From the NCBI RefSeq assembly GCF_001936335.1, contig NZ_CP018888.1, positions 682,001 through 746,000 of the forward strand: 64,000 bases of DNA, in the 5' to 3' direction. The notes below the pieces were generated by a model. That model had not been told where the DNA came from. It searched no databases and worked only from the letters and a program-made list of their open reading frames with translations. The position numbers and the translations under genes were made by a program. The DNA comes from Amylolactobacillus amylophilus DSM 20533 = JCM 1125. Its GTDB lineage: Bacteria > Bacillota > Bacilli > Lactobacillales > Lactobacillaceae. This document shows, piece by piece, positions 1 to 64,000 of this stretch; position 1 is the first letter of the stretch; each line of letters starts with the position of its first letter.

Positions 1-321
1 GTCGTGAATCTCGGTTCGACCTTGGCAATGCCACTAATCCTCATCGGGATAATTCTCGGCATGAACCAAACCTTGATTTATGCCGGTATCTGGGCTTTCG
101 CCGCAGTTGTGCTTTTCCAACTGGTGACCTTACCCGTAGAATTCAACGCCTCTAACCGTGCCATCGCGATTCTGGGTGAGAGCGCACTCCTAGATAGTAC
201 GGAGATTCCCGCAGTCAAAAAGGTGCTGCGTGCTGCGGCCCTAACCTACGTTGCGGCAGTGCTTTCCACATTACTACAGTTACTACGTCTCGTCTTGTTG
301 TTCACGAATCGAGACGACTAA
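1..321 (+). CDS. Zinc-dependent membrane metallopeptidase, C-terminal part (YugP-like)
   Basis: The frame is open from the first base of the window, so this is the 3' end of a gene that starts outside. The visible ~106 residues hold two hydrophobic segments, then the stretch LVTLPVEFNASNRAI, which is the typical zinc-binding-domain-distal part of the YugP family, and a last hydrophobic segment ending in NRDD. In that family the HEXXH zinc site lies upstream and is not visible here. Family assignment is from memory of the motif LPVEFnAS; substrate unknown. Confidence 0.7.
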   Translation, partial: VVNLGSTLAMPLILIGIILGMNQTLIYAGIWAFAAVVLFQLVTLPVEFNASNRAIAILGESALLDSTEIPAVKKVLRAAALTYVAAVLSTLLQLLRLVLLFTNRDD

Positions 322-370
322 CTAATAACTAATTAAATCAACTAATTCATATTACAAGGAGGAGTGTAAA

Positions 371-1828
371 GTGGATTTTTTAGTCAGCCTTTGGCAAATT
401 ATCATTATTCTAAACGCCATTCTTGCGCTCTACCTTGTCTTTCGTAGGCCAAGAAGTATCGCAACCACACTTGCGTGGCTGCTTGTGCTCATCAGTTTTC
501 CTGTACTCGGTTTTATTCTCTACGCATTCTTCGGCCGTGGGCTCGCACAGGAGAACCTCTTCGCCATTAACAGCCAAGAGCATATTGGTTTGAGTAAGGT
601 CGAGGAGATGATCCCACCTGTGCCAAATCAGGCCGGCAAGACCGACACCACTGATGCGGGTCAGACAATCATCTCCTACTTCAACTCTAAAAAAGACGCG
701 CCTCTAACCAAGAACAATGACGTCAGCATTTTCACTGATGGTCATGATAAGTTTGACGCCCTTTTCAAGGATATCGAGGGAGCAAAAGAGACCATCAACG
801 TCGAGTACTACTCGTTCTTCAACGACCACATCGGCAATAAATTTCTCTCACTTCTCGAGAGAAAGCAGCTTGAAGGAGTTCAGGTCCACCTCATCTATGA
901 TCCGTGGGGCTCGCCCGGTGCGCGGAAAAGTTGGTTTGAACCACTGACTAATCTTGGTGGCAAGGTTGTCCCCTTCGTTACGGCGCGCAACCTAATTCGT
1001 AAATATCGACTCAATTACCATTTACACAGAAAGATTGTGGTCATTGACGGCAAAATCAGTTGGACCGGCGGTTTCAACGTTGGTGATCAGTATCTAGGCG
1101 AGAAGAAGAAGTTTGGTTACTGGCGCGACACCCATGTCCGCATCGTTGGGTCTGCGTCGTTGTTACTCCAGGAACGGTTCATTATGGACTGGAACGCCTC
1201 CATCACCACACCAGACGACGCAATTATTTTCGACACAAAGTACTTCCCCGAACTAAACGAACACCTCCTAACGGAAGTAAACGTTCCGACTCAAATTGTG
1301 TCGGATGGACCCGACAACGACGAGGAGTTCCTGAAGAACGGTATGACCCGCATGATGACTCAGGCGAAAGAGAAGCTTTGGATTCAGACGCCCTACCTTA
1401 TCCCGGACGACGCCATGATCGCCACCTGGCAGATCGCCGCTCGCGCTGGCGTAGATGTCAGAATCATGATTCCATGCATGCCAGACCACCCATTCATCTA
1501 CCGTGCTACGCAGTGGTACGCGAATGCGTTAACAGCCATGGGCATCAAAATTTACGTCTACAACAACGGTTTCCTCCACGCAAAGACAGTCATCACGGAC
1601 GATAAATTTAGCTCAATTGGGACGATGAATCAGGACTTTCGGAGCTACATGCTGAACTTCGAAGTGAACGCCATCTTCTACGACGAGGCCATTACAAAGA
1701 AACTACAAGATATCTTCATTGAGGACATGAAGCAATCAACGCTGCTAACACCGGAAATTATTAAGCAGCAATCGCGCTGGCTCCGGTTCAAGCAGCGGCT
1801 CTCGCGCCTCCTCTCACCAATTCTCTAA
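371..1828 (+). CDS. cls: Cardiolipin synthase
   Basis: A 485-residue membrane-bound phospholipase-D-superfamily enzyme that joins two phosphatidylglycerols to make cardiolipin and glycerol. Two N-terminal transmembrane helices (about residues 3-22 and 33-53) precede the catalytic part. Both HKD motifs are intact: HRKIVVID followed by WTGGFN in the first half and HAKTVITD followed by SIGTMN near residue 400. The start is GTG with a strong AAGGAGGAG ribosome site six to ten bases upstream. Length matches the family (about 480-510). It stands alone between the metallopeptidase and a terminator. Confidence 0.93.
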   Translation: MDFLVSLWQIIIILNAILALYLVFRRPRSIATTLAWLLVLISFPVLGFILYAFFGRGLAQENLFAINSQEHIGLSKVEEMIPPVPNQAGKTDTTDAGQTIISYFNSKKDAPLTKNNDVSIFTDGHDKFDALFKDIEGAKETINVEYYSFFNDHIGNKFLSLLERKQLEGVQVHLIYDPWGSPGARKSWFEPLTNLGGKVVPFVTARNLIRKYRLNYHLHRKIVVIDGKISWTGGFNVGDQYLGEKKKFGYWRDTHVRIVGSASLLLQERFIMDWNASITTPDDAIIFDTKYFPELNEHLLTEVNVPTQIVSDGPDNDEEFLKNGMTRMMTQAKEKLWIQTPYLIPDDAMIATWQIAARAGVDVRIMIPCMPDHPFIYRATQWYANALTAMGIKIYVYNNGFLHAKTVITDDKFSSIGTMNQDFRSYMLNFEVNAIFYDEAITKKLQDIFIEDMKQSTLLTPEIIKQQSRWLRFKQRLSRLLSPIL

Positions 1829-1833
1829 CCATT

Positions 1834-1870
1834 AAAAAAGGACAAAACCAAATTGGTTTTTGTCCTTTTT
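1834..1870. terminator. Bidirectional intrinsic terminator
   Basis: A long A/T-flanked hairpin (AAAAAGGACAAAACC pairing with GGTTTTTGTCCTTTTT) lies between cls and the convergent membrane-protein gene, so it can end transcription from both sides. Confidence 0.8.
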
Positions 1871-1872
1871 GT

Positions 1873-2343
1873 TTACTCTAAATTCTGAATTTCTATGTTT
1901 ACCTGATCAGTCGTCTGGTTATTCAGCAGCGGAATCAAGTCTTCAATCGTCTTGCTGAACCGCAGATAGTATGACTGGTTCTTCAAGGTTGTGAAGATGG
2001 CCATCACCGCTGGTTTCTTAGCCCGTGGTACAGGAATCAGCGTTATCTTCGCCAAGTCAGTATACTTAACCGACCGCTTAAAATAGCCGCTGATGATGAT
2101 TCTCTGTTCAGAAATCCCACCGAAGCCATCGACAATACTCATCAGAATGAATCCGGCAAGAAATATCTGAATGAACAAATCACTTTTATCAATCATGCCT
2201 GAGTTAAAGGCGAAAGTCAGGAGTAGCAACGACCAAATTAAAGATGAAATGCGATATTTAGCGTAGATACTAATTGTTGTTTGCCAGTACCAGCTATAGA
2301 CCGCATAGCCAAGTACTAGTAGTACTGGAATAAGATAGAACAT
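1873..2343 (-). CDS. Conserved membrane protein of unknown function
   Basis: The 156-residue product has about three to four hydrophobic segments in the first 85 residues (residues 2-18, 33-47, 56-72), followed by a soluble tail that begins with an ISEQRIIISGYFKRSVKY-type beta-rich segment. This layout (short membrane anchor then a PH-like beta domain) resembles small DUF5673-like membrane proteins, but I do not recognise the family securely. It is transcribed alone, convergent with cls, and has an AGGAGGAAATACG ribosome site. Confidence 0.65.
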   Translation of the reverse strand: MFYLIPVLLVLGYAVYSWYWQTTISIYAKYRISSLIWSLLLLTFAFNSGMIDKSDLFIQIFLAGFILMSIVDGFGGISEQRIIISGYFKRSVKYTDLAKITLIPVPRAKKPAVMAIFTTLKNQSYYLRFSKTIEDLIPLLNNQTTDQVNIEIQNLE

Positions 2344-2461
2344 CGTATTTCCTCCTTCTTCTTTACCGTTAATTTTACCATTGTTCGGGGTAAATCTGGG
2401 ACTCGATTTGCTTTTTAACTAAATCTTTCACATAATAGGTATACCATTAAAGGAGAAATGT

Positions 2462-3280
2462 ATGTTAAAACCGTCATTTAAAATAATCACAGTCCTACTA
2501 CTTAGCACTACTATCCTCACAGCATGTTCTCAGCAAGAACCGAATAATGACTCAACATCGCAATCAACTACCAACAATCAAACAGCTGCCACATCAACCT
2601 CAACTAGTTCTACCAACTCGGCCACGGAAACACAGAAGAAGGCTGAGGAGGTCCAAAAATTTAATATTATCGGCTCATGGGAAGCAACAAACCAATTATC
2701 GCTTAACTTCAATGAGGATGGGTCCTACACTATTCTCCGCGATGGCCAAGCAAAGGCTGGCACATTCAGGGTCGCTGCAGAATACGATAACACTTTTCTG
2801 CTCAAATTAACCAATTACAATCCGCAAACACCGGGTCTCGATACATATCTCTACCTCACAACTAATCTTGACCACACCATCAACGTTTCTAACCTCGGTA
2901 TATTCAAAAGTATCGGAACCAGCTCAAAGCTTCCTACCGCCCTTTACCTATCCAATTACCTTCAGGAGGAGCCGGAAAATGCTGGTGACAAACTAGTCGG
3001 GACCTGGACTAACAAAAATCGGGAAAACCACGTAATCACGACAACCAACTATAACCCCGATGGTTCATTCGAACGTTTCTCCGATGCATCCGGCATCGTG
3101 ACCCGCGGCAACTTCGCCGTGACAAGCAACGAGACCGAGGTTATTATTACCACCACTGTGCCCGATCATGAGCCCAACCAGGAGAAGTACACTAGAAATG
3201 ACGCATTCACCGAACTTACTTCTACTACGCCAGGTTTCCAGACCACTTATAGCAAAAACATTTTACCTACTACACGTTAA
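2462..3280 (+). CDS. Secreted lipoprotein with Ser/Thr-rich linker
   Basis: A 272-residue lipoprotein. The first 22 residues are a lipoprotein signal peptide ending in the lipobox LTAC, so Cys22 should be diacylated and anchor the protein outside the membrane. Residues 24-60 are a low-complexity Ser/Thr/Asn/Gln linker. The rest contains two similar beta-rich units, each with an IIGSWEA / LVGTWTN start and a YTILRDG / NPDGSFERF continuation, suggesting an internal duplication. The start ATG has AAAGGAG eight bases upstream. Function unknown. Confidence 0.75.
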   Translation: MLKPSFKIITVLLLSTTILTACSQQEPNNDSTSQSTTNNQTAATSTSTSSTNSATETQKKAEEVQKFNIIGSWEATNQLSLNFNEDGSYTILRDGQAKAGTFRVAAEYDNTFLLKLTNYNPQTPGLDTYLYLTTNLDHTINVSNLGIFKSIGTSSKLPTALYLSNYLQEEPENAGDKLVGTWTNKNRENHVITTTNYNPDGSFERFSDASGIVTRGNFAVTSNETEVIITTTVPDHEPNQEKYTRNDAFTELTSTTPGFQTTYSKNILPTTR

Positions 3281-3313
3281 TTTACCTAATTGCTAGCTTT
3301 CGAGGCTAAAAAG

Positions 3314-4012
3314 ATGGACGAAAAAATAACAGAACTACAACAAGACTTAACAGATTATGAACACATCGTTTTCCTAACTGGGGCAGGCGTCTCCACGCCC
3401 TCGGGCATCCCCGATTACCGCTCTAAAGGAGGCCTATATTCGGGCCACAGCAATCCAGAGTATCTCTTAAGCCATGATAACCTGAGCGAGCACCCAGATA
3501 GCTTCTACCGTTTCGTCATGGACAACATGTTCTACCCGGCCGCCGAGCCAAACATTATTCACCGCAAAATGGCTGCCATCACTAATGAAAAGGGCTGGAT
3601 CATTACACAAAACGTGGATGGTTTGGATAGTAAGGCTGGCGCAAAGCATCTGATTGAGTTTCACGGTAATTTATATGACTTGTTTTGTCAGCAGTGTCAG
3701 CGCAAATTCACGTACCAAGAGTATGCTAAATCATACATCCACGCTTCGGATGGCGGTATCATCAGGCCGAGAATCGTCCTCTACAACGAGTCCATCAATC
3801 TGGACAAGTTAAGCCAATCTGCAGCAATCCTTAGTGAAGCAGACTTAATCGTCCTAGTCGGTACGAGCTTTCGCGTCTATCCCTTTGCGCAACTACTCAA
3901 CTACCGTAACGCCCTAGCGAAGATCTGGGTTATCAACCGCGAACCGATTGGCGAAGATGCAGAACTCAATAGTATCATCGCCGACGCCACGGATATTTTC
4001 AATCAAATATAA
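3314..4012 (+). CDS. Sirtuin (SIR2-family NAD-dependent protein deacylase)
   Basis: NAD-dependent lysine deacylase. Seen motifs: GAGVSTPSGIPDYRS (NAD binding), TQNVDGL, catalytic His in EFHGN, GGIIRPRIVLYNE, and VGTSFRVYPFA. Only one cysteine pair of the structural zinc site is present (FCQQC); the second pair expected just before GGIIRP is replaced by HASD, so zinc binding is probably lost or altered; this may be usual in lactobacillar members. The frame is open from a TTG at 3290, but ATG 3314 is preceded by GAGG and begins a normal sirtuin N-terminus (232 residues), so I prefer it. Confidence 0.88.
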   Translation: MDEKITELQQDLTDYEHIVFLTGAGVSTPSGIPDYRSKGGLYSGHSNPEYLLSHDNLSEHPDSFYRFVMDNMFYPAAEPNIIHRKMAAITNEKGWIITQNVDGLDSKAGAKHLIEFHGNLYDLFCQQCQRKFTYQEYAKSYIHASDGGIIRPRIVLYNESINLDKLSQSAAILSEADLIVLVGTSFRVYPFAQLLNYRNALAKIWVINREPIGEDAELNSIIADATDIFNQI

Positions 4013-4056
4013 AAAGATTAGCGTAGCCCGTTTCTCCGTTACGCTAATCTTTTTTC
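4012..4056. terminator. Intrinsic terminator between sirtuin and signal peptidase
   Basis: Inverted repeat AAAGATTAGCGTA / TACGCTAATCTTTTTT between two convergent genes; T-run on the plus strand and A-run on the other side make it bidirectional. Confidence 0.8.
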
Positions 4057-4062
4057 GACTTT

Positions 4063-4605
4063 TTAAAATAATTGAATATGCGTGAGCGGGAAGTAACGGA
4101 CTAGGACAACACCAACGATGGTCGCGTTACTGACAAAGCCAAATACCCGACTATCGGTTGAGTTGGGGCGATTGTCCCCCATTACAAAGAATTGATTGAC
4201 CGGGACATTGAACCTCTTCGTTAAGGTGAACAAATCAAAGTCTCCGGTATAATGATTGCCAGTTTGTTGTTGATAGTCCGTTCGTGCAGTACCAAGGTAA
4301 TTTTCTGGCTGAATTTGATCATTAACGTATAAGACATCATTTCGCATCCTGATTGAATCCCCCGGTACGCCAATCACCCGTTTGATATAGAATTGACCGC
4401 TGCCATCCGGCGCCTTAAACAGTACGATGTCCCCGCGTTGTGGATTCGAGCGCCGCAAGGCAATCACCCGATCACCAGCATTTAAAGTTGTGTTCATAGA
4501 ATCTCCGACCACCTTGGCGTTAGCGATTACCTTAGTAAAAATCAGGGTAAGAATCGCAACACTAACTACAATGGCGAGAATATTTCTAACAAAAAATTTA
4601 ATCAT
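4063..4605 (-). CDS. lepB: Signal peptidase I
   Basis: Membrane-anchored serine/lysine protease that removes signal peptides from exported proteins. One N-terminal transmembrane helix (about residues 5-25) leads into box B with the catalytic serine (VGDSMNTTL, Ser36) and the general base lysine (YIKRVIGVPGD, Lys75), then the conserved MGDNRPNSTDSR segment. The reading frame extends 9 codons further upstream, but that ATG has no ribosome site while ATG 4605 has GGGAG upstream, giving 180 residues, the usual size of Gram-positive SipS-type enzymes. Confidence 0.9.
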   Translation of the reverse strand: MIKFFVRNILAIVVSVAILTLIFTKVIANAKVVGDSMNTTLNAGDRVIALRRSNPQRGDIVLFKAPDGSGQFYIKRVIGVPGDSIRMRNDVLYVNDQIQPENYLGTARTDYQQQTGNHYTGDFDLFTLTKRFNVPVNQFFVMGDNRPNSTDSRVFGFVSNATIVGVVLVRYFPLTHIQLF

Positions 4606-4663
4606 ACACGCTTTTGCTCCCATTTCGTTCATGATAACAGCAATGTATGAAATAAATGTGACT

Positions 4664-5437
4664 TTAAGCGATAGTTTTTGTAATGGCCTCCATCACGGCA
4701 GCTCTAAAGCCGTGCTGTTCGAGTGCATTCACACCCCTAATCGTTGAACCACCTGGCGATGCCACTAAATCCTTTAGCTGTGCTGGCAGGATTTGTCGGT
4801 CGAGGAGCAGGCTTGCCGTGCCACGGAGCATCTGTTCTGCCACCTGGTACGCAACCTTTCTACCTAAGCCATGAAGCACCATGCTGTCAGCTAAAGCCTC
4901 GACAAAGATTGCAGCAAACGCTGGTGCACTACCACCCCCGGCACTAACCACATCCAGCAAGTCAGCCTCTACTCGTACAATCTGACCTAAGCCCCTTAAC
5001 AACTCCATTACAGGCGTGTCTTCACTTGCTTGGTCAACTGTACTGTCCACCGCAAGTACGCCCTGATTGACGCTCACCGGAATATTCGGAATCATGTAAA
5101 TGAGCCCGGTCACACGCCCCAACAATTGTTTTAGTTCGGGTACATCAACGCCATATGCGACCGAGACTACGACCGTTTCTGCAGTAATTATGCTAGCCAG
5201 TTTGGGCAAAATAGTCCGGGTGACATCAACCGGAGTGGCATTAATCACTAGATCCGCACCAGAAAACTCGGCTAACTGGCCCACGGGATTAATTTGGTAC
5301 TTATGGGCAATTTTCGCTGTCGATTCTGTGTGTCCCGATAAGACATAGATGTTTTCACGTGAAACATTTTCTAGGTTACACAATCCAGCAATCAGTGCCG
5401 CACCCATCGAGCCCGCACCTAATACATATATATTCAT
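4664..5437 (-). CDS. proC: Pyrroline-5-carboxylate reductase
   Basis: Last step of proline synthesis: NAD(P)H-dependent reduction of pyrroline-5-carboxylate. The 257-residue protein begins with the Rossmann motif LGAGSMGAALIAGL and has the family signature near the C-terminus (QMLRGTASLLL ... LKDLVASPGGSTIRGV). proB and proA are not in the window, so it acts as an isolated proC gene, common in lactobacilli. It lies head-to-tail after lepB on the minus strand. Confidence 0.93.
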   Translation of the reverse strand: MNIYVLGAGSMGAALIAGLCNLENVSRENIYVLSGHTESTAKIAHKYQINPVGQLAEFSGADLVINATPVDVTRTILPKLASIITAETVVVSVAYGVDVPELKQLLGRVTGLIYMIPNIPVSVNQGVLAVDSTVDQASEDTPVMELLRGLGQIVRVEADLLDVVSAGGGSAPAFAAIFVEALADSMVLHGLGRKVAYQVAEQMLRGTASLLLDRQILPAQLKDLVASPGGSTIRGVNALEQHGFRAAVMEAITKTIA

Positions 5438-5545
5438 TATTTTGCTCCATTCTAATATGCTATTATTCTTAAGTTTCCGTTATTCATTTTGATATTTAAC
5501 GCCAAGTCTTATACAATTAACGCAGTTAGAGACTTGGAGGGTACC

Positions 5546-5880
5546 ATGGGTATTAAAAGAGACATCCTGTATTATGACTTTATTTAGTATAAAGATTACT
5601 ACTATCTTGTCGCTGCAACCAATCGCGGGCTCGACTTCGTTAGTTCACGGGATAACCAATTCTACGAATTTTCTTCATTCTACCCCCAAAAGATGCTCAT
5701 CAAGGATGCCGCCAAGATCAAACCATACGTTACCCAAATCAAAGAGTACTTAGATCACAAACGGAAGAAGTTCACCATTCCCATCGAGTTGTTCTCAACA
5801 ACAAGAGCCTTGGTTTATACCGTGGCGGTCGAGAAATGCATGAGGACCTAATTGAATTAGAAAGAGAACCACGTGACTAG
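5546..5880 (+). pseudogene. Remnant of O6-methylguanine-DNA methyltransferase (ogt-like)
   Basis: An ATG with a TTGGAGGG ribosome site opens a frame that hits an in-frame TAG after 13 codons. Past it the same frame gives the N-terminal Ogt domain pattern (YYLVAATNRGLDFVS ... IKPYVTQIKEYLDHKRKKFTIPIELF), then a jump into another frame gives the family's C-terminal end (SLGLYRGGREMHEDLIELE). The middle part with the methyl-acceptor Cys (PCHR) is missing, so the gene is broken by nonsense mutation, internal deletion and frame change. The final TAG overlaps the GTG start of the following terC gene. Confidence 0.75.
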
Positions 5881-6653
5881 TGAAATTACTAAATATATAC
5901 CAACCCTTTTTTGACCTGCACAATTGGGAGACTGTCCTAACCTCTGCCAACGACTGGCTCTTAATTTTAACATTAGTACTAATGGAATGTCTGTTGTCAG
6001 TCGATAATGCCGTCGTCCTGGCCGCACAGACGCAGAGCCTACCAGACAAGAAACAACAGAGGAAATCGCTGATTTATGGCCTCTGGGGAGCATACCTGTT
6101 CCGTTTCATCGTGATTGGCATCGGTACTTACCTCATTCATTGGTGGGAAATCAAGGCTCTTGGATCCATCTACCTCTTCTATTTGGCTGCTAGTTTCTTC
6201 TGGAAACAGCATCACCCAACGACTTCAAAGACACCAGAACATAAATCTAAGCAGGCACAAGCTCGCAAACATGTTTTGTCGTTATTCTGGCGGGTGGTAA
6301 TCAGCATTGAGCTCATGGACATCGTCTTTTCAATCGACTCCGTTCTAGCAGCACTCGCCTTGTCTGGCAATCCCGTCATAGTCCTACTTGGTGGCATGAT
6401 TGGCATCCTCGCAATGCGTGGGGTGGCCGAGATTATCATCAAGTTGATGCAGATCATCCCAGAATTGCAGTACATGGCCTATGTGCTCATCATGCTAATC
6501 TCATTCAAGTTGTTCTTGGCCCTACCGATTATCGACTATGAGGTGCCCAACAACATCTTTGCCATCATCATTTTGGTGATTATTGCCGGAACCATCCTCT
6601 ATCATTTCCTCAGACCCAAGAAGACGATGTACTCACAGAATAAGCATGCTTAA
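5880..6653 (+). CDS. TerC-family integral membrane protein
   Basis: 257 residues with seven or so transmembrane helices and the two conserved acidic motifs of TerC/YceF/YkoY proteins: CLLSVDNAVVLAA near residue 45 and VFSIDSVLAAL near residue 155. Members of this family take part in manganese export and metallation of exported proteins in other Firmicutes; the exact substrate here is inferred. The start GTG overlaps the stop of the ogt remnant. Confidence 0.85.
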   Translation: MKLLNIYQPFFDLHNWETVLTSANDWLLILTLVLMECLLSVDNAVVLAAQTQSLPDKKQQRKSLIYGLWGAYLFRFIVIGIGTYLIHWWEIKALGSIYLFYLAASFFWKQHHPTTSKTPEHKSKQAQARKHVLSLFWRVVISIELMDIVFSIDSVLAALALSGNPVIVLLGGMIGILAMRGVAEIIIKLMQIIPELQYMAYVLIMLISFKLFLALPIIDYEVPNNIFAIIILVIIAGTILYHFLRPKKTMYSQNKHA

Positions 6654-6657
6654 TCAT

Positions 6658-7023
6658 TCACTCAATTAAATCCCTTAAATAATCCAACAAAACTACAGCC
6701 TCATTATGTGTCTGATTCTTCGCACCATATATCAGATAAACATCATCTTGCTGTAGTTTTTGTTTTACCAAATTGACCAATTCCTCAGTAGCTTGGTTAT
6801 CGTTCAACTCAGCAGTATACTTTTCTTTGAAGGCAGGATATTTATCGTCCTCATGATTAAACCACTTACGTAACTCGGTGCTCGGTGCAGTCTCCTTACT
6901 CCACAAATCAATTCGCGCTCGCTCCTTTTTAACGCCACGTGGCCACAACCGATCGACCAGAATCCGATATCCGGTTGCTGGCTGCTCCTTATCGTAAATA
7001 CGTAATAAACTTAATTTACCCAT
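6658..7023 (-). CDS. DUF488-family protein (YeaO-like)
   Basis: A 121-residue soluble protein with the signature YRILVDRLWPRGVKKE and the C-terminal YGAKNQTHNEAVVLLDYL. These mark the DUF488 family, of unknown biochemical role. The frame stays open to 7158 upstream, but ATG 7023 is preceded by GAGGTG and gives the canonical N-terminus, while the extra 45 residues overlap the divergent mpg start. Terminal genes are convergent with terC. Confidence 0.85.
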   Translation of the reverse strand: MGKLSLLRIYDKEQPATGYRILVDRLWPRGVKKERARIDLWSKETAPSTELRKWFNHEDDKYPAFKEKYTAELNDNQATEELVNLVKQKLQQDDVYLIYGAKNQTHNEAVVLLDYLRDLIE

Positions 7024-7064
7024 TCTGTTCACCTCAAACATAATCATACAACAAAGGAATAACG

Positions 7065-7697
7065 ATGCATTCAAAATTAGTAAGCTTTTTCCAAAACCGT
7101 TCAACCGCAGAAATAGCCCGGGATCTCCTAGGCCGTGAGCTGACCTACGATTCACCAAATGGCCTTGTCGGTGGATTGATTGTTGAAACGGAGGCCTATC
7201 TTGGGCCGACAGATTGTGCCGCCCACTCTTATGGCGGTCACCGCAGCCCGGCCAACGAAGGACTTTACTGTGTTGGTGGATCCCTTTACATCTACAGCCG
7301 GCGCCAGTACTATTTCCTCGATATTAGCACCCAAGAAAAAGATAATCCTGAAGGAATCCTCATTCGGGCTATTCAGCCAACAATTGGGCAAGAAATCATG
7401 CTGGCCAACCGAATAAAGGGCGGTTTCGAGCTGACAAACGGACCAGGCAAATTTATGCAGGCATTCGGTGTAGTGGATAAATCAGCAGATTTACTTCTGC
7501 TAACCGACTCGCCTTTCACGGTCAATCTCGACCACAAAAAGACACCAAACACCATCGCAGCATCACCCAGAATCGGCATTAATGCTAGCGACGCAACCTG
7601 GGCTAATGCGCCTCTACGCTTCTACGTTTCGGGTAATCCATTCGTCTCACGGCTAAGAAAACGTGATTACGATTTGGCAAACTTCGGTTGGCGATAA
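7065..7697 (+). CDS. DNA-3-methyladenine glycosylase (AAG/MPG family)
   Basis: 210-residue base-excision repair enzyme that removes alkylated purines. Family motifs visible: VETEAYLGPTDCAAH (catalytic Glu/ Tyr region), HRSPANEGLY, GPGKFMQAFGV and RIGINASDATWANAPLRFY near the end. Length agrees with bacterial members (about 200-215). Start ATG has AAAGGAAT upstream; divergent from the DUF488 gene. The neighbouring ogt gene is dead, so this may be the main direct alkylation-repair gene left locally. Confidence 0.92.
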   Translation: MHSKLVSFFQNRSTAEIARDLLGRELTYDSPNGLVGGLIVETEAYLGPTDCAAHSYGGHRSPANEGLYCVGGSLYIYSRRQYYFLDISTQEKDNPEGILIRAIQPTIGQEIMLANRIKGGFELTNGPGKFMQAFGVVDKSADLLLLTDSPFTVNLDHKKTPNTIAASPRIGINASDATWANAPLRFYVSGNPFVSRLRKRDYDLANFGWR

Positions 7698-7705
7698 GCT
7701 CAGCT

Positions 7706-7891
7706 CTACCAACCTTCATGATTCCAGAGCTCCCCGTCAATCTGTTGCTGCTTCTGCTCTATTCTCTTGTCTAACTCAGCCAGATGTTCCTGCAAATATG
7801 CCAGCAACGCCCGTTCCTCATACCTTTGATGTTCTGGAATCTCTCGTGCAATGATTTCTGCAAACCATGGTCGCTGTTCATTCTCGGTCAT
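7706..7891 (-). CDS. Small hypothetical protein
   Basis: 61 residues, Glu/Gln-rich and predicted mostly helical (RYEERALLAYLQEHLAEL, then KRIEQKQQQ), with no family I recognise. Its ATG overlaps the stop region of the upstream oxidoreductase gene by 14 bases, so it is very likely translated from the same transcript. Confidence 0.5.
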   Translation of the reverse strand: MTENEQRPWFAEIIAREIPEHQRYEERALLAYLQEHLAELDKRIEQKQQQIDGELWNHEGW

Positions 7892-8564
7892 TTTTGATCT
7901 CCCCTAATGTCGCATCTAACAGTCGATACTCATCCAACTGTTGCTGCAAATAATCACGCAGGATCGCGCTATTCGCTGTCTGCTCAATCTTTGTGAGCTG
8001 AGCCAGTAGCCACTCGCTTCTCTGCTCGAAACTGGCATCCGCATCAGCGATATACATCAGATATTCGATCAGCGTCCGCTCCTGCTGCTTTGGTGTCTGA
8101 TAATTAAATTGCTCAATGATAAACGGCTTCCTATAGCTAAATCCCACCTTCTCAGCGAAAGCCTGAAACGGGCTTAGTAGTTCACTAATGGTCCGGCCAA
8201 TCCTCGCACCCGCGCCGAAATCGGCACTTTTATCAGCCATAGAAATAACCGCTGCAAGCGTTGCTGGCTGGACCTTGTTCTTCTCCTGTAGATCGTGGAC
8301 AAACTTATCAGTGAAGAGCTCCTCCTGCCACTGAGCGAGCGAGGCTGGTGCCGAGTACCAATATAAGGGAAACTGAAGAAAAACTTCAGCACTGTTTAAT
8401 ATTAATTCGCGTTGTTCAGCCAAACTCAGGGTGGACCTCAACAACTTTTGGTCGAGTTTAATGATATTTACTCCGGCATCAAGCCAGTTTAATCCCTCGA
8501 GCAAAAATGATTGGACCGCCGATTCTGCTAGTTTTGGGTGAGAAAGCACAATAGTTTTTTTCAT
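7878..8564 (-). CDS. NAD(P)H-dependent flavin oxidoreductase (flavodoxin fold, KefF/MdaB-like)
   Basis: 228-residue protein beginning KKTIVLSHPKLAES, the first strand of flavodoxin-like NAD(P)H dehydrogenases, with the FMN/active-site motif LQFPLYWYSAPASLAQW at about residues 75-95. The usual ~175-180 residue domain is followed by an extra helical tail of about 50 residues. The frame extends 19 codons upstream, but ATG 8564 starts the family domain and has GGAAAA before it. Transcribed with the 61-residue gene; divergent from the lysine riboswitch promoter. Confidence 0.75.
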   Translation of the reverse strand: MKKTIVLSHPKLAESAVQSFLLEGLNWLDAGVNIIKLDQKLLRSTLSLAEQRELILNSAEVFLQFPLYWYSAPASLAQWQEELFTDKFVHDLQEKNKVQPATLAAVISMADKSADFGAGARIGRTISELLSPFQAFAEKVGFSYRKPFIIEQFNYQTPKQQERTLIEYLMYIADADASFEQRSEWLLAQLTKIEQTANSAILRDYLQQQLDEYRLLDATLGEIKNDRE

Positions 8565-8582
8565 TGTTTTTCCATTTTCTAA

Positions 8583-8611
8583 TTGACATTGTCTTGGTAG
8601 ATTGCTAACAT
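8583..8611 (+). promoter_or_regulatory. Promoter of the lysine biosynthesis operon
   Basis: TTGACA (8583-8588), 17-base spacer, TAACAT (8606-8611), about 30 bases before the first paired strand of the lysine riboswitch. Confidence 0.6.
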
Positions 8612-8644
8612 CAATATACATTCAAATATAAAAAACCACAACAC

Positions 8645-8893
8645 TATAGAGGTTGCGGATAATCACGAAGGTACTGGAGTGTGTATTCACGATGAAGGTA
8701 ACGTAAGGATGTCCGCCGAAATGTCTTGCAAGAATGCACTTGTTGGATGTTGGGCCACCGGGAAATACCCGCTGGACTGTCTCAATGAGTTTTACCAAGC
8801 TTATTGAGGAGCGCTATGTTTTTGGAAATGGTAGTTTAATTTCAGAAATCATACTAAACCTCTATCGAATCTATTTTCGATGGAGGTTTTTTT
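8645..8893 (+). promoter_or_regulatory. Lysine riboswitch (L box) with intrinsic terminator
   Basis: Conserved L-box blocks occur in order: ATAGAGGTTGCGG, GGAGTGTGTATTCAC, GATGTCCGCCGAA, TTGGGCCACCGGG, TGGACTGTC and GAGGAGCGCTATG. After a linker the RNA forms a terminator (8856-8893) whose 5' arm AAACCTCTATCGAA pairs with TTCGATGGAGGTTT and is followed by a T-run; the CCTCTAT arm also matches the first L-box strand (ATAGAGG), giving the classic switch between antitermination and termination. High lysine should stop transcription into lysA. Confidence 0.93.
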
Positions 8894-8919
8894 GACCGAA
8901 ATTCTTGGAGGAATTGCTC

Positions 8920-10275
8920 ATGCTATTTGGGACAACGAATTATGTAAATGACCACTTAACAATTGGCGGCGTGCCAGTACCATACCTGGCCGAAAAATAT
9001 GGCACACCATTGTTTATCTATGATGTCGCACTCATGCGGCAGCAAATGCGGGCCTTCAAGGAGGTATTCACCAAACGTAAATTAGCTCATCGGGTCATCT
9101 ATGCAAGTAAGGCATTCTGTAGCACGGCGATGTATCAGTTGCTGCAACAAGAGCAGCTCGGTTGTGATGTCGTCTCGGGGGGTGAATTATACGCAGCACT
9201 AGCAGCCGGAATGGATCCTGCCATGATGGAGTTCCACGGTAACAATAAGAGTAAAGCCGAGCTAACCGCAGCTGTGACCGCGGGTATTGGCAAAATTGTC
9301 GTGGATAACTTTCACGAAATCGAGTTACTGAATCAGGTGCTGGCAGAACAGCAAACTACCCAGGAAGTTCTCTTTCGGATTGCTCCCGGTGTCACCGCCG
9401 AAACCCATGACTATATCCTTACGGGCCAGCAAGACTCGAAGTTTGGTTTCGACGTGGCGAGCGGCCAGGCTGAGGAGGCACTCGTACAACTTCTCCACTC
9501 ACCGCGAATCAAGATTCAGGGTATCCACTTCCACATTGGTTCACAGATATTTGCTGCTACCGGCTACGAGAAGGCACTTGAGCGCACGTTTAACCTGTTA
9601 ACGAAGTGGCGAAGCAAATTCGGCTTCACGGCGAGAATCGTGAATATTGGCGGTGGCTTCGGCGTACGCTACACCGAAAACGACAACCCAAATACTCCTG
9701 TTCAGCTGATGACCCAGATAACCGATACTTTTGTCCAACATGTACAAGAACAGCACTATCCCTTACCGGAAATCTGGATTGAGCCCGGTCGTAGCATTGT
9801 TGCAGAGGCCGGAACCACGGTATATCAAGTCGGCTCTAGCAAGCATATCCCCGGTATTAGGCAATACATATCAGTCGATGGCGGGATGGGCGATAATATT
9901 CGCCCCGCCCTCTATGATGCCACGTATAACTTCGTACCCGTCGAGTTAACCAATGAACACAACCTGGCCCCTCAGACCATCAGAATCACGGGTAAATATT
10001 GTGAAAGTGGTGATATTCTTCAGAAGTCCATCACCCTCCCTCACCTTGCGCCCGGCGACTTGATTGCCATGCAGAGTACTGGCGCGTACGGCTACTCAAT
10101 GGCCAGCTCATACAACAATAATCCAAGACCTGCGGTCGTGTTCGTGGAGGACGGCCAAGATCACCTAGTGATTAGACGAGAGACATACGCAGACCTGACC
10201 CGCTTAAACATCCCATTACCAAACGAAACACAATCACAAGGAAAAGTAGGAGTAACAGACAATGTCAGAATTTAG
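8920..10275 (+). CDS. lysA: Diaminopimelate decarboxylase
   Basis: Last step of lysine synthesis: PLP-dependent decarboxylation of meso-diaminopimelate. The alanine-racemase-like barrel has the PLP lysine in YASKAF, then [27 protein letters not shown], and the C-terminal CESGDIL with catalytic Cys. The frame begins at a TTG 8905, but that codon lies inside the GGAGGA ribosome site; ATG 8920 is right, giving 451 residues. First gene of a nine-gene operon under the lysine riboswitch; its end overlaps dapD by 14 bases. Confidence 0.95.
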
Positions 10276-10972
10276 TGCCCAGGAAATAATCAATTTTATC
10301 GCGAACGGAAAGAAACAAACACCAGTCAAGGTCTACATTGGCGGCCAATTGGCAGACCTTGTAATCCCGGAGAGCATTCAGGCTTTCATCGAGCAAAAAA
10401 CCGGCATCTTATTCGGCGAATACGAGGATATTAGTAAATTCATGCGGGAAAATCAAGCGTTTATCACCTCCTCCCGGATCGAATCGGCTGCCAGAAACTC
10501 AGCCGTACCACTACTCGATACTACCGAAATCCCAGCCAGAATTGAGCCCGGCGCAATCATCCGTGACCGAGTAGAGATTGGCCAGAATGCGGTGATTATG
10601 ATGGGCGCCATTATCAATATTGGAGCCATCATTGGCACAAATACAATGATTGATATGGGCGCTGTGCTCGGTGGCCGAGCAACCGTCGGCGCTAACTGCC
10701 ACATCGGTGCCGGTGCAGTACTCGCCGGGGTCATAGAGCCGGCATCGGCTACACCCGTGATTATCGAGGATGATGTACTGGTCGGTGCTAATGCAGTCGT
10801 CATCGAGGGTGTCCGTGTAGGTACGGGCGCCGTCATTGCTGCAGGAGCCGTTGTCATCGATGATGTCGCACCGCATACCGTTGTTGCCGGTTCGCCCGCT
10901 CGCAAAATCAAGGACGTGGATGCAAAAACCATCAGTAAGACCGGCCTGCAAGCCGCGCTAAGGAAGTTGTAG
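10262..10972 (+). CDS. dapD: Tetrahydrodipicolinate N-acetyltransferase
   Basis: Acetylates tetrahydrodipicolinate in the acetylase branch of the diaminopimelate pathway (called dapH in Bacillus). 236 residues: an N-terminal helical domain (1-85) and a left-handed parallel beta-helix made of hexapeptide repeats (about 95-215), seen as repeated I-G-A-x-x-x units such as [13 protein letters not shown] and [13 protein letters not shown]. The start lies inside the end of lysA, indicating coupled translation. Confidence 0.94.
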
Positions 10973-10976
10973 GACT

Positions 10977-12128
10977 ATGTTAAAAGAAGCAGAATTAATT
11001 CTTATCAGAAGAAAGTTACATCAAATTCCAGAACTTGCCTTGGCGGAATATCAGACGCAAAAGCTTCTGTTGGCGGAGATTAGTAAGCTACCACAAGACT
11101 ACCTAGAAGTAAGAACCGTTCAGGAGCTGCCAACCGCCATTTTTGTACGAGTGCGTGGGAGTAACCCTGAGAAAACGATCGGTTATCGTGCCGATATGGA
11201 TGCCTTGCCGGTAGATGAACAACTCCGCTCCTCGTTCATCTCACAAATAGACGGACAAATGCACGCATGCGGGCACGACTTCCACATGACAGTTGCTCTC
11301 GGAGTGCTCAGCCATCTGAGCGAACACCAACCCAGGAACAACTTTGTCTTCTTCTTTCAACCCGGGGAAGAAAGTCAAAACGGCGGTAAATTGGCTTACG
11401 ATGCAGGTCTGTTCTCAGGTGATTTTCGACCAGATGAATTCTTTGCTCTCCACGTCAACCCCGCGTTACCAGCGGGCACTATTGGCTGCAACGCTGGCAC
11501 CCTGTTTGCGGGGACAACCGAAGTTAACGTCGACTTCCACGGCACGAGTGGCCACGCCGCCTTCCCGCACCAAGCAAACGACATGATTGTGGCAGCAAGT
11601 CAATTCATTACGCAAGCACAAACAATTGTCTCGAGAAACGTTAACCCAACTGAGGGTGGCGTGCTCTCTTTTGGCAAAATGACGGCAGGGACGATCCGCA
11701 ATGTGATCGCCGGCGAAGTGCGCCTCGAAGGGACAATTCGTGGTTTTACCCAACCGATGATTGAATTAATTGGGCACCGACTTAAAGAAGTTGCTGCGGG
11801 AATCGCTGTTAGCTTCAACGCTGAAGTTAACGTCACGCTCAATCAGGGCGGCTACCTCCCTGTAGTCAACGACCCACACACCACGGCCGCCTTTATCTCA
11901 TTCATGCAGAATAATTCAACCATTCAATTCACGCAGACTAAGGCTGCGATGACCGGCGAGGACTTCGGCTACCTACTGGCTCAGATACCCGGCACAATGT
12001 TCTGGCTCGGGGTCGGTCCAACAAGTTCACTCCATTCCGCTACTTTTAACCCCAATGAGGCCGCTCTTCAAAAAGGCGTGACTGCATTTACTAAATTTAT
12101 TGAGAACTATGAGGAGATCAACCAATGA
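10977..12128 (+). CDS. N-acetyldiaminopimelate deacetylase (M20 peptidase family)
   Basis: Removes the acetyl group from N-acetyl-LL-diaminopimelate. 383 residues with M20-family metal ligands and motifs: YRADMDALP, MHACGHDFHM, PGEESQNGG, and the late TGEDFGYLL; the dimerisation domain (about 170-285) contains the conserved GHAAFPHQANDMI. Known as dapL (ykuR) in Bacillus. Position between the acetyltransferase and dapA fixes the function better than the family alone, which also includes amidohydrolases. Overlaps dapA start by four bases (ATGA). Confidence 0.9.
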   Translation: MLKEAELILIRRKLHQIPELALAEYQTQKLLLAEISKLPQDYLEVRTVQELPTAIFVRVRGSNPEKTIGYRADMDALPVDEQLRSSFISQIDGQMHACGHDFHMTVALGVLSHLSEHQPRNNFVFFFQPGEESQNGGKLAYDAGLFSGDFRPDEFFALHVNPALPAGTIGCNAGTLFAGTTEVNVDFHGTSGHAAFPHQANDMIVAASQFITQAQTIVSRNVNPTEGGVLSFGKMTAGTIRNVIAGEVRLEGTIRGFTQPMIELIGHRLKEVAAGIAVSFNAEVNVTLNQGGYLPVVNDPHTTAAFISFMQNNSTIQFTQTKAAMTGEDFGYLLAQIPGTMFWLGVGPTSSLHSATFNPNEAALQKGVTAFTKFIENYEEINQ

Positions 12129-13003
12129 AAAATGCCGATATTGTTACCGCAATCGTCACTCCATTTACCCCGGAGAACGAAATCGATTTTAGCGCGTTAG
12201 AAAAATTAACTAATCACCTGATAGCAACTGGTTCCACCGGTTTCGTCATTGGTGGTACAACCGGTGAGACCCCTACCCTAACTAACGATGAGCAATTGGA
12301 ACTCTACCGTAAATTCGTGCAGATAGTTGCCGGACGAGCAGTAATCATCGCCGGTACAGGCTCAAACAATACCGCTGCGACCATCGCCCTCACAAATGAG
12401 GTGAGTCAGATTCAGGGCATTGGTTACGCACTCGTTGTTGTACCCTATTACAGCAAAACCAGTCAACGTGGCCTCCTAGCACACTTTTCGGCCGTTGCAG
12501 CCAATTCAAAAGTGCCAATTCTAATCTATAATATCCCCGGACGGACCGGAATTGTGATGGAGAATGAAACAATCGTTGAACTTGCCCATAACAAAAACAT
12601 CGCGGGCATCAAGCAGTGTACCTCACTGAATGACATCTCGTTCATCGTCGAGCACACCAACGATTTCCTGGTGTATACAGGTGAGGACCCACAGGCACTC
12701 TCCGCAAAGGAGCTCGGTGCAACGGGGGTAATATCTGTCGCCAGTCACCTCTACGGGGCGGAAATGCGGGAAATGTACACTTTGGTCGACCAGGGAAACG
12801 TGCTAGATGCCGCAAGTATTATGCGTAAACTACAGCCAAAGATGCTGGCTTTATTCTCTTACCCTTCGCCGACACCGGTAAAAGCAGCATTAGCATACCA
12901 GGGTTACCTGTACAACAGTTGCCGCCTACCACTGGTTCCCCTAACCTCCGCAGAGGAGGATGCGGTTTTAGCAGCACTAGAGTTAGTAGGGGGGCACGCC
13001 TAA
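12125..13003 (+). CDS. dapA: 4-hydroxy-tetrahydrodipicolinate synthase
   Basis: Condenses pyruvate with aspartate semialdehyde at the branch point to lysine. 292 residues, TIM barrel; family signatures GGTTGETPTL, YYSKTSQRGL, YNIPGRTG (catalytic Tyr) and the Schiff-base lysine in AGIKQCTSL. ATGA overlap with the upstream deacetylase; its stop overlaps the start of dapB by one base. The start codon has GAGGAG close upstream. Confidence 0.96.
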   Translation: MKNADIVTAIVTPFTPENEIDFSALEKLTNHLIATGSTGFVIGGTTGETPTLTNDEQLELYRKFVQIVAGRAVIIAGTGSNNTAATIALTNEVSQIQGIGYALVVVPYYSKTSQRGLLAHFSAVAANSKVPILIYNIPGRTGIVMENETIVELAHNKNIAGIKQCTSLNDISFIVEHTNDFLVYTGEDPQALSAKELGATGVISVASHLYGAEMREMYTLVDQGNVLDAASIMRKLQPKMLALFSYPSPTPVKAALAYQGYLYNSCRLPLVPLTSAEEDAVLAALELVGGHA

Positions 13004-13773
13004 TGCAAAAAGTTATCGTAGCTGGCTTTACCGGTTCCATGGGAAGTCAAGTTGTACAACTGGTTGAACGTCTAGCAGAATTCCAGCTGGCGGGAGTCTA
13101 TAACCCGCATATCGACTCGTTAAATCCTACCGATTTCAACCTAGCTAGTTCTGTCCAAGTATTCAATAATTTACAGCAGATTACCCTTAATGATGCCATC
13201 TGGATTGACTTCAGTGTGCCAAGCGCTGTTTTCACCAACGCAAAGTTTGCGCTAGAACACGGTCTGAAACCTGTCATCGGAACCAGTGGCCTGAGCACCA
13301 CTGAGATCGCCCAATTGCGCCAAATCGCCGCCAAGAAAGAAATGAGTGGTATCATCGCACCGAACTTCGGACTCTCGGCGATTCTCTTACTCAAGTTTGC
13401 GCAAACAGCAGCGCGTTACTTCCCAGATGTGGAAATAATTGAGCTCCACCATGCAGATAAACTGGACGCTCCATCAGGTACGGCGCTAGCCACTGCCAAA
13501 GCAATCAGAGAAGTGACGCCCGAAAAGAAGTTCCACGACCAACAAGCTGCATCCCCCGCGCGTGGACTCGACCACGAAGGAATTAAGATTCATTCGGTCC
13601 GCCTCCCAGGTTACGTCGCCCATGAGGAAGTACTGTTTGGCGCAGCCGGCGAAGCTTTAACCATTCGCCAAGACTCCTTTGACCGTGCCTCATTCATGCG
13701 TGGGGTCGAGCTGGCACTGAATTACGTCTCAGACAATCAAGATTTCATCGTGGGTCTAGAAAATATTTTATAA
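13003..13773 (+). CDS. dapB: 4-hydroxy-tetrahydrodipicolinate reductase
   Basis: NAD(P)H-dependent reductase after dapA. 256 residues beginning VIVAGFTGSMGSQV (Rossmann nucleotide motif), with GTSGLS, APNFGLSAIL and the catalytic segment ELHHADKLDAPSGTA near residue 150. The frame is open 28 codons further upstream inside dapA, but ATG 13003 overlaps the dapA stop (TAATG), has GGGGGG-type SD upstream and gives the family N-terminus. Confidence 0.95.
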   Translation: MQKVIVAGFTGSMGSQVVQLVERLAEFQLAGVYNPHIDSLNPTDFNLASSVQVFNNLQQITLNDAIWIDFSVPSAVFTNAKFALEHGLKPVIGTSGLSTTEIAQLRQIAAKKEMSGIIAPNFGLSAILLLKFAQTAARYFPDVEIIELHHADKLDAPSGTALATAKAIREVTPEKKFHDQQAASPARGLDHEGIKIHSVRLPGYVAHEEVLFGAAGEALTIRQDSFDRASFMRGVELALNYVSDNQDFIVGLENIL

Positions 13774-13788
13774 AAAGAAGGTTTAAAA

Positions 13789-14997
13789 ATGCCCCAGTTA
13801 CGAACAGCACTTGCGCAAAACTTTAACCAGGCGGTCAACCAAATTCGGCCATCAGCAATTCGTGAATTCGACCAACAAATTTCTGATATAGATGGCATCA
13901 TCAAGCTCACTTTAGGCCAGCCCGACTTCAATGTACCGGAGCATGTGAAAGAAGCCGCAGTTCGCAGTATTAACGAGAACCATTCTGGTTACACACCTCA
14001 GCGTGGTATACCAGAGCTCCGTCAAGCAATCAGTGATTATCTTCTGCAAACAACCAGTGTTCGTTACTCCCCCGAATCCGAGATTGTCGTGACCGTTGGC
14101 GCCTCCGAGGCAATCATGTCTAGCCTGGCAGCAATTCTTAATCCCGGAGATAAGGTAATCGTACCTACGCCGGCATTCCCATTGTACTTTGCCGCAGTTG
14201 AACTAAATCAGGCTACTGTAATTCCAATTGATACTTCTGCCGATGAATTTGTTTTGACACCAGAAAAGCTCCAGGCGGTCCTCGATGAAGAGCCTCGCGT
14301 CAAGGCGATTATCCTCAATTACCCGAACAACCCCACCGGGATTGAGTATACCGAACAGGAATTGGTAACGCTCGCAAATGTGCTCAAAAACCATGATATC
14401 TACGTCATTGCAGACGAAATCTATAATGAATTAACCTACGGAGTTACCCACCACTCCATTGCAGCTCTTTTACCGGAGCAGACCATTGTAATCAATGGTT
14501 TATCGAAATCACACTCAATGACTGGCTACCGCCTAGGATATTTCGCCGCACCCGCAGACTTCGTCACTAAGGCCAGCAAGGTCCACGCTTTCTGGGTGAC
14601 ATGTCCATCTAACCCCGCCCAATATGCTGCTCTCGAAGCACTAACGAATGGCCTGCAGGATGCCGCAGTTATGCGAACAGCCTACGAAGAACGACTTACT
14701 TATATTAAGGCAGAGTTTCGCAAAATGGGCTTTCAGATTGGTCAAACGACCGGTGCATTCTACTTATTTGCGGGTATACCGCCCACATTTAACGGCGATT
14801 CAACCACGTTCGCTCTAGCGCTAGCCAAATCTGCCAAAGTCGGAGTAATCCCGGGCGCCGCGTTTGGCCCCGGCGGGGAACGCTACATTCGCGTCTCTTA
14901 TGCGTCATCTTTGAGAGATTTACAAACAGCAGTCAAGCGAATTAGTACTTTTTTGAAGACAAATACAAGTAATACCCTGGAGGAAGTAAACAAATGA
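13789..14997 (+). CDS. Aminotransferase class I, probable N-acetyl-LL-diaminopimelate aminotransferase
   Basis: 402-residue PLP enzyme of fold type I: TLGQPDFNVPEHV, NYPNNPTG (substrate/PLP contact), ADEIYNEL, and the PLP lysine in NGLSKSHSMTGYRLGY (about residue 240). PatA/DapX enzymes of this class supply the transamination step in the acetylase pathway, and this is the only aminotransferase in the operon, so I assign that step by context. Last bases overlap asd (ATGA). Confidence 0.9.
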   Translation: MPQLRTALAQNFNQAVNQIRPSAIREFDQQISDIDGIIKLTLGQPDFNVPEHVKEAAVRSINENHSGYTPQRGIPELRQAISDYLLQTTSVRYSPESEIVVTVGASEAIMSSLAAILNPGDKVIVPTPAFPLYFAAVELNQATVIPIDTSADEFVLTPEKLQAVLDEEPRVKAIILNYPNNPTGIEYTEQELVTLANVLKNHDIYVIADEIYNELTYGVTHHSIAALLPEQTIVINGLSKSHSMTGYRLGYFAAPADFVTKASKVHAFWVTCPSNPAQYAALEALTNGLQDAAVMRTAYEERLTYIKAEFRKMGFQIGQTTGAFYLFAGIPPTFNGDSTTFALALAKSAKVGVIPGAAFGPGGERYIRVSYASSLRDLQTAVKRISTFLKTNTSNTLEEVNK

Positions 14998-16046
14998 CTA
15001 AATATAATATTGCCGTGCTCGGAGCAACGGGTGCGGTGGGCCGGAGAATTATCAAGCTACTAGAGGAGACCTCAATTCCAATCAACCACTTGAAATTGCT
15101 GGCATCGGCACGCTCCGCCGGCACTACCCTTACATTTAAGGGCCAGGAGGTTACTGTGGAGGAGGCTACTCCCGATTCCTTTGCCGACGTAGCACTCGTT
15201 CTCTCGTCCGCTGGTGGCAATGTGTCCAAAAGACTTCTCCCAGAAGCGGTCAAACGGGGTGCGGTATGCATCGATAATACCAGCGCATTTCGCATGGAGG
15301 AAGATGTTCCATTAGTAGTACCAGAGGTCAACGCGGCGGCACTCAAAGAGCATCATGGAATCATCGCGAACCCAAATTGCTCCACCATTCAGATGGTATT
15401 ATGCCTTGAACCAATTCGCCGCCAATTCGGTCTCAACCGGGTGATTGTTTCCACCTACCAGGCAGTTTCCGGTGCCGGTCAATCCGCCATCAAGGAGCTA
15501 CAAGCCGAGAATGCTGCGCTAGTTAATGCAGTTAGTCAGCCCACTCCAACGATTCTGCCGACGGCCGCTGACAGGAATCATTACCAGATTGCCGGCAACT
15601 TATTACCTCAAATAGATGTATTTGAAGCCGACGGCTACTCCCACGAGGAGTGGAAGATGATTCACGAGACGAAGAAAATAATGCTGGGTGACATGGATGC
15701 GCCGGAATTAAAGGTCACAGCGACTTGCGTTCGAGTACCAGTTGAGATTGGCCACGGAGAGTCGGTCTACTTCGAAGTTGCCGATCAAACGGCAACTAGC
15801 GCCGACATTCGTGCACTGTTGAATAATGCGCCAGGAATCGTCGTAGAAGACGACCCCAGCACTCAACTGTATCCCCAAGCACTTACAGCCGCCGGTCGAA
15901 AAGAAACTTTTGTCGGTCGAATCAGACCTGATTTAGAAACCCACGGGGCCTTTAACATGTGGATTGTGGCCGATAACTTACTGAAGGGGGCCGCTTGGAA
16001 TACGGTTCAAATTGCCGAAAAGCTGGTTACCCAAGAATTAATCTAA
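14994..16046 (+). CDS. asd: Aspartate-semialdehyde dehydrogenase
   Basis: Makes aspartate semialdehyde from aspartyl phosphate, feeding dapA. 350 residues: nucleotide-binding LGATGAVGRRII at the N-terminus, SSAGG, catalytic cysteine Cys129 in NPNCSTIQM, and the base in GHGESVYFEV. Start ATG overlaps the stop of the aminotransferase by four bases. Confidence 0.95.
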   Translation: MTKYNIAVLGATGAVGRRIIKLLEETSIPINHLKLLASARSAGTTLTFKGQEVTVEEATPDSFADVALVLSSAGGNVSKRLLPEAVKRGAVCIDNTSAFRMEEDVPLVVPEVNAAALKEHHGIIANPNCSTIQMVLCLEPIRRQFGLNRVIVSTYQAVSGAGQSAIKELQAENAALVNAVSQPTPTILPTAADRNHYQIAGNLLPQIDVFEADGYSHEEWKMIHETKKIMLGDMDAPELKVTATCVRVPVEIGHGESVYFEVADQTATSADIRALLNNAPGIVVEDDPSTQLYPQALTAAGRKETFVGRIRPDLETHGAFNMWIVADNLLKGAAWNTVQIAEKLVTQELI

Positions 16047-16070
16047 CTAATTTCCCGAGGAGTATTCATT

Positions 16071-17441
16071 GTGAAAATTACTAAATTTGGCGGCACTTCG
16101 TTAGCCGATGCCAGCCAGTACCGCAAAGTGATCGACATCATTAGCGCCGACGCAGAGCGCCAGGTCATCGTCACCTCTGCTCCCGGCAAAAGATTTCCAG
16201 GCGACATTAAAGTAACCGATCTCCTGATTCAATATGCCCAGCTTACACTTGCTGGAGCAGAGACCGCTGAGCTAGCTGACACAATCTACGAGCGCTATGA
16301 AACAATCGGCCGTGCATTTCAAGTTGAACAAGCCGTACTGGAGGACATCCATACTATAATACTCGATTTGGTCTCCATCACATTTCACGATTCGGCTGAA
16401 TTACAACACACTTTTAAGGCCCACGGTGAGATACTCAACGCATTATTATTTGCTAGTTGCCTTAATTCTGTCGGTATCCCCGCCCGTTTCGTCGATCCCC
16501 GCGAGTTAGGTATTGTTGCACAGGAACGCGACCATGAGGTGGTTTTAGCCGACGAAACATATCGTCACTTGAACCAGTTTAACTTGGGTGCGCAGCGCAT
16601 CGTGGTGCCCGGCTTCTACGCCTACACCCCAGACAATAAAATCATTACTTTTGCCCGCGGCGGTTCAGATATCACCGGCTCGATTCTCGCAGCAGGCTTG
16701 CATGCAACGATGTACGAAAATTTCACGGATGTAGATGCCATCTTTGCCGCCAATCCCCAGATTATCGACAATCCTGCGGCCATCAAGTTAATGACCTATC
16801 GGGAAATGCGTGAACTCTCATATGCTGGTTTCTCAGTGTTTAATGACGAGGCGATCATTCCCGCAATTCAGGGCCACATCCCGATCAATGTGAAAAATAC
16901 GAATCACCCTGATGCGCCAGGGACGCTCATAGTCTCAGACAGTGAGTACGAGGCCCGCCAGTTGGTAACGGGAATCGCCGCATCCAGTCGCTTTGCTGCA
17001 CTCTATCTGCACCGTTACCTGCTAAATAAGCAGGCTGGATTCACGTTGAAAATCCTCCAAATACTGTATAAATACGGCGTATCGTATGAACATATGCCCT
17101 CTGGAATTGACGACTTGACAATCATCTTCGACAAGTCGCAATTGCAACCAGAAATTATCAGTCATTTTCTGGCCGAGATTAAAGAAGAAGTCTGTCCGGA
17201 CGAAATGGAATGGATTGATGATTACGCCATTATCATGGTGGTGGGCGAAGGGATGCGCAATCGAGTTGGTATCATCGAAAACATCATCAATCCACTCGCA
17301 CTGCACGATATCCCAGTTAAAATGATCAATCAAGGCGCGTCGCGCATCTCTATCATGCTCGGCACTGATCGGGCAGATGCGGCAAATGCAATTAAATATA
17401 TCTACAACCGGTTCTTTAACAATAATTACTTGGAGGTCTGA
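16071..17441 (+). CDS. lysC: Aspartate kinase
   Basis: First enzyme of the pathway, ATP-dependent phosphorylation of aspartate. 456 residues; N-terminal kinase domain starts KITKFGGTSLADASQYRKV and has FARGGSDITGSILAAGL; the C-terminal ~150 residues carry two ACT domains (… LKILQILYKYGVSYEHMP … IMVVGEGMRNRVGIIENI … INQGASRISIML), the usual site of feedback control by lysine or threonine. GTG start with CGAGGAG upstream. This is the isoform dedicated to lysine by its operon and riboswitch. Confidence 0.93.
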   Translation: MKITKFGGTSLADASQYRKVIDIISADAERQVIVTSAPGKRFPGDIKVTDLLIQYAQLTLAGAETAELADTIYERYETIGRAFQVEQAVLEDIHTIILDLVSITFHDSAELQHTFKAHGEILNALLFASCLNSVGIPARFVDPRELGIVAQERDHEVVLADETYRHLNQFNLGAQRIVVPGFYAYTPDNKIITFARGGSDITGSILAAGLHATMYENFTDVDAIFAANPQIIDNPAAIKLMTYREMRELSYAGFSVFNDEAIIPAIQGHIPINVKNTNHPDAPGTLIVSDSEYEARQLVTGIAASSRFAALYLHRYLLNKQAGFTLKILQILYKYGVSYEHMPSGIDDLTIIFDKSQLQPEIISHFLAEIKEEVCPDEMEWIDDYAIIMVVGEGMRNRVGIIENIINPLALHDIPVKMINQGASRISIMLGTDRADAANAIKYIYNRFFNNNYLEV

Positions 17442-17443
17442 AA

Positions 17444-18421
17444 ATGGTCGAACTACTGAAAGTCCACGGCTCAGCAAACACATTTTTTCTATTAGATCAA
17501 AACACACTAGAGAAGAAGCTAACGCAGTCAGAATTGGCCTCCCTCGGCCAATTCATCGCAGCAGCAAATAACGGAATTATCGGCGGTGCAGATGGCCTGC
17601 TCGTCATCGACGAAGCAACAAATAGTCAAAGTCTTGCCAGCATGGAGGTGATTAATGCGGACGGTAGCATTGCATCGATGTGTGGCAACGGCCTCCGCAC
17701 AGTCTCTCGCTTCCTATCAGAGAAGTATCATCTAGAAATGTTTCACGTGGAAACACCATTGAAGTCCCTTGCAGTCTCACGGGCACAGCCACTCCACGAC
17801 AATTTACAAACTTTTAGCGTAGAGATTTCGCCCATCTCATTCGCACAGACAGACGTTGGCTTTTCGAACCTTGGCCACGAGGAAATTAGAAATATCGTGC
17901 TACCAGAGATTGATCCAGAGTTACGTTTCACCGCCGTAGCCGTACCTAACCCGCACTTGATTGCTTTTGTCGATCAGGAACAATTGCAATCTGACCGGCA
18001 ACAACAGATTGGCGAAACACTGAATGCTCCGAATCCCTACTTCCCCGACGGCGTTAACGTTAGTTTCGTTCAGGTCATCTCTGCCAACAAAATTTTTGTT
18101 AAAACCTTCGAACGCGGTGTTGGCTTTACGAATGCTTGTGGCACAGCAATGGCAGCCAGTAGCTTGGTGACGGCTTTAACGTACCCCGATTTGATTAATT
18201 TTAACCAGAAAAACACCGTATTAAACCCAGGTGGAATGGTCCAGACCGTAGTGCACACGCTTGATGATCACTACCGCATTGAACTCATTGGTAACGCAAC
18301 TTTTACCCACACAATCAACTTGTCTGAAACGGATCTTAGGGAACATGACTTCACCAATGCTCAGATTAGGGAAACGGGTGAGCAACGCATTTACCAAGAT
18401 TTTGTCGACTCAATAAAATAA
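17444..18421 (+). CDS. dapF: Diaminopimelate epimerase
   Basis: Converts LL- to meso-diaminopimelate, the substrate of lysA and of cell-wall synthesis. 325 residues, longer than the usual ~275, with both catalytic cysteines in family context: ASMCGNGLRTVSRF and GVGFTNACGTAMAAS. The extra length is mostly in the C-terminal half. Start ATG has TTGGAGG upstream, two bases after the lysC stop. Final gene of the operon; no obvious terminator before the next riboswitch. Confidence 0.93.
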   Translation: MVELLKVHGSANTFFLLDQNTLEKKLTQSELASLGQFIAAANNGIIGGADGLLVIDEATNSQSLASMEVINADGSIASMCGNGLRTVSRFLSEKYHLEMFHVETPLKSLAVSRAQPLHDNLQTFSVEISPISFAQTDVGFSNLGHEEIRNIVLPEIDPELRFTAVAVPNPHLIAFVDQEQLQSDRQQQIGETLNAPNPYFPDGVNVSFVQVISANKIFVKTFERGVGFTNACGTAMAASSLVTALTYPDLINFNQKNTVLNPGGMVQTVVHTLDDHYRIELIGNATFTHTINLSETDLREHDFTNAQIRETGEQRIYQDFVDSIK

Positions 18422-18429
18422 TTTTATGC

Positions 18430-18459
18430 TTGACAACGACTCATATTAATCTCTATAAT
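18430..18459 (+). promoter_or_regulatory. Promoter of the lysine transporter operon
   Basis: TTGACA (18430-18435), 18-base spacer, TATAAT (18454-18459), about 25 bases before the second L box. Confidence 0.7.
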
Positions 18460-18483
18460 TCAGCTATACATTTAAATAAACAA

Positions 18484-18738
18484 CCACAATGCAATAGAGG
18501 TCGCGATCGCCACCAACGCTATGGAGTGTGTATTCACTTTGAAGTAGCCGAGAGGACATTCGCCGAAGTAAGTTTTTGAAATACATCATCAACTTGCTGG
18601 GCCAGACGGGAATACCGGCTGGACTGTCTTAGACTTGTTGTCTAAGGAGCGCTATACGATTTGGGATTTTAATTTACTTTAAAATTATCAATGAATTAAA
18701 CCTCACCTCTATTGGCCCACGCCAATAGAGGTTTTTTA
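18484..18738 (+). promoter_or_regulatory. Second lysine riboswitch (L box) with terminator
   Basis: Same conserved blocks as the first: ATAGAGGTCGCGA, GGAGTGTGTATTCACTTTG, GAGAGGACATTCGCCGAAG, GCTGGGCCAGACGGG, TGGACTGTC, AAGGAGCGCTAT. The terminator at 18706-18738 has arms CCTCTATTGGC and GCCAATAGAGG followed by TTTTTT; its 5' arm CCTCTATTG is complementary to the first L-box strand CAATAGAGG. It precedes an amino-acid ABC transporter and so predicts that this transporter imports lysine. Confidence 0.93.
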
Positions 18739-18769
18739 ATTGTAGCGGGTTGTCTTGGAGGAGAAACAA

Positions 18770-20371
18770 ATGAGACAACTGATTACTTATTCGCGCAGAA
18801 TCGCGTTGTTCGCGCTGATTCTGCTGACACTTGGTGTTTTTGCTAGAAACACAGAAACGGTTCACGCAGCTTCCAGTAGTAAGGACGTACTGCGCGTCGG
18901 AATGGAGGCTAATTATCCGCCTTACAACTGGACCCAACAGAATGATGCAAACGGCGCCGTCCCAATCGATGGTTCCGACGAATTTGCCAACGGTTACGAC
19001 GTGCAAACCGCGAAGATTATCGGTAAGAAACTCGGACGAAAGGTGGTCGTTGTCAAGACGGTCTGGGATGGTCTTCTTCCTTCGTTAACTTCCGGCAAAA
19101 TCGATTTAATCATCGCCGGAATGTCCCCTACGCCAGAGAGACGCAAGTCAATTGACTTCTCGCTCCCATACCGTCGGACTAAGATGATTGCCGTTGTGAA
19201 TAAGGATGGTAAATTTGCCGATGCGACAAGCGTAAATGATTTCAAAAACGCAAAGTTCACTGCACAGTTAGCCACTTTCCACTACGATTTAATTAACCAG
19301 CTAAAGGGCACAATCAAAGAACCAGCAATGAAGGATTTCTCCGCAATGCGGGTAGCTCTACAGGCTGGCACAATCGATGGTTACGTCGCAGAGGATGCCG
19401 AAGGAATCAGTATCACAAAGGTTAACCCCAACGTGAAGATTGTCGACCTCTCGGGAAAAGGCGGCTTCAAGGTTGATCCTTCAGAAGTACAGACGGCCAT
19501 TGGGGTTAAGAAAGGTAACCCACTTTTACAAAAGGTTAACCAAATCGTGGCAGACATTTCCCCGGCCCAACAAGAAAAGATGATTACGAAGGCTGTCCTC
19601 GACCAACCTGAATCAGCAGCCAAAGGCAACTGGTTCTTAAATATCTGGAAACAATATGGAGGGATGCTACTCCGCGGTACTGGCATGACCTTGTTCATCT
19701 CCCTTATCGCCACAATCATCGGTTTCGTCATTGGGCTCTTGATTGGAATTGCCAGAACAATTCCTCGGCCAACTACACGCGGTAAACGCTGGGCATTAAA
19801 CGTTCTGAATTGGGTCCTCTCAGTCTACATCGAGATATTCCGGGGCACACCAATGATGGTTCAAGCCGCTGTGTTCTATTACGGCATTGCTCAAATATTT
19901 GGCTTAAATTTGGAACGGACTTTTGCCGCAATCGTTATTGTCTCTATTAATACAGGGGCCTACCTGGCAGAAGTCGTTCGCGGTGGTATTATTTCAACAC
20001 CAACAGGTCAATTCGAAGCAGCCAGCGCACTCGGTATGACCCACTTCCAGAGAATGCGCAAAATTATTTTGCCACAAGCAATTAGAAACAGCCTACCTTC
20101 AATCACGAATGAATTCATCGTCAACATCAAGGATACCTCTGTATTAAGTATCATCTCAGTATCAGAGCTGTTCTTCACGGGTTCAACCATTGCCGGTCAG
20201 AATTTCCAATTCTTCCAGACGTACTTAACTATTTCTTTGATTTACCTAGTACTCACCTTTACGATTACCCGTATCTTCAGAGTAATCGAGAAGCGGCTTG
20301 AGGGACCAACCAACTACAACTTAATGGCCAATCAGCTTCAAGTAACTACCCCAACATTGGAGGACAATTAA
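18770..20371 (+). CDS. Amino-acid ABC transporter, fused substrate-binding and permease protein (predicted lysine)
   Basis: 533 residues. A signal sequence ([12 protein letters not shown], ending near AA) leads to a PBP3 family solute-binding domain (about 40-265: [40 protein letters not shown]), followed by a permease domain with about five transmembrane helices and the EAA loop [20 protein letters not shown]. Such fused SBP-permease proteins are normal in lactic acid bacteria. A TTG at 18755 keeps the frame open, but it sits in the GGAGGAG site; ATG 18770 is preferred. Specificity for lysine is inferred from the riboswitch. Confidence 0.92.
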
Positions 20372-20373
20372 TC

Positions 20374-21117
20374 ATGGCGGAAAATAAAATTCTCTCAATC
20401 AATAATCTCAAGAAAACATTTGGTGAGCACGAGGTTCTGTCTGACATCTCACTCGACGTCACTGCCGGTGAAGTTCTGACAATCATCGGTCCTTCCGGTT
20501 CAGGTAAGTCTACCCTTCTACGTTGCATCAACCTTTTAGAACAACCCACTGCCGGTGAAATAATTTACAATGATGCCAATGTGTTAGCTCCTGGATACGA
20601 CATCACGAAATATCGCGCAAAAGTCGGGATGGTCTTTCAATCATTCAACTTGTTCAACAACCTGAATGTACTAGATAATTGTACCGTTGGTCAGCAAACC
20701 GTTCTCGGACGCTCGAAAGAGGAGGCAGAGAAGATTGCATTAGAAAACTTAGCCAAGGTTGGCATGGATCCTTATATTAAGGCGAAACCACGTCAGCTAT
20801 CAGGTGGTCAAATGCAACGGGTTGCCATTGCTCGTGCCGTTTCTATGGATCCCGATATTCTCCTCTTTGACGAGCCAACCAGTGCACTTGATCCCGAAAT
20901 GGTTGATGACGTACTGGACTCAATGAAGGCTCTCGCACACACGGGTCTGACCATGATCTTAGTGACACACGAAATGGGCTTCGCTAAAGACGTTTCCGAT
21001 AAGGTAATCTTCATGGATCAGGGATATGTAGCTGAAATCGGCACCCCGGAACAAATCTTCAATCATCCGACAGAAGCAAGAACACAAGAATTTCTGAAGC
21101 GTTATCTGGCTCGTTAA
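20374..21117 (+). CDS. Amino-acid ABC transporter ATP-binding protein
   Basis: 247-residue ATPase partner of the preceding permease, two bases downstream of it. Walker [11 protein letters not shown]-loop VFQSFNLF, signature LSGGQMQR, Walker [13 protein letters not shown], and switch His in LVTHEM are all intact. Belongs to the polar amino-acid (GlnQ/HisP-like) group. Ends just before a terminator. Confidence 0.93.
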
Positions 21118-21150
21118 TTATCGTTCTACCCTAACAACCACTTAAATAGC

Positions 21151-21186
21151 AAAAGGCACCTCACGTAATCTGTGAGATGCCTTTTT
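21151..21186 (+). terminator. Intrinsic terminator after the lysine transporter operon
   Basis: AAAAGGCACCTCACG … TGTGAGATGCCTTTTT hairpin with T-run; converging HNH gene ends just beyond, so it may serve both strands. Confidence 0.8.
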
Positions 21187-21205
21187 GGATTGGTCAGTTG
21201 GTCAG

Positions 21206-22138
21206 TTAAATAATCGTGTCTTGCTCGACCATCCGATGCATTTTCCACTGCGAACTAAAGTATTTCCTACGACTGTTACGTAGTTCTAGATAATCGCTAT
21301 TGACGCTATCTATTGCAGCCTGAAGCTCTTTATTTTGCTTTCTTAAATGTCGCAATTCAGGATCGTCTATCACATTTTTCAAATGGGTACGTGCAATTAA
21401 CTGGTTGTGTCGGGCTCTGAAAGATTGTTCTAGGCTATTAATGAGGTTTTCATAGTCCACAAGCTGTCGATTAACCCCTTGAATCTGATTATTTAAGTGC
21501 ACAAAGAAATAATATGGCATATTTCCTTTGATGCCGTTGCACTCCTGACAGGCAAGCGTCAAATTTTCCAGAGAATTGTCATCACTAAGGGAAACGGGAT
21601 TCTTATGATCCACGCTATTTCCCCGCCTACCACAGTATTGACAACGGTGATTGTACTGCCGACGGATTATTTCCCGGGCAATAAAATCTAAGTTATTCAG
21701 GTCATATTCAATCCGTAGTCCCACGGCAGCAAAGTCAACCTTATAGTCACCGGTCAAAGTTGGTTTTATCTTCCCAGTCAAAATCGACCAGAGCACCTCG
21801 TTCAGTGTCTTTCGTGCCACCTGTCTTTGAACCAGCTCATTAGTATCGTAATTGACAATCAGGTTCTCCAGCTGACGCTTAAATTCGCTCTCCTGCACCA
21901 CAGACGCGGCATGATAAGTCTCCTGCTCATTATTTTGTTCTATGAGCTTGCCAGCATACCGCATATTTAGTGTTTGGGCAAAAAGCTGAACCGGATCATT
22001 CTCAAAGTCCCTGGCTGACAGCCCTGCTTGCCGACAAATATCACAGATACTTGCCAAAGTGGGCTGGCCCCGACCTTCTTCACAGTGAAAATGGAGCGCC
22101 TTCATCCGTAGTCTACAGGAACTACACCTAAATTTCAT
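21206..22138 (-). CDS. HNH endonuclease domain protein with N-terminal zinc ribbon
   Basis: 310 residues. N-terminal cysteine pairs (FRCSSC … ICDIC, residues 4-35) look like a zinc ribbon. The middle holds an HNH nuclease fold, CQYCGRRGNSVDHKNPVSLSD … LACQECNGIKG (about 165-210) with two CxxC pairs and the DH catalytic pair. A long charged, helical C-terminal tail (about 215-300) suggests a coiled coil. It starts two bases after the HD-domain gene on the same strand, so the pair forms an operon. Function of the pair unknown. Confidence 0.8.
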   Translation of the reverse strand: MKFRCSSCRLRMKALHFHCEEGRGQPTLASICDICRQAGLSARDFENDPVQLFAQTLNMRYAGKLIEQNNEQETYHAASVVQESEFKRQLENLIVNYDTNELVQRQVARKTLNEVLWSILTGKIKPTLTGDYKVDFAAVGLRIEYDLNNLDFIAREIIRRQYNHRCQYCGRRGNSVDHKNPVSLSDDNSLENLTLACQECNGIKGNMPYYFFVHLNNQIQGVNRQLVDYENLINSLEQSFRARHNQLIARTHLKNVIDDPELRHLRKQNKELQAAIDSVNSDYLELRNSRRKYFSSQWKMHRMVEQDTII

Positions 22139-22140
22139 AA

Positions 22141-22776
22141 TTATCCCTCAATCAAAATATCCCAAGCAACTTTTTGTAACTTATCTCGATTACTAAATTC
22201 GCCCTTAAACAAGTCCGGCAATATCTTTTTGATGAAGTACTTAACCGAGGCAAGCTCATTAAACTTCTTGATTGTCTTCAGGCTCTCCTGAAACATATCT
22301 AAGAATACCTCGCTGGGATTACCCTTCTGTATTTCACCGTACGATTCATAAATCAAATCTAGTTTATCAGCAACCGACAGAATTTTACCTTCTAGAGTAT
22401 CGTCTTTACCCTCCGAGAAGCGCCTTTTATACCGGTCTTGAAACTCCTTTGGCACCTCATTCTCAATGAAATTATTCGTTAAAGAACTTTCTACATCGGC
22501 GAGCATTTCACGCAGCTCGTGCGTTGCATACTTAACCGGAGTTTTGATATCGCCAATAAATCTCTCTGTGTAATCGTGATTCAGTGATTTTTCGTACAGC
22601 ATTTGCCAGTCTATCTTGTTACCAGCAACCTCCTCAATATCACCCAACATTTGGGCAATTTCCGCCACCCGAAACGAGTGTGCGGCAACGGTATGCTGTT
22701 GATACTTGAAGTAGCCAGGAGCGCGATCAATTGTCTCCAAGTTATTTAGCCCCTGAATAAACTCGTGTAATCCCAT
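22141..22776 (-). CDS. HD-domain phosphohydrolase (YfbR-like)
   Basis: 211 residues. HD metal ligands are seen in AAHSFRVAEIAQML (His), LNHDYTERFIGDIKTP (His-Asp) and the later ILSVADKLDLIYE (Asp). This matches the YfbR/YqeK-like group, whose E. coli member is a 5'-deoxynucleotidase. Upstream has an AGGCTAT site and ATG. Tightly coupled to the HNH-nuclease gene downstream (two-base gap). Confidence 0.82.
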   Translation of the reverse strand: MGLHEFIQGLNNLETIDRAPGYFKYQQHTVAAHSFRVAEIAQMLGDIEEVAGNKIDWQMLYEKSLNHDYTERFIGDIKTPVKYATHELREMLADVESSLTNNFIENEVPKEFQDRYKRRFSEGKDDTLEGKILSVADKLDLIYESYGEIQKGNPSEVFLDMFQESLKTIKKFNELASVKYFIKKILPDLFKGEFSNRDKLQKVAWDILIEG

Positions 22777-22840
22777 GTGATAGCCTCCATTTATATTTAA
22801 ATTGTTCCTATAATACTAAACTTACCATATTTTGCGCAAA

Positions 22841-22877
22841 TAAAAAGACGAAGCATCAATAACTTCGTCCTTTTATT
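22841..22877 (-). terminator. Intrinsic terminator of the small 22.9-kb gene
   Basis: On the minus strand AGGACGAAG … CTTCGTC followed by TTTTTA, directly after the stop of the 45-residue gene. Confidence 0.75.
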
Positions 22878-23013
22878 ATTTACTCTTCTTGTCAGCAGTC
22901 TTGCCTTGTAAGAAATCAAGTGTTTCAGCTGTCTTCTCGAGACGTGCTTTCACGTTTGCAACATTAACAGGTCTGCGTTTTGGTGAAATACCAGTGTGTG
23001 TGTTTTGTGACAT
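22876..23013 (-). CDS. Small basic hypothetical protein
   Basis: A 45-residue frame beginning MSQNTHTGISPKRRPVNV and ending in Lys/Ser-rich GKTADKKSK. It has a good AAAAGGAG ribosome site eight bases before the ATG and its own terminator, which makes it a credible gene despite its size. Basic and probably partly disordered; no family recognised. Confidence 0.65.
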   Translation of the reverse strand: MSQNTHTGISPKRRPVNVANVKARLEKTAETLDFLQGKTADKKSK

Positions 23014-23076
23014 TGTAATCTCCTTTTAAAAAAGTTCTTTTTTAAGAATACACGGTTTTTCCAAGAATAGCAATCT

Positions 23077-24105
23077 TTATTGTTCGGATATCATTAAATC
23101 AGCTAATTCTGCACCAGTGATTTTGCCAAGGTTAGCAGCAAGGTTACTCTTATCAAAAGCAGCTGTGAGGCTCTGTTGGTCAAAGGATGTACCAACGAGA
23201 TTCTGCTCAATTATATTAATATTCCCACCGGTAATAAAATCACCATAAATCTTAAATGCCGTTACTTTATGGTCTTCCACGGTGAAGTTGAAGGCAACTG
23301 TTCCAATATCGAAGTGTTTTGATTTATATTCCTTAAATCCCGGATTTTTACCAAAGTTCCATTCATCCGTATCATACTGTCCCTGCAGGCGATCATCAAT
23401 GATGCGCCAGTCTTCATCGGCGAAATTATATGTTTCAATCTGTGACAATTGATCCACGTGGAACATATGTTTTAAAAGTTCATCTTTAAACTCAGCAGCA
23501 GTCATGTTCTGGAATCTCTCATCAAGGTATGGCTTGATGTTGGTCACGCGCTTATTGACCGATTTAACGCCCTTAGACTGGAGTTTGTTCTGGTCCGGGG
23601 TCAGAACACGTTCGGCATCTTCCATGTTCAAATCGAACATCAGCGTGCCACCAGCAGCGTAGGAGTCTCCCACCTTAACCATCGTCATACCAGAGAATTT
23701 CTTACCATCGATCACCAGGTCATTTCTCCCCTGCAGCACCGCTCCCGTGGCACCAAAGTCGTGAAGTGCATCTAAGATTGGCTGCGCAATTTTGCTGAAA
23801 TCACCAAAGTCAGTTGTGTCACCAACAATGATATTCTCGAAAATAATGTTGCCATAATCTTGATAGACGGCTCCACCACCTGAAGAACGGCGAACCAACG
23901 CAATATCTTTCTCACGTAGATATTTTAAATCAACTTCCGCATATGCGTTCTGGTTTACACCAATAATCACCGATGGCCGATTGATATACATGATCAGCCC
24001 GTGGCCAGGCAGTTTCAAGGTATTGATGAGGTAGTTATCAAGAGATTGATTAACCGTCGCATCATTGACAGGTTTGTTATCTCGATCTGTGTTTATAAAG
24101 AACAT
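23077..24105 (-). CDS. lplA: Lipoate-protein ligase A
   Basis: Attaches scavenged lipoate to dehydrogenase and GcvH subunits through lipoyl-AMP. 342 residues with the N-terminal catalytic domain (YINRPSVIIGVNQNAYAEV; RRSSGGGAVYQDYGNI; GRNDLVIDGKKFSG) and the ~80-residue C-terminal domain. The frame continues 18 codons upstream, but ATG 24105 with GAGGGG upstream gives the standard start (FFINTDRDNKPV). Confidence 0.92.
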   Translation of the reverse strand: MFFINTDRDNKPVNDATVNQSLDNYLINTLKLPGHGLIMYINRPSVIIGVNQNAYAEVDLKYLREKDIALVRRSSGGGAVYQDYGNIIFENIIVGDTTDFGDFSKIAQPILDALHDFGATGAVLQGRNDLVIDGKKFSGMTMVKVGDSYAAGGTLMFDLNMEDAERVLTPDQNKLQSKGVKSVNKRVTNIKPYLDERFQNMTAAEFKDELLKHMFHVDQLSQIETYNFADEDWRIIDDRLQGQYDTDEWNFGKNPGFKEYKSKHFDIGTVAFNFTVEDHKVTAFKIYGDFITGGNINIIEQNLVGTSFDQQSLTAAFDKSNLAANLGKITGAELADLMISEQ

Positions 24106-24126
24106 GGCTCTTCCCCTCTCACCGAA

Positions 24127-24176
24127 AAAAATAAGACTTGCACGGCCGTCATTGGTCATACAAGTCTTATTTTAGC
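24127..24176 (-). terminator. Intrinsic terminator between the Fe-S family gene and lplA
   Basis: Inverted repeat AAATAAGACTTG … CAAGTCTTATTTTA directly after the 24181 stop on the minus strand. Confidence 0.75.
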
Positions 24177-24180
24177 ACTT

Positions 24181-24573
24181 TTAGCAAATTTTTCCGCCTA
24201 GTTCTTTCATATCGGAAGCGGTTACGCCAACTAACTCGTTCTTAGAGATTGTGACGCCACCATCAATGATTCCGCCATTATCCTTCAGAGAGAGCATCGC
24301 CCATCTGCCATCAAGAGTCAGTCCGTCACCAAGGAAGGTGGTCTCTGGTTCCGCGGTATAAATAGTGAAGCCTGCGTTGTTCTCAACTGGGATATTATAA
24401 TCTGGGTCTAAAACGTCTGAGACTACAAATTGGAAGTTTGCGCCAATGGTACAGGTACCACCAATCTTAGAGTATTTTGTTGATCCATCGTTCAATGCGA
24501 GAAACATTACCTGATTTTCTGCAACCTTGTTTTTCAAAATCTCGGCTGCTGCAGGTTTAATCGTTAATTCCAT
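24181..24573 (-). CDS. Iron-sulfur cluster biosynthesis family protein (HesB/IscA-like)
   Basis: 130 residues starting MELTIKPAAAEILKNKV, the usual start of YneR/YqkB-type HesB proteins in lactobacilli. Of the three cysteines expected in true A-type carriers, only Cys near residue 41 (GGTCTIG) and the C-terminal Cys (GGKIC) are visible, so direct cluster carriage is uncertain. ATG with GGAGGTA upstream. Confidence 0.72.
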   Translation of the reverse strand: MELTIKPAAAEILKNKVAENQVMFLALNDGSTKYSKIGGTCTIGANFQFVVSDVLDPDYNIPVENNAGFTIYTAEPETTFLGDGLTLDGRWAMLSLKDNGGIIDGGVTISKNELVGVTASDMKELGGKIC

Positions 24574-24670
24574 AAGATACCTCCGTAATTAAATTGCACG
24601 CAATCTTTTCTTTACAATCATTATGATACACGCATTCCAGTTTAATTACAAAAAATAAGCACATCTCGCA

Positions 24671-25975
24671 CTAATTATTTTCTTCAGCACCGAAAACCCG
24701 CGCGAAAATATCGTCAACGTATCTGAGATGGTAATGGTAGTCGAACGCCTCGACTAGCGTATCGCCGAGTTTACCTTTGATCGTTGGGTGATTCACAATC
24801 AGCTCCTTAAATGATTTATGCTCATCCCAGGCTATCGCAGCCTGAGACTGGACCAGGTCATAGGCTTCTTCCCGTGACATCCCCGACTCAATCAGTTTCA
24901 GTAGCACCCGTTGACTATAAATTAGACCGTAAGTTTGATCCATATTCTGCTTCATTCTGTCTTCGAAAACGGTGAGGTTCTGCAGAATACCGGTGAATCT
25001 GGTCACAATATAATCCACTAAAGAAGTAGCATCAGGTAGAATCACTCGTTCGGCTGATGAGTGTGAAATATCGCGTTCATGCCACAGGGAGACATCCTCA
25101 TAGGCCGGCACAATGTACCCCCGCAAAATTCTGGCCAGGCCAGTTACATTTTCGGAGCCAATTGGATTTCTTTTATGTGGCATTGCTGACGAACCCTTTT
25201 GGCCTGGATGAAAACCTTCCTCGACCTCATGAATTTCAGTTCGTTGGAGACTACGAATCTCGGTCGCATAGTTTTCAATTCCCGTAGCAATCAGGGCGAG
25301 GGTAGCAATGTAGTTGGCATGCAGGTCACGTGGTAAGACTTGCGTAGAAATTTCCTGCGCATGTAATCCAAGTTGGTCCATGATATCCTGTTCAACACGC
25401 GGTGGAACGTTGGCAAAGGTCCCCACAGCACCACTTATTTTACCTGCCTCTACTTGATCAGCTGCATAGGCAAAACGCTCTTGATCACGTTTGACCTCAG
25501 AGTACCACCGCGCAAGCTTAAGACCAAATGTCGTGGGCTCTGCATGGACACCATGGGTTCTTCCCATCGTCACGGTGTATTTATATTTATGTGCTAAATC
25601 GGCAAGCGTTTGGGCAAGTTTAGCCAAATCAGCCGCAATAATCCGATTGGCCTGTTTCAGTAGCAAACCGTTAGCGGTATCCACCACATCAGTACTCGTG
25701 AGCCCGTAATGCACCCACTTCTTCTCGGCACCAAGTGACTCAGAGACCGTTCTGGTAAAGGCAACAACATCGTGTCTAGTCTGCTCTTCGAGCTCCGCCA
25801 CCCGTTCCACGGTGAAACTAGCATTTTGTGCTATTTTCAAAGCATCTGCAGCGGGTACCTCGCCCTCCCTGGACCAGGCGTTTGTGGCCGCAATTTCGAC
25901 CTCCAACCACGCCTGATACCGGTTTTCTAACGTCCATATTTTACCCATTTCTGGCCTAGTGTAGCGTTCTAACAT
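24671..25975 (-). CDS. purB: Adenylosuccinate lyase
   Basis: Purine synthesis: cleaves SAICAR and adenylosuccinate. 434 residues; fumarase-superfamily signature [17 protein letters not shown] and catalytic His regions ([23 protein letters not shown]). Starts 12 bases after the end of purA on the same strand, so the two AMP-branch enzymes form one operon. Confidence 0.96.
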
Positions 25976-25987
25976 TTGTCTTCCCCA

Positions 25988-27274
25988 TTATTTCCAGATT
26001 GCGTCCCGAATTATTGTCTGCTCTCTGTCAGGTCCAACTGAGATAGTGGCAACTGGAATTCCGACCAATTCAGAGATTTTATTCAAAAATGATTTAGCGT
26101 TTTCTGGCAGATCAGAGAACTCTGTCACACCGGTGATATCCTCGGTCCAACCAGGTAATTCAACGTAAATTGGAGTACATTCAGCCAATTCCTGCAGACT
26201 TGCTGGATAGTAATCAATCTCAGTTCCGTTTAATTGATAACCCGTCGCAATCTTGATTGTAGAAATATTCGTTAAAACATCCAATAAATTAAGGCTGAGT
26301 GCCGTCAATCCTGAAACCCGAACGGCATGCCGCATTGCAACGGCATCGAACCACCCAATCCGACGCGGGCGCTTTGTCACCGTACCATATTCATGCCCGG
26401 TTTCCCGAATATAATCGCCAATCTCATTGTGCAGCTCTGTTGGGAATGGACCCGCACCAACCCTTGTTGAATAGGCCTTGCAGATTCCTAGCACTTCTGT
26501 GATCCGACTTGGCCCTATACCAACGCCCGTAGTGACGCCACCGGCGATTGGATTTGACGATGTCACAAACGGATACGTTCCGTGATCGATGTCGAGCATG
26601 ACACCCTGTGCACCCTCGAACAACACGTTTTTGCCGGCGTCAAGCGCCTCGTTCACAACCACTGAAGTATCTGTCACAAATTCTTTTAGTTGCTGGCCAT
26701 ATTCATAGTATTCTTCGAAAATATCGTCAAAATTCAGAGGCTCAGAATCATATAACTTGGTAAATAATTTATTTTTCTCAGCCAAATTAATCTTTAACTT
26801 CTCGGCAAACGTCTCTTTCTCTAGCAAGTCGGCCATCCTAATACCGATTCTAGACGCTTTATCCATGTACGCTGGCCCAATGCCCTTGTTAGTAGTACCA
26901 ACTTTGGCATCACCTTTAGACTCTTCTTGTAACTTATCCAAAAGAATGTGGTACGGCAGGATGACGTGGGCCCGACTAGAAATAAGTAATTGACCCCGCT
27001 CAACACCGTTATCTGCCAAATATTTCAGTTCTTCGACAGTCGCTTTGGGATTTAATACGACCCCATTGCCGATGACGCTCAGTTTATCTTTGAAAAAAAT
27101 ACCGGAAGGGATTAAGTGAAGCTTGTACTCCTTACCAGCAAATGCGATAGTGTGCCCCGCATTATTACCGCCCTGATAACGAACAATCACCTCAGCGTCC
27201 TGCGCCAAGAAATCCGTCATCTTTCCTTTACCTTCGTCTCCCCACTGGCTACCAACTAAAACTGTCGCTGTCAT
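25988..27274 (-). CDS. purA: Adenylosuccinate synthetase
   Basis: GTP-dependent first step from IMP to AMP. 428 residues; [15 protein letters not shown]-loop at the N-terminus, [21 protein letters not shown], and late [14 protein letters not shown]. Upstream of purB, divergent from guaC; a PurBox-like site lies in the shared upstream region. Confidence 0.96.
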
Positions 27275-27341
27275 TTTTCCACCTCATTAAATTACTCAAA
27301 TTAAACCTAATTTTAGCAGTTTACGGTAAGTGGGTCAATGC

Positions 27342-27354
27342 TTTTCCGAACTAT
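27342..27354 (+). promoter_or_regulatory. PurBox-like operator (PurR)
   Basis: TTTTCCGAACTAT fits the lactic-acid-bacterial PurBox AWWWCCGAACWWT at all positions but the first. It lies in the 186-base gap between divergent purA and guaC, so PurR could act on either. Only one box found. Confidence 0.45.
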
Positions 27355-27389
27355 AATTTGACTAGCAGAGATTATTATACGTATTTTGG

Positions 27390-27418
27390 TTGACATTTCA
27401 TTTTTTTGATTGTATATT
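27390..27418 (+). promoter_or_regulatory. Promoter of guaC
   Basis: TTGACA (27390-27395), 17-base spacer, TATATT (27413-27418), 43 bases before the ATG. Confidence 0.7.
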
Positions 27419-27460
27419 GAGCAGTGGTCTTCGAAAAAAAGAACAAAATTGAGGTAAATT

Positions 27461-28435
27461 ATGCAAATATTCGATTATGACGATATCCAACTAATTCCCA
27501 ATAAGTGTATTATCAAAATTCGTGCGCAGGCAGACACCAGTATCAAATTTGGTCCCCGAACTTTCAAGATACCTGTGGTGCCGGCAAATATGGCTAGCAT
27601 TATCGATGAGGATTTGGCAGAATGGCTGGCTGCAAACGACTATTTCTACATCATGCACCGTTTTCAACCAGAGAAAAGGTTGGATTTCGTGCGTCATATG
27701 CAAGAACTTGACCTCTTTACCTCAATCTCCGTTGGCATTAAGGAAGATGAATACAAGTTTATCGATGAACTCGTTGCGGCGCATCTAACACCTGATTACA
27801 TCACAATTGACGTCGCCCACGGTCACTCTGACTATGTGATTAAGATGATTCACTATATCAAGCAAAATCTACCAGGCTCATTCGTAATAGCTGGTAACCT
27901 GGCAACCCCCGAGGCTGTACGTGAACTCGAAAATGCAGGCGCCGATGCAACAAAGATTGGTGTTGGCCCCGGTAAAGCATGCATCACAAAATTAAAAACG
28001 GGTTTTGGTACCGGTGGCTGGCAGCTCTCTGCCCTGAGCCTCTGCTCGAAGGTGGCCCGCAAACCACTGATTGCAGATGGCGGCATCAGACATCACGGCG
28101 ATATTGCCAAGTCCGTACGCTTCGGTGCATCAATGGTGATGATTGGCTCCTTATTAGCCGGCCACGACGAAAATCCAGGAAATATTATCAGAATTGACGG
28201 GAAACAATATAAACAATATTGGGGCTCCGCATCTGACATGCAAAAGGGAGCCTACCGTAATGTAGAGGGCAAGCAGATGCTTGTACCCTACATGGGCTCA
28301 ATCAAGAATAAGCTCGTGGAGATGCGCGAGGATCTGCAATCTTCTATCTCCTACGCTGGCGGCAATGATCTAGAATCAATCCGCAAAGTAAACTATGTGG
28401 TCGTCAAGAACTCCATCATGAATGGCGACTACTAA
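27461..28435 (+). CDS. guaC: GMP reductase
   Basis: NADPH-dependent deamination of GMP to IMP, purine salvage. 324 residues; IMPDH/GMPR barrel with the catalytic cysteine loop [14 protein letters not shown] and [18 protein letters not shown]. No CBS domains, consistent with GMP reductase rather than IMP dehydrogenase. Divergent from purAB and so completes a purine interconversion locus. TTGAGG ribosome site. Confidence 0.94.
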
Positions 28436-28466
28436 GACAACCAACTAAATACACAGCAAGATAATA

Positions 28467-28496
28467 AAAGCGACTGCTACTAGTAGTCGCTTTTTG
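28467..28496 (+). terminator. Intrinsic terminator after guaC
   Basis: AAAAGCGACT … AGTCGCTTTTTG hairpin with T-run. Confidence 0.8.
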
Positions 28497-28640
28497 TTTC
28501 ACGGGAAACAATTATGCCCGATGCGCGTACCAAAACACCCGAATTGGCTGAATATCCCCGCATATTTTAACAAAAAGTATTGTCAGTACTTCTAATAAAG
28601 AGCAAAATAGTAATGTTGTTTTTTTTTTGAGGTACAATTA

Positions 28641-29747
28641 ATGACAGTAATAAAAAATATCGCGAAAGATCGCGTGCTTCAGATCACAGCCCTGTTAGTA
28701 ATTATCAGTCTATTTCTGGGTAGACAACAACTTACTGATATTCATTTCTCAACATTGTGGTCCATCACCGCAATGATGACCTTAATCCAAATTTTCGAGT
28801 ACCTTCATGTACTTGACTTTTTCACTTACAAGTTAACAAGCACGGCAGCAAATACACGGCAACTATCCTGGAAGTTCGTTATCTTAGCCCTTTTCTCCGG
28901 GATGTTCCTGACCAATGACATCACCGTCTTAACATTGGTACAGTTGTATCTAAAGATTGCCAATAAATACAAATTACCAGAAGCCGTCCCCGTAACTCTA
29001 ATTGGTATGGCAGCTAATTTCGGTAGCGCATTTACGCCGTTTGGCAATCCCCACAACATCTTCATCATGGATCACTACCTAGTAAACGGCCTAGAGTTCT
29101 TCCGGTGGTCTATCCCGCTGTTGGCAGCCAGCATCATCTTGCTCTTTATCTTCAGTCTTTTTATCAAAAACAAGCCGGTCCCTACTGTTCCAGTGCGCGA
29201 CATTCAGATTAATTTGCGCCCAACATTGATCAGCGTTGGCGTCGCCCTGCTAATCTTTGCTGGTGTTTTCCGCGTTATTCCATCCTACGTGGGCGCGCTA
29301 GCGGCAATCCTACTTGCAGTCCTCTTCAATCCCAGAATAATGCTTCACGTCGACTACCCAATTATTCTCACTTTTACCGGTTTCTTCATGATTGCCGGAA
29401 TTGTCAGTCGTATTCCGTTCGTCGTCGCCGTCATCTCACACCTAATGTACTCGGAGGTCTCTGTCTACCTAACCAGCATCATCAGTAGCCAGTTCATGAG
29501 TAATGTGCCATCAACAATTCTCATCGGTAAGTTCTCGCCCTTTGCAGAAGCGCTCTTCCTCGGGTCCAATATTGGGGGGCTCGGATCAGTGATTGGCTCG
29601 ATGGCGAACTTATTAGTCTTCAAGCAATATGCTAATCACGGCAGACAAAGTCGCTCATACTTCTTACTGAGATTCGGCTTGCTCCAATTTATTGGTCTAA
29701 TTCTCTTAACCGGATTGGGCTACATCATTTTAATTCATCTACTATAA
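28641..29747 (+). CDS. SLC13/ArsB-like anion permease
   Basis: 368 residues with about ten hydrophobic helices. The motif SAFTPFGNPHNIFI (GNPxN) and the later FMSNVPSTILIGKFSP are the paired re-entrant loop motifs of the ion-transporter superfamily (YbiR/CitM/ArsB). Substrate cannot be read from sequence. The upstream region has an unusual run of nine to ten T before the GAGGTAC ribosome site. Confidence 0.8.
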   Translation: MTVIKNIAKDRVLQITALLVIISLFLGRQQLTDIHFSTLWSITAMMTLIQIFEYLHVLDFFTYKLTSTAANTRQLSWKFVILALFSGMFLTNDITVLTLVQLYLKIANKYKLPEAVPVTLIGMAANFGSAFTPFGNPHNIFIMDHYLVNGLEFFRWSIPLLAASIILLFIFSLFIKNKPVPTVPVRDIQINLRPTLISVGVALLIFAGVFRVIPSYVGALAAILLAVLFNPRIMLHVDYPIILTFTGFFMIAGIVSRIPFVVAVISHLMYSEVSVYLTSIISSQFMSNVPSTILIGKFSPFAEALFLGSNIGGLGSVIGSMANLLVFKQYANHGRQSRSYFLLRFGLLQFIGLILLTGLGYIILIHLL

Positions 29748-29773
29748 GCGAGGCTACTCGCTTATTTTTTTGC
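29746..29773. terminator. Bidirectional terminator between permease and cobalamin adenosyltransferase
   Basis: ATAAGCGAG … CTCGCTTATTTTTTT hairpin covering the stop codons of both convergent genes. Confidence 0.75.
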
Positions 29774-30299
29774 TCTCAATTTCCGCATAACCATCTAACT
29801 GATTGGCATATCTGGCTAATTCAAACAGATAGTCCGAAAGACGATTCAGGTATTGCATTATTTCATCCGCCACTGCTTCTTGATGCTCATTTAGCTCCGC
29901 AATCCGGCGTTCAGCACGTCTCGCAAGCGTTCTAGCGTACTGCAAGCTCGCACCTGCATCTCTTCCGCCCGGCAAAATAAATGCCTTGATGGGTTCGACA
30001 AGCTCAACTAACTCATCAATTCTTCGCTCCATTTGGCTGGTCAAATCTTGTGTTAGCTCGTGTCGTGATTTAACGACCAGGTCTGCTTGCAGAAGATAGA
30101 GGTTCCTTTGAATCTCGATTAGCTCCGGTTTGAGCTGGACACTTTCTACGGATAATTTGGTCACGCAATAACCAAGCCAGGAGTCTAGCTCATCTATTGC
30201 ACCCAAGGCTTCAATCTGTAAATCATATTTCGGTACCATTTTACCCGTCACTTGTTTAGTGTATCCCTTATCTCCGACTTTTGTATAAATTTTAACCAT
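29754..30299 (-). CDS. ATP:cob(I)alamin adenosyltransferase (PduO type)
   Basis: Makes adenosylcobalamin from cob(I)alamin and ATP. 181 residues: KIYTKVGDKGYTKQVTG (ATP-binding N-terminus), GAIDELDSWLGY, and FILPGGRDAGASLQYARTLARRAERRI. Of three nearby ATGs, 30299 has the best spacing to GAGGG; the frame runs to 30335. It follows rlmH closely on the same strand. No B12-dependent enzyme or other pdu/cob gene is in the window, so its client is elsewhere. Confidence 0.88.
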   Translation of the reverse strand: MVKIYTKVGDKGYTKQVTGKMVPKYDLQIEALGAIDELDSWLGYCVTKLSVESVQLKPELIEIQRNLYLLQADLVVKSRHELTQDLTSQMERRIDELVELVEPIKAFILPGGRDAGASLQYARTLARRAERRIAELNEHQEAVADEIMQYLNRLSDYLFELARYANQLDGYAEIESKKISE

Positions 30300-30312
30300 C
30301 ATTGCCCTCTTC

Positions 30313-30792
30313 TTACTTATGATAGGTACTACCACTGTTAATCATGAACGCTCGATAGATCTGTTCACTTAAGACAACTCGCATCAGCTGGTGTGGTAGA
30401 GTGAACCGACCAAAACTAACGGCGAGGTTAGACCGATTTAGAACTGCATCCCCCAACCCGTTTGATCCACCAATGACAAAGACAATCGAGCTCTTGCCGT
30501 AAGTCTGGAGCTCCTTAATTTTCGCGGCCAGTTTTTCAGACGAGTACTCTTCACCCAATATCTCGAGCGTAACTACAAAGTCATCCTCTTTGATCTTGGA
30601 CAATATTTTATCTGCCTCTTTATCCTTCACGTGTGTTATTTCGGTCTCTGACATATTATCGGGGGCCGGTTCATCCTTTACTTCAACGATATTTAATCCA
30701 CCAAAGCGTTGCATTCGTTTTGTATATTCGCCAACCGCTGCCGTAAAGTACTTCTCTTTGATTTTACCAACACCAATAATTTTTATCCCCAA
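30313..30792 (-). CDS. rlmH: 23S rRNA (pseudouridine1915-N3)-methyltransferase
   Basis: SPOUT-class methyltransferase acting on helix 69 of 23S rRNA. 159 residues, exactly the family length; FVIGGSNGLGDAVL (SAM knot) and the C-terminal FTLPHQLMRVVLSEQIYRAF … YHK are diagnostic. Its conserved place beside the htrA/wal locus fits Lactobacillales chromosomes. Confidence 0.95.
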   Translation of the reverse strand: MGIKIIGVGKIKEKYFTAAVGEYTKRMQRFGGLNIVEVKDEPAPDNMSETEITHVKDKEADKILSKIKEDDFVVTLEILGEEYSSEKLAAKIKELQTYGKSSIVFVIGGSNGLGDAVLNRSNLAVSFGRFTLPHQLMRVVLSEQIYRAFMINSGSTYHK

Positions 30793-31200
30793 AAGTTATC
30801 CCCCATCCATGAACAAGTTATCAACATTAATTATACACAATGAACATATGTTTCAGAGCACATTTTGTGGTCTAAACCAAATTAACTCTATCCCTTGTGG
30901 ATACAGTCTCAAAAAACTTTTCTAACAAATTTTTTTATTCACATATTTAATCTTTGACAACTTATCACAAACATTTCCCGCTAAATGCCTATTTTAGTGG
31001 ATGAACGCCTGTTCTAACTTGTCAAAATTACTAGGTTTACACACAATCCACAAGTTATCCACAGAATTTCACAGTTTAAATTTACGAGTTCTACACAATT
31101 CACAGACTTATCCACAGGACTGTGTTATTCCTCGTAACTTAGTTGTAACTTGACAACAGAAAAATCCGAACAAAAATTGTTTCACTTATCACTTTTGCAT
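30793..31200. promoter_or_regulatory. AT-rich intergenic region with a DnaA-box cluster
   Basis: No gene is seen in these ~410 bases between rlmH and htrA. Three perfect TTATNCACA boxes occur at 30831-30839, 31055-31063 and 31108-31116, all in the same orientation, with one-mismatch boxes at 30818-30826, 31037-31045 and, inverted, 30896-30904. Between them lies a very AT-rich stretch (about 30905-30985). It also must hold the rlmH promoter and could influence htrA. Role as origin, DnaA titration site or DnaA-controlled promoter is inference. Confidence 0.7.
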
Positions 31201-31205
31201 CAAAA

Positions 31206-31230
31206 AAGCTCTCGTATATACGAGAGCTTA
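31206..31230 (-). terminator. Terminator of htrA operon
   Basis: Perfect inverted repeat GCTCTCGTATATACGAGAGC flanked by AAAA/TTTT, 11 bases after the htrA stop on the minus strand. Confidence 0.8.
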
Positions 31231-31240
31231 ATTTGATAGC

Positions 31241-32494
31241 TTATTTCAACTTAACAGAGAGCGTTTTGGTTTGCCCACCACGAGCAACTTTCACAGAAAT
31301 TGTGTCACCTATCTTGTGTGAATACAGAATCGTATGTAATGAAACTACATCTTCAACCTTCTTCCCATCTGCTTCAGTGATTACGTCACCCTTTTTCATT
31401 CCTGCTGCGCTACCTGAACCGTTAGCGGTCACGGAGGCCACATATACACCGGTCGTAATGTTATCCGCCAGATCCAACTGTTCCTTCACAGCATCGGTTA
31501 ATTCACTGACACTAGCAACACGAATACCTAGTTGTGGTCGAGTAATTTTGCCGTCCTTCACCAGTTTGTTGCTAATTGTCACAACCTCATCACTCGGGAT
31601 AGCGAAGCCCATGCCCTCAACCGAACCACCATCAGTAGTGGTAGACATCTTCATTGAGTTAATCCCAATAATCTGGCCAGAAGTATTCACCAAAGGGCCC
31701 CCAGAATTACCAGGATTAATAGCCGCATCCGTCTGAATAACTGTTGTCTGACTAACCGCATTGCCATAGTCATCCGTGATTGTCAGCGTCCTATTGCTTG
31801 CCGAGATAATCCCTTGTGTGACGCTGGTTGCGTACTCACTACCCAATGGTGAGCCAATGGCAATGACTGTTTGACCAGGCTTAATATTCTTTGACTCAGC
31901 AAAACTTGCGACTTGAGACACATCATCGTCATCAATCGTTAGCACAGCTAGATCAGTCACACTGTCTGTACCAACCAGCTTAGCATCAAGTTTTTTCCCA
32001 TTACTTAGAATAACCTGAATCTTATCCGAGCCTGCAACAACGTGGTTGTTAGTTACGATATAGCCTTTGCCATTTGACTTCATGTAAATAACGCCAGAGC
32101 CTTCGCTGTACTCTTCAAGCGAATCACTAGAACTATTATTGCTGCTGTCATCAGATTGAGAATTACCAAAGAAATAGTCGAGGGAACCATCACCAGCTGA
32201 ACTTTCCTGTTTCTGCAAATTAATGACGGATACTACTGCACCCGATACTTTATTGTACGCAGATGTCGCGGAATTCGTTGCTCCATCAGATGTATTGCTG
32301 GTCGTCGTCGCCGTACCGCTAGAATTATTCTGCACAGTTTGTGTCTGAGGCGCATCGTTCAGCTGATCCAGGCCATAGTAAGTAACTCCACCACCTAAGA
32401 TACCGGCCACGGCACCAATCACCGCGGTTTTAACAATTATCCCTTTAGTATTTGAAGATTTTTCTTTTGTTGGTTCGTTCTGCTTGTTTTCCAT
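31241..32494 (-). CDS. htrA: Serine protease HtrA (Do-like)
   Basis: Membrane-anchored surface quality-control protease. 417 residues: cytosolic N-terminus, one transmembrane helix (about 22-42), Ser/Thr/Asn-rich linker, trypsin-like domain with catalytic triad His (VTNNHVV), Asp (SVTDLAVL) and Ser (NPGNSGGPL), and one C-terminal PDZ domain (from about residue 320). Last gene of the walR-walK-yycH-yycI-walJ-htrA block, the usual order in Lactobacillales. Confidence 0.95.
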   Translation of the reverse strand: MENKQNEPTKEKSSNTKGIIVKTAVIGAVAGILGGGVTYYGLDQLNDAPQTQTVQNNSSGTATTTSNTSDGATNSATSAYNKVSGAVVSVINLQKQESSAGDGSLDYFFGNSQSDDSSNNSSSDSLEEYSEGSGVIYMKSNGKGYIVTNNHVVAGSDKIQVILSNGKKLDAKLVGTDSVTDLAVLTIDDDDVSQVASFAESKNIKPGQTVIAIGSPLGSEYATSVTQGIISASNRTLTITDDYGNAVSQTTVIQTDAAINPGNSGGPLVNTSGQIIGINSMKMSTTTDGGSVEGMGFAIPSDEVVTISNKLVKDGKITRPQLGIRVASVSELTDAVKEQLDLADNITTGVYVASVTANGSGSAAGMKKGDVITEADGKKVEDVVSLHTILYSHKIGDTISVKVARGGQTKTLSVKLK

Positions 32495-32578
32495 AAGAAT
32501 CGCTCCTTTACTACAAAGACAATAGTAATCGAAAAATATGAAAAATTCATGACGTAAATTCGGTATTTTGTTGAGCTT

Positions 32579-33373
32579 TTAAACAACAAAAAGCGGCTGA
32601 GCAACTGCTGGGTCGGTTGTAAAGAGTGAGAATTCACTGTTTACCTCTGGCTCAAATTTAGCACATGTAAGCTCCGCAGCAGTCAATGCCAGCTTCTTAG
32701 TGTTGTTATGTGGACTCAAATGCCCCAGAAACACCTTCTTCGTGTGCCGGTCAACCAAATTGATTAAGGCATCCGACCCCGAGTCATTAGATAGGTGTCC
32801 TGTGTCACTGATAATTCTTTGCTTTAAAGGCCAACCATATGGACCATTTCTTAACATGTCTAAGTCGTGATTGAACTCCAATAAATAGGCATCCGCACCT
32901 TTAATTTGGGACTCTAGGCGCTCAGAAGCATACCCGGTATCTGTGAGTATCGCCATCCGTTTATGGTCGTTCATGAACTGGTAAAACTGGGGTTCTCTAG
33001 CGTCATGTGAAACGGTAAAACTATTGATATCAAGGTCATCAAGACTCATTAACGTGTCCGGTTCAAATATCTTGATTTGATCTTCTGGTACCTTGCCAAT
33101 TTTATTGTGCGCCAGCATTTCGTCCCAAGTGCCTGAGTTAGCATAGACATTGACGTTTAGCCGCCGCATAAGAACGCCTAATCCCTTAATATGGTCCGAA
33201 TGTTCATGTGTAATGAAGATTGAGTCGATATCATTAATGTCCCTACCAATCGACGCTAAAAGTTCCGTAATTTTTTTCCCTGAAAGTCCAGCATCCACCA
33301 AAACCTTGTGTTGCTTCGTTTCAATGTAGGTGACGTTCCCAGACGAACTACTTGCTAATACTGCTGCTTGCAT
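32579..33373 (-). CDS. walJ: Metallo-beta-lactamase-fold hydrolase WalJ (YycJ)
   Basis: 264 residues; metal-binding motif ITHEHSDHIKGL near residue 55 and SSSGNVTYIETKQHKVLVDAGLSG at the start are typical for YycJ, a predicted 5'-3' exonuclease-like MBL protein linked to replication/cell wall coordination. Sits in the wal operon between yycI and htrA. Confidence 0.92.
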   Translation of the reverse strand: MQAAVLASSSSGNVTYIETKQHKVLVDAGLSGKKITELLASIGRDINDIDSIFITHEHSDHIKGLGVLMRRLNVNVYANSGTWDEMLAHNKIGKVPEDQIKIFEPDTLMSLDDLDINSFTVSHDAREPQFYQFMNDHKRMAILTDTGYASERLESQIKGADAYLLEFNHDLDMLRNGPYGWPLKQRIISDTGHLSNDSGSDALINLVDRHTKKVFLGHLSPHNNTKKLALTAAELTCAKFEPEVNSEFSLFTTDPAVAQPLFVV

Positions 33374-33394
33374 AATAATTAAACATTTAACTTT

Positions 33395-34213
33395 CTATTT
33401 TGTTTCCGTTGGATCAGCGAGACTGTCGTTAATCACGGTTCCGTTGAACGCATTAACTTTCTTAATTTGAATATTTTTAGTATTTTTATTCTCAATAGTA
33501 ATCACCCAACTAGGAAACAAGATAACACTTCCTTTAACCTGCGTTAACTTGGTGTATCCGAGTTCAACTGCCAATACCTTTGAATCATTGGGTAACTCGC
33601 TATAAGTGTACAGATTCGTGACAGCCTGTTCCTGACTGATTGTCTCCTGCTTCTCACGGACAATGGTAATTTCTTCCTGATAGCTCTGTGTATAACTATT
33701 GATCTCACCATCCTTGACTGGAAAATGCAGTTGGCCAACAGGATCAATAATCTTACCATAGTCCGTTAATTGCACAAATACAATGTCATGATCGGAGGAG
33801 AGCTGTTTCGAATACGCGTATTCGTCACCAAATAGGATGTGATTATCACTATCCTTATACTTGGTAAGTGCACTGATCAATTTAGAACGTGTTGCACCTT
33901 TAATTACCATATTTAGTCGGCTACTCAACACCCGCGTCGTTTGATCATAACTAATCCGTTGATCTTGGAGCTTGCCGATACCATCCGCAAAGTCATTATC
34001 AACCTTTCCAGCAAGATAGTATCCTTCCTCACCGTCATCTTCGAGGCTGATAGTTGTAATATTATCCGCAGCCATCTCTGTTCTGATGCTACTCTCAGTA
34101 TTTGTTGCCTTATTCTGTGATAAATACGGGATCTGCCATATTGTGTAGAAAAGGAAGATATTAATAGCAACGAATACACCAAGAAAAATAAGTTCAATTT
34201 TTTTGAAATCCAT
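33395..34213 (-). CDS. yycI: WalK regulator YycI (WalI)
   Basis: 272 residues, single N-terminal transmembrane helix (about residues 8-28) and an extracytoplasmic domain. In Bacillus YycH and YycI form a membrane complex that modulates WalK. Identified by position and by the helix-plus-YycI-type domain (VAINIFLFYTIW; QYLQ-type C-terminal PSWVITIENKN). One base after yycH. Confidence 0.88.
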   Translation of the reverse strand: MDFKKIELIFLGVFVAINIFLFYTIWQIPYLSQNKATNTESSIRTEMAADNITTISLEDDGEEGYYLAGKVDNDFADGIGKLQDQRISYDQTTRVLSSRLNMVIKGATRSKLISALTKYKDSDNHILFGDEYAYSKQLSSDHDIVFVQLTDYGKIIDPVGQLHFPVKDGEINSYTQSYQEEITIVREKQETISQEQAVTNLYTYSELPNDSKVLAVELGYTKLTQVKGSVILFPSWVITIENKNTKNIQIKKVNAFNGTVINDSLADPTETK

Positions 34214-34214
34214 C

Positions 34215-35537
34215 TTATTTCACCTCATCCGCTGTTCTTCTGGCAAAAGCAATGTCGCTTTGTAACCAAGATTGAGCATCTTTCCATTCACCAAATATCT
34301 TGAAATACATTGTTGGTACTAAATCTACCAAGTCAGTATTTTCTTTATCATGAACTAACTTTAGTCCGAGCTCAATCCGTTGAATCTCATTATCATGGAC
34401 ACCTTTTTCATTAATCTCCTTCACCAGAGTCTCAGTTGCTGGAATAGTGCTGGTCCTACCATCGACAGGAATCGGTATCTGAAATATGATATTTTTGAAG
34501 ATCATGATAGTAACGCTGCTCGAGTAACCAATGCTAATTGCAGCCGAGTTATCCGACTCTAAGAACACTGGTAGCCCTTCAAAATAGTATCTATATGAGA
34601 GGGTATTATCCTTATTCTCGAAATAGCGCATATCCTTGACGGTTAAGCCCGATTTGAGTAGGTAAGATGAACTTTGCTCGAACAACTGAGCCGTATTCCT
34701 TGGAACGGTATTGTCATCAAAATTACTGTAAGAAAAAATATTTTTATCACGATTTACAATAACTTTTTGATACGGTCCAGTACTATATGTTGCAATCCCC
34801 GAGCTCTCTTTACTATCAACGTTCGTAACGCCCAATAATTTCGAAACAAAGAAATTCTCAGACTGTTTAGTAATGAGGTAACTGTACACGCCAACCTGAG
34901 TATCCTCCGTATAAAACGGTGTATATTCTGTACCAACTCGGCGTAATTCTACCTTAATTTTTTGATTTGCGGTATTAATAATCTGCTGCAGTCCCTTGAT
35001 AGGATTACTAGATATGTCAGTTATATACAGTTTACTAGTCTCATCATCACCAAAATAAAGCTTTCCCTTACCGCTAATCGGAACAAATATTCTATTTATC
35101 AGGCGCTTCTCTTTTGTAATTTTACCGGCTATCTTAGAAACTTTGGCAAAAGTCCCTAAAGTCACTTTATCGGGATAGACCAACTGAAGATACTTGCTAT
35201 TAGCCAGCATTGCCGTGTAACGATTAGGATTCCGGGAATAACTTGAGACATTCGAGAGACTTATCTTACCAAATTTTTTCGAGAGTTCGAGTGGAATATT
35301 CCGTGTTTTATCATAGATTTGCATCATTCTATCATTATTATCACGATATAAAACCTCGGTGGGTAAATAAGCATTATTAATTGCTGTGCTAGCATCCTTT
35401 GAAACAACCACGTTCTTCGTCCTGTCGGACCGGTTATCGAAGCTCTGGTTATTCGACCAAATAATAAATGAGAGTACGATACTCAATAGAACAGTAACAA
35501 TGAGACCAACCCTAATTATAACGTTACTAAACTTCAT
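34215..35537 (-). CDS. yycH: WalK regulator YycH (WalH)
   Basis: 440 residues, one N-terminal transmembrane helix (about 6-26) and a large extracytoplasmic region. ATG 35537 is preceded by GGGGGTG; the frame runs six codons further to 35555. It overlaps the end of walK, indicating coupled translation. Role inferred from the conserved walRKHIJ order. Confidence 0.88.
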   Translation of the reverse strand: MKFSNVIIRVGLIVTVLLSIVLSFIIWSNNQSFDNRSDRTKNVVVSKDASTAINNAYLPTEVLYRDNNDRMMQIYDKTRNIPLELSKKFGKISLSNVSSYSRNPNRYTAMLANSKYLQLVYPDKVTLGTFAKVSKIAGKITKEKRLINRIFVPISGKGKLYFGDDETSKLYITDISSNPIKGLQQIINTANQKIKVELRRVGTEYTPFYTEDTQVGVYSYLITKQSENFFVSKLLGVTNVDSKESSGIATYSTGPYQKVIVNRDKNIFSYSNFDDNTVPRNTAQLFEQSSSYLLKSGLTVKDMRYFENKDNTLSYRYYFEGLPVFLESDNSAAISIGYSSSVTIMIFKNIIFQIPIPVDGRTSTIPATETLVKEINEKGVHDNEIQRIELGLKLVHDKENTDLVDLVPTMYFKIFGEWKDAQSWLQSDIAFARRTADEVK

Positions 35538-37380
35538 CCCATTCACCCCCATCACTTATTGGTTCAAACGGTAATGAGATATAAAAAGTAGAACCACGAT
35601 CCTCAGCGCTATCCGCCCAAATACGACCATGGTGCGCTTCAACAACTTCTTTTGAAATTGCCAATCCCAAACCAGTACCGCCTTGTTGCCGCGAACGAGC
35701 TTGATCAACCCGATAAAAGCGATCAAAAATCTTGTTGAGATCCTTTCTTGGTATCCCCAATCCTTGATCGGAGATACTCATAATCACGTGATTGTGGGTC
35801 TGAAGTAACCTTGTTGTGATTACTCCGCCATCTGGTGAGTACTTAATTGCGTTATTCATGATGTTATCAAGTACTTGAGTCATTTTATCAGGGTCTATTT
35901 CAACCCACAGTTCCCTAGAAGCAAACTCTCTCTTAATACTGTACTTCTTTTGGTTAGCATCATCTTCATTTGTGTTCTTAATCATCATATCGAACCGGTC
36001 GAGGATATAACCAAAGAACTCGTTTAGATTGACCCACTCAAGCTCCATTCGTGCAGTTCCCTGATCAAGCCTTGAAAGGCTTAAAAGGTCGTTAATCATC
36101 CGAATCATCCGCTCTGTTTCGCCCTGGGTTACCTGCAGAAACTTTGGTGCAATTTCAGGGTCTTTCCACGCACCATCATTTAAGGCCTCGACATAACTTC
36201 TCAGACTAGTGAGTGGCGTCCGTAACTCGTGTGAGACATTCGAAACGAATTGGCGTTGCTCACGTTCATTCTTTTGTTGTTCAGTCACATCATATAACAC
36301 ACAAATGAGACCCGAGACAAATCCGGTCACACGTTGGATTAGAGAGAAATTGGCGTGGAGAATGAGCTCGCGTGCGGTTCCCTCATTGATTCCGATTATC
36401 AATTCCTGCTGATTAGACATCAAATCTTGCGTGGTCATCTGCGCAGATAACCCAAGTAGATCGGTAATTGACTCGCCAATCACCTCACCCTCCTCCTTAT
36501 TGAGGAAGCTCAAAGCCATGTCGTTAATTATGGTCACGTTCCCATGTCTATCAGTTGCAATAACACCATCTGTCATGTGCGTTAGCACGTTATCCAAACG
36601 TCTTCTCTCAGACTCAGAGACTTCTTGAGCCTCCTCGACCCTGACCGATAGATTATTAACCGCCATGGCAAGTTGACCAAGTTCATCGTGCGAATAGACC
36701 CGAACCTGACCGGAATAATCGCCACTGGCCATCCGAATAGCTTGTTTCTTCATTTCATCAATTGGCCGAGTTATTGCCCGGGAAATAACTAGAGATAGGA
36801 TTGATCCCAGGATTGCAGCGACTAGCGAAGCTGTTAGGAAGGTAATCGTTGTGCTTTTAACATCCTTGAACACCTGCTCCATACTTGCTCTGATGTAGAT
36901 GACACCATTTGTGCTGTTACCATTTCTGGCTGCAAGTGGACTTATTTTCACCAAGTATGTAACACCATTATCACGGACAAACTTTGTCGTTTCTCTGCCA
37001 GTATAGCTAGAGGATTTGATGTCTGCACTAGCCGTTTTTTGGCCCACTCTGTCCGTATAGTTGATATTACTAACGGCCCTAATTACGCCGTCATTGTCTA
37101 CAACTTCAATATCTGATATTTGTGAATTATCATAGTCATTCAGTATTGAAGAAATTGACTGATTAGCTGATTTCTTATCCTTTTGCTCAATTTGTGCAGA
37201 AATCTGTGACGTAATAATCGATGGAACTTGGACTGATGTTTCGAACGAATCAATACTATTCTGTTCAAGTTGACGTGTGAAATAGGCCCCAATTATTTCA
37301 ATAGTTGCTAATAAAAGGAGGATGAAGACCATCGCTACTTTGAAGTTAATAGATTGAAAAAGCTTTAGTTTATTATTCAT
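35527..37380 (-). CDS. walK: Sensor histidine kinase WalK
   Basis: 617 residues. Two transmembrane helices (about 13-33 and 183-205) enclose an extracellular Cache-like sensor; then HAMP (about 205-257), PAS (about 265-370), HisKA with phospho-acceptor His in FVSNVSHELRTPLTSL, and HATPase_c with N box NIMNNAIKYSP, GLGIP and GGTGLGLAI. It controls cell-wall hydrolase genes with WalR. Essential in most relatives. Confidence 0.96.
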   Translation of the reverse strand: MNNKLKLFQSINFKVAMVFILLLLATIEIIGAYFTRQLEQNSIDSFETSVQVPSIITSQISAQIEQKDKKSANQSISSILNDYDNSQISDIEVVDNDGVIRAVSNINYTDRVGQKTASADIKSSSYTGRETTKFVRDNGVTYLVKISPLAARNGNSTNGVIYIRASMEQVFKDVKSTTITFLTASLVAAILGSILSLVISRAITRPIDEMKKQAIRMASGDYSGQVRVYSHDELGQLAMAVNNLSVRVEEAQEVSESERRRLDNVLTHMTDGVIATDRHGNVTIINDMALSFLNKEEGEVIGESITDLLGLSAQMTTQDLMSNQQELIIGINEGTARELILHANFSLIQRVTGFVSGLICVLYDVTEQQKNEREQRQFVSNVSHELRTPLTSLRSYVEALNDGAWKDPEIAPKFLQVTQGETERMIRMINDLLSLSRLDQGTARMELEWVNLNEFFGYILDRFDMMIKNTNEDDANQKKYSIKREFASRELWVEIDPDKMTQVLDNIMNNAIKYSPDGGVITTRLLQTHNHVIMSISDQGLGIPRKDLNKIFDRFYRVDQARSRQQGGTGLGLAISKEVVEAHHGRIWADSAEDRGSTFYISLPFEPISDGGEWDEV

Positions 37381-37422
37381 TGTTCAGTTCACATAAAATA
37401 AAAGCCGCCTACTTCTGGCAGC

Positions 37423-38127
37423 CTAATCTTCCTCTGGATTTTTCATATAATAGCCGACACCACGTCTTGTAACCAACAGTTCAGGCTGACTAGGATTATC
37501 TTCTATCTTCTCCCTTAAACGTCTAACAGTTACATCAACCGTCCTGACATCGCCAAAGTAGTCGTAGCTCCAAACAGTTTGCAATAAATGTTCTCGCGTC
37601 ATAACCTGGCCTAGATGTCGAGCTAAATAATGCAAGAGCTCAAATTCTCGGTGCGTGAGCTCTATTTTTGAACCCTTCTTGGAGACTACGTAGGCATCGG
37701 GCATAATCACTAAGTCACCGACCTCAATATTTTCCTTGCTTTTGTCAGTTGTATTTTCAGTTATTTCTCTTCTTCTCAGGTTGGCTTTGACTCTGGCAAC
37801 CAACTCCCTATTCGAGAATGGTTTCGTCACATAGTCATCTGCGCCCATCTCTAGCCCGAGTACCTTGTCGATTTCGGTGTCTTTGGCCGTAACCATAATG
37901 ATTGGTAAGTCGTGAGTCTTACGAACCTCACGCGCAACCTCTAGTCCATCCTTTTTCGGTAACATTAAGTCAAGAATTAATAAATCAGGATTATATGATT
38001 CTACCTTCTCTACTGCTTCCTCACCGTCGTACGCTGTCTCAACTTCGAATCCTTCTTTGGTAAGATTGAACTTGATAATATCTGAGATTGGCTTTTCGTC
38101 ATCCACTACTAAAATCTTTTTGGCCAT
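37423..38127 (-). CDS. walR: Response regulator WalR
   Basis: 234 residues, OmpR/PhoB type: receiver with acidic pocket DDE near residue 10, phospho-acceptor Asp in [13 protein letters not shown], Lys in VTKPF; winged-helix C-terminus ([15 protein letters not shown] … VRRLREKIE). First gene of the operon. AAGGAGG ribosome site. Confidence 0.97.
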
Positions 38128-38290
38128 ATATATAAAGCCTCCTTAATTGCTTGACCCCATTATACTTGTGCGGGCAAGTTTCTACAAAAACTATCTCCAT
38201 TATAACTGAAATTTAAATTCTTTGGATATTTTTGCAAAAATAGTCTTGAAAAGGTCATATAGTCATGCTAATATAATTAAGTTAAGTTTT

Positions 38291-38363
38291 GGGTGGCTAG
38301 CTCAGCTGGCAGAGCAACGGACTCTTAATCCGTGGGTCCAGGGTTCGATCCCCTGGCCACCCA
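38291..38363 (+). tRNA. tRNA-Lys (CTT)
   Basis: 73-base cloverleaf: acceptor GGGTGGC / GCCACCC, discriminator A, D-stem GCTC/GAGC, anticodon stem ACGGA/TCCGT with loop CTCTTAA (anticodon CTT), T-arm CAGGG TTCGATC CCCTG. CCA end is not encoded. Confidence 0.96.
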
Positions 38364-38782
38364 TTTTTGCGTTCTTACGCAGTTTCAAATAGCTTCAAAC
38401 CGTTGATAAATCAACATTCTTAAATTTTAAGACTTTCACTGAAAAGCATTGTTTTTCAAGAAAAGAAAACCACGGAGAAAACCGCGGGATAATATAAATT
38501 AGGTTTGCGAGGCGTTGGAATCACTCACTTTTGTGGGTGATTTTTTTTGTACTCCGAAAACACTCATGTTAGAGCTGATTTAGTAAACAAATCTCCTTCT
38601 GGACACAATTTAAAATATATTAACTGTACATCAAAGCTGGTCATGTTAACATCTTAGTTAAGATAAGAAAGTTACTCAAACAGCGATAACATTACAAAAT
38701 ATCTAAATACTTAATCATTTGAAACTCAAGATCTTTAGATCCAGAAAATATCGATTGAAAATATATAGCGGGGTAAGCAGAA
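38364..38782. other. Gene-poor stretch after tRNA-Lys with a terminator
   Basis: No credible gene in about 420 bases. One hairpin, AATCACTCAC / GTGGGTGATT followed by eight T (38519-38549), looks like an intrinsic terminator; before it lies ACCACGGAGAAAACCGCGG. The position, right behind a tRNA 3' end and before a phage/island-type RhuM pseudogene, suggests remains of an integrated element. Confidence 0.45.
38519..38549 (+). terminator. Intrinsic terminator
   Basis: AATCACTCAC-TTTT-GTGGGTGATT hairpin with a run of eight T. Confidence 0.7.
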
Positions 38783-39800
38783 ATGGCAAACGAAAATCAG
38801 TTCATACTTTACCAGTCAAATAATCACAACGTGGCAATCGATGTTGTAATTGGCCAAGATACTATTTGGGCTACACAAAAATCGATGGCGGAATTGTTTT
38901 CTGTTAATAAATCATCAATTTCCAGACACTTAAAAAACATCTTCGAAACAGGTTAATTAGAAGAAAATCGAACTGTTGCGAAAATTGAAACAGTTCAAAA
39001 CGAGGGAGATAGAGAGATTTCTAGAGAGGTGAATTACTACAACCTCGATGCAATCATTTCTGTTGGTTATCGGGTTAACTCAATTCAGGCTACTGAGTTC
39101 AGAAAATGGGCTACTAAAACTCTAAATGAATATATGATAAAAGGGTTTGTTCTTGACGATGAGCGCCTCAAACAGGGCTCTAATCTGCTTAACCAAGATT
39201 ACTTTGATGAATTACTAGAACGCGTACGTTCAATCCTTGCTAGTGAGAGAAGAATTTGGCAAAAGATTACCGATATTTTCCAAGAAATCAGTTCTGACTA
39301 CGATAAAAATTCACCTATTACTCGTAACTTTTATGCCACTGTTCAGAATAAGTTTCACTACGCTATTAGTGGTCACACAGGTTCTGAGATTATCTACAAC
39401 AAAGCCAATAAAGACCAGCCCCACATGGGATTAACTACCTGGAAAAACGCACCTGACGGCCGTATTTTAAAGAGTGATGCAATGGTGGCCAAGAACTACC
39501 TAACAGAACCACAAATTAAAAGTCTTGAACGTAACGTTTCTGGTTACTTTGATTATGTTGAGGACTTGCTAGAACGTCGCCATAATTTTACGATGCAAGA
39601 TTTTGTAACCAGTATTAACCAGTATTGATAGGTTCCTAGAATTCAGGGAGTATGATGTATTAACCGATAAGGGACATGTGTCAATGACCATGGCCAAAGA
39701 TAAGGCATCACAAGAATACCAAGAGTTCAATAAGCATCAAAAAATCGAATCAGACTTCGATAAGCAAATCCGCCAGATGCTAAACAACCCCGATAAATAA
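38783..39800 (+). pseudogene. RhuM-family protein, broken
   Basis: The frame starting ATG 38783 matches the RhuM (virulence RhuM / Fic-associated) family: TIWATQKSMAELFSVNKSSISRHLKNIF … YYNLDAIISVGYRVNS … FRKWATKTLNEYMIKGF. Codon 58 is TAA (38954-38956) in the middle of the N-terminal domain; the frame then continues to 39628, after which a frame change leads into a plausible C-terminal tail ending NPDK at 39800. So at least one nonsense mutation and one frameshift. A shorter 199-residue product from GTG 39029 is possible but would lack the DNA-binding-like N-terminus. Confidence 0.75.
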
Positions 39801-39851
39801 CCAACGTTCTAGCAGAATTTTGGTAAACTAAATCTATATGGAGGTTCAATA

Positions 39852-40781
39852 ATGTTAAAAATCGGCGTACTAGGACTAGGTAATATCGCGCAAAAGGCCT
39901 ACCTACCAGTCTTTTCCGGAATTCAGGATCAGGCAGAGTTCTATCTAAGCAGTAGAAATGAAACGAAATTAAAATCATTACAGGCAAAATATCGATTTCC
40001 GCACGTAACAACGAATATGGACGAGCTACTGGAAGTTGGGCTTGATGCCGTTTTTATTCATACTCCTACTGCCACGCATTACACGATCATCAAAAAATTC
40101 CTCACCGCTGGAATCAACGTCTACGTAGATAAACCGGTTAGTGAGGATTTATTAGAGGTAGACGAGCTCTACAAATTGGCGGAACAACATGATGTCCAGC
40201 TGACAGCTGGCTTTAATCGTCGCTTTGCTCCCTACAATCAGCAAATTAGACAAATAACCGGCAAACAGCTCATTACAGTTGAAAAAACACGTGTCTCAGC
40301 TCACCAGCCTGTTCAAGAGGCAATATACGACCTCTTCATCCACGTCGTTGATACTGCGCTTTTTCTCGCCAATATCACCACCTTCAAGCCGACCGAAGCC
40401 AACTTCAGCTATCAGATCAACGCTGACGCTGCCGGTATTTTAACAAATTGCAGTATGACACTTAAGCTGGACGGTCTCACTGTCCTAGCAAAAATGAATA
40501 TGCAATCGGGTGTTGACCATGAGACAGCCACAATCGAGTCGAGCAAGGGAATTGCCACCGTTACTGATCTAGAGACGCTCACCAAAGATTCCGCGAGTGG
40601 TCAGCTGTCCAGCTCGCTAGCCGGATGGACGCCAATGCTCACCAGACGTGGCTTCGAACCACTGATTAATGAATTTATCCATTCACTATCTGATCGAGCC
40701 TATGATAACCCGGTTTCACCTGCATCCAGTGTGCTCTCGCATCAACTATGTCAATTGATGCTTGACGGAACTGTCAGCTAA
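39852..40781 (+). CDS. Gfo/Idh/MocA-family oxidoreductase
   Basis: 309-residue NAD(P)-dependent dehydrogenase of unknown substrate. N-terminal Rossmann fold starts KIGVLGLGNIAQKAYL; family motif YVDKPVSEDL with the catalytic-region Lys near residue 95; C-terminal alpha/beta dimerisation domain. ATG has ATGGAGG upstream. Monocistronic. Confidence 0.88.
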   Translation: MLKIGVLGLGNIAQKAYLPVFSGIQDQAEFYLSSRNETKLKSLQAKYRFPHVTTNMDELLEVGLDAVFIHTPTATHYTIIKKFLTAGINVYVDKPVSEDLLEVDELYKLAEQHDVQLTAGFNRRFAPYNQQIRQITGKQLITVEKTRVSAHQPVQEAIYDLFIHVVDTALFLANITTFKPTEANFSYQINADAAGILTNCSMTLKLDGLTVLAKMNMQSGVDHETATIESSKGIATVTDLETLTKDSASGQLSSSLAGWTPMLTRRGFEPLINEFIHSLSDRAYDNPVSPASSVLSHQLCQLMLDGTVS

Positions 40782-40782
40782 T

Positions 40783-40811
40783 TTGCTTTAATTTCCAAAG
40801 TTACGTATAAT
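40783..40811 (+). promoter_or_regulatory. Strong promoter for a small RNA / leader
   Basis: TTGCTT (40783-40788), exactly 17 bases, TATAAT (40806-40811), overlapping the stop region of the upstream oxidoreductase gene. Confidence 0.65.
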
Positions 40812-40817
40812 ACCCCC

Positions 40818-40895
40818 TGGTGCCAAACCCATGAGCAGAAACACCGTTGGTGCACAATGTGCATTTGGAAAACGGAGTTTGCTGCTCTTTTTTTG
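40818..40895 (+). ncRNA. Candidate compact structured RNA ending in a terminator
   Basis: From the predicted start (~40818) to the T-run the transcript would be about 75 nt. Its 3' part forms a long hairpin: GAGCAG-AAAC-CCGTT pairs with AACGG-GTTTG-CTGCTC, with TGCACAATGTGCA as inner stem, followed by seven T. The 5' part CTGGTGCCAAA contains CCAAA that could pair with TTTGG in the hairpin loop. This could be a small RNA or a leader/riboswitch that controls the GT8 gene 115 bases on. No known class recognised. Confidence 0.5.
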
Positions 40896-41009
40896 TCTAA
40901 AAATAACAATGTCACAGAATAATATTATGATATCGATAAGCTTTTATTTTGAATTATTTTTTTATCTTAGTTATATTGGATATATAAACCATAAAAATTC
41001 AAAGGAGAG

Positions 41010-42653
41010 GTGATTATTATCAAAACAATAAATATAATGCACGCGGCGGACGAAAATTATGCCACACAACTCTGTGTTGCGATTAATTCTATTGTTGAGC
41101 ACAATAGTCCTGAGACACACATCAACTTTTACATTATTGATAAAAATCTTAGTTCAAAGACAAAATCTACAATCTCCGTCATCACGCAGGAACTTCATTC
41201 TGTTGAATACATTACTTTAGACTTTGACCTGTGCAAAGATTTTCCAGTGAGAAACCATATCAACGAAACGTCCTATTATCGAATCATTGCGACCAAGACG
41301 CTACGAGAAAAGGGCCTCGACCGTGTACTTTACCTGGACGTAGACATACTTGCTCAAGTTGACCTCACCCCCCTCTTCGAATGTGATTTAGAAGGTGCTG
41401 TCGTTGGTGGCATTCCAGATCCCGTGGAGGAGAACCACCTAGCACGCCTCGACGTGCCGTTAGAGTTAGCAGAGCAAAATAAGTATATCAACTCAGGTAT
41501 CTTATTAATTGACCTTAACCGGTGGGAAGAAGAGCAGATTAACGAACAAATAATCAATTTTCTCGATAAGAAACCACATTTAGTTAAGTTTCACGACCAG
41601 GATGGATTAAATGCCGTGGTAACCGGCAAAGTTAAGCTACTCAATCCCCGCTGGAATCAGCAGACTGCCCACAGCAATCATCCGGATAAAGTTAAGCATC
41701 CAGCAATCATCCACTTCACCACACACGAGAAGCCTTGGCACGCCTCGCTCCATCACCCTTATGCGGATCTTTATCATGAATACTTGGCACGTGTGCTAGA
41801 AAAGGTTGCAACTGCCCATCGAGATGCGATTCACGTCGTATCAGCAGTTAATCCACCTTTTATCAAGACACTCTCGGTTTTATATCGTTCTTTATTGGAA
41901 CACAACGGCTCAGATGCACATATCATCTTACATGTTTTAATGGACCACCTATCGACCTCTGACAGGCAGGAATTAGAACAGACTATCGCCCCATTTAACG
42001 CAGAGCTAAATTTCATCGATGTCGATGAGAGTAAGCTGGTCAACTGCGTCGAGAGCGCTAGAATCCTTAAGCTGGCATACTACAGAATTCTCATTCCTGA
42101 GCTGATTCCAGAAGCGCACCGTGCAATCTACCTGGATTGTGATGTCCTATGCAAGACAGACATTAGCGAGCTGTGGAACATTGATTTGGAAGGAAAACCG
42201 CTAGCAGCCGTCGAAGATGCAGGATTCCACCTACGTCTCGAAGCGATGGGAATTGATTTTGAGAGTCAGAAATACTTTAACTCTGGTATCTTAGTAATGG
42301 ACTTAGATAAATGGCGTGAGGAGAGCATTACTGACCAAGTGCTCGACTTCATCAAAAACAATCCGGAAAAACTCAAATTTCATGACCAGGACGCCCTAAA
42401 TGCCGTACTTCATGATAATTGGAAAGAACTACCACAACGCTGGAACGCCCAAACAAACGTGATTGTTAATCGCATTACACCACTCTGTCCAATCAGAAAA
42501 AAGGATTACATAGATGCTAGAAAGAATCCCAAATTGATTCATTTCTGCGGCCATATCAAACCGTGGCATAAGGAAACAAATCACCCATATGCCGTGGAAT
42601 ACGAACAATACGTGTCAAAAATTGGCGAAAACAGCCTCTCAGCTCAGCCCTAA
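41010..42653 (+). CDS. Tandem two-domain glycosyltransferase family 8 protein
   Basis: 547 residues made of two complete GT8 domains in a row. Each has the metal-binding DXD: RVLYLDVDILAQVDLTPLF (about residue 110) and RAIYLDCDVLCKTDISELW (about 375), followed by a matching YINSGILLIDLNRW / YFNSGILVMDLDKW, HDQDGLNAV / HDQDALNAV and IHFTTHEKPWH / IHFCGHIKPWH. A retaining glucosyl/galactosyl transferase, perhaps for cell-wall glycans. GTG start after AAAGGAGAG; ATG at codon 10 is an alternative. Confidence 0.9.
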   Translation: MIIIKTINIMHAADENYATQLCVAINSIVEHNSPETHINFYIIDKNLSSKTKSTISVITQELHSVEYITLDFDLCKDFPVRNHINETSYYRIIATKTLREKGLDRVLYLDVDILAQVDLTPLFECDLEGAVVGGIPDPVEENHLARLDVPLELAEQNKYINSGILLIDLNRWEEEQINEQIINFLDKKPHLVKFHDQDGLNAVVTGKVKLLNPRWNQQTAHSNHPDKVKHPAIIHFTTHEKPWHASLHHPYADLYHEYLARVLEKVATAHRDAIHVVSAVNPPFIKTLSVLYRSLLEHNGSDAHIILHVLMDHLSTSDRQELEQTIAPFNAELNFIDVDESKLVNCVESARILKLAYYRILIPELIPEAHRAIYLDCDVLCKTDISELWNIDLEGKPLAAVEDAGFHLRLEAMGIDFESQKYFNSGILVMDLDKWREESITDQVLDFIKNNPEKLKFHDQDALNAVLHDNWKELPQRWNAQTNVIVNRITPLCPIRKKDYIDARKNPKLIHFCGHIKPWHKETNHPYAVEYEQYVSKIGENSLSAQP

Positions 42654-42666
42654 CGGGCTTTTTTAT
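42640..42666 (+). terminator. Intrinsic terminator of the GT8 gene
   Basis: AGCCC-TAAC-GGGCT followed by TTTTT, overlapping the stop codon. Confidence 0.75.
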
Positions 42667-42735
42667 CCACCGGCATCCTAAGATAGTGGTAAGCTTATAA
42701 GAGTAGTTTGCAGGAAATAAGTGGGTGATAATTTA

Positions 42736-43422
42736 ATGTTTATACAAGATATGGAATGGCTGCTCCGCGTAGTGGTAGCCGCTTTGTGTGGGATGGCCAT
42801 CGGTTACGAACGGGCAATTCAACGTAAGAGCGCCGGTATTAGAACTCATATTGTCGTTGCAACGGCAGCCGCCCTTTTCATGATTATTTCTAAGTACGGT
42901 TTCTATGATATATTGCGAACTCAGGGGGTTGACCTTGATCCATCACGGGTTGCAGCACAAATAGTCAGTGGGATCTCATTCCTTGGTGCCGGGGCAATTC
43001 TTGTTAGAAAAGAGCAGATTAGCGGTTTAACCACAGCTGCCGGAATCTGGGCCACCGCGGCAATTGGTACCGCAATCGGTGCAGGAATGTACTTCGTCGG
43101 TGTGTCCCTGACCCTCTTCATTGTACTCATCCAATTTGTTTTCCATGACGATACGCTACTCAACAAGTTTATTTTACAGGTACACGTGCACATGCAAATT
43201 GAGGCAGAGAATAGACCAGATATTCAGCAAATAATCACGCAATGCTTGGAACAAAACGATGTTAATTCGATCAACATGCGGATTATATCGATTACAAAAG
43301 ATGTGATTGCAATCCAAATCGATGGTGTAACTAGAAATAACTATAATCAGAATGAAGTCATGATTGGCATGGAGAAAACAGCGGGAATAATTTCCGTGAA
43401 GACAATTAGTAACAGTAAATAA
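42736..43422 (+). CDS. MgtC/SapB-family membrane protein
   Basis: 228 residues with four to five transmembrane helices; the N-terminal MgtC motif is clear: ALCGMAIGYERAIQRKSAGIRTHIVVATAAALF, then SFLGAGAIL and GLTTAAGIWATAAIGTAIG. C-terminal ~80-residue ACT-like soluble domain. In pathogens MgtC affects magnesium and ATP homeostasis; here role unknown. A GTG 15 bases upstream is in frame, but ATG 42736 has GGGTGAT at good spacing. Confidence 0.85.
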   Translation: MFIQDMEWLLRVVVAALCGMAIGYERAIQRKSAGIRTHIVVATAAALFMIISKYGFYDILRTQGVDLDPSRVAAQIVSGISFLGAGAILVRKEQISGLTTAAGIWATAAIGTAIGAGMYFVGVSLTLFIVLIQFVFHDDTLLNKFILQVHVHMQIEAENRPDIQQIITQCLEQNDVNSINMRIISITKDVIAIQIDGVTRNNYNQNEVMIGMEKTAGIISVKTISNSK

Positions 43423-43471
43423 CTAGGTAGAAGATGAAGTGCAACAAAAAAGTTAGACATCTTGAATAATT

Positions 43472-44380
43472 TTAAGCAGCGGCTCGATTTCGGTATTCAA
43501 CCGGAGTCAGGCCGTTTTTGTTTAGTGAAATACGATGATTGTTGTACCAATCAATGTAATCTTCCACTTCTTTTACTAGTGCTTCAAAGTTTGAAAGCTT
43601 GCGGCGATTGAGCCGTTCTCGTTTCATCAGGCTAAAGAAACTTTCTATTGGTGCATTGTCATGGCAATTACCTTTTCTTGACATGCTGGGCACAATTCCC
43701 AGTTGTTTTATTGCTTCTTGGTACTCTCTAGTTTGATATTGCCACCCCTGATCTGAATGCAGAATAGAATTACTATTCATTGGTAACTTCTCCGATAGAT
43801 TTTCGATTGTCTTATTAAGTTGTTCCTTGTTGGCACTCTTTGATACAACTGCGGTAAGTATTTCTCTGCTGGCTTGGTCTAATACCGCAGAGATATATCC
43901 CCACGTTCCATCTGCTAATCTGACTTGCGTAATATCTGTGTGCATTACAGCGAAAGGTGTCGTCTCGTCGAACTTCTGCTTAAGAAGATTATCATTCACA
44001 GTACCAATCTTACCTCTGTAGGAGGAATAACCGCTTGTGTGTCTTGAATACAGTGTGACGGACAATTTGAGTTGGCCCATTAGTCTTAGAATTGTATTCG
44101 GCGAGATCTTAAATCCTGCTTTTAAAGCTTCTCGATGAATTCTACGATATCCATATGTTTCATCTGACTCCTGAAATGCCTTTAAAATGAACTCTTTCAA
44201 ATTTGTGTATTTATCAGGTTTCTTGGCTCTCTTCAGACAATCATAGAAAGTAGATCTGGGTAACTTAAGCTCACTTAATAGTTCGTTCAACGGATATTTA
44301 GGCCTTAATGAGTTAATTACTTGTGCTTTGTGGATTGATCTTCTTCTCTCAGTAAGGCTTCGAATTTTTTGCGATATCAA
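43472..44380 (-). CDS. IS3-family transposase OrfB (DDE domain)
   Basis: 302 residues with an HTH_21-like start (YPLNELLSELKLPRSTFYDCL) and an rve integrase core: D in VMHTDITQVRL, D in LHSDQGWQY, E in NAPIESFFSLMK. Expressed in intact elements by ribosomal frameshifting from orfA at an A-rich site; here the A6 run sits at about 44365-44371. Start shown is a TTG and only the frame boundary. Confidence 0.88.
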   Translation of the reverse strand: MISQKIRSLTERRRSIHKAQVINSLRPKYPLNELLSELKLPRSTFYDCLKRAKKPDKYTNLKEFILKAFQESDETYGYRRIHREALKAGFKISPNTILRLMGQLKLSVTLYSRHTSGYSSYRGKIGTVNDNLLKQKFDETTPFAVMHTDITQVRLADGTWGYISAVLDQASREILTAVVSKSANKEQLNKTIENLSEKLPMNSNSILHSDQGWQYQTREYQEAIKQLGIVPSMSRKGNCHDNAPIESFFSLMKRERLNRRKLSNFEALVKEVEDYIDWYNNHRISLNKNGLTPVEYRNRAAA

Positions 44381-44402
44381 GTTTCATCTGGGCATGATAA
44401 AG

Positions 44403-44855
44403 TTATTCACGCAAGCGCATATTCTCTTGAATTAGTCTCTCTTTTTCGGCAGGACTGAGCTTGTCCTGTTTGTTTTTATGGGATTTTTTGGTCACGGTGG
44501 GTTTTCTTCCTTTCCGTTGGCGTCTCAATCCACTTGCCCCGTCTTCTTCAAATCTCTTATTCCAAGAACAGACTTGTGACGGACTAATATTAAACTTAGC
44601 TGCAACAATATGTACACCAACATCATGAGTTCGATAATAGTCTACCACAGCTAGTTTTTCGTCCGGAGAATATGATTTATATTGATGTGTTACTCGTAGT
44701 GATTCAAAGCCTTGCGCCTTTGCCTTGGCTGTCCATACACGAATGTTAGAAAGAGATTTAATGCCATACATTTGTGCCAGCGTTGAATATGAATACTTAC
44801 CTGATAAGTATTGTTTTGCCACCTCAATTTTTAAATCAGTTGAATATTTAGTCAT
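44403..44855 (-). pseudogene. IS3 OrfA, cut short by a stop codon
   Basis: 150 residues with two helix-turn-helix units (STLAQMYGIKSLSNIRVW; VAAKFNISPSQVCSWNKRF) and a basic linker. Compared with the second copy at 62 kb the codon GAA after NMRLRE's position has become TAA, so the frame ends before the leucine-zipper and frameshift site. OrfAB fusion transposase therefore cannot be made from this copy. Confidence 0.8.
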
Positions 44856-44874
44856 AGAAAATACCCCATAATTG

Positions 44875-45024
44875 TTAGATTATTTGTCTAACAATTATGG
44901 GGTACTTCAAGCTAAGGCGGTTATTTTTTTGCTGACTTTTGATCAGCCCAACAATTAATGCGATTAAGGCCACGATAAAAGTACCGAAAGCCAGCATTAA
45001 TTGTAAAGCGTCCGACACGGACAC
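44875..45024 (-). CDS. Holin-like type I toxin (Hol_Tox-like), 3' end replaced by IS sequence
   Basis: 49 codons from GTG with AAAGGAG nine bases upstream. Residues 1-31 have the short acidic start and single hydrophobic helix of small holin-like toxins (SVSDALQLML, then FIVALIALIVGLIKS), followed by QQKNNR. After about residue 37 the frame crosses into the IS3 right end and adds about ten IS-coded residues. The mRNA 5' end (TTAAGGCGGTGGC) is complementary to its 3' end (AACCGCCTTAGC), as in Fst-like systems. Family call is from pattern only. Confidence 0.6.
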   Translation of the reverse strand: MSVSDALQLMLAFGTFIVALIALIVGLIKSQQKNNRLSLKYPIIVRQII

Positions 45025-45057
45025 TTAGGCTACTCCTTTCGTTAGGATTTATGGGCT

Positions 45058-45075
45058 TTAAAGGTTTAACACCAT
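45058..45075 (-). CDS. Five-codon leader ORF before the toxin
   Basis: ATG-GTG-TTA-AAC-CTT-TAA with a perfect GGAGGTGG ribosome site six bases before the ATG, in the toxin mRNA leader. The site is far stronger than needed for a chance ATG, suggesting that translation of this mini-ORF affects toxin expression. Confidence 0.35.
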   Translation of the reverse strand: MVLNL

Positions 45076-45128
45076 AAGCACCACCTCCGATTGGAAATAG
45101 CCACCGCCTTAACTTCTCTACTGGATCT

Positions 45129-45158
45129 ATTATACAGGCAGCCTAGCTCTTTAACCAA
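45129..45158 (-). promoter_or_regulatory. Promoter of the holin-like toxin mRNA
   Basis: Minus strand TTGGTT (45158-45153), 18-base spacer, TATAAT (45134-45129), placing the RNA start near 45122, just before the TTAAGGCGG repeat. Confidence 0.55.
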
Positions 45159-45242
45159 ATATAAAATTAAAGAATCAGTAAGAATACTATATTTATATCT
45201 GTAAAAACAGTTTTTAACTGCTAGGTCATAATGTATAGATAA

Positions 45243-45280
45243 ATAAAAGCAAGCACCTATGTAAAAAAGTACCTGCTTTG
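45243..45280 (-). terminator. Terminator of the stress operon
   Basis: Minus strand AAAGCAGGTAC … GTGCTTGCTTTTATTT: eleven pairs (some G-U) then a T-rich tail, 130 bases after the last small gene. The rest of 45160-45410 shows no gene. Confidence 0.5.
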
Positions 45281-45410
45281 ATTAATTGTCAAAAAAATTC
45301 CAATCTATATTTATAAAGGGTTATCTCACCAATTTAAATATTGATTAACTGATCTTCAATTGCTCAATTATTTACGTTCTAAGAAGCCTAATACAGATAA
45401 ATTTGGCTAA

Positions 45411-45551
45411 TTATCCATGTAATTTTTGTTGCAATGTATCACCAATGCCATCTACTTTCTTAGCAGCAAAGACGGTGCCACCGATGAGGACACCACCTAC
45501 AATGAGCGTAGAAGCGATCATAAACTTAAATACACTTTTCAAGACGTCCAT
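45411..45551 (-). CDS. Small single-helix membrane peptide of the stress operon
   Basis: 46 residues: short N-terminus MDVLKSVFKF, a hydrophobic segment (FMIASTLIVGGVLIGGTVFA) and a polar helix KKVDGIGDTLQQKLHG. It has an AAGGGGG ribosome site and lies 11 bases after the last glsB copy, so it is the final gene of the operon. No family name; it could be an exported or membrane-tethered peptide. Confidence 0.65.
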   Translation of the reverse strand: MDVLKSVFKFMIASTLIVGGVLIGGTVFAAKKVDGIGDTLQQKLHG

Positions 45552-45562
45552 AAAATTCCCCC

Positions 45563-45814
45563 TTACTTTTTACTGGTTCGACCAACAACTAATGAAACAA
45601 TCAGAACTAAAATAATTGCCCCGATGATCGATGGTATCAATGCCATGCCAGCTAACGAAGGGCCCCAAGTGCCAAGGAGCCCTTGACCAATCCACGCACC
45701 GATTAAACCAGCTACAATGTTTGCAATCCAGCCCATAGCAGCACCACGGTTAGTGATTGCGCCAGCAATGGCACCAATGATTGCCCCGACGATTAATGAC
45801 CAAATAAGTCCCAT
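45563..45814 (-). CDS. GlsB/YeaQ/YmgE-family membrane protein, tandem copy 4
   Basis: 83 residues with three hydrophobic, glycine-rich helices: GLIWSLIVGAIIGAIAGAI, WIANIVAGLIGAWIGQGLLG and a C-terminal IIGAIILVLIVSLVV. This is the transglycosylase-associated (Transgly_assoc) family induced by envelope stress; biochemical role unknown. Protein identical to the three other copies. At the DNA level it differs by a few bases (for example GGGCCCC where the others have GGACCCC). Confidence 0.9.
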   Translation of the reverse strand: MGLIWSLIVGAIIGAIAGAITNRGAAMGWIANIVAGLIGAWIGQGLLGTWGPSLAGMALIPSIIGAIILVLIVSLVVGRTSKK

Positions 45815-45828
45815 ATTTACTCACTCCC

Positions 45829-46080
45829 TTACTTTTTACTGGTTCGACCAACAACTAATGAAACAATCAGAACTAAAATAATTGCCCCGATGATCGATGG
45901 TATCAATGCCATGCCAGCTAACGAAGGACCCCAAGTGCCAAGGAGCCCTTGACCAATCCACGCACCGATTAAACCAGCTACAATGTTTGCAATCCAGCCC
46001 ATAGCAGCACCACGGTTAGTGATTGCGCCAGCAATGGCACCAATGATTGCCCCAACGATTAATGACCAAATAAGTCCCAT
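45829..46080 (-). CDS. GlsB/YeaQ/YmgE-family membrane protein, tandem copy 3
   Basis: Identical in protein sequence to the copies on either side (83 residues, three glycine-rich membrane helices). Each copy is preceded by TAAGGGAGTGAG, in which the stop codon of the upstream gene is part of the ribosome site, so the four genes are tightly coupled in translation. A silent change (CCCCAACG against CCCCGACG) marks this copy. Confidence 0.9.
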   Translation of the reverse strand: MGLIWSLIVGAIIGAIAGAITNRGAAMGWIANIVAGLIGAWIGQGLLGTWGPSLAGMALIPSIIGAIILVLIVSLVVGRTSKK

Positions 46081-46094
46081 ATTTACTCACTCCC

Positions 46095-46346
46095 TTACTT
46101 TTTACTGGTTCGACCAACAACTAATGAAACAATCAGAACTAAAATAATTGCCCCGATGATCGATGGTATCAATGCCATGCCAGCTAACGAAGGACCCCAA
46201 GTGCCAAGGAGCCCTTGACCAATCCACGCACCGATTAAACCAGCTACAATGTTTGCAATCCAGCCCATAGCAGCACCACGGTTAGTGATTGCGCCAGCAA
46301 TGGCACCAATGATTGCCCCGACGATTAATGACCATATAAGTCCCAT
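46095..46346 (-). CDS. GlsB/YeaQ/YmgE-family membrane protein, tandem copy 2
   Basis: Identical in protein to the other three copies. Shares with copy 1 the base pattern GACCATAT at its start (the others have GACCAAAT), so copies 1 and 2 appear to be the most recent duplicate pair or to have been converted. Confidence 0.9.
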   Translation of the reverse strand: MGLIWSLIVGAIIGAIAGAITNRGAAMGWIANIVAGLIGAWIGQGLLGTWGPSLAGMALIPSIIGAIILVLIVSLVVGRTSKK

Positions 46347-46360
46347 ATTTACTCACTCCC

Positions 46361-46612
46361 TTACTTTTTACTGGTTCGACCAACAACTAATGAAACAATC
46401 AGAACTAAAATAATTGCCCCGATGATCGATGGTATCAATGCCATGCCAGCTAACGAAGGACCCCAAGTGCCAAGGAGCCCTTGACCAATCCACGCACCGA
46501 TTAAACCAGCTACAATGTTTGCAATCCAGCCCATAGCAGCACCACGGTTAGTGATTGCGCCAGCAATGGCACCAATGATTGCCCCGACGATTAATGACCA
46601 TATAAGTCCCAT
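46361..46612 (-). CDS. GlsB/YeaQ/YmgE-family membrane protein, tandem copy 1
   Basis: First of four identical 83-residue proteins; begins 14 bases after the asp23-like gene. In enterococci glsB lies beside gls24 and takes part in bile/envelope stress resistance; the same pairing is seen here. Multiple copies would raise the amount of this membrane protein relative to Asp23. Confidence 0.9.
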   Translation of the reverse strand: MGLIWSLIVGAIIGAIAGAITNRGAAMGWIANIVAGLIGAWIGQGLLGTWGPSLAGMALIPSIIGAIILVLIVSLVVGRTSKK

Positions 46613-46626
46613 ATTTACTCACTCCC

Positions 46627-47169
46627 TTACTTAACACGACTAGATTTATTGTCAGACGTTACTTTATCAACGCTGTCACCTAATGTTTCCTTCGATTTCT
46701 TTGCGCCCTTACTGACGGCTTCCTTCGTTTTGTCTGTGGCATCGCTCACGCGATCTTGCAGAGAAGTCGAATCTTTTTCATATTGCTCCTTTGTCTTGAC
46801 ATCAACAACATTCACATTTACCTCAATTACTTCTAATTCGGTCATATTCTTTACTTCCCGAACGATAACATTTTTGATCTTGTCATACAGTTTAGAAATA
46901 TCAATGCCGTATTCAGCAACAATGTCGAGATCCACTGCAACCTGCTTTTTTCCAACCTCTACATCAATTCCTGATGTGACATCTGAAGTATTAACTAGTT
47001 TTTCAGCAACATTTGCGAAAAAGCCGCCATCTACGGTTAATAAGCCATCTACTTCAGAAAGTGCGATACCAATGATCTTTTGAATAACCTTATCATCAAA
47101 TGTTAAATTACCTTTAACACCAGACTTTTCGTTAGTTGTTGTTTTCTCACTTGGCGTTCCATTCTGCAT
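46627..47169 (-). CDS. Asp23/Gls24-family envelope stress protein
   Basis: 180 residues. The Asp23 domain spans about residues 20-125 (LTFDDKVIQKIIGIALSEVDGLLTVDGG; VEVGKKQVAVDLDIVAEYG; LEVIEVNVNVVDV), followed by a Lys/Ser/Asp-rich charged tail. Asp23 proteins coat the inner face of the membrane through the anchor AmaP, which is encoded two genes upstream. Third gene of the operon. Confidence 0.92.
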   Translation of the reverse strand: MQNGTPSEKTTTNEKSGVKGNLTFDDKVIQKIIGIALSEVDGLLTVDGGFFANVAEKLVNTSDVTSGIDVEVGKKQVAVDLDIVAEYGIDISKLYDKIKNVIVREVKNMTELEVIEVNVNVVDVKTKEQYEKDSTSLQDRVSDATDKTKEAVSKGAKKSKETLGDSVDKVTSDNKSSRVK

Positions 47170-47196
47170 AATTTTTCCTCCTTATAATTCAAACAG

Positions 47197-47382
47197 TTAT
47201 TTAAAAACATTTGTTAAGATACCAGTTTTTTGAATATAATAACCCGCGGTAATCCCGATTGCCATAAAAATCAAAACAAAAAGCGTCTTGAAAAATCCAA
47301 AAGTGATGATAAGGACCGCTAAGAGCAATCCCATAATTCCACCAATTAGTGGCCAAAAATAGGCTTTAATGAGTTCGGTCAC
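47197..47382 (-). CDS. DUF2273-family small membrane protein
   Basis: 61 residues, two transmembrane helices (KAYFWPLIGGIMGLLLAVLII and LFVLIFMAIGITAGYYI) with short polar ends. DUF2273 proteins are regular neighbours of amaP and asp23 in Firmicutes; function unknown. Confidence 0.88.
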   Translation of the reverse strand: MTELIKAYFWPLIGGIMGLLLAVLIITFGFFKTLFVLIFMAIGITAGYYIQKTGILTNVFK

Positions 47383-47393
47383 GATATCACCTC

Positions 47394-47954
47394 CTAGACA
47401 ACTCGAGATTTATGCACATTAGCGTCCAACTCATTAAAATCAACGAGTCTGATTTTAATTTTTTTCTGTTCAGAAATTCCAAGACAAATACGCAAATCTT
47501 TTTTTAATTGATTAAGAAAATTTGCAGTCTGTTGCTTGGCATTGACTGAATTTAGTAGATCACCCGATATTTTAAGTGTGATCCCTTTTCGTGATAACTT
47601 AGATGATACCTTGGGGTTGCCAATAAAGGGTTCATGTTGAAGTGCTGAAAGCGCAAAATGTTCAATAGCTTTCTTACTGATGGTCACTTGACCATCAGAC
47701 TTCTGATGAAGATATAATGATTGTGACCGTGGCCAAAAAAGTGTGATAAGCAAAAAAATAATTAACAGTACCGCCAGAATTACTCCACTCCAAAAGAGGT
47801 ATATCGGTTCGTACTGCTCCAACCAACCAAGCTTTAATGACATGGGTGTACTAGTACCAATGGCCGTTGACCAATTTTTAAAGACAAGAACTATGGATAA
47901 AGGAAATGCAAGGATAATAACAACTACTATTAATGCCTTAAATATAAATCGCAA
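47394..47954 (-). CDS. amaP: Alkaline-shock membrane anchor protein AmaP
   Basis: 186 residues: two transmembrane helices (about 5-27 and 54-76) and a cytosolic Asp23-like domain (VTISKKAIEHFALSALQHE … GITLKISGDLL). AmaP anchors Asp23 to the membrane in Staphylococcus. First gene of the operon amaP-DUF2273-asp23-glsB x4-small peptide, all on the minus strand. Confidence 0.85.
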   Translation of the reverse strand: MRFIFKALIVVVIILAFPLSIVLVFKNWSTAIGTSTPMSLKLGWLEQYEPIYLFWSGVILAVLLIIFLLITLFWPRSQSLYLHQKSDGQVTISKKAIEHFALSALQHEPFIGNPKVSSKLSRKGITLKISGDLLNSVNAKQQTANFLNQLKKDLRICLGISEQKKIKIRLVDFNELDANVHKSRVV

Positions 47955-48171
47955 ATCATCACCACCTTTACCATAATTATAGCAGGACAGTTGTGATGAT
48001 GGAATTATATGCTCTTATAAGGAACCAATTAATATTTTTGTTTGACTAAACCAATCTAGCCACTAGGGTATACTTGATTGTCCTTTTTAGTAAGTATTGA
48101 TTTTTTGTGGTATACTGGGATTAGAAAATAGGACATTTAAGTTGGGCAAAATTAGAGTGGAGGTGTCAAAA

Positions 48172-48543
48172 ATGAAATATATTATAGATGCAATCATAAG
48201 GGGAATTATTCCCTTTGTAATTATGAGCGGAATATCTTTAATAATGGTTTATCAGAAGTTGAACTCATTTCAAATAAAAAGTACTTTCCTAGTAGGAATA
48301 ATTATTACATTAGTTTCAGCTGCTAGCGTGATTTATGAGATTGATAATTTAACTTTAACACAGCAATCTATTATTCACTTTTTTGTAATGCTGATAACAG
48401 TTTTTCCTTGTTTGATAATTAGTGGGTGGTTTCCATTGTCAAATATCTTTGATTTCTTAAAGTTATTGGCGATCTTCTTGGTAGTTGGCGTTGTTTTATG
48501 GATAATTTCATTTTTTATTTTTGGAAAGCTACTAAATAAGTAA
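48172..48543 (+). CDS. DUF3021-family membrane protein
   Basis: 123 residues with four transmembrane helices and the typical start KYIIDAIIRGIIPFVIMSGISLIM. DUF3021 genes are usually paired with a LytTR-type DNA-binding regulator gene; none is next to it here, so it appears to be an orphan part of such a pair. ATG 48172 has GGAGGTG upstream (the frame extends to 48097 without a ribosome site). Base use is AT-richer than the chromosomal part. Confidence 0.72.
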   Translation: MKYIIDAIIRGIIPFVIMSGISLIMVYQKLNSFQIKSTFLVGIIITLVSAASVIYEIDNLTLTQQSIIHFFVMLITVFPCLIISGWFPLSNIFDFLKLLAIFLVVGVVLWIISFFIFGKLLNK

Positions 48544-48606
48544 GTTTAGCTTATATATTTGCTTGTGGAATTTAAAAAAACTTTTTTTAAAAAAGGAAAG
48601 ATATTA

Positions 48607-49224
48607 ATGACTAAAATAGGGTATGCACGAGTAAGTAGCAAAGAACAGAACTTAGATCGGCAATTACAAGCGTTACAGGGCGTTTCTAAGGTCTTTTCAG
48701 ACAAAGCAAGCGGTCAATCGGTCGAACGCCCACAATTACAAGCTATGCTTAACTATATTCGTGAAGGGGATATTGTTATTGTTACTGAATTAGATCGATT
48801 AGGACGAAATAATAAAGAATTAACAGAATTGATGAATCAAATTCAAATTAAGGGGGCAACCCTGGAAGTATTGAACCTTCCTTCCATGACAGGGATTGAA
48901 GATGAAAATTTAAGGCGTTTGATTAATAATTTAGTGATTGAATTATATAAGTATCAAGCTGAATCTGAACGTAAACGTATTAAAGAACGACAAGCCCAAG
49001 GAATTGAAATAGCTAAGTCAAAAGGAAAATTCAAGGGTCGTCAGCATAAATTTAAAGAAAATGATCCACGTTTAAAACATGCTTTTGATTTATTTTTGAA
49101 TGGTTTATCCGATAAAGAAGTTGAAGAACAAACTGGAATTAATCGCCGAACGTTTAGAAGGTATCGATCAAGATATAACGTGACAGTAGATCAAAGAAAA
49201 AACAATGAAAAGAGGGATAGTTAA
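48607..49224 (+). CDS. Serine recombinase/resolvase (plasmid type, Res-beta-like)
   Basis: 205 residues. Resolvase domain KIGYARVSSKEQNLDRQLQAL with catalytic Ser in YARVSS, DRLGRNNKELTELM, helix E, and a C-terminal helix-turn-helix (LSDKEVEEQTGINRRTFRRYR). Such resolvases sit directly before a topoisomerase gene on Inc18-type enterococcal plasmids, and the same order is seen here with a topoisomerase stub. ATG 48607 with AAAAAAGGAAAG is preferred to the upstream TTG frame. Confidence 0.88.
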   Translation: MTKIGYARVSSKEQNLDRQLQALQGVSKVFSDKASGQSVERPQLQAMLNYIREGDIVIVTELDRLGRNNKELTELMNQIQIKGATLEVLNLPSMTGIEDENLRRLINNLVIELYKYQAESERKRIKERQAQGIEIAKSKGKFKGRQHKFKENDPRLKHAFDLFLNGLSDKEVEEQTGINRRTFRRYRSRYNVTVDQRKNNEKRDS

Positions 49225-49298
49225 TGAGTACGGTTATTTTAGCTGAAAAGCCAAGCCAGGCATTAGCCTACGCAAGTGCTTTAAAACAAAGCACCTAA
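49224..49298 (+). pseudogene. Topoisomerase (Top-beta-like) N-terminal stub
   Basis: TAATG overlap with the resolvase stop. The 24 residues MSTVILAEKPSQALAYASAL… match the TOPRIM start of plasmid type IA topoisomerases, then the sequence changes and a TAA follows. Only the first ~24 residues of a ~700-residue protein remain. Confidence 0.7.
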
Positions 49299-49407
49299 AT
49301 TGGTTATTGAAAGTAAGCCAAAGCTACCGTTTCCCCAAAAACAGGACATAGAAAAACAGGACATTCAAAACCAAGACATCTTTATTACTAACAGTTCTAA
49401 TATTTAA
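49288..49407 (+). pseudogene. C-terminal tail of an unidentified plasmid protein
   Basis: Right after the topoisomerase stub a different frame gives KAPKLVIESKPKLPFPQ, then QDIEKQDIQNQDIF with a D-I-x-x-Q-type repeat and a stop at 49407. It looks like the end of another gene joined to the stub by deletion. Not identified. Confidence 0.35.
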
Positions 49408-49482
49408 AACAAAAAGAATCGTCCGACCTTGTCGGCTGAAAGACTGAATGATTGAAAGAGATAAAATAAACTCTATAACTTT

Positions 49483-50061
49483 TTATCTGCCTCTAAAAGC
49501 TTTTAATGCTTCTTCTAGCTCCTCATCAACGATATGGGTGTAAATCTGTGTAGAAGATATATCAGCATGTCCTAGAGCCTTCTGGACGATTCTAAGGTTC
49601 TTTGTTTCCCTTAATAGATCGCTTGCAAAGGTATGTCGCAAACTATGGGTCGTAATGTGCTTCTTTATTCCTGCCTTGTCTGAATAGGTCTTAATCATGC
49701 TTCTAACAGCTTTTCCATCAAGTGAATGTAAAGTCCTTGTAGTAAAGACTAAATCGCTCCTACCCCACTCTTTAAACTGCCTTTGTTTCCATTTCCCTAA
49801 CATACTAAGGGTTTCTTCATTTAGCCAGAGGATTCGATCTTTCAATCCTTTTCCTTCAACTACTTTTAATTGTCCCGTCATTAGATCTATATCATTCCAT
49901 TTAAGGTTTGTTAGTTCTGCCAATCTTAACCCTGTATTTAAAAGAAGCTGAATCATTGTTTGATTTCTTTGAGGTGTAATGTATCTTAAATTAAACTGAT
50001 TTAGTAACCTTTCTTGTTCATCTAATGAAAATATCTTGGGTACTGAAGTCTTTTTCAACAT
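49483..50061 (-). CDS. Tyrosine recombinase, catalytic domain only (N-terminally cut)
   Basis: From about residue KIFSLDEQERLL to the end all catalytic residues of a tyrosine recombinase are present: R in GLRLAELTNLKW, H-x-x-R in HSLRHTFAS, H in LGHADISSTQ and Y in TQIYTHI. The N-terminal core-binding domain is missing; sequence before ~50035 belongs to dps in another frame. ATG 50061 is a possible accidental start. Without the arm domain recombination activity is doubtful. Confidence 0.75.
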   Translation of the reverse strand: MLKKTSVPKIFSLDEQERLLNQFNLRYITPQRNQTMIQLLLNTGLRLAELTNLKWNDIDLMTGQLKVVEGKGLKDRILWLNEETLSMLGKWKQRQFKEWGRSDLVFTTRTLHSLDGKAVRSMIKTYSDKAGIKKHITTHSLRHTFASDLLRETKNLRIVQKALGHADISSTQIYTHIVDEELEEALKAFRGR

Positions 50062-50413
50062 CGGATACTTCAATGCCGTGTTGGTAAAGGTCTTCCAAGT
50101 AACGATAGCCATCAACTAAGTGTGCGAGGCGTTCTGGGGTTGTTTTGTCCCATTCACCAGGCCAGTCTTGAATCTTAGTGTTTTCGGCCATTTCTTTTAA
50201 GGTGGAGTAAGGACTGCCATCAAGCGCAATCAGCCGTTCAGAAATGACATCGAGTTGGCTGTCAATTTCTTCCATGAACTCATCCATCAAGGGGTGCAAC
50301 TTCAAAAAGTTGGGTCCACGCATGTACCAATGCGTCTGATGGATAATCATTGACATCTGGCTCAAATCGGCAACGAGTTGATTTAATACTGCTTTGGTTT
50401 TCGTATATTTCAT
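50018..50413 (-). pseudogene. dps: Dps-like ferritin, C-terminally truncated
   Basis: 131 residues; ferroxidase-site motif MIIHQTHWYMRGPNFLKLHPLMDEFMEE and ERLIALDGSP are intact. The protein stops at DIFIR just where a Dps would enter its last helix; normal length is about 155-180. The stop arises because recombinase sequence is joined at about 50021-50035, where the two sequences share GATATTTTCATTAGATGA. Iron oxidation might persist but 12-mer assembly is doubtful. Strong SD (GGAGACC) and an own promoter region upstream. Confidence 0.75.
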
Positions 50414-50541
50414 TAGATTGGTCTCCTTTCGATATGGTTATTATAACTTAGTGGTAGCTTAATCTGAAACGTTATACACTGGCAAATTAAGTTATTTATA
50501 GCCCGTAGAATTAAGTCGTTTTGAAAAGATGGAGACGTTAT

Positions 50542-50657
50542 ATGGAAGATTGTAAAATTAATCTACAATTGAATTTTATTTACCTTATGAAGATGTTCAA
50601 AACGCGTTAAAGGAAAGTGCGCAAACCCCTTTATACGTAGAAAGGATGAATGGGTAG
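50542..50657 (+). pseudogene. Short frameshifted plasmid-type ORF
   Basis: ATG 50542 opens a frame (MEDCKINLQLNF) that loses sense within 15 codons; a +1/-1 change restores FYLPYEDVQNALKESAQTP and a TAG at 50655-50657. It looks like a small protein with one frameshift, stop overlapping the next start. Family unknown. Confidence 0.35.
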
Positions 50658-50800
50658 TGGGTAACAATGAGTGTAAATTAAATAAGGCACAAAAAAGGAT
50701 GCTTAAGGATAAAGAAATATATAATCATTTCAATTTAGAAAATATTTCCAGTTCCATCAAAACGGAGCTAAACAAGATAGTGCATGACATCGATGACTAA
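50657..50800 (+). CDS. Small hypothetical protein
   Basis: 47 codons from GTG in a TAGTG stop-start overlap with the preceding broken ORF: charged and helical (KLNKAQKRMLKDKEIYNHF … IKTELNKIVHDIDD). Coupled translation supports it, but there is no family match that I know. Confidence 0.4.
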   Translation: MGNNECKLNKAQKRMLKDKEIYNHFNLENISSSIKTELNKIVHDIDD

Positions 50801-50837
50801 TACTTTAACACCAAACAGAAAGGGGCTATGAATATAT

Positions 50838-50868
50838 AGGGTCTATACTAGATAATGGACCCTATTTA
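50838..50868 (-). terminator. Terminator of the 50.9-kb membrane protein gene
   Basis: AGGGTC … GACCCT hairpin around the stop of the minus-strand gene. Confidence 0.5.
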
Positions 50869-51452
50869 TTGAAATGGGAGAGTAATTTTTTCAAAGAAAA
50901 GGGGGTAAAAACTATGATTAAAAAAGGCATTACAAGAGTAATAATAAAAGTAATGAATTCTTGGAGTTCAATTTTTTCAACGTTACCAGGGTAACTTTTG
51001 GGAATCGGAATTAAAAAGTCGAGGAAGATTGGTAAATATACAATGCTATTAACTATTACAACACTACTTATTCCGATTACGTAATGAACCATAGAAAAAG
51101 TTAGGACTTGATTGTGTCTGAAGTATTTTTTTTGAGCCTGCTGTACAGTTTTTTTCCTAGTTACAATGTCATGCCTTGCAGCGTTGAATAGGAGTGAAAA
51201 GCCTATTAATGCAACAATTATTAATATAAAGCCGAATGAATTGGTAACTCCAACTTCTGAAGTGAAATTTAGAAAAAAAGGGCCCAAATATTTGGAGATG
51301 AACCAACTAGATAAAATTGAAATAATAATTGTAAGAATGTTTTTAAAATAGCCATTTTCAATGATAGTATCATTTATATGGTCACATAAATATAAAAAAT
51401 CAATTGTTATGAGAAAAAAAACAACTAATATTACGATTAACCATGAGTACAA
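50862..51452 (-). CDS. Hypothetical polytopic membrane protein
   Basis: 196 residues with about five transmembrane helices (2-20, 36-55, 70-90, 118-140, 165-185) and a short basic loop (RHDIVTRKKTVQQAQKKYF). AT-rich, unlike the core genes. No family recognised. Its upstream edge is 43 bases from the IS1216 copy, so its promoter may have been altered by the insertion. Confidence 0.6.
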   Translation of the reverse strand: MYSWLIVILVVFFLITIDFLYLCDHINDTIIENGYFKNILTIIISILSSWFISKYLGPFFLNFTSEVGVTNSFGFILIIVALIGFSLLFNAARHDIVTRKKTVQQAQKKYFRHNQVLTFSMVHYVIGISSVVIVNSIVYLPIFLDFLIPIPKSYPGNVEKIELQEFITFIITLVMPFLIIVFTPFSLKKLLSHFNK

Positions 51453-51494
51453 GGCTGATTTAGCACCTCTTTCTATTTTTTAGATAAAAGTAAA

Positions 51495-52303
51495 GGTTCT
51501 GTTGCAAAGTTTTAAATAAAGAATAAAATCCCTTACGGTATCTATGATTTAAGCTGGGATTCCCAATAATACCTTGATTTCAGTACAGACCGAAAACCCG
51601 AAGAGAGTGCCTTCTTTTCGGGTTTTCTTATATAATCCTCGAATGGCTTCCATGCCTTTAATCGTGGTAGAGGCAGTGCGTAAACTTCGATAGAATTTAT
51701 TGCGTCTCTTTACTGGACGATGGTCTTGTTCAATCAAATTATTCAGGTATTTAATGGTACGATGTTCTGTCCCTTGATAAAAGCCGTATTCTTTTAGTTT
51801 CTTAAAGGCACTTGTAATAGAGGGGGCTTTATCTGTGACTACAACCTTCGGTTCATCAAACTGCTTCACTAACCGCTTAAGAAAAGCATAGGCTGCTTGT
51901 GTGTCCCGTTTTTTACGTAACCAAATATCCAAGGTTAAACCATCTGCATCGATGGCTCGATACAAATAATGCCATTTTCCTTTAATTTTGATGTACGTTT
52001 CATCCATTTTCCATGAATAAAAGGATTTTTTATTTTTCTTTTTCCAAATTTGATAGAGTAGTTTGCCATATTCTTGCACCCAACGATAAATCGTCGTATG
52101 AGAAACGTTAATGTCACGATCATATAAGATTTCTTGAACTTCACGATAGCTAAGGTTATAACGAAGATAGTAGCCCACGGCTACAATAATCACATCCTGC
52201 TGAAATTGCTTTCCTTTAAAATGATTCATCGTCATTCCTCCTGCTATCTTTTTCTATTATTCTACCTTATTTGATAGTAGATTTAAAACTTTGCAACAGA
52301 ACC
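51495..52303 (-). mobile_element. IS1216 (IS6 family), copy 1
   Basis: 809 bp, terminal inverted repeats GGTTCTGTTGCAAAGTTTTA. Same sequence and orientation as the copy at 57355-58163. The inner flank 52304-52311 is GCCACAGG, the outer flank 51487-51494 is AAAGTAAA. Confidence 0.96.
51549..52235 (-). CDS. IS1216 transposase
   Basis: 228-residue IS6-family DDE transposase: N-terminal helix-turn-helix (LSYREVQEILYDRDINVSHTT), first D in SWKMDETYIKIKG, second in VVTDKAPSI, E in NNLIEQDHRPVKRR. Complete, so able to act in replicative transposition and cointegrate formation. Start ATG 52235; ATG two codons on is equally possible. Confidence 0.95.
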   Translation of the reverse strand: MTMNHFKGKQFQQDVIIVAVGYYLRYNLSYREVQEILYDRDINVSHTTIYRWVQEYGKLLYQIWKKKNKKSFYSWKMDETYIKIKGKWHYLYRAIDADGLTLDIWLRKKRDTQAAYAFLKRLVKQFDEPKVVVTDKAPSITSAFKKLKEYGFYQGTEHRTIKYLNNLIEQDHRPVKRRNKFYRSLRTASTTIKGMEAIRGLYKKTRKEGTLFGFSVCTEIKVLLGIPA

Positions 52304-52311
52304 GCCACAGG
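52304..52311. repeat. 8-bp target duplication of IS1216, left inner copy
   Basis: GCCACAGG, identical to 57347-57354 at the inner edge of the other IS1216. Confidence 0.93.
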
Positions 52312-52461
52312 TTCAGTTGAAATAATCTCTTTCCAATTCTCTGGCAAACTTTCAGGATAAACAACAATCCACCAGTTACGACCTCGCTTATAAGGCTGTT
52401 TAGTTTTTGGATTTAAATTCTTTCTAGGCAATGTCCAATCTGTTCTATTTTCATTTTCCAT
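52304..52461 (-). pseudogene. Rolling-circle replication protein Rep, N-terminal part (split by IS1216)
   Basis: 52 to 53 residues beginning MENENRTDWTLPRKNL, with NWWIVVYPESLPENW, the N-terminal pattern of pMV158/pLS1-type RepB (…YPESIPSDW…). The coding sequence ends at STEPVA where IS1216 has entered. It continues in frame in the fragment 56866-57354: the 8 bases CCTGTGGC (minus strand) occur at both breakpoints, and joining them gives STEPVAISPLHDKD, the active metal-binding motif region. Confidence 0.9.
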
Positions 52462-52550
52462 ATTTTTCTACACCTTCCTAGTTACTCTACTAGGAAAACA
52501 AGGGAAAATTTGATAAACTTGAGTTGCGAAATCAAAGAAAACCAAATCTT

Positions 52551-52588
52551 GCGAGCCCTTGCTATCTTCCTAGCAGGGCTTTTTTTAT
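52551..52588 (+). terminator. Hairpin terminator in the cop-rep gap, likely of the antisense copy-control RNA
   Basis: GAGCCCTTGCTA … TAGCAGGGCTTTTTTT: stem plus seven T on the plus strand, opposite to cop-rep transcription. In pMV158-type plasmids a short antisense RNA made from this gap blocks rep translation and ends in such a hairpin. Its promoter is not clearly seen. Confidence 0.55.
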
Positions 52589-52740
52589 TTAAAAATAGTC
52601 CCCTTATCATCAGCTTGATTAATTAAAAATGTAACCAAACCTGATTTAGTCATTCCATATTTTTGTGCCATTTTTTCTAGTTTGTCATTCGATTCAACAG
52701 GTAAAGATAAAGTCACTTTTTTCTTCTCAACTTCAACCAC
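52585..52740 (-). CDS. CopG-family copy-number repressor
   Basis: 51 residues from GTG: VEKKKVTLSLPVESNDKLEK (ribbon strand) followed by two helices (MAQKYGMTKSGLVTFLINQA), a ribbon-helix-helix fold. It lies upstream of rep on the same strand, the cop-rep order of pMV158-type rolling-circle plasmids, where CopG represses the cop-rep promoter. It was too short for an automatic frame list. Confidence 0.82.
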   Translation of the reverse strand: MVEVEKKKVTLSLPVESNDKLEKMAQKYGMTKSGLVTFLINQADDKGTIFK

Positions 52741-52903
52741 AAAATACACCTCAATTCTCTTCAAAATCTCTTTTACACTGTAATTATATTATACATACGA
52801 CAGGAATACAAGATTTTACAAAAAACTTTTTTTCACCTCGAAATAGGTGCTTAAAACGTTCATATAAAGGTATTTACAAGACATTTAATCTTTTTATCTA
52901 TTT

Positions 52904-52949
52904 GGACAATGGACAATGGACACATGGGGGGTGTCGTAGTGCCCCCATG
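52904..52949. other. Double-strand origin (dso) of the rolling-circle plasmid
   Basis: Direct repeats GGACAAT-GGACAAT-GGACA (52904-52922) adjoin a hairpin with arms CATGGGGG (52923-52930) and CCCCCATG (52942-52949). On the minus strand the loop holds ACTACGAC (52940-52933), which matches the pMV158 RepB nick motif TACTACG/AC. This is the expected place, upstream of cop-rep. Confidence 0.8.
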
Positions 52950-53130
52950 AGTTGGTCGATTTTTTCAAAATCTCCCCCCAGTTTGCTTCCCAATTCCTAA
53001 AAACTAATAAAACCGCGGGCGTTGCCCACACCCACAAACGCAATGCGTTTGATCATGCCTCTGAAAAGTAGCTAAACATTCACACCTGTTGGCTTTCCGT
53101 CGTCTATGCAAAAGCTAAATGACAACAAAA

Positions 53131-53180
53131 AAAGCTGCAAGGGTAAATGCACTCACTACGTTCGCCCTTGCTGCTTTTTC
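53131..53180 (-). terminator. Terminator after the mob remnant
   Basis: AGCTGCAAGGGTAAA … TTCGCCCTTGCTGCTT stem; T-run on the minus strand. Equivalent to the one at 55256-55300 but with compensating base differences. Confidence 0.65.
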
Positions 53181-53276
53181 TATTGCCATTTTTAACGCTT
53201 ATGCCGACGAAAAGACCAAACAGGTATAAATATACTCGAATTGATTTAAAACGCCTTAAAACGCAAATATGAGCTT

Positions 53277-53654
53277 CTAACGACTTAATTCATCTCTATC
53301 TCGTGTTCGAGTTTCATTTCTATGAATTTTTTCAAACTCTCCACCTTTTACAAACTCTTTAATTTCGCTCACAAGGTTATTCATGAGCTTTTTAGCTTGT
53401 CCAACAGTTGCACCAAGGGTATTTTCCATAAACTGATTAAAACCTCTGTAAATGCCCTTAATTTCGTTTTTAAGCGATTTATTCTCTTTCTCCAACGAAT
53501 CAATTTTCTCTAAATTATTATTAAATCTATCTGCCAAATCATTGTAATCACGCACTACCTCTTTGTATTTGCCTTTTACGTAATCAATTCTTTTTGGTAA
53601 ATCTGTTTCTGCATATTTTTTTAGTTGCTCATTCGATTTATATAAATCTTCATA
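53277..53654 (-). pseudogene. MobV relaxase C-terminal remnant
   Basis: The frame (92 residues from ATG 53555, in-frame codons visible to ~53654: [20 protein letters not shown]) matches the coiled-coil C-terminus of the complete MobV at 55402: identical at [17 protein letters not shown] and [15 protein letters not shown], different in the middle (QFMENTLGATVGQAKKLM against [18 protein letters not shown]). The relaxase domain is absent; upstream is the erm(B) trailing ORF. Confidence 0.85.
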
Positions 53655-53715
53655 ATAATTTATCTACATTCCCTTTAGTAACGTGTAACTTTCCAAATTT
53701 ACAAAAGCGACTCAT
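53650..53715 (-). pseudogene. Start of the ORF that follows erm(B)
   Basis: ATG 53715 four bases after the erm(B) stop, ribosome site GGGAGGAAA inside the end of erm(B). Codes MSRFCKFGKLHVTKGNVDK, then stops (TGA) where the mob remnant joins. It recalls the small ORF found directly after erm(B) in related plasmids, here cut to 21 residues. Confidence 0.6.
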
Positions 53716-53719
53716 AGAA

Positions 53720-54457
53720 TTATTTCCTCCCGTTAAATAATAGATAACTATTAAAAATAGACAATACTTGCTCATAAGTAACGGTACTTAAATTGTTTAC
53801 TTTGGCGTGTTTCATTGCTTGATGAAACTGATTTTTAGTAAACAGTTGACGATATTCTCGATTGACCCATTTTGAAACAAAGTACGTATATAGCTTCCAA
53901 TATTTATCTGGAACATCTGTGGTATGGCGGGTAAGTTTTATTAAGACACTGTTTACTTTTGGTTTAGGATGAAAGCATTCCGCTGGCAGCTTAAGCAATT
54001 GCTGAATCGAGACTTGAGTGTGCAAGAGCAACCCTAGTGTTCGGTGAATATCCAAGGTACGCTTGTAGAATCCTTCTTCAACAATCAGATAGATGTCAGA
54101 CGCATGGCTTTCAAAAACCACTTTTTTAATAATTTGTGTGCTTAAATGGTAAGGAATATTCCCAACAATTTTATACCTCTGTTTGTTAGGGAATTGAAAC
54201 TGTAGAATATCTTGGTGAATTAAAGTGACACGAATGTTCAGTTTTAATTTTTCTGACGATAAGTTGAATAGATGACTGTCTAATTCAATAGACGTTACCT
54301 GTTTACTTATTTTAGCCAGTTTCGTCGTTAAATGCCCTTTACCTGTTCCAATTTCGTAAACGGTATCGGTTTCTTTTAAATTCAATTGTTTTATTATTTG
54401 GTTGAGTACTTTTTCACTCGTTAAAAAGTTTTGAGAATATTTTATATTTTTGTTCAT
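53720..54457 (-). CDS. erm(B): 23S rRNA (adenine2058-N6)-dimethyltransferase Erm(B)
   Basis: 245 residues, full length. Dimethylates A2058 and so gives macrolide-lincosamide-streptogramin B resistance. KsgA/Erm fold: [19 protein letters not shown] motif [23 protein letters not shown], and catalytic motif [17 protein letters not shown] (N-I-P-Y). Preceded by a leader peptide gene (54582-54665) and the gap that forms the attenuator. The whole unit lies on a small plasmid between two IS1216. Confidence 0.97.
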
Positions 54458-54581
54458 GTAATCACTCCTGAAGTGATTACATCTGTAAATAAATACAGAA
54501 GTTAAATGATTTGTTTGTAATTTTAGTTATCTGTTTAAAAAGTCATAAGATTAGTCACTGGTAGGAATTAATCTAACGTAT

Positions 54582-54665
54582 TTATTTATCTGCGTAATCA
54601 CTGTTTTTAGTCTGTTTCAAAACAGTAGATGTTTTATCTACATTACGCATTTTGAATACCAACAT
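54582..54665 (-). CDS. erm(B) leader peptide (ErmBL)
   Basis: 27 residues from ATG 54665 with AAGGAGGG upstream, ending in NSDYADK. Macrolide-bound ribosomes stall on this peptide (at the VDK region, Asp10) and open the erm(B) ribosome site. The start reads MLVFKMRNVDK: residue 5 is Lys where the form I remember has Gln (CAA to AAA). Confidence 0.88.
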   Translation of the reverse strand: MLVFKMRNVDKTSTVLKQTKNSDYADK

Positions 54666-54722
54666 GACGAATCCCTCCTTCTTAATTACAAATTTTTAGC
54701 ATCTAATTTAACTTCAATTCCT

Positions 54723-54728
54723 ATTATA
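54723..54728 (-). promoter_or_regulatory. -10 element of the erm(B) promoter
   Basis: Minus strand TATAAT about 58 bases before the leader ATG; a TTGATA lies 21 bases upstream of it, so the -35 is not optimal. Confidence 0.55.
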
Positions 54729-54729
54729 C

Positions 54730-55134
54730 AAAATTTTAAGATAATGCACTATCAACACACTCTTAAGTTTGCTTCTAAGTCTTATTTCCATAACTTTAGG
54801 GTTAACCATACGCAAGACCAATCACTCTCGGACAATACTCATGATTTTAATGATAAAATCCATGTTAAACCCATAGATAAGAAATACACCTGCAATAACC
54901 GTTACCTGTTTGTGCCAATTTAAAAATGCACCACTTTTTTATAATTAAAACGGTTGAAAACTGTACCACTAATAACTCACAATAGAGAGATGTCACCGTC
55001 AAGTTAAATGTACAAAATAACAGCGAAATTTTTAAATCTATTTCTTATCGATACAAATTCCTCGTAGGCGCTCGGGACCCCTAATAGTATCAAGATAAGA
55101 AGAAAAGGGTATTTTGCTCCGCAAAAACCCTTTT
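54730..55134. other. Non-coding stretch upstream of erm(B)
   Basis: No credible gene in ~400 bases. It carries fragments that seem to come from the previous context of erm(B), including the block CCTCGTAGGCGCTCGGGACC at about 55060, then a shift into mob-flank repeat B at 55135. Confidence 0.45.
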
Positions 55135-55779
55135 AAAAACCGTGGGCTTCCGCCCACCCCTGACAAACGCAATGCGTTTGATCATGCCTCTGAAAAGTAG
55201 CTTTATCACGTAATTACTTTTCGTCGCTCAGCAAAAGCTAAATGCCTAAAATAAAAAGACAAGGGTAAACGTTGCTCACGTTGTTCGCCCTTGTCTTTAT
55301 TATTTATAGCCATTTTAAACGCTTATGCCGACGAAAAGTAATAATCACGTGTAAATATACTCGAATTGATTTAAAACGTCTTAGAACGCAAATATGAGCT
55401 TCTAACGACTTAATTCATCTCTATCTCGTGTTTGAGTTTCATTTCTATGAATTTTTTCAAATTCTCCACCTTTTACAAATTCTTTTACTTTGTCTAAAAC
55501 GCCACTAACAAGCGTTTTAACCTGTTCAGTTGTAACTTGCTTAGAATCTTTAAAGTACTCTTTAAACCCTTTGTAAATGCCCTTAATTTCGTTTTTAAGC
55601 GATTTATTCTCTTTCTCCAACGAATCAATTTTCTCTAGATTATTATTATATCTATCTGCTAAATCGTTGAAATCACGCACTACTTCCTTGTATTTTTCTT
55701 TTACATAGTCAATCCGCTTAGGTAAATCAGTTTCCGCATATTTCTTTAGTTTCTCATTCGATTTATATAAATCTTCATA
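55135..55779. repeat. ~0.65-kb repeat B of the mob 3' region
   Basis: Partner of 53009-53654 in the same orientation; contains the 3' end of the complete mob gene and its terminator. Confidence 0.85.
55256..55300 (-). terminator. Terminator of mob
   Basis: AAGACAAGGG … CCCTTGTCTT hairpin, T-run on the minus strand, 100 bases after the mob stop. Confidence 0.7.
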
Positions 55780-56613
55780 GCCTTGTATTAAGGCATTTAA
55801 TTTATCTTCAGGGATAATCACATTTCCTGTTTTTCGTTCTTCATTTTTCGTAAATTCATGTCGCAACTTACCAATACCAATGGTTTCGCCACTTGGTACT
55901 TTGACCGTTTTCGTTTCGTCTTTTAAATCTAAACTTTCTTTCTTGATTGTTGGTGTTTTATCGTTCGATAACGCTAAAACTTCTGACTTCCGCTGTTCCA
56001 GCGTGGTAGTCAGCTCTTTTAATTCATCCTTTGCCTTTTTATATTCAGGCACTGTTAAATTTTTACGCTCTGACCCTTTTTCGCCACGTTCAAGCTCAAA
56101 ACCACGCTCATTTAAATACTTTGGCAATTCGTCTTGTACCGCTTGTAAGGCTTGACGATTAAAAACAGTCTTTGCTGATAGCTTGTGTTCGTCATTAAAC
56201 GGCACAATTCCTAAGTGCATATGCGGTGTCGTTTCGTCTAAGTGAACTTGAGCATAGCGGATATTCTCATCACCAAATTTTTCTGAAAAATATGATTTAG
56301 CAACTTCAAAATAATCTTTAATTTCTTTACTATCTTTATCTTTAAAAAATTGGTTGTCAGAAGTTATGATCCATTCGTTTATTAATACAGCATCTTTTCT
56401 GACAGCACGACTACTTGATTTGTTGTCGTTAATAAATTGCTCAATATCTCGTTTATAATTTTCTGTCCGATTGACCAAATCATAATTTAAATGTGACCGT
56501 TCAACATCAATATCTTTGTTGGAATGATTGTCTGTATTTCTCTGATTATGATTACCTACCCCAACTAAATTTCCTGATTTTACCTTCTGCATTCTCGCCA
56601 CTACAAATGACAT
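55402..56613 (-). CDS. mob: MobV-family relaxase (Mob/Pre)
   Basis: 403 residues. N-terminal relaxase domain starts [24 protein letters not shown] with motif I; the metal/HxDExTPHxH motif is [17 protein letters not shown], diagnostic of the MobV (pMV158 MobM/pUB110 Pre) family. The C-terminal half is coiled coil ([18 protein letters not shown]). ATG 56613 with TTAGGAG is preferred; the frame extends 16 codons into oriT. It nicks oriT just upstream for mobilisation by a helper conjugative element. Confidence 0.93.
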
Positions 56614-56645
56614 ATAAACACTCCTAACTTCGGGACAGCTTCCAT

Positions 56646-56671
56646 GTAAAGTATAACCCACTATACTTTAC
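56646..56671. other. oriT of the mobilizable plasmid (MobV type)
   Basis: Inverted repeat GTAAAGTATA … TATACTTTAC 33 bases upstream of mob. On the minus strand it reads AAAGTATAGTG-GGTTATACTTTAC, close to the pMV158 nick region TATAGTG/TGTTATACTTT. Confidence 0.85.
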
Positions 56672-56817
56672 TTCGTAAAGGTGGGCTCGCCTAGGGGTCT
56701 TGCAGACGGCTTATTCGGCTCTTTTGAGCCGAGTATCAGCGCACCCTTATGGTGCAATTAGCTGATACAAAAAACAAAGAGTTGGCTCATGTAATCCAAC
56801 TCTTAAAACACAAAAAA

Positions 56818-56858
56818 ATAACCCCCTTGGCTTTTCAGCAGGGGGCATATTTTTTATT
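56818..56858. terminator. Terminator after rep
   Basis: CCCCCTTGGCTTTTCAGCAGGGGG hairpin with T/A-rich tails on both sides, 10-40 bases after the Rep stop. A second smaller hairpin (AAGAGTTGG … CCAACTCTT) lies at about 56777-56806. Confidence 0.75.
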
Positions 56859-56865
56859 TAATTCC

Positions 56866-57354
56866 TCACTCTTTATAAACTTGGTTTTCTTTTTGCCAAT
56901 TCGATTTTATGTACTCTTTTATAAAAAGAGTATTCCTCTCTGTTAGCAATTCGAACCAACCAGCAGGAGCTCGGTCAGACATACAATAATCAGCAAAATC
57001 TTTTAAATGCATAATATTGTTATCCGAAATAAAACCAAGCATTTCTTTTAACGCTTGTCTTTTATCACCAGTAGATAACGCTAAACAACTTTCAAGGTCA
57101 AATCCACCAAACACTTGTATTTCTGTATTATCGTATTGATACTTTTCAGGATTATCCATATGCGTTAAATATCTAACAGCACCAGTTAAACCACTTATTC
57201 TTTCAGGAATCGGTGCCCTTAAAGCTCTTGCCATTTCGTCCATTTGTTCAAATGATTTATTGCCCTTGTAATTAAAAACTATATGATAATGCGGCTTTTT
57301 CTTTGTTCCGTCTGCATTAACATCTTTATCATGTAATGGACTAATTGCCACAGG
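56866..57354 (-). pseudogene. Rep protein, C-terminal part (split by IS1216)
   Basis: About 160 residues starting at the IS1216 edge with PVAISPLHDKDVNADG, the metal-coordinating and active region of RepB-type (Rep_2) initiators: AISPLHDKD, KKPHYHIVF (HxH-like motif), and the catalytic-region VRYLTHMDNPEKYQY. An internal ATG-like frame start (57351) is only formal. Joined with 52304-52461 it makes a full 212-residue Rep, the size of pMV158 RepB (210). Confidence 0.9.
57347..57354. repeat. 8-bp target duplication of IS1216, right inner copy
   Basis: GCCACAGG, equal to 52304-52311. Confidence 0.93.
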
Positions 57355-58163
57355 GGTTCTGTTGCAAAGTTTTAAATAAAGAATAAAATCCCTTACGGTA
57401 TCTATGATTTAAGCTGGGATTCCCAATAATACCTTGATTTCAGTACAGACCGAAAACCCGAAGAGAGTGCCTTCTTTTCGGGTTTTCTTATATAATCCTC
57501 GAATGGCTTCCATGCCTTTAATCGTGGTAGAGGCAGTGCGTAAACTTCGATAGAATTTATTGCGTCTCTTTACTGGACGATGGTCTTGTTCAATCAAATT
57601 ATTCAGGTATTTAATGGTACGATGTTCTGTCCCTTGATAAAAGCCGTATTCTTTTAGTTTCTTAAAGGCACTTGTAATAGAGGGGGCTTTATCTGTGACT
57701 ACAACCTTCGGTTCATCAAACTGCTTCACTAACCGCTTAAGAAAAGCATAGGCTGCTTGTGTGTCCCGTTTTTTACGTAACCAAATATCCAAGGTTAAAC
57801 CATCTGCATCGATGGCTCGATACAAATAATGCCATTTTCCTTTAATTTTGATGTACGTTTCATCCATTTTCCATGAATAAAAGGATTTTTTATTTTTCTT
57901 TTTCCAAATTTGATAGAGTAGTTTGCCATATTCTTGCACCCAACGATAAATCGTCGTATGAGAAACGTTAATGTCACGATCATATAAGATTTCTTGAACT
58001 TCACGATAGCTAAGGTTATAACGAAGATAGTAGCCCACGGCTACAATAATCACATCCTGCTGAAATTGCTTTCCTTTAAAATGATTCATCGTCATTCCTC
58101 CTGCTATCTTTTTCTATTATTCTACCTTATTTGATAGTAGATTTAAAACTTTGCAACAGAACC
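57355..58163 (-). mobile_element. IS1216 (IS6 family), copy 2
   Basis: 809 bp, apparently identical to copy 1 and in the same orientation. Outer flank 58164-58171 is TACAGTCG, which does not match the outer flank of copy 1. Confidence 0.96.
57409..58095 (-). CDS. IS1216 transposase, second copy
   Basis: 228 residues, same protein as at 51549-52235; all three DDE residues present. Confidence 0.95.
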   Translation of the reverse strand: MTMNHFKGKQFQQDVIIVAVGYYLRYNLSYREVQEILYDRDINVSHTTIYRWVQEYGKLLYQIWKKKNKKSFYSWKMDETYIKIKGKWHYLYRAIDADGLTLDIWLRKKRDTQAAYAFLKRLVKQFDEPKVVVTDKAPSITSAFKKLKEYGFYQGTEHRTIKYLNNLIEQDHRPVKRRNKFYRSLRTASTTIKGMEAIRGLYKKTRKEGTLFGFSVCTEIKVLLGIPA

Positions 58164-58633
58164 TACAGTCGTTGGTCCTCGTGGGCATAGTAAGGCAGTT
58201 TTATTAACTTTAATCGATCGAAAATCACGGTTCCTTTGGGCATACCGGTTAAAAGATCGGACGACAGCGACTGTTAATGAAGCACTAACTAAGTTCCTAA
58301 CCACTTTTAATGATCCGGTGCACAGCTTTACTGTGGACCGTGGCACTGAGTTTAGTGGGCTAGTATCACTTGAATCACAATATGGTATTAAGACCTATTA
58401 CTGCCATGCTTATACTCCAGCTGAACGTGGTAGTAATGAACGCTTTAATCGTAATTTACGTTATTTTTATCCTAAAGGGACTCGTTTTGAGCACATTAGT
58501 GCTCAAGATTTAACGACGACGTTACTCCAAATTAACCAGCGACCGCTTAAAATACTCGACTGGCAAACACCGTATCAGGTTATGCTGACAAATTTATCCA
58601 AAAATTCGGATTAAATTTGCAATCTACCGTTTA
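58164..58633 (+). pseudogene. IS30-family transposase, 3' half
   Basis: From the IS1216 edge a frame reads VVGPRGHSKAVLLTLIDRKSRF … SFTVDRGTEFSGL … AYTPAERGSNERFNRNLRYFYPKG and stops at 58612-58614. Second D and the E of the IS30 DDE triad remain; the N-terminal half and first D are gone. The end of the element is probably at GCAATCTACCG, about 58630. Confidence 0.85.
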
Positions 58634-58681
58634 ACATTTTTTGATGCCGAGCGTAACAGCCAGGCTGTCAATTGGCACTGT

Positions 58682-58948
58682 TCAATTGTGTTTTGACCGT
58701 CGAACCCATGCCCACTGAACCACGAACATCATTATCAGAACGACGGCAATTGCACCGATTGCAGCTGGTATCACGGTCATTCCGGCTAACTCAGACCCCA
58801 TCGGCACCAGCACACCTTCACCAATGAGTGCCCCAAGGACGCCAGCAATAATGTGACCGATCCAACCCCGCGATTGACTGGGGCTCATGATAGCACCTGC
58901 AAAATCACCAACCGCCGCGCCAACAATCATTACCCATAACCAATGCAT
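58682..58948 (-). CDS. GlsB/YeaQ/YmgE-like membrane protein (divergent)
   Basis: 88 residues, three hydrophobic segments with the family pattern WLWVMIVGAAVGDFAGAIMSPSQSRGWIGHIIAGVLGALIGEG, then a third helix and a basic end RRSKHN. Clearly related to, but much diverged from, the 45.5-46.6 kb copies. AAAAAGGGATG ribosome site. Last of three small genes on the minus strand. Confidence 0.85.
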   Translation of the reverse strand: MHWLWVMIVGAAVGDFAGAIMSPSQSRGWIGHIIAGVLGALIGEGVLVPMGSELAGMTVIPAAIGAIAVVLIMMFVVQWAWVRRSKHN

Positions 58949-58962
58949 GCTGTCATCCCTTT

Positions 58963-59082
58963 TTAGCGGCGGTGTTTGAACTGCCGCACTTCTCGAAACA
59001 CAGTCAATCCTAATTGCCCAATTGCAATCAATAGTGACAATTTACCCCAAAAACCAGGGGTCTGTCGTTTAATTTTAGCCAT
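58963..59082 (-). CDS. Small basic protein with a hydrophobic segment
   Basis: 39 residues: basic start (AKIKRQTPGFWGK), hydrophobic middle (LSLLIAIGQLGLTVF), basic end (REVRQFKHRR). Excellent GGAGGTG ribosome site seven bases before the ATG, and tightly placed between two glsB-like genes. No family recognised. Confidence 0.65.
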   Translation of the reverse strand: MAKIKRQTPGFWGKLSLLIAIGQLGLTVFREVRQFKHRR

Positions 59083-59153
59083 TACGGACACCTCCATCTT
59101 TTGATAGCGCTAACAAGCGCTACTTCAACAAATCCTTTTATGCCTAATCACAA

Positions 59154-59402
59154 TTACTGCGGCTGAAGCGCCTGGGCAGCAACGGTTCCGATCACAATAA
59201 GTATCATCGCCCCGCTCACGACTGGCAACAACGTCATTCCAGCAACTGTTGGCCCGAACCATCCAAAAGACAGCTGGCCACCAAGTACACCGAATAAGCC
59301 TGCGATTAAATTAATTGTCGTTTGACGCCGACCATGTGCGCCTAACGCATTTGCAACGATACCTATTGTTAGTCCTAATATCGCAACACCTATCCATCCC
59401 AT
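59154..59402 (-). CDS. GlsB/YeaQ/YmgE-like membrane protein
   Basis: 82 residues from ATG 59402 (GGAGCG upstream): GWIGVAILGLTIGIVANALG, then INLIAGLFGVLGGQLSFGWFGPTVAGMTLLPVVSGAMILIV. Transgly_assoc family pattern. The frame is open to 59516 but without a ribosome site there. First gene of a three-gene stress-like operon, divergent from the lipid kinase. Confidence 0.8.
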   Translation of the reverse strand: MGWIGVAILGLTIGIVANALGAHGRRQTTINLIAGLFGVLGGQLSFGWFGPTVAGMTLLPVVSGAMILIVIGTVAAQALQPQ

Positions 59403-59613
59403 TGTTAACACGCTCCATCCCGATATTGTGTGATTAAAATTATCATAACTATAATATTTATATTGAGCAATCAAAATGCTCATTGACCCGACTAATTCAG
59501 TAATGATGCATATCATTTCCAGTCAAACTAGTGTTCAAGCTATACTGAGACTATAAAAAGCTTACTAAATAAGCGATGAATAAACTTAATTTTTTAATCA
59601 AGAGGCGATTGTC

Positions 59614-60510
59614 ATGGCAACAACTTACGGCATTTTCTATAACGGACAAGCGGGTAATGGGCAAGCGGCAACCGTCGCCCATCAAACCGCGCAAGCGCTA
59701 TCGAACCACGGCATTGAGTCTCGATTACTGACAACACCAGGAATCCCCCGGGCAATTGCGTTAATTAAGCAAACACTTCCTCAACTGTCAGCACTAATTG
59801 TTATTGGTGGAGATGGCACACTGAACGTTGCAATGACAGCCCTAATCCAAGCTGAAGCACATATTCGTATCGGTGTTATTCCCATGGGAACGGTTAATAA
59901 TTTTGCAACCCGCTACCAGTTACCAACTGACCCCCAAGCGGCCATCGAACTAATTTGTACTCAGCCGGCGACCCAAGCAGTCGGCATGCTAGTTTGTAAT
60001 CAACGCCGGGCAGTCGTGAGTTCACTGACATTCGGTAATTTGGCTGACATTTCCAATGAAGTTCGACAATCTGAGAAGCAGCGATTCGGTAAATTAAGCT
60101 ATCTTTACCGTGCTATTCGCCATATTGGTCACAATAAGTCACTGCCAATTCGATATCAATTCAAACACGAAGGAAGCCACACCTTAAAAACATGGTTCTG
60201 TTTGATTACAACGACCAAATCAGTCGGTGGGCACGTCTATAGCGCGTCTGCTCCAGGAAAAATGCATATTAGTCTACTTAACAACATTGGCTGGCGGCAA
60301 GTAATTCCATATATTTGGTTCGCACTAACGGGGAACTTGCAAAACTCCAAGGCCATTACACAGCTAACGGCAACCAGTGCACGAATTACGAGTGCAACTG
60401 GTCAAGCCGTGACGACACGTATTGACGGCGACCCAGCGGTTAAACTGCCAATTGAATTGACCTATTTGACAGACCGCTTCGAATTGATCGTACCAACAGT
60501 CATCGAATAA
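59614..60510 (+). CDS. Diacylglycerol/lipid kinase family protein
   Basis: 298 residues, DAGK catalytic domain: GIFYNGQAGNGQA at the N-terminus, ATP motif LIVIGGDGTLNVAM, and GVIPMGTVNNFATRY (the GTxNDFA-type loop), then a beta-sandwich C-terminal half. Probably phosphorylates a membrane lipid such as diacylglycerol or a sphingoid/undecaprenol-like lipid. Divergent from the glsB-like genes. Confidence 0.87.
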   Translation: MATTYGIFYNGQAGNGQAATVAHQTAQALSNHGIESRLLTTPGIPRAIALIKQTLPQLSALIVIGGDGTLNVAMTALIQAEAHIRIGVIPMGTVNNFATRYQLPTDPQAAIELICTQPATQAVGMLVCNQRRAVVSSLTFGNLADISNEVRQSEKQRFGKLSYLYRAIRHIGHNKSLPIRYQFKHEGSHTLKTWFCLITTTKSVGGHVYSASAPGKMHISLLNNIGWRQVIPYIWFALTGNLQNSKAITQLTATSARITSATGQAVTTRIDGDPAVKLPIELTYLTDRFELIVPTVIE

Positions 60511-60557
60511 CGACGTATTTTTTATTAATATAATCAACATATTGGGCAGCGTCAAGA

Positions 60558-61883
60558 ATCTTGTGTAAATGAAATGCCTTCGTACATATAATATGTATCT
60601 AACTTAAATAAATGATGCTTCCAAGGTATCCTGGAGTCCTTTGAACCCTCGGTGGATCCGCTTCAGAGACTTCTCGTTATAAACATTAAACTGAGAAACC
60701 AGGAAGCGATCCAGTGAATCTTCCGTTGGAAATTGTTCTTTGTGGTGGGTGGTGCGCTTGAGATGCTTATTAAAGTTCTCAATCAGGTTAGTGGAGTATA
60801 GTGATTGCCGGATAGCTGGTGGAAAGTCCATGAAAGTGAGTAAATTCGGCATTTTAAGCAGATCTTTGATTAATTTGGGATAGGTCTGATGCCAGTTGTT
60901 GGCGAACTCATTCAGTTTCAGTTCGGCTGCTTCACGGTTGGCGGCCCGATGAACTTGTTTAAAGTCACTGATCACGGCCTTGCGGTCTTTTACGCGAACT
61001 TTGTTCATCAGATTCCGCCCAACATGAACCAGGCAACGTTGTCGTTTGGCTTTAGGAAAATGCCGATTCAAGCCTTCATCCAAACCAACTAACCCATCGG
61101 CCACAAACAACAGCACATCTTTAACGCCCTGCTTGATCAAGGTTCCCAGCAGTTCAGTCCAGATTCCAGTCGATTCCGTTGGCGCCACTTGGTAGTTCAG
61201 CACTTCTTTCGTACCATCTGGACGAATGCCAATCGCAATATGAACGGCTTCTTTTTGAACGGTATCCCGCTTTAACGGCAAGTAAGTGGCATCTAAGAAG
61301 ATGGTCGCATATTGTGAAGCCAGTCGACGTTGCTGGAAAGCTTGAACCTGTTCATTGATGGCTTTAGTCATGTTGGAAACCGTGGCTTTGGAGTAGTGAG
61401 CACCGTACATTTTCTCAATGAGTTCGGCAATTTCAGCAGTGGTAATTCCCTTGGTATACAACTGAATGACCGTTGTTTCTAAATTATCACTGTGCCGACC
61501 GTAGGCTGGCAAGGTATGATTTTCAAACCGGCCATTGCGATCTCGAGGAATGGTTAAGTTAAGTTGGCCGTACTTCATATCAAACGAGCTCTCATAACTG
61601 CCGTTGCGGTTATTACCAGTGTTAATCCCAGCGTATGAGTAGCGTTCGTAACCCAAAAACTCTGCCAATTCGGTTTGAAGCAGCTGGTTAATCGCAATTT
61701 CGAGGTGGTGACGAAAAACTTCGTCCAAATCTTGCTTTTGGGCTAGTGCAGCGATAATTTCTGTGGTAAGTTCATTCATGGGGAATGCCTCCTGTGATGT
61801 TTTCTGTGGTTACTAAATATCATAAGGGAAGGCATTCCCTATTTCTATACAATTCAGAAATCTTTTATGCATTTACACAAGAT
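60558..61883 (-). mobile_element. IS256-family insertion sequence
   Basis: 1326 bp between inverted ends ATCTTGTGTAAATG (60558) and CATTTACACAAGAT (61883). Flanking 8-mers CGTCAAGA and ATTTTACG differ, so no target duplication is left. The right end cuts into the IS3 copy 2. Confidence 0.85.
60604..61779 (-). CDS. IS256-family (Mutator-type) transposase
   Basis: 391 residues, full length. D in ATIFLDATYLPLK, D in LLFVADGLVGLDEGL, E in STNLIENFNKHLKR, and CxxH-like RCLVHVGRN. Start ATG has AGGAGGC upstream. Confidence 0.95.
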   Translation of the reverse strand: MNELTTEIIAALAQKQDLDEVFRHHLEIAINQLLQTELAEFLGYERYSYAGINTGNNRNGSYESSFDMKYGQLNLTIPRDRNGRFENHTLPAYGRHSDNLETTVIQLYTKGITTAEIAELIEKMYGAHYSKATVSNMTKAINEQVQAFQQRRLASQYATIFLDATYLPLKRDTVQKEAVHIAIGIRPDGTKEVLNYQVAPTESTGIWTELLGTLIKQGVKDVLLFVADGLVGLDEGLNRHFPKAKRQRCLVHVGRNLMNKVRVKDRKAVISDFKQVHRAANREAAELKLNEFANNWHQTYPKLIKDLLKMPNLLTFMDFPPAIRQSLYSTNLIENFNKHLKRTTHHKEQFPTEDSLDRFLVSQFNVYNEKSLKRIHRGFKGLQDTLEASFI

Positions 61884-62374
61884 ATTTTACGCTCTCCAAG
61901 TTTCATCTGGGCATGATAAAGTTCTTCACGCAAGCGAATATTCTCTTGAATTAGTCTCTCTTTTTCGGTAGGACTGAGCTTGTCCTGTTTGTTTTTATGG
62001 GATTTTTTGGTCACGGTGGGTTTTCTTCCTTTCCGTTGGCGTCTCAATCCACTTGCCCCGTCTTCTTCAAATCTCTTATTCCAAGAACAGACTTGTGACG
62101 GACTAATATTAAACTTAGCTGCAACAATATGTACACCAACATCATGAGTTCGATAATAGTCTACCACAGCTAGTTTTTCGTCCGGAGAATATGATTTGTA
62201 TTGATGTGTTACTCGTAGTGATTCAAAGCCTTGCGCCTTTGCCTTGGCTGTCCATACACGAATGTTAGAAAGAGATTTAATGCCATACATTTGTGCTAGC
62301 GTTGAATATGAATACTTACCTGATAAGTATTGTTTTGCCACCTCAATTTTTAAATCAGTTGAATATTTAGTCAT
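61865..62374 (-). pseudogene. IS3 OrfA, running into IS256
   Basis: 169 codons; the first ~157 are OrfA (with the intact GAA codon that is TAA in copy 1: REELYHAQMKL), then GERKISCVNA encoded by the junction and the IS256 end. No orfB follows, so no transposase can be made. Confidence 0.8.
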
Positions 62375-62428
62375 AGAAAATACCCCATAATTGTTAGATT
62401 ATTTGTCTAACAATTATGGGGCACTTCA
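61884..62428 (-). mobile_element. IS3-family insertion sequence, copy 2 (truncated)
   Basis: Only the orfA half and the right end (GGGGCACTTCA at 62428) remain, nearly identical to 44385-44909. Identity ends at 61898 (AAGTTTCATCTGG); 14 bases of other origin (ATTTTACGCTCTCC) separate it from the IS256 end. orfB is missing. Confidence 0.85.
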
Positions 62429-62455
62429 AAAACGGCCTTTTAGCCGTTTTTTATT
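62429..62455. terminator. Intrinsic terminator at the island edge
   Basis: AAAACGGC-CTTTTA-GCCGTTTT followed by TTATTTT, immediately after the IS3 end. Confidence 0.7.
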
Positions 62456-62468
62456 TTGCCAATTATAA

Positions 62469-62497
62469 TTGAGTATTAAAAAGCAAAATGGTATTAT
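62469..62497 (+). promoter_or_regulatory. Promoter of the last gene
   Basis: TTGAGT (62469-62474), 17 bases, TATTAT (62492-62497), 44 bases before the ATG. Confidence 0.55.
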
Positions 62498-62540
62498 GAA
62501 AATGGTTACATTTAATATATTAAGTTGAGGGTTTTGCTTG

Positions 62541-64000
62541 ATGACAAATTTCATTTATTCATTACGATACACAATTGATCCACGAACCAATACACCAGAG
62601 AAAGACGAAAAGTTCATTAATTTCGTTAAAGACGCCAAGATTGACAACGTCGCCTTTTTCATTAATCCAGAGGAACTAAACGCCAGTCATCTGACTCAGA
62701 CGGAAACACAGGCCTGGCTCGACGCAATTATTCCTTTGCAGGAACGACTTGCACAGCTGGGCGTCACAACCAGCCTTAATCCTTGGACGACCATCATGCA
62801 TTCCGATCGGGGCCAAACAGTAAATCCAGAAATTGGTTTCGATACCCTAGTAGACATTAATGGTAGAAAGGCTACTTCAATGGGCTGCCCTGCAGATCCA
62901 CGCTGGCGAGATTATTTAGCTGCACGCTATGCCCAATATGCCACACTCCACCCAAAAGAACTCTGGCTGGAGGATGATTTCCGGCATTACAACCACACCC
63001 CACTTAAACTTGCTTGCTTCTGCGACCGTCACATGAAAATCTATCAGGAGAAACTAGGTCTCCTAATTTCACGTGCAGCTTTCGTTAAGGAGGTCTTACA
63101 ATCGGGGCAGCCAACAGAGGCTCGTCACGTCTATCTTGCAACTGCACGGCAAGAGATGATTGACACTGTTAGTCAAATTGAGCAGGCAGTTCATGCGGTT
63201 TCACGTGAAACAAACCTTGCTCTCATGACTAGTTTTCCCAATTGGCATGCAATGGAAGGCCGTGACTGGCTCACTCTATTCGACAATTTGGTTGGTGCTG
63301 GTCATCCACGTGTTGCTCGGCCGCACCTTCCAGCATACAATGAAATTTCACCATTAAAATATGGACGAGTTTTTGAAGAATACACCAGAATTACCGCTGC
63401 CTACCTAGGCGATGAAGCTGTGCTTTATCCAGAATTAGAGAACTATATGTATTCAGGTTTCGTCAAGTCCGTTAAGTTCACACAATTTCAAATAGAAACT
63501 ACTGCGTTAGTTGGTGCGCGTGGAATATTATTGAATCTATTTGACATGATCGGCAACGGAATTAATGAATCCTATGGTTATGCCAAAATGCTGGCAAGAA
63601 TCAAACCATTTATTGAGAAAATATCTGAGCATCGGTTGAAAATGCAGCAGATTCGCGGAATCAAGATTCTCGTAAATCAGGATTCCGGATTCACAATACA
63701 GACAGATAAAGGAATAGATCCTACAGAACTCCTCCCACACGAGCAAAACTGGACTGCCCTACTCAGCACATTTGGTTTCTCTACTACGGTAATTCCAACG
63801 AGTGCTAAGACAAAATTTAAAAACCAAGTACTTGCAATAAGTGGCCAACTTTTACGAAATTTCGCTAACGATGCAATCGTTGATATCATCAGAAATAACA
63901 TCGTCTTACTAGATGGTGAATCAATTCAGGTAATCATCGATCGCGGGCTTGGGGCAGAGCTACTTCATCTACGCTCAAGTGAATGGCACAATGTCCGCAC
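62541..64000 (+). CDS. Large glycoside-hydrolase-like (TIM-barrel) protein, 5' part
   Basis: Open from ATG 62541 to the window end (486 residues so far, no stop). Begins TNFIYSLRYTIDPRTNTPEK. Acid-rich motifs at strand ends recall clan-A glycoside hydrolases: KELWLEDDFRHYNH followed by CFCDRHMKIY at about residue 140-165, and VLYPELENYMYSG at about 300 as possible catalytic acid and nucleophile positions. GTTGAGG ribosome site. No signal peptide, so cytosolic. Not a family I can name; it could be GH42-related. Confidence 0.6.
   Translation, partial: MTNFIYSLRYTIDPRTNTPEKDEKFINFVKDAKIDNVAFFINPEELNASHLTQTETQAWLDAIIPLQERLAQLGVTTSLNPWTTIMHSDRGQTVNPEIGFDTLVDINGRKATSMGCPADPRWRDYLAARYAQYATLHPKELWLEDDFRHYNHTPLKLACFCDRHMKIYQEKLGLLISRAAFVKEVLQSGQPTEARHVYLATARQEMIDTVSQIEQAVHAVSRETNLALMTSFPNWHAMEGRDWLTLFDNLVGAGHPRVARPHLPAYNEISPLKYGRVFEEYTRITAAYLGDEAVLYPELENYMYSGFVKSVKFTQFQIETTALVGARGILLNLFDMIGNGINESYGYAKMLARIKPFIEKISEHRLKMQQIRGIKILVNQDSGFTIQTDKGIDPTELLPHEQNWTALLSTFGFSTTVIPTSAKTKFKNQVLAISGQLLRNFANDAIVDIIRNNIVLLDGESIQVIIDRGLGAELLHLRSSEWHNVR

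Follow-up and report, generated by a model that had tools for sequence, protein, structure and literature searches.

Why does one operon of a Lactobacillaceae genome carry the same small gene four times in succession, and how did the copies arise? The operon lies at 45411-47954 of the window (the whole stretch of 64,000 nucleotides analyzed here), with all genes on the minus strand in the order amaP, DUF2273, asp23, four copies of glsB and an ORF of 46 residues. The first gene, amaP (47394-47954), encodes an Asp23 membrane anchor of 186 aa (NCBIfam NF033218, anchor_AmaP, 122.9 bits with a cut-off of 55) and is annotated as such in plasmid relatives. It is followed by a gene for a small DUF2273 membrane protein of 61 aa (47197-47382; PF10031, 58.8 bits) and by asp23/gls24 with 180 aa (46627-47169; PF03780, 104.7 bits), while GlsB itself matches Transgly_assoc (PF04226, 42 bits). 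The Asp23 domain, AmaP anchor, GlsB and DUF2273 proteins that mark an Asp23/Gls24 envelope-stress operon are therefore all present. These Pfam and NCBIfam matches agree with a first-pass annotation, which had placed a glsB array within an amaP-asp23 stress operon and whose range covers the entire operon from amaP through the terminal ORF. The latter (45411-45551) occurs at the same place in plasmid relatives, as WP_003681696, and has no match in Pfam or NCBIfam. Scans for promoters and terminators gave results no better than those from shuffled sequences. Comparison of GlsB with solved structures found no convincing relative, the best hit (E 0.0037, entry T32-15-1) being apparently a designed protein. 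The AlphaFold model is weak (mean pLDDT 65.7, pTM 0.33), and its three long helices and one short helix are as expected for a small membrane protein.

The array consists of four head-to-tail units of 266 bp (45560-46632), each encoding the same GlsB of 83 residues. In transcript order the genes are copy 1 (46361-46612), copy 2 (46095-46346), copy 3 (45829-46080) and copy 4 (45563-45814), and their translations are identical. Tandem Repeats Finder reported a period of 266 with 4.0 copies, 99% matches and 0% indels (score 2118), and a repeat search returned unit spacings of 266, 266 and 266, far beyond chance. Only three positions vary per unit, and all three changes are silent, for which the probability is about 0.02 under random single-base change. 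These are position 12 of the gene (A, A, T and T across copies 1 to 4), position 27 (C, C, T and C) and position 153 (T, T, T and C). At positions 12/27/99/129/153, copy 1 has the haplotype A-C-T-T-T, copy 2 is identical to it in DNA, copy 3 has T-T-T-T-T and copy 4 has T-C-T-T-C. Each stop codon falls inside the ribosome site of the next copy (AAG-TAA-GGGAGTGAGTAAAT-ATG), with 14 nt from stop to start. Identical proteins in an exact tandem, a few silent differences and stops placed within ribosome sites were all described in the first-pass annotation, and each of these descriptions holds. Near-identical head-to-tail units with one junction repeated identically are the marks of a tandem amplification, and the arrangement TAAGGGAGTGAGTAAATATG with its gap of 14 nt is, at sequence level, that of a coupled gene chain. 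The mRNA at the junctions folds no better than shuffled sequences (z 0.35 to 1.6), thus giving no structural sign of translational coupling. Because 266 is not a multiple of 3, neighboring copies lie in different frames; together with the separate start and stop of each copy, this rules out fusion or read-through.

The usual state of the operon was established from its relatives. When 72,556 plasmids were searched at DNA level, it was present on 45 records from many genera of lactobacilli, at 93-99% DNA identity (mostly 95-99%); the cassette is a horizontally mobile envelope-stress operon. In one record the match is confined to the first 393 bases of the query, so glsB is present in the other 44. 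Copy number was taken from match length for all records and read directly from the sequence for 19 plasmid loci. A single glsB is present in 43 of the 44 records, two are present in pLDW-12 of Pediococcus inopinatus and four in the window. That usual operons hold one copy, as had been stated beforehand, is hence confirmed, and the proposed comparison of relatives gives one or two copies against four here, so that a fixed number of four in every relative, which would have spoken against the earlier interpretation, does not apply. The two copies of pLDW-12 are also in tandem, with the 266-bp period and the internal junction AAGTAAGGGAGTGAG found in the window. Nineteen further genome contigs bearing the cassette, many of them short-read assemblies, have one glsB each. 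A degenerate pattern of the internal junction matched two of 401 genomes of the family, this one and G245; the latter match is very probably the same record as pLDW-12 and not an independent case. The pattern had no match in the genome-contig and viral-contig collections, which for genome contigs is weak evidence, since many of these are short-read assemblies that may collapse identical arrays. In a survey of 298 genomes of the order, 232 had a GlsB relative and, among the matches listed, adjacent glsB genes with 100% identity were seen only in this genome. No Asp23 match was found in the only other genome of the genus compared, a 65% complete assembly, and a search of the literature for tandem arrays of identical glsB found none. 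On the Lactobacillus reuteri plasmid L017 (1484-4793) the operon is present twice in divergent orientation, the second lacking an annotated amaP and having a shortened GlsB, which is another route to higher dosage.

The junctions suggest how the array began. The motif TAAGGG is found at its upstream edge (46624-46629, minus strand), where it comprises the stop of asp23 and the start of the ribosome site of copy 1, between the copies (46358-46363, 46092-46097 and 45826-45831) and at the downstream edge (45560-45565), where it comprises the stop of copy 4 and the start of the next ribosome site. Where the cassette has a single glsB, its junction with asp23 is typically AACTAAGGGAGTGAG and that with the next gene is AAGTAAGGGGGAATT. 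TAAGGG is common to both ends of glsB, exactly 266 bp apart, in 7 of 7 single-copy cassettes tested. The microhomology at the join is 6 bp in five of these and 8 bp in the other two (L. salivarius and L. mali), and a match of at least 6 bp occurs in just about 0.2% of position pairs drawn at random 200-330 bp apart in the cassettes. The internal junctions of both arrays are as a join inside TAAGGG would produce them, with the left part from the end of glsB and the right part from its start. In the window the end of asp23 is AAGTAAGGG, like the internal junctions, with AAC in most relatives; the last residue is Lys here and Asn in most relatives. This end could come from a small conversion or a mutation.

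The array is thus probably a tandem amplification of glsB that was seeded at TAAGGG and expanded by recombination, likely giving more GlsB per transcript. Replication slippage or template switching would have produced the first duplication by joining the TAAGGG between glsB and the next gene to that between asp23 and glsB. Once two copies were present, recombination between the 266-bp units may have raised the number to four, a step that we infer, and would also have evened out the copies. With a stop codon and ribosome site as the seed, no new copy would have lost its translation signals. In Escherichia coli, microhomology was found at 40 of 40 sequenced junctions of lac amplifications (PMC3161906), and RecA is required to expand an existing duplication (PMC2656507). 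Against this explanation, a microhomology of 6 bp is short, and the copies differ among themselves about as much as the operon differs from its plasmid relatives, which gives no sign of a fast-changing array. Furthermore, selection for copies with working ribosome sites could favor a join at TAAGGG whatever the mechanism. The likely origin at a repeat of stop codon and ribosome site is the new part of the finding. More tentatively, and in our judgment doubtfully, a UAAGG-type seed of this kind may have acted independently in this strain and in P. inopinatus, so that the dosage of glsB would be a setting of the mobile cassette that can evolve. Within this doubtful reading, UAAGG-type fusions recur at every junction of a compact operon and would therefore seed the duplication of single genes in one step with translation signals intact. 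If general, this rule would predict the operon genes that are open to one-step duplication, a prediction that can be tested in genomes at scale.

It is possible, although somewhat improbable, that one ancestral duplication lies behind both arrays. They have the same junction, the same period and the same order at position 12, with A first and T last, and on this account the T at position 99 would have spread later through the four window copies by gene conversion. This T is present in all four copies and absent from every other cassette read, a pattern that fits either a duplication within the lineage of the window or homogenization between the copies of an older, shared one. The amaP-asp23 tree does not support a group of the window and P. 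inopinatus, which both fall in an unresolved group of 21 rows, and is compatible with one shared duplication as well as with two independent ones. The divergence of the copies bears on the date. Across the six pairs of 266-bp units there are 10 differences, a mean of 0.63%, which is close to the 0.5-0.6% between amaP-asp23 of the window and that of the nearest plasmid relatives. The age of the array may therefore be similar to that of this branch of the cassette. The latest change is more recent, since copy 1 does not differ from copy 2. The first-pass annotation had considered the array recent or kept alike by gene conversion. That statement is supported, but recency by itself calls for caution, given a divergence about equal to that from the nearest plasmids.

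The same slip may also have left extra copies that bring no benefit and are merely still not lost, a neutral outcome that we consider unlikely. Tandem copies arise often in bacteria, only two lineages of many carry a glsB array, the setting is of an IS-rich plasmid type in which rearrangement is common, and asp23, amaP and glsB are present elsewhere on the chromosome. However, no copy is broken, all three differences are silent (chance about 0.02), and the difference of 0.63% within the array suggests that it has persisted long enough to gather and share mutations. Somewhat less probable still is unequal recombination between two different plasmid cassettes instead of slippage within one. At the five informative sites, the P. 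inopinatus copies read ACCCC and TCCCC, which are the two haplotypes seen most often in single-copy cassettes. The window array also combines two alleles at position 12, with A first and T last, and some plasmids hold two cassettes, such as L. reuteri L017. Nevertheless, the same pattern would follow from one mutation or conversion that affected position 12 later, and the T at position 99, found in all window copies and in no other cassette, points to a recent common source within the lineage. An assembly artefact with a lower true copy number is very unlikely, because although identical tandem repeats are a classic assembly problem, assemblers normally collapse rather than invent them, the copies can be told apart by silent changes and the internal junction recurs in a plasmid that was sequenced independently.

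The array would likely raise the amount of GlsB made from each transcript in relation to AmaP and Asp23. By analogy with other bacteria, it is plausible that a higher dosage helps the membrane to withstand acid, bile or similar stress. Overexpression of GlsB in Bifidobacterium animalis increased survival at pH 2.5 by 22-fold (PMC12731931), and acid and bile induce GlsB and CsbD in L. reuteri (PMC11471561). In Staphylococcus aureus, AmaP holds Asp23 at the membrane and the loss of either triggers a cell-wall stress response (PMC6954212), while gls24-glsB of Enterococcus faecalis is a stress operon whose gls24 mutants are bile-sensitive (PMC5383250). Extra GlsB may be unneeded here, since a separate glsB is present elsewhere in the genome, as is a chromosomal amaP-DUF2273-asp23 set. 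The first-pass annotation proposed that repeats so exact could gain or lose copies by slippage or recombination and thereby change dosage quickly. The array may possibly serve as such a switch, but a lasting gain in dosage, or a duplication under no selection, would leave the same picture. Judged by its sequence, it appears to be a real but modest case of gene-dosage increase. One small gene has here been multiplied to four copies inside an operon with every translation signal intact, for which the stop codon and ribosome site common to both glsB junctions indicate a simple sequence reason. The array suggests that selection acts on how much GlsB there is in proportion to Asp23 and AmaP in food-associated lactobacilli, whose acid tolerance is of practical value.

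Comparison with known systems separates the usual from the unusual. The plasmid cassette amaP-DUF2273-asp23-glsB-small ORF, for example in pSF118-20 of L. salivarius UCC118, shares gene order and junction sequences with the window but has one glsB in 43 of 44 records instead of four, and the window operon is in a chromosome-size contig. The plasmid pLDW-12 of P. inopinatus DSM 20285 (NZ_CP019982) is like the window in its tandem glsB, 266-bp period and junction, and differs in having two copies, with the haplotypes ACCCC and TCCCC that lack the T at position 99, and in still being a plasmid. The operons ef0077-ef0080 (gls24-glsB) of E. faecalis and glsB/glsB1 of E. faecium likewise bring Gls24/Asp23 and GlsB together in a stress or bile-salt operon (PMC5383250, PMC12844089). 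In E. faecium distinct glsB and glsB1 genes are listed, in contrast to the identical tandem array of the window, and a GlsB duplication has been reported in 99% of strains (PMC7396535). Adjacent glsB genes on the same strand, as in the window, are also found in Streptococcus (S. penaeicida, S. halichoeri and also S. uberis). However, these pairs are clearly diverged, with protein identities of 87-92% (in the two pairs measured without gaps) and irregular spacings of 307-487 bp, and are old duplications. Microhomology-joined amplifications in E. coli resemble the array in their head-to-tail units, short homology at the join and expansion by recombination (PMC3161906, PMC2656507). Those amplifications cover kilobases around a selected locus and are usually transient, whereas the unit here is a gene of 252 bp with a ribosome site of 14 nt. 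Both the operon and the process that altered it are known, and what is unusual is the copy number, the small unit and the seed at a stop codon and ribosome site.

The window is part of a single contig of 1,610,352 bp, and the operon is therefore now chromosomal, or in a fusion of chromosome and plasmid. Its surroundings are IS-rich, with transposases, a resolvase, a relaxase and a plasmid replication gene, and mostly match plasmids piecewise. Elsewhere in the same genome there is a chromosomal amaP-DUF2273-asp23 set without an adjacent glsB, in addition to a separate glsB. Within the window, two more GlsB-like genes are present on the minus strand (58682-58948 and 59154-59516), with 51% and 43% identity to the array protein. 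A fragment of a resistance plasmid was found at 51549-58095, with about 97% piecewise identity to NC_012628, a 4,031-bp plasmid of L. plantarum annotated with erm(B). In this fragment, two IS6-type transposases of identical protein sequence (51549-52235 and 57409-58095) flank an erm(B)-type 23S rRNA methyltransferase gene (53720-54457), a Mob_Pre relaxase and a plasmid Rep gene. A resolvase-type recombinase gene (48559-49224) lies near the upstream end of the operon, and several plasmids have a recombinase gene directly upstream of amaP in divergent orientation, which may contribute to the mobility of the cassette. A tyrosine recombinase ORF (49483-50115) overlaps the ORF of a Dps-like ferritin (50018-50413) on the same strand and looks like a disrupted or fused gene pair (49483-50413). 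Finally, an inverted repeat of 21 bp with 95% complementarity and a 7-bp loop (44859-44907) is located just outside the IS3-type transposase genes at 43472-44855.
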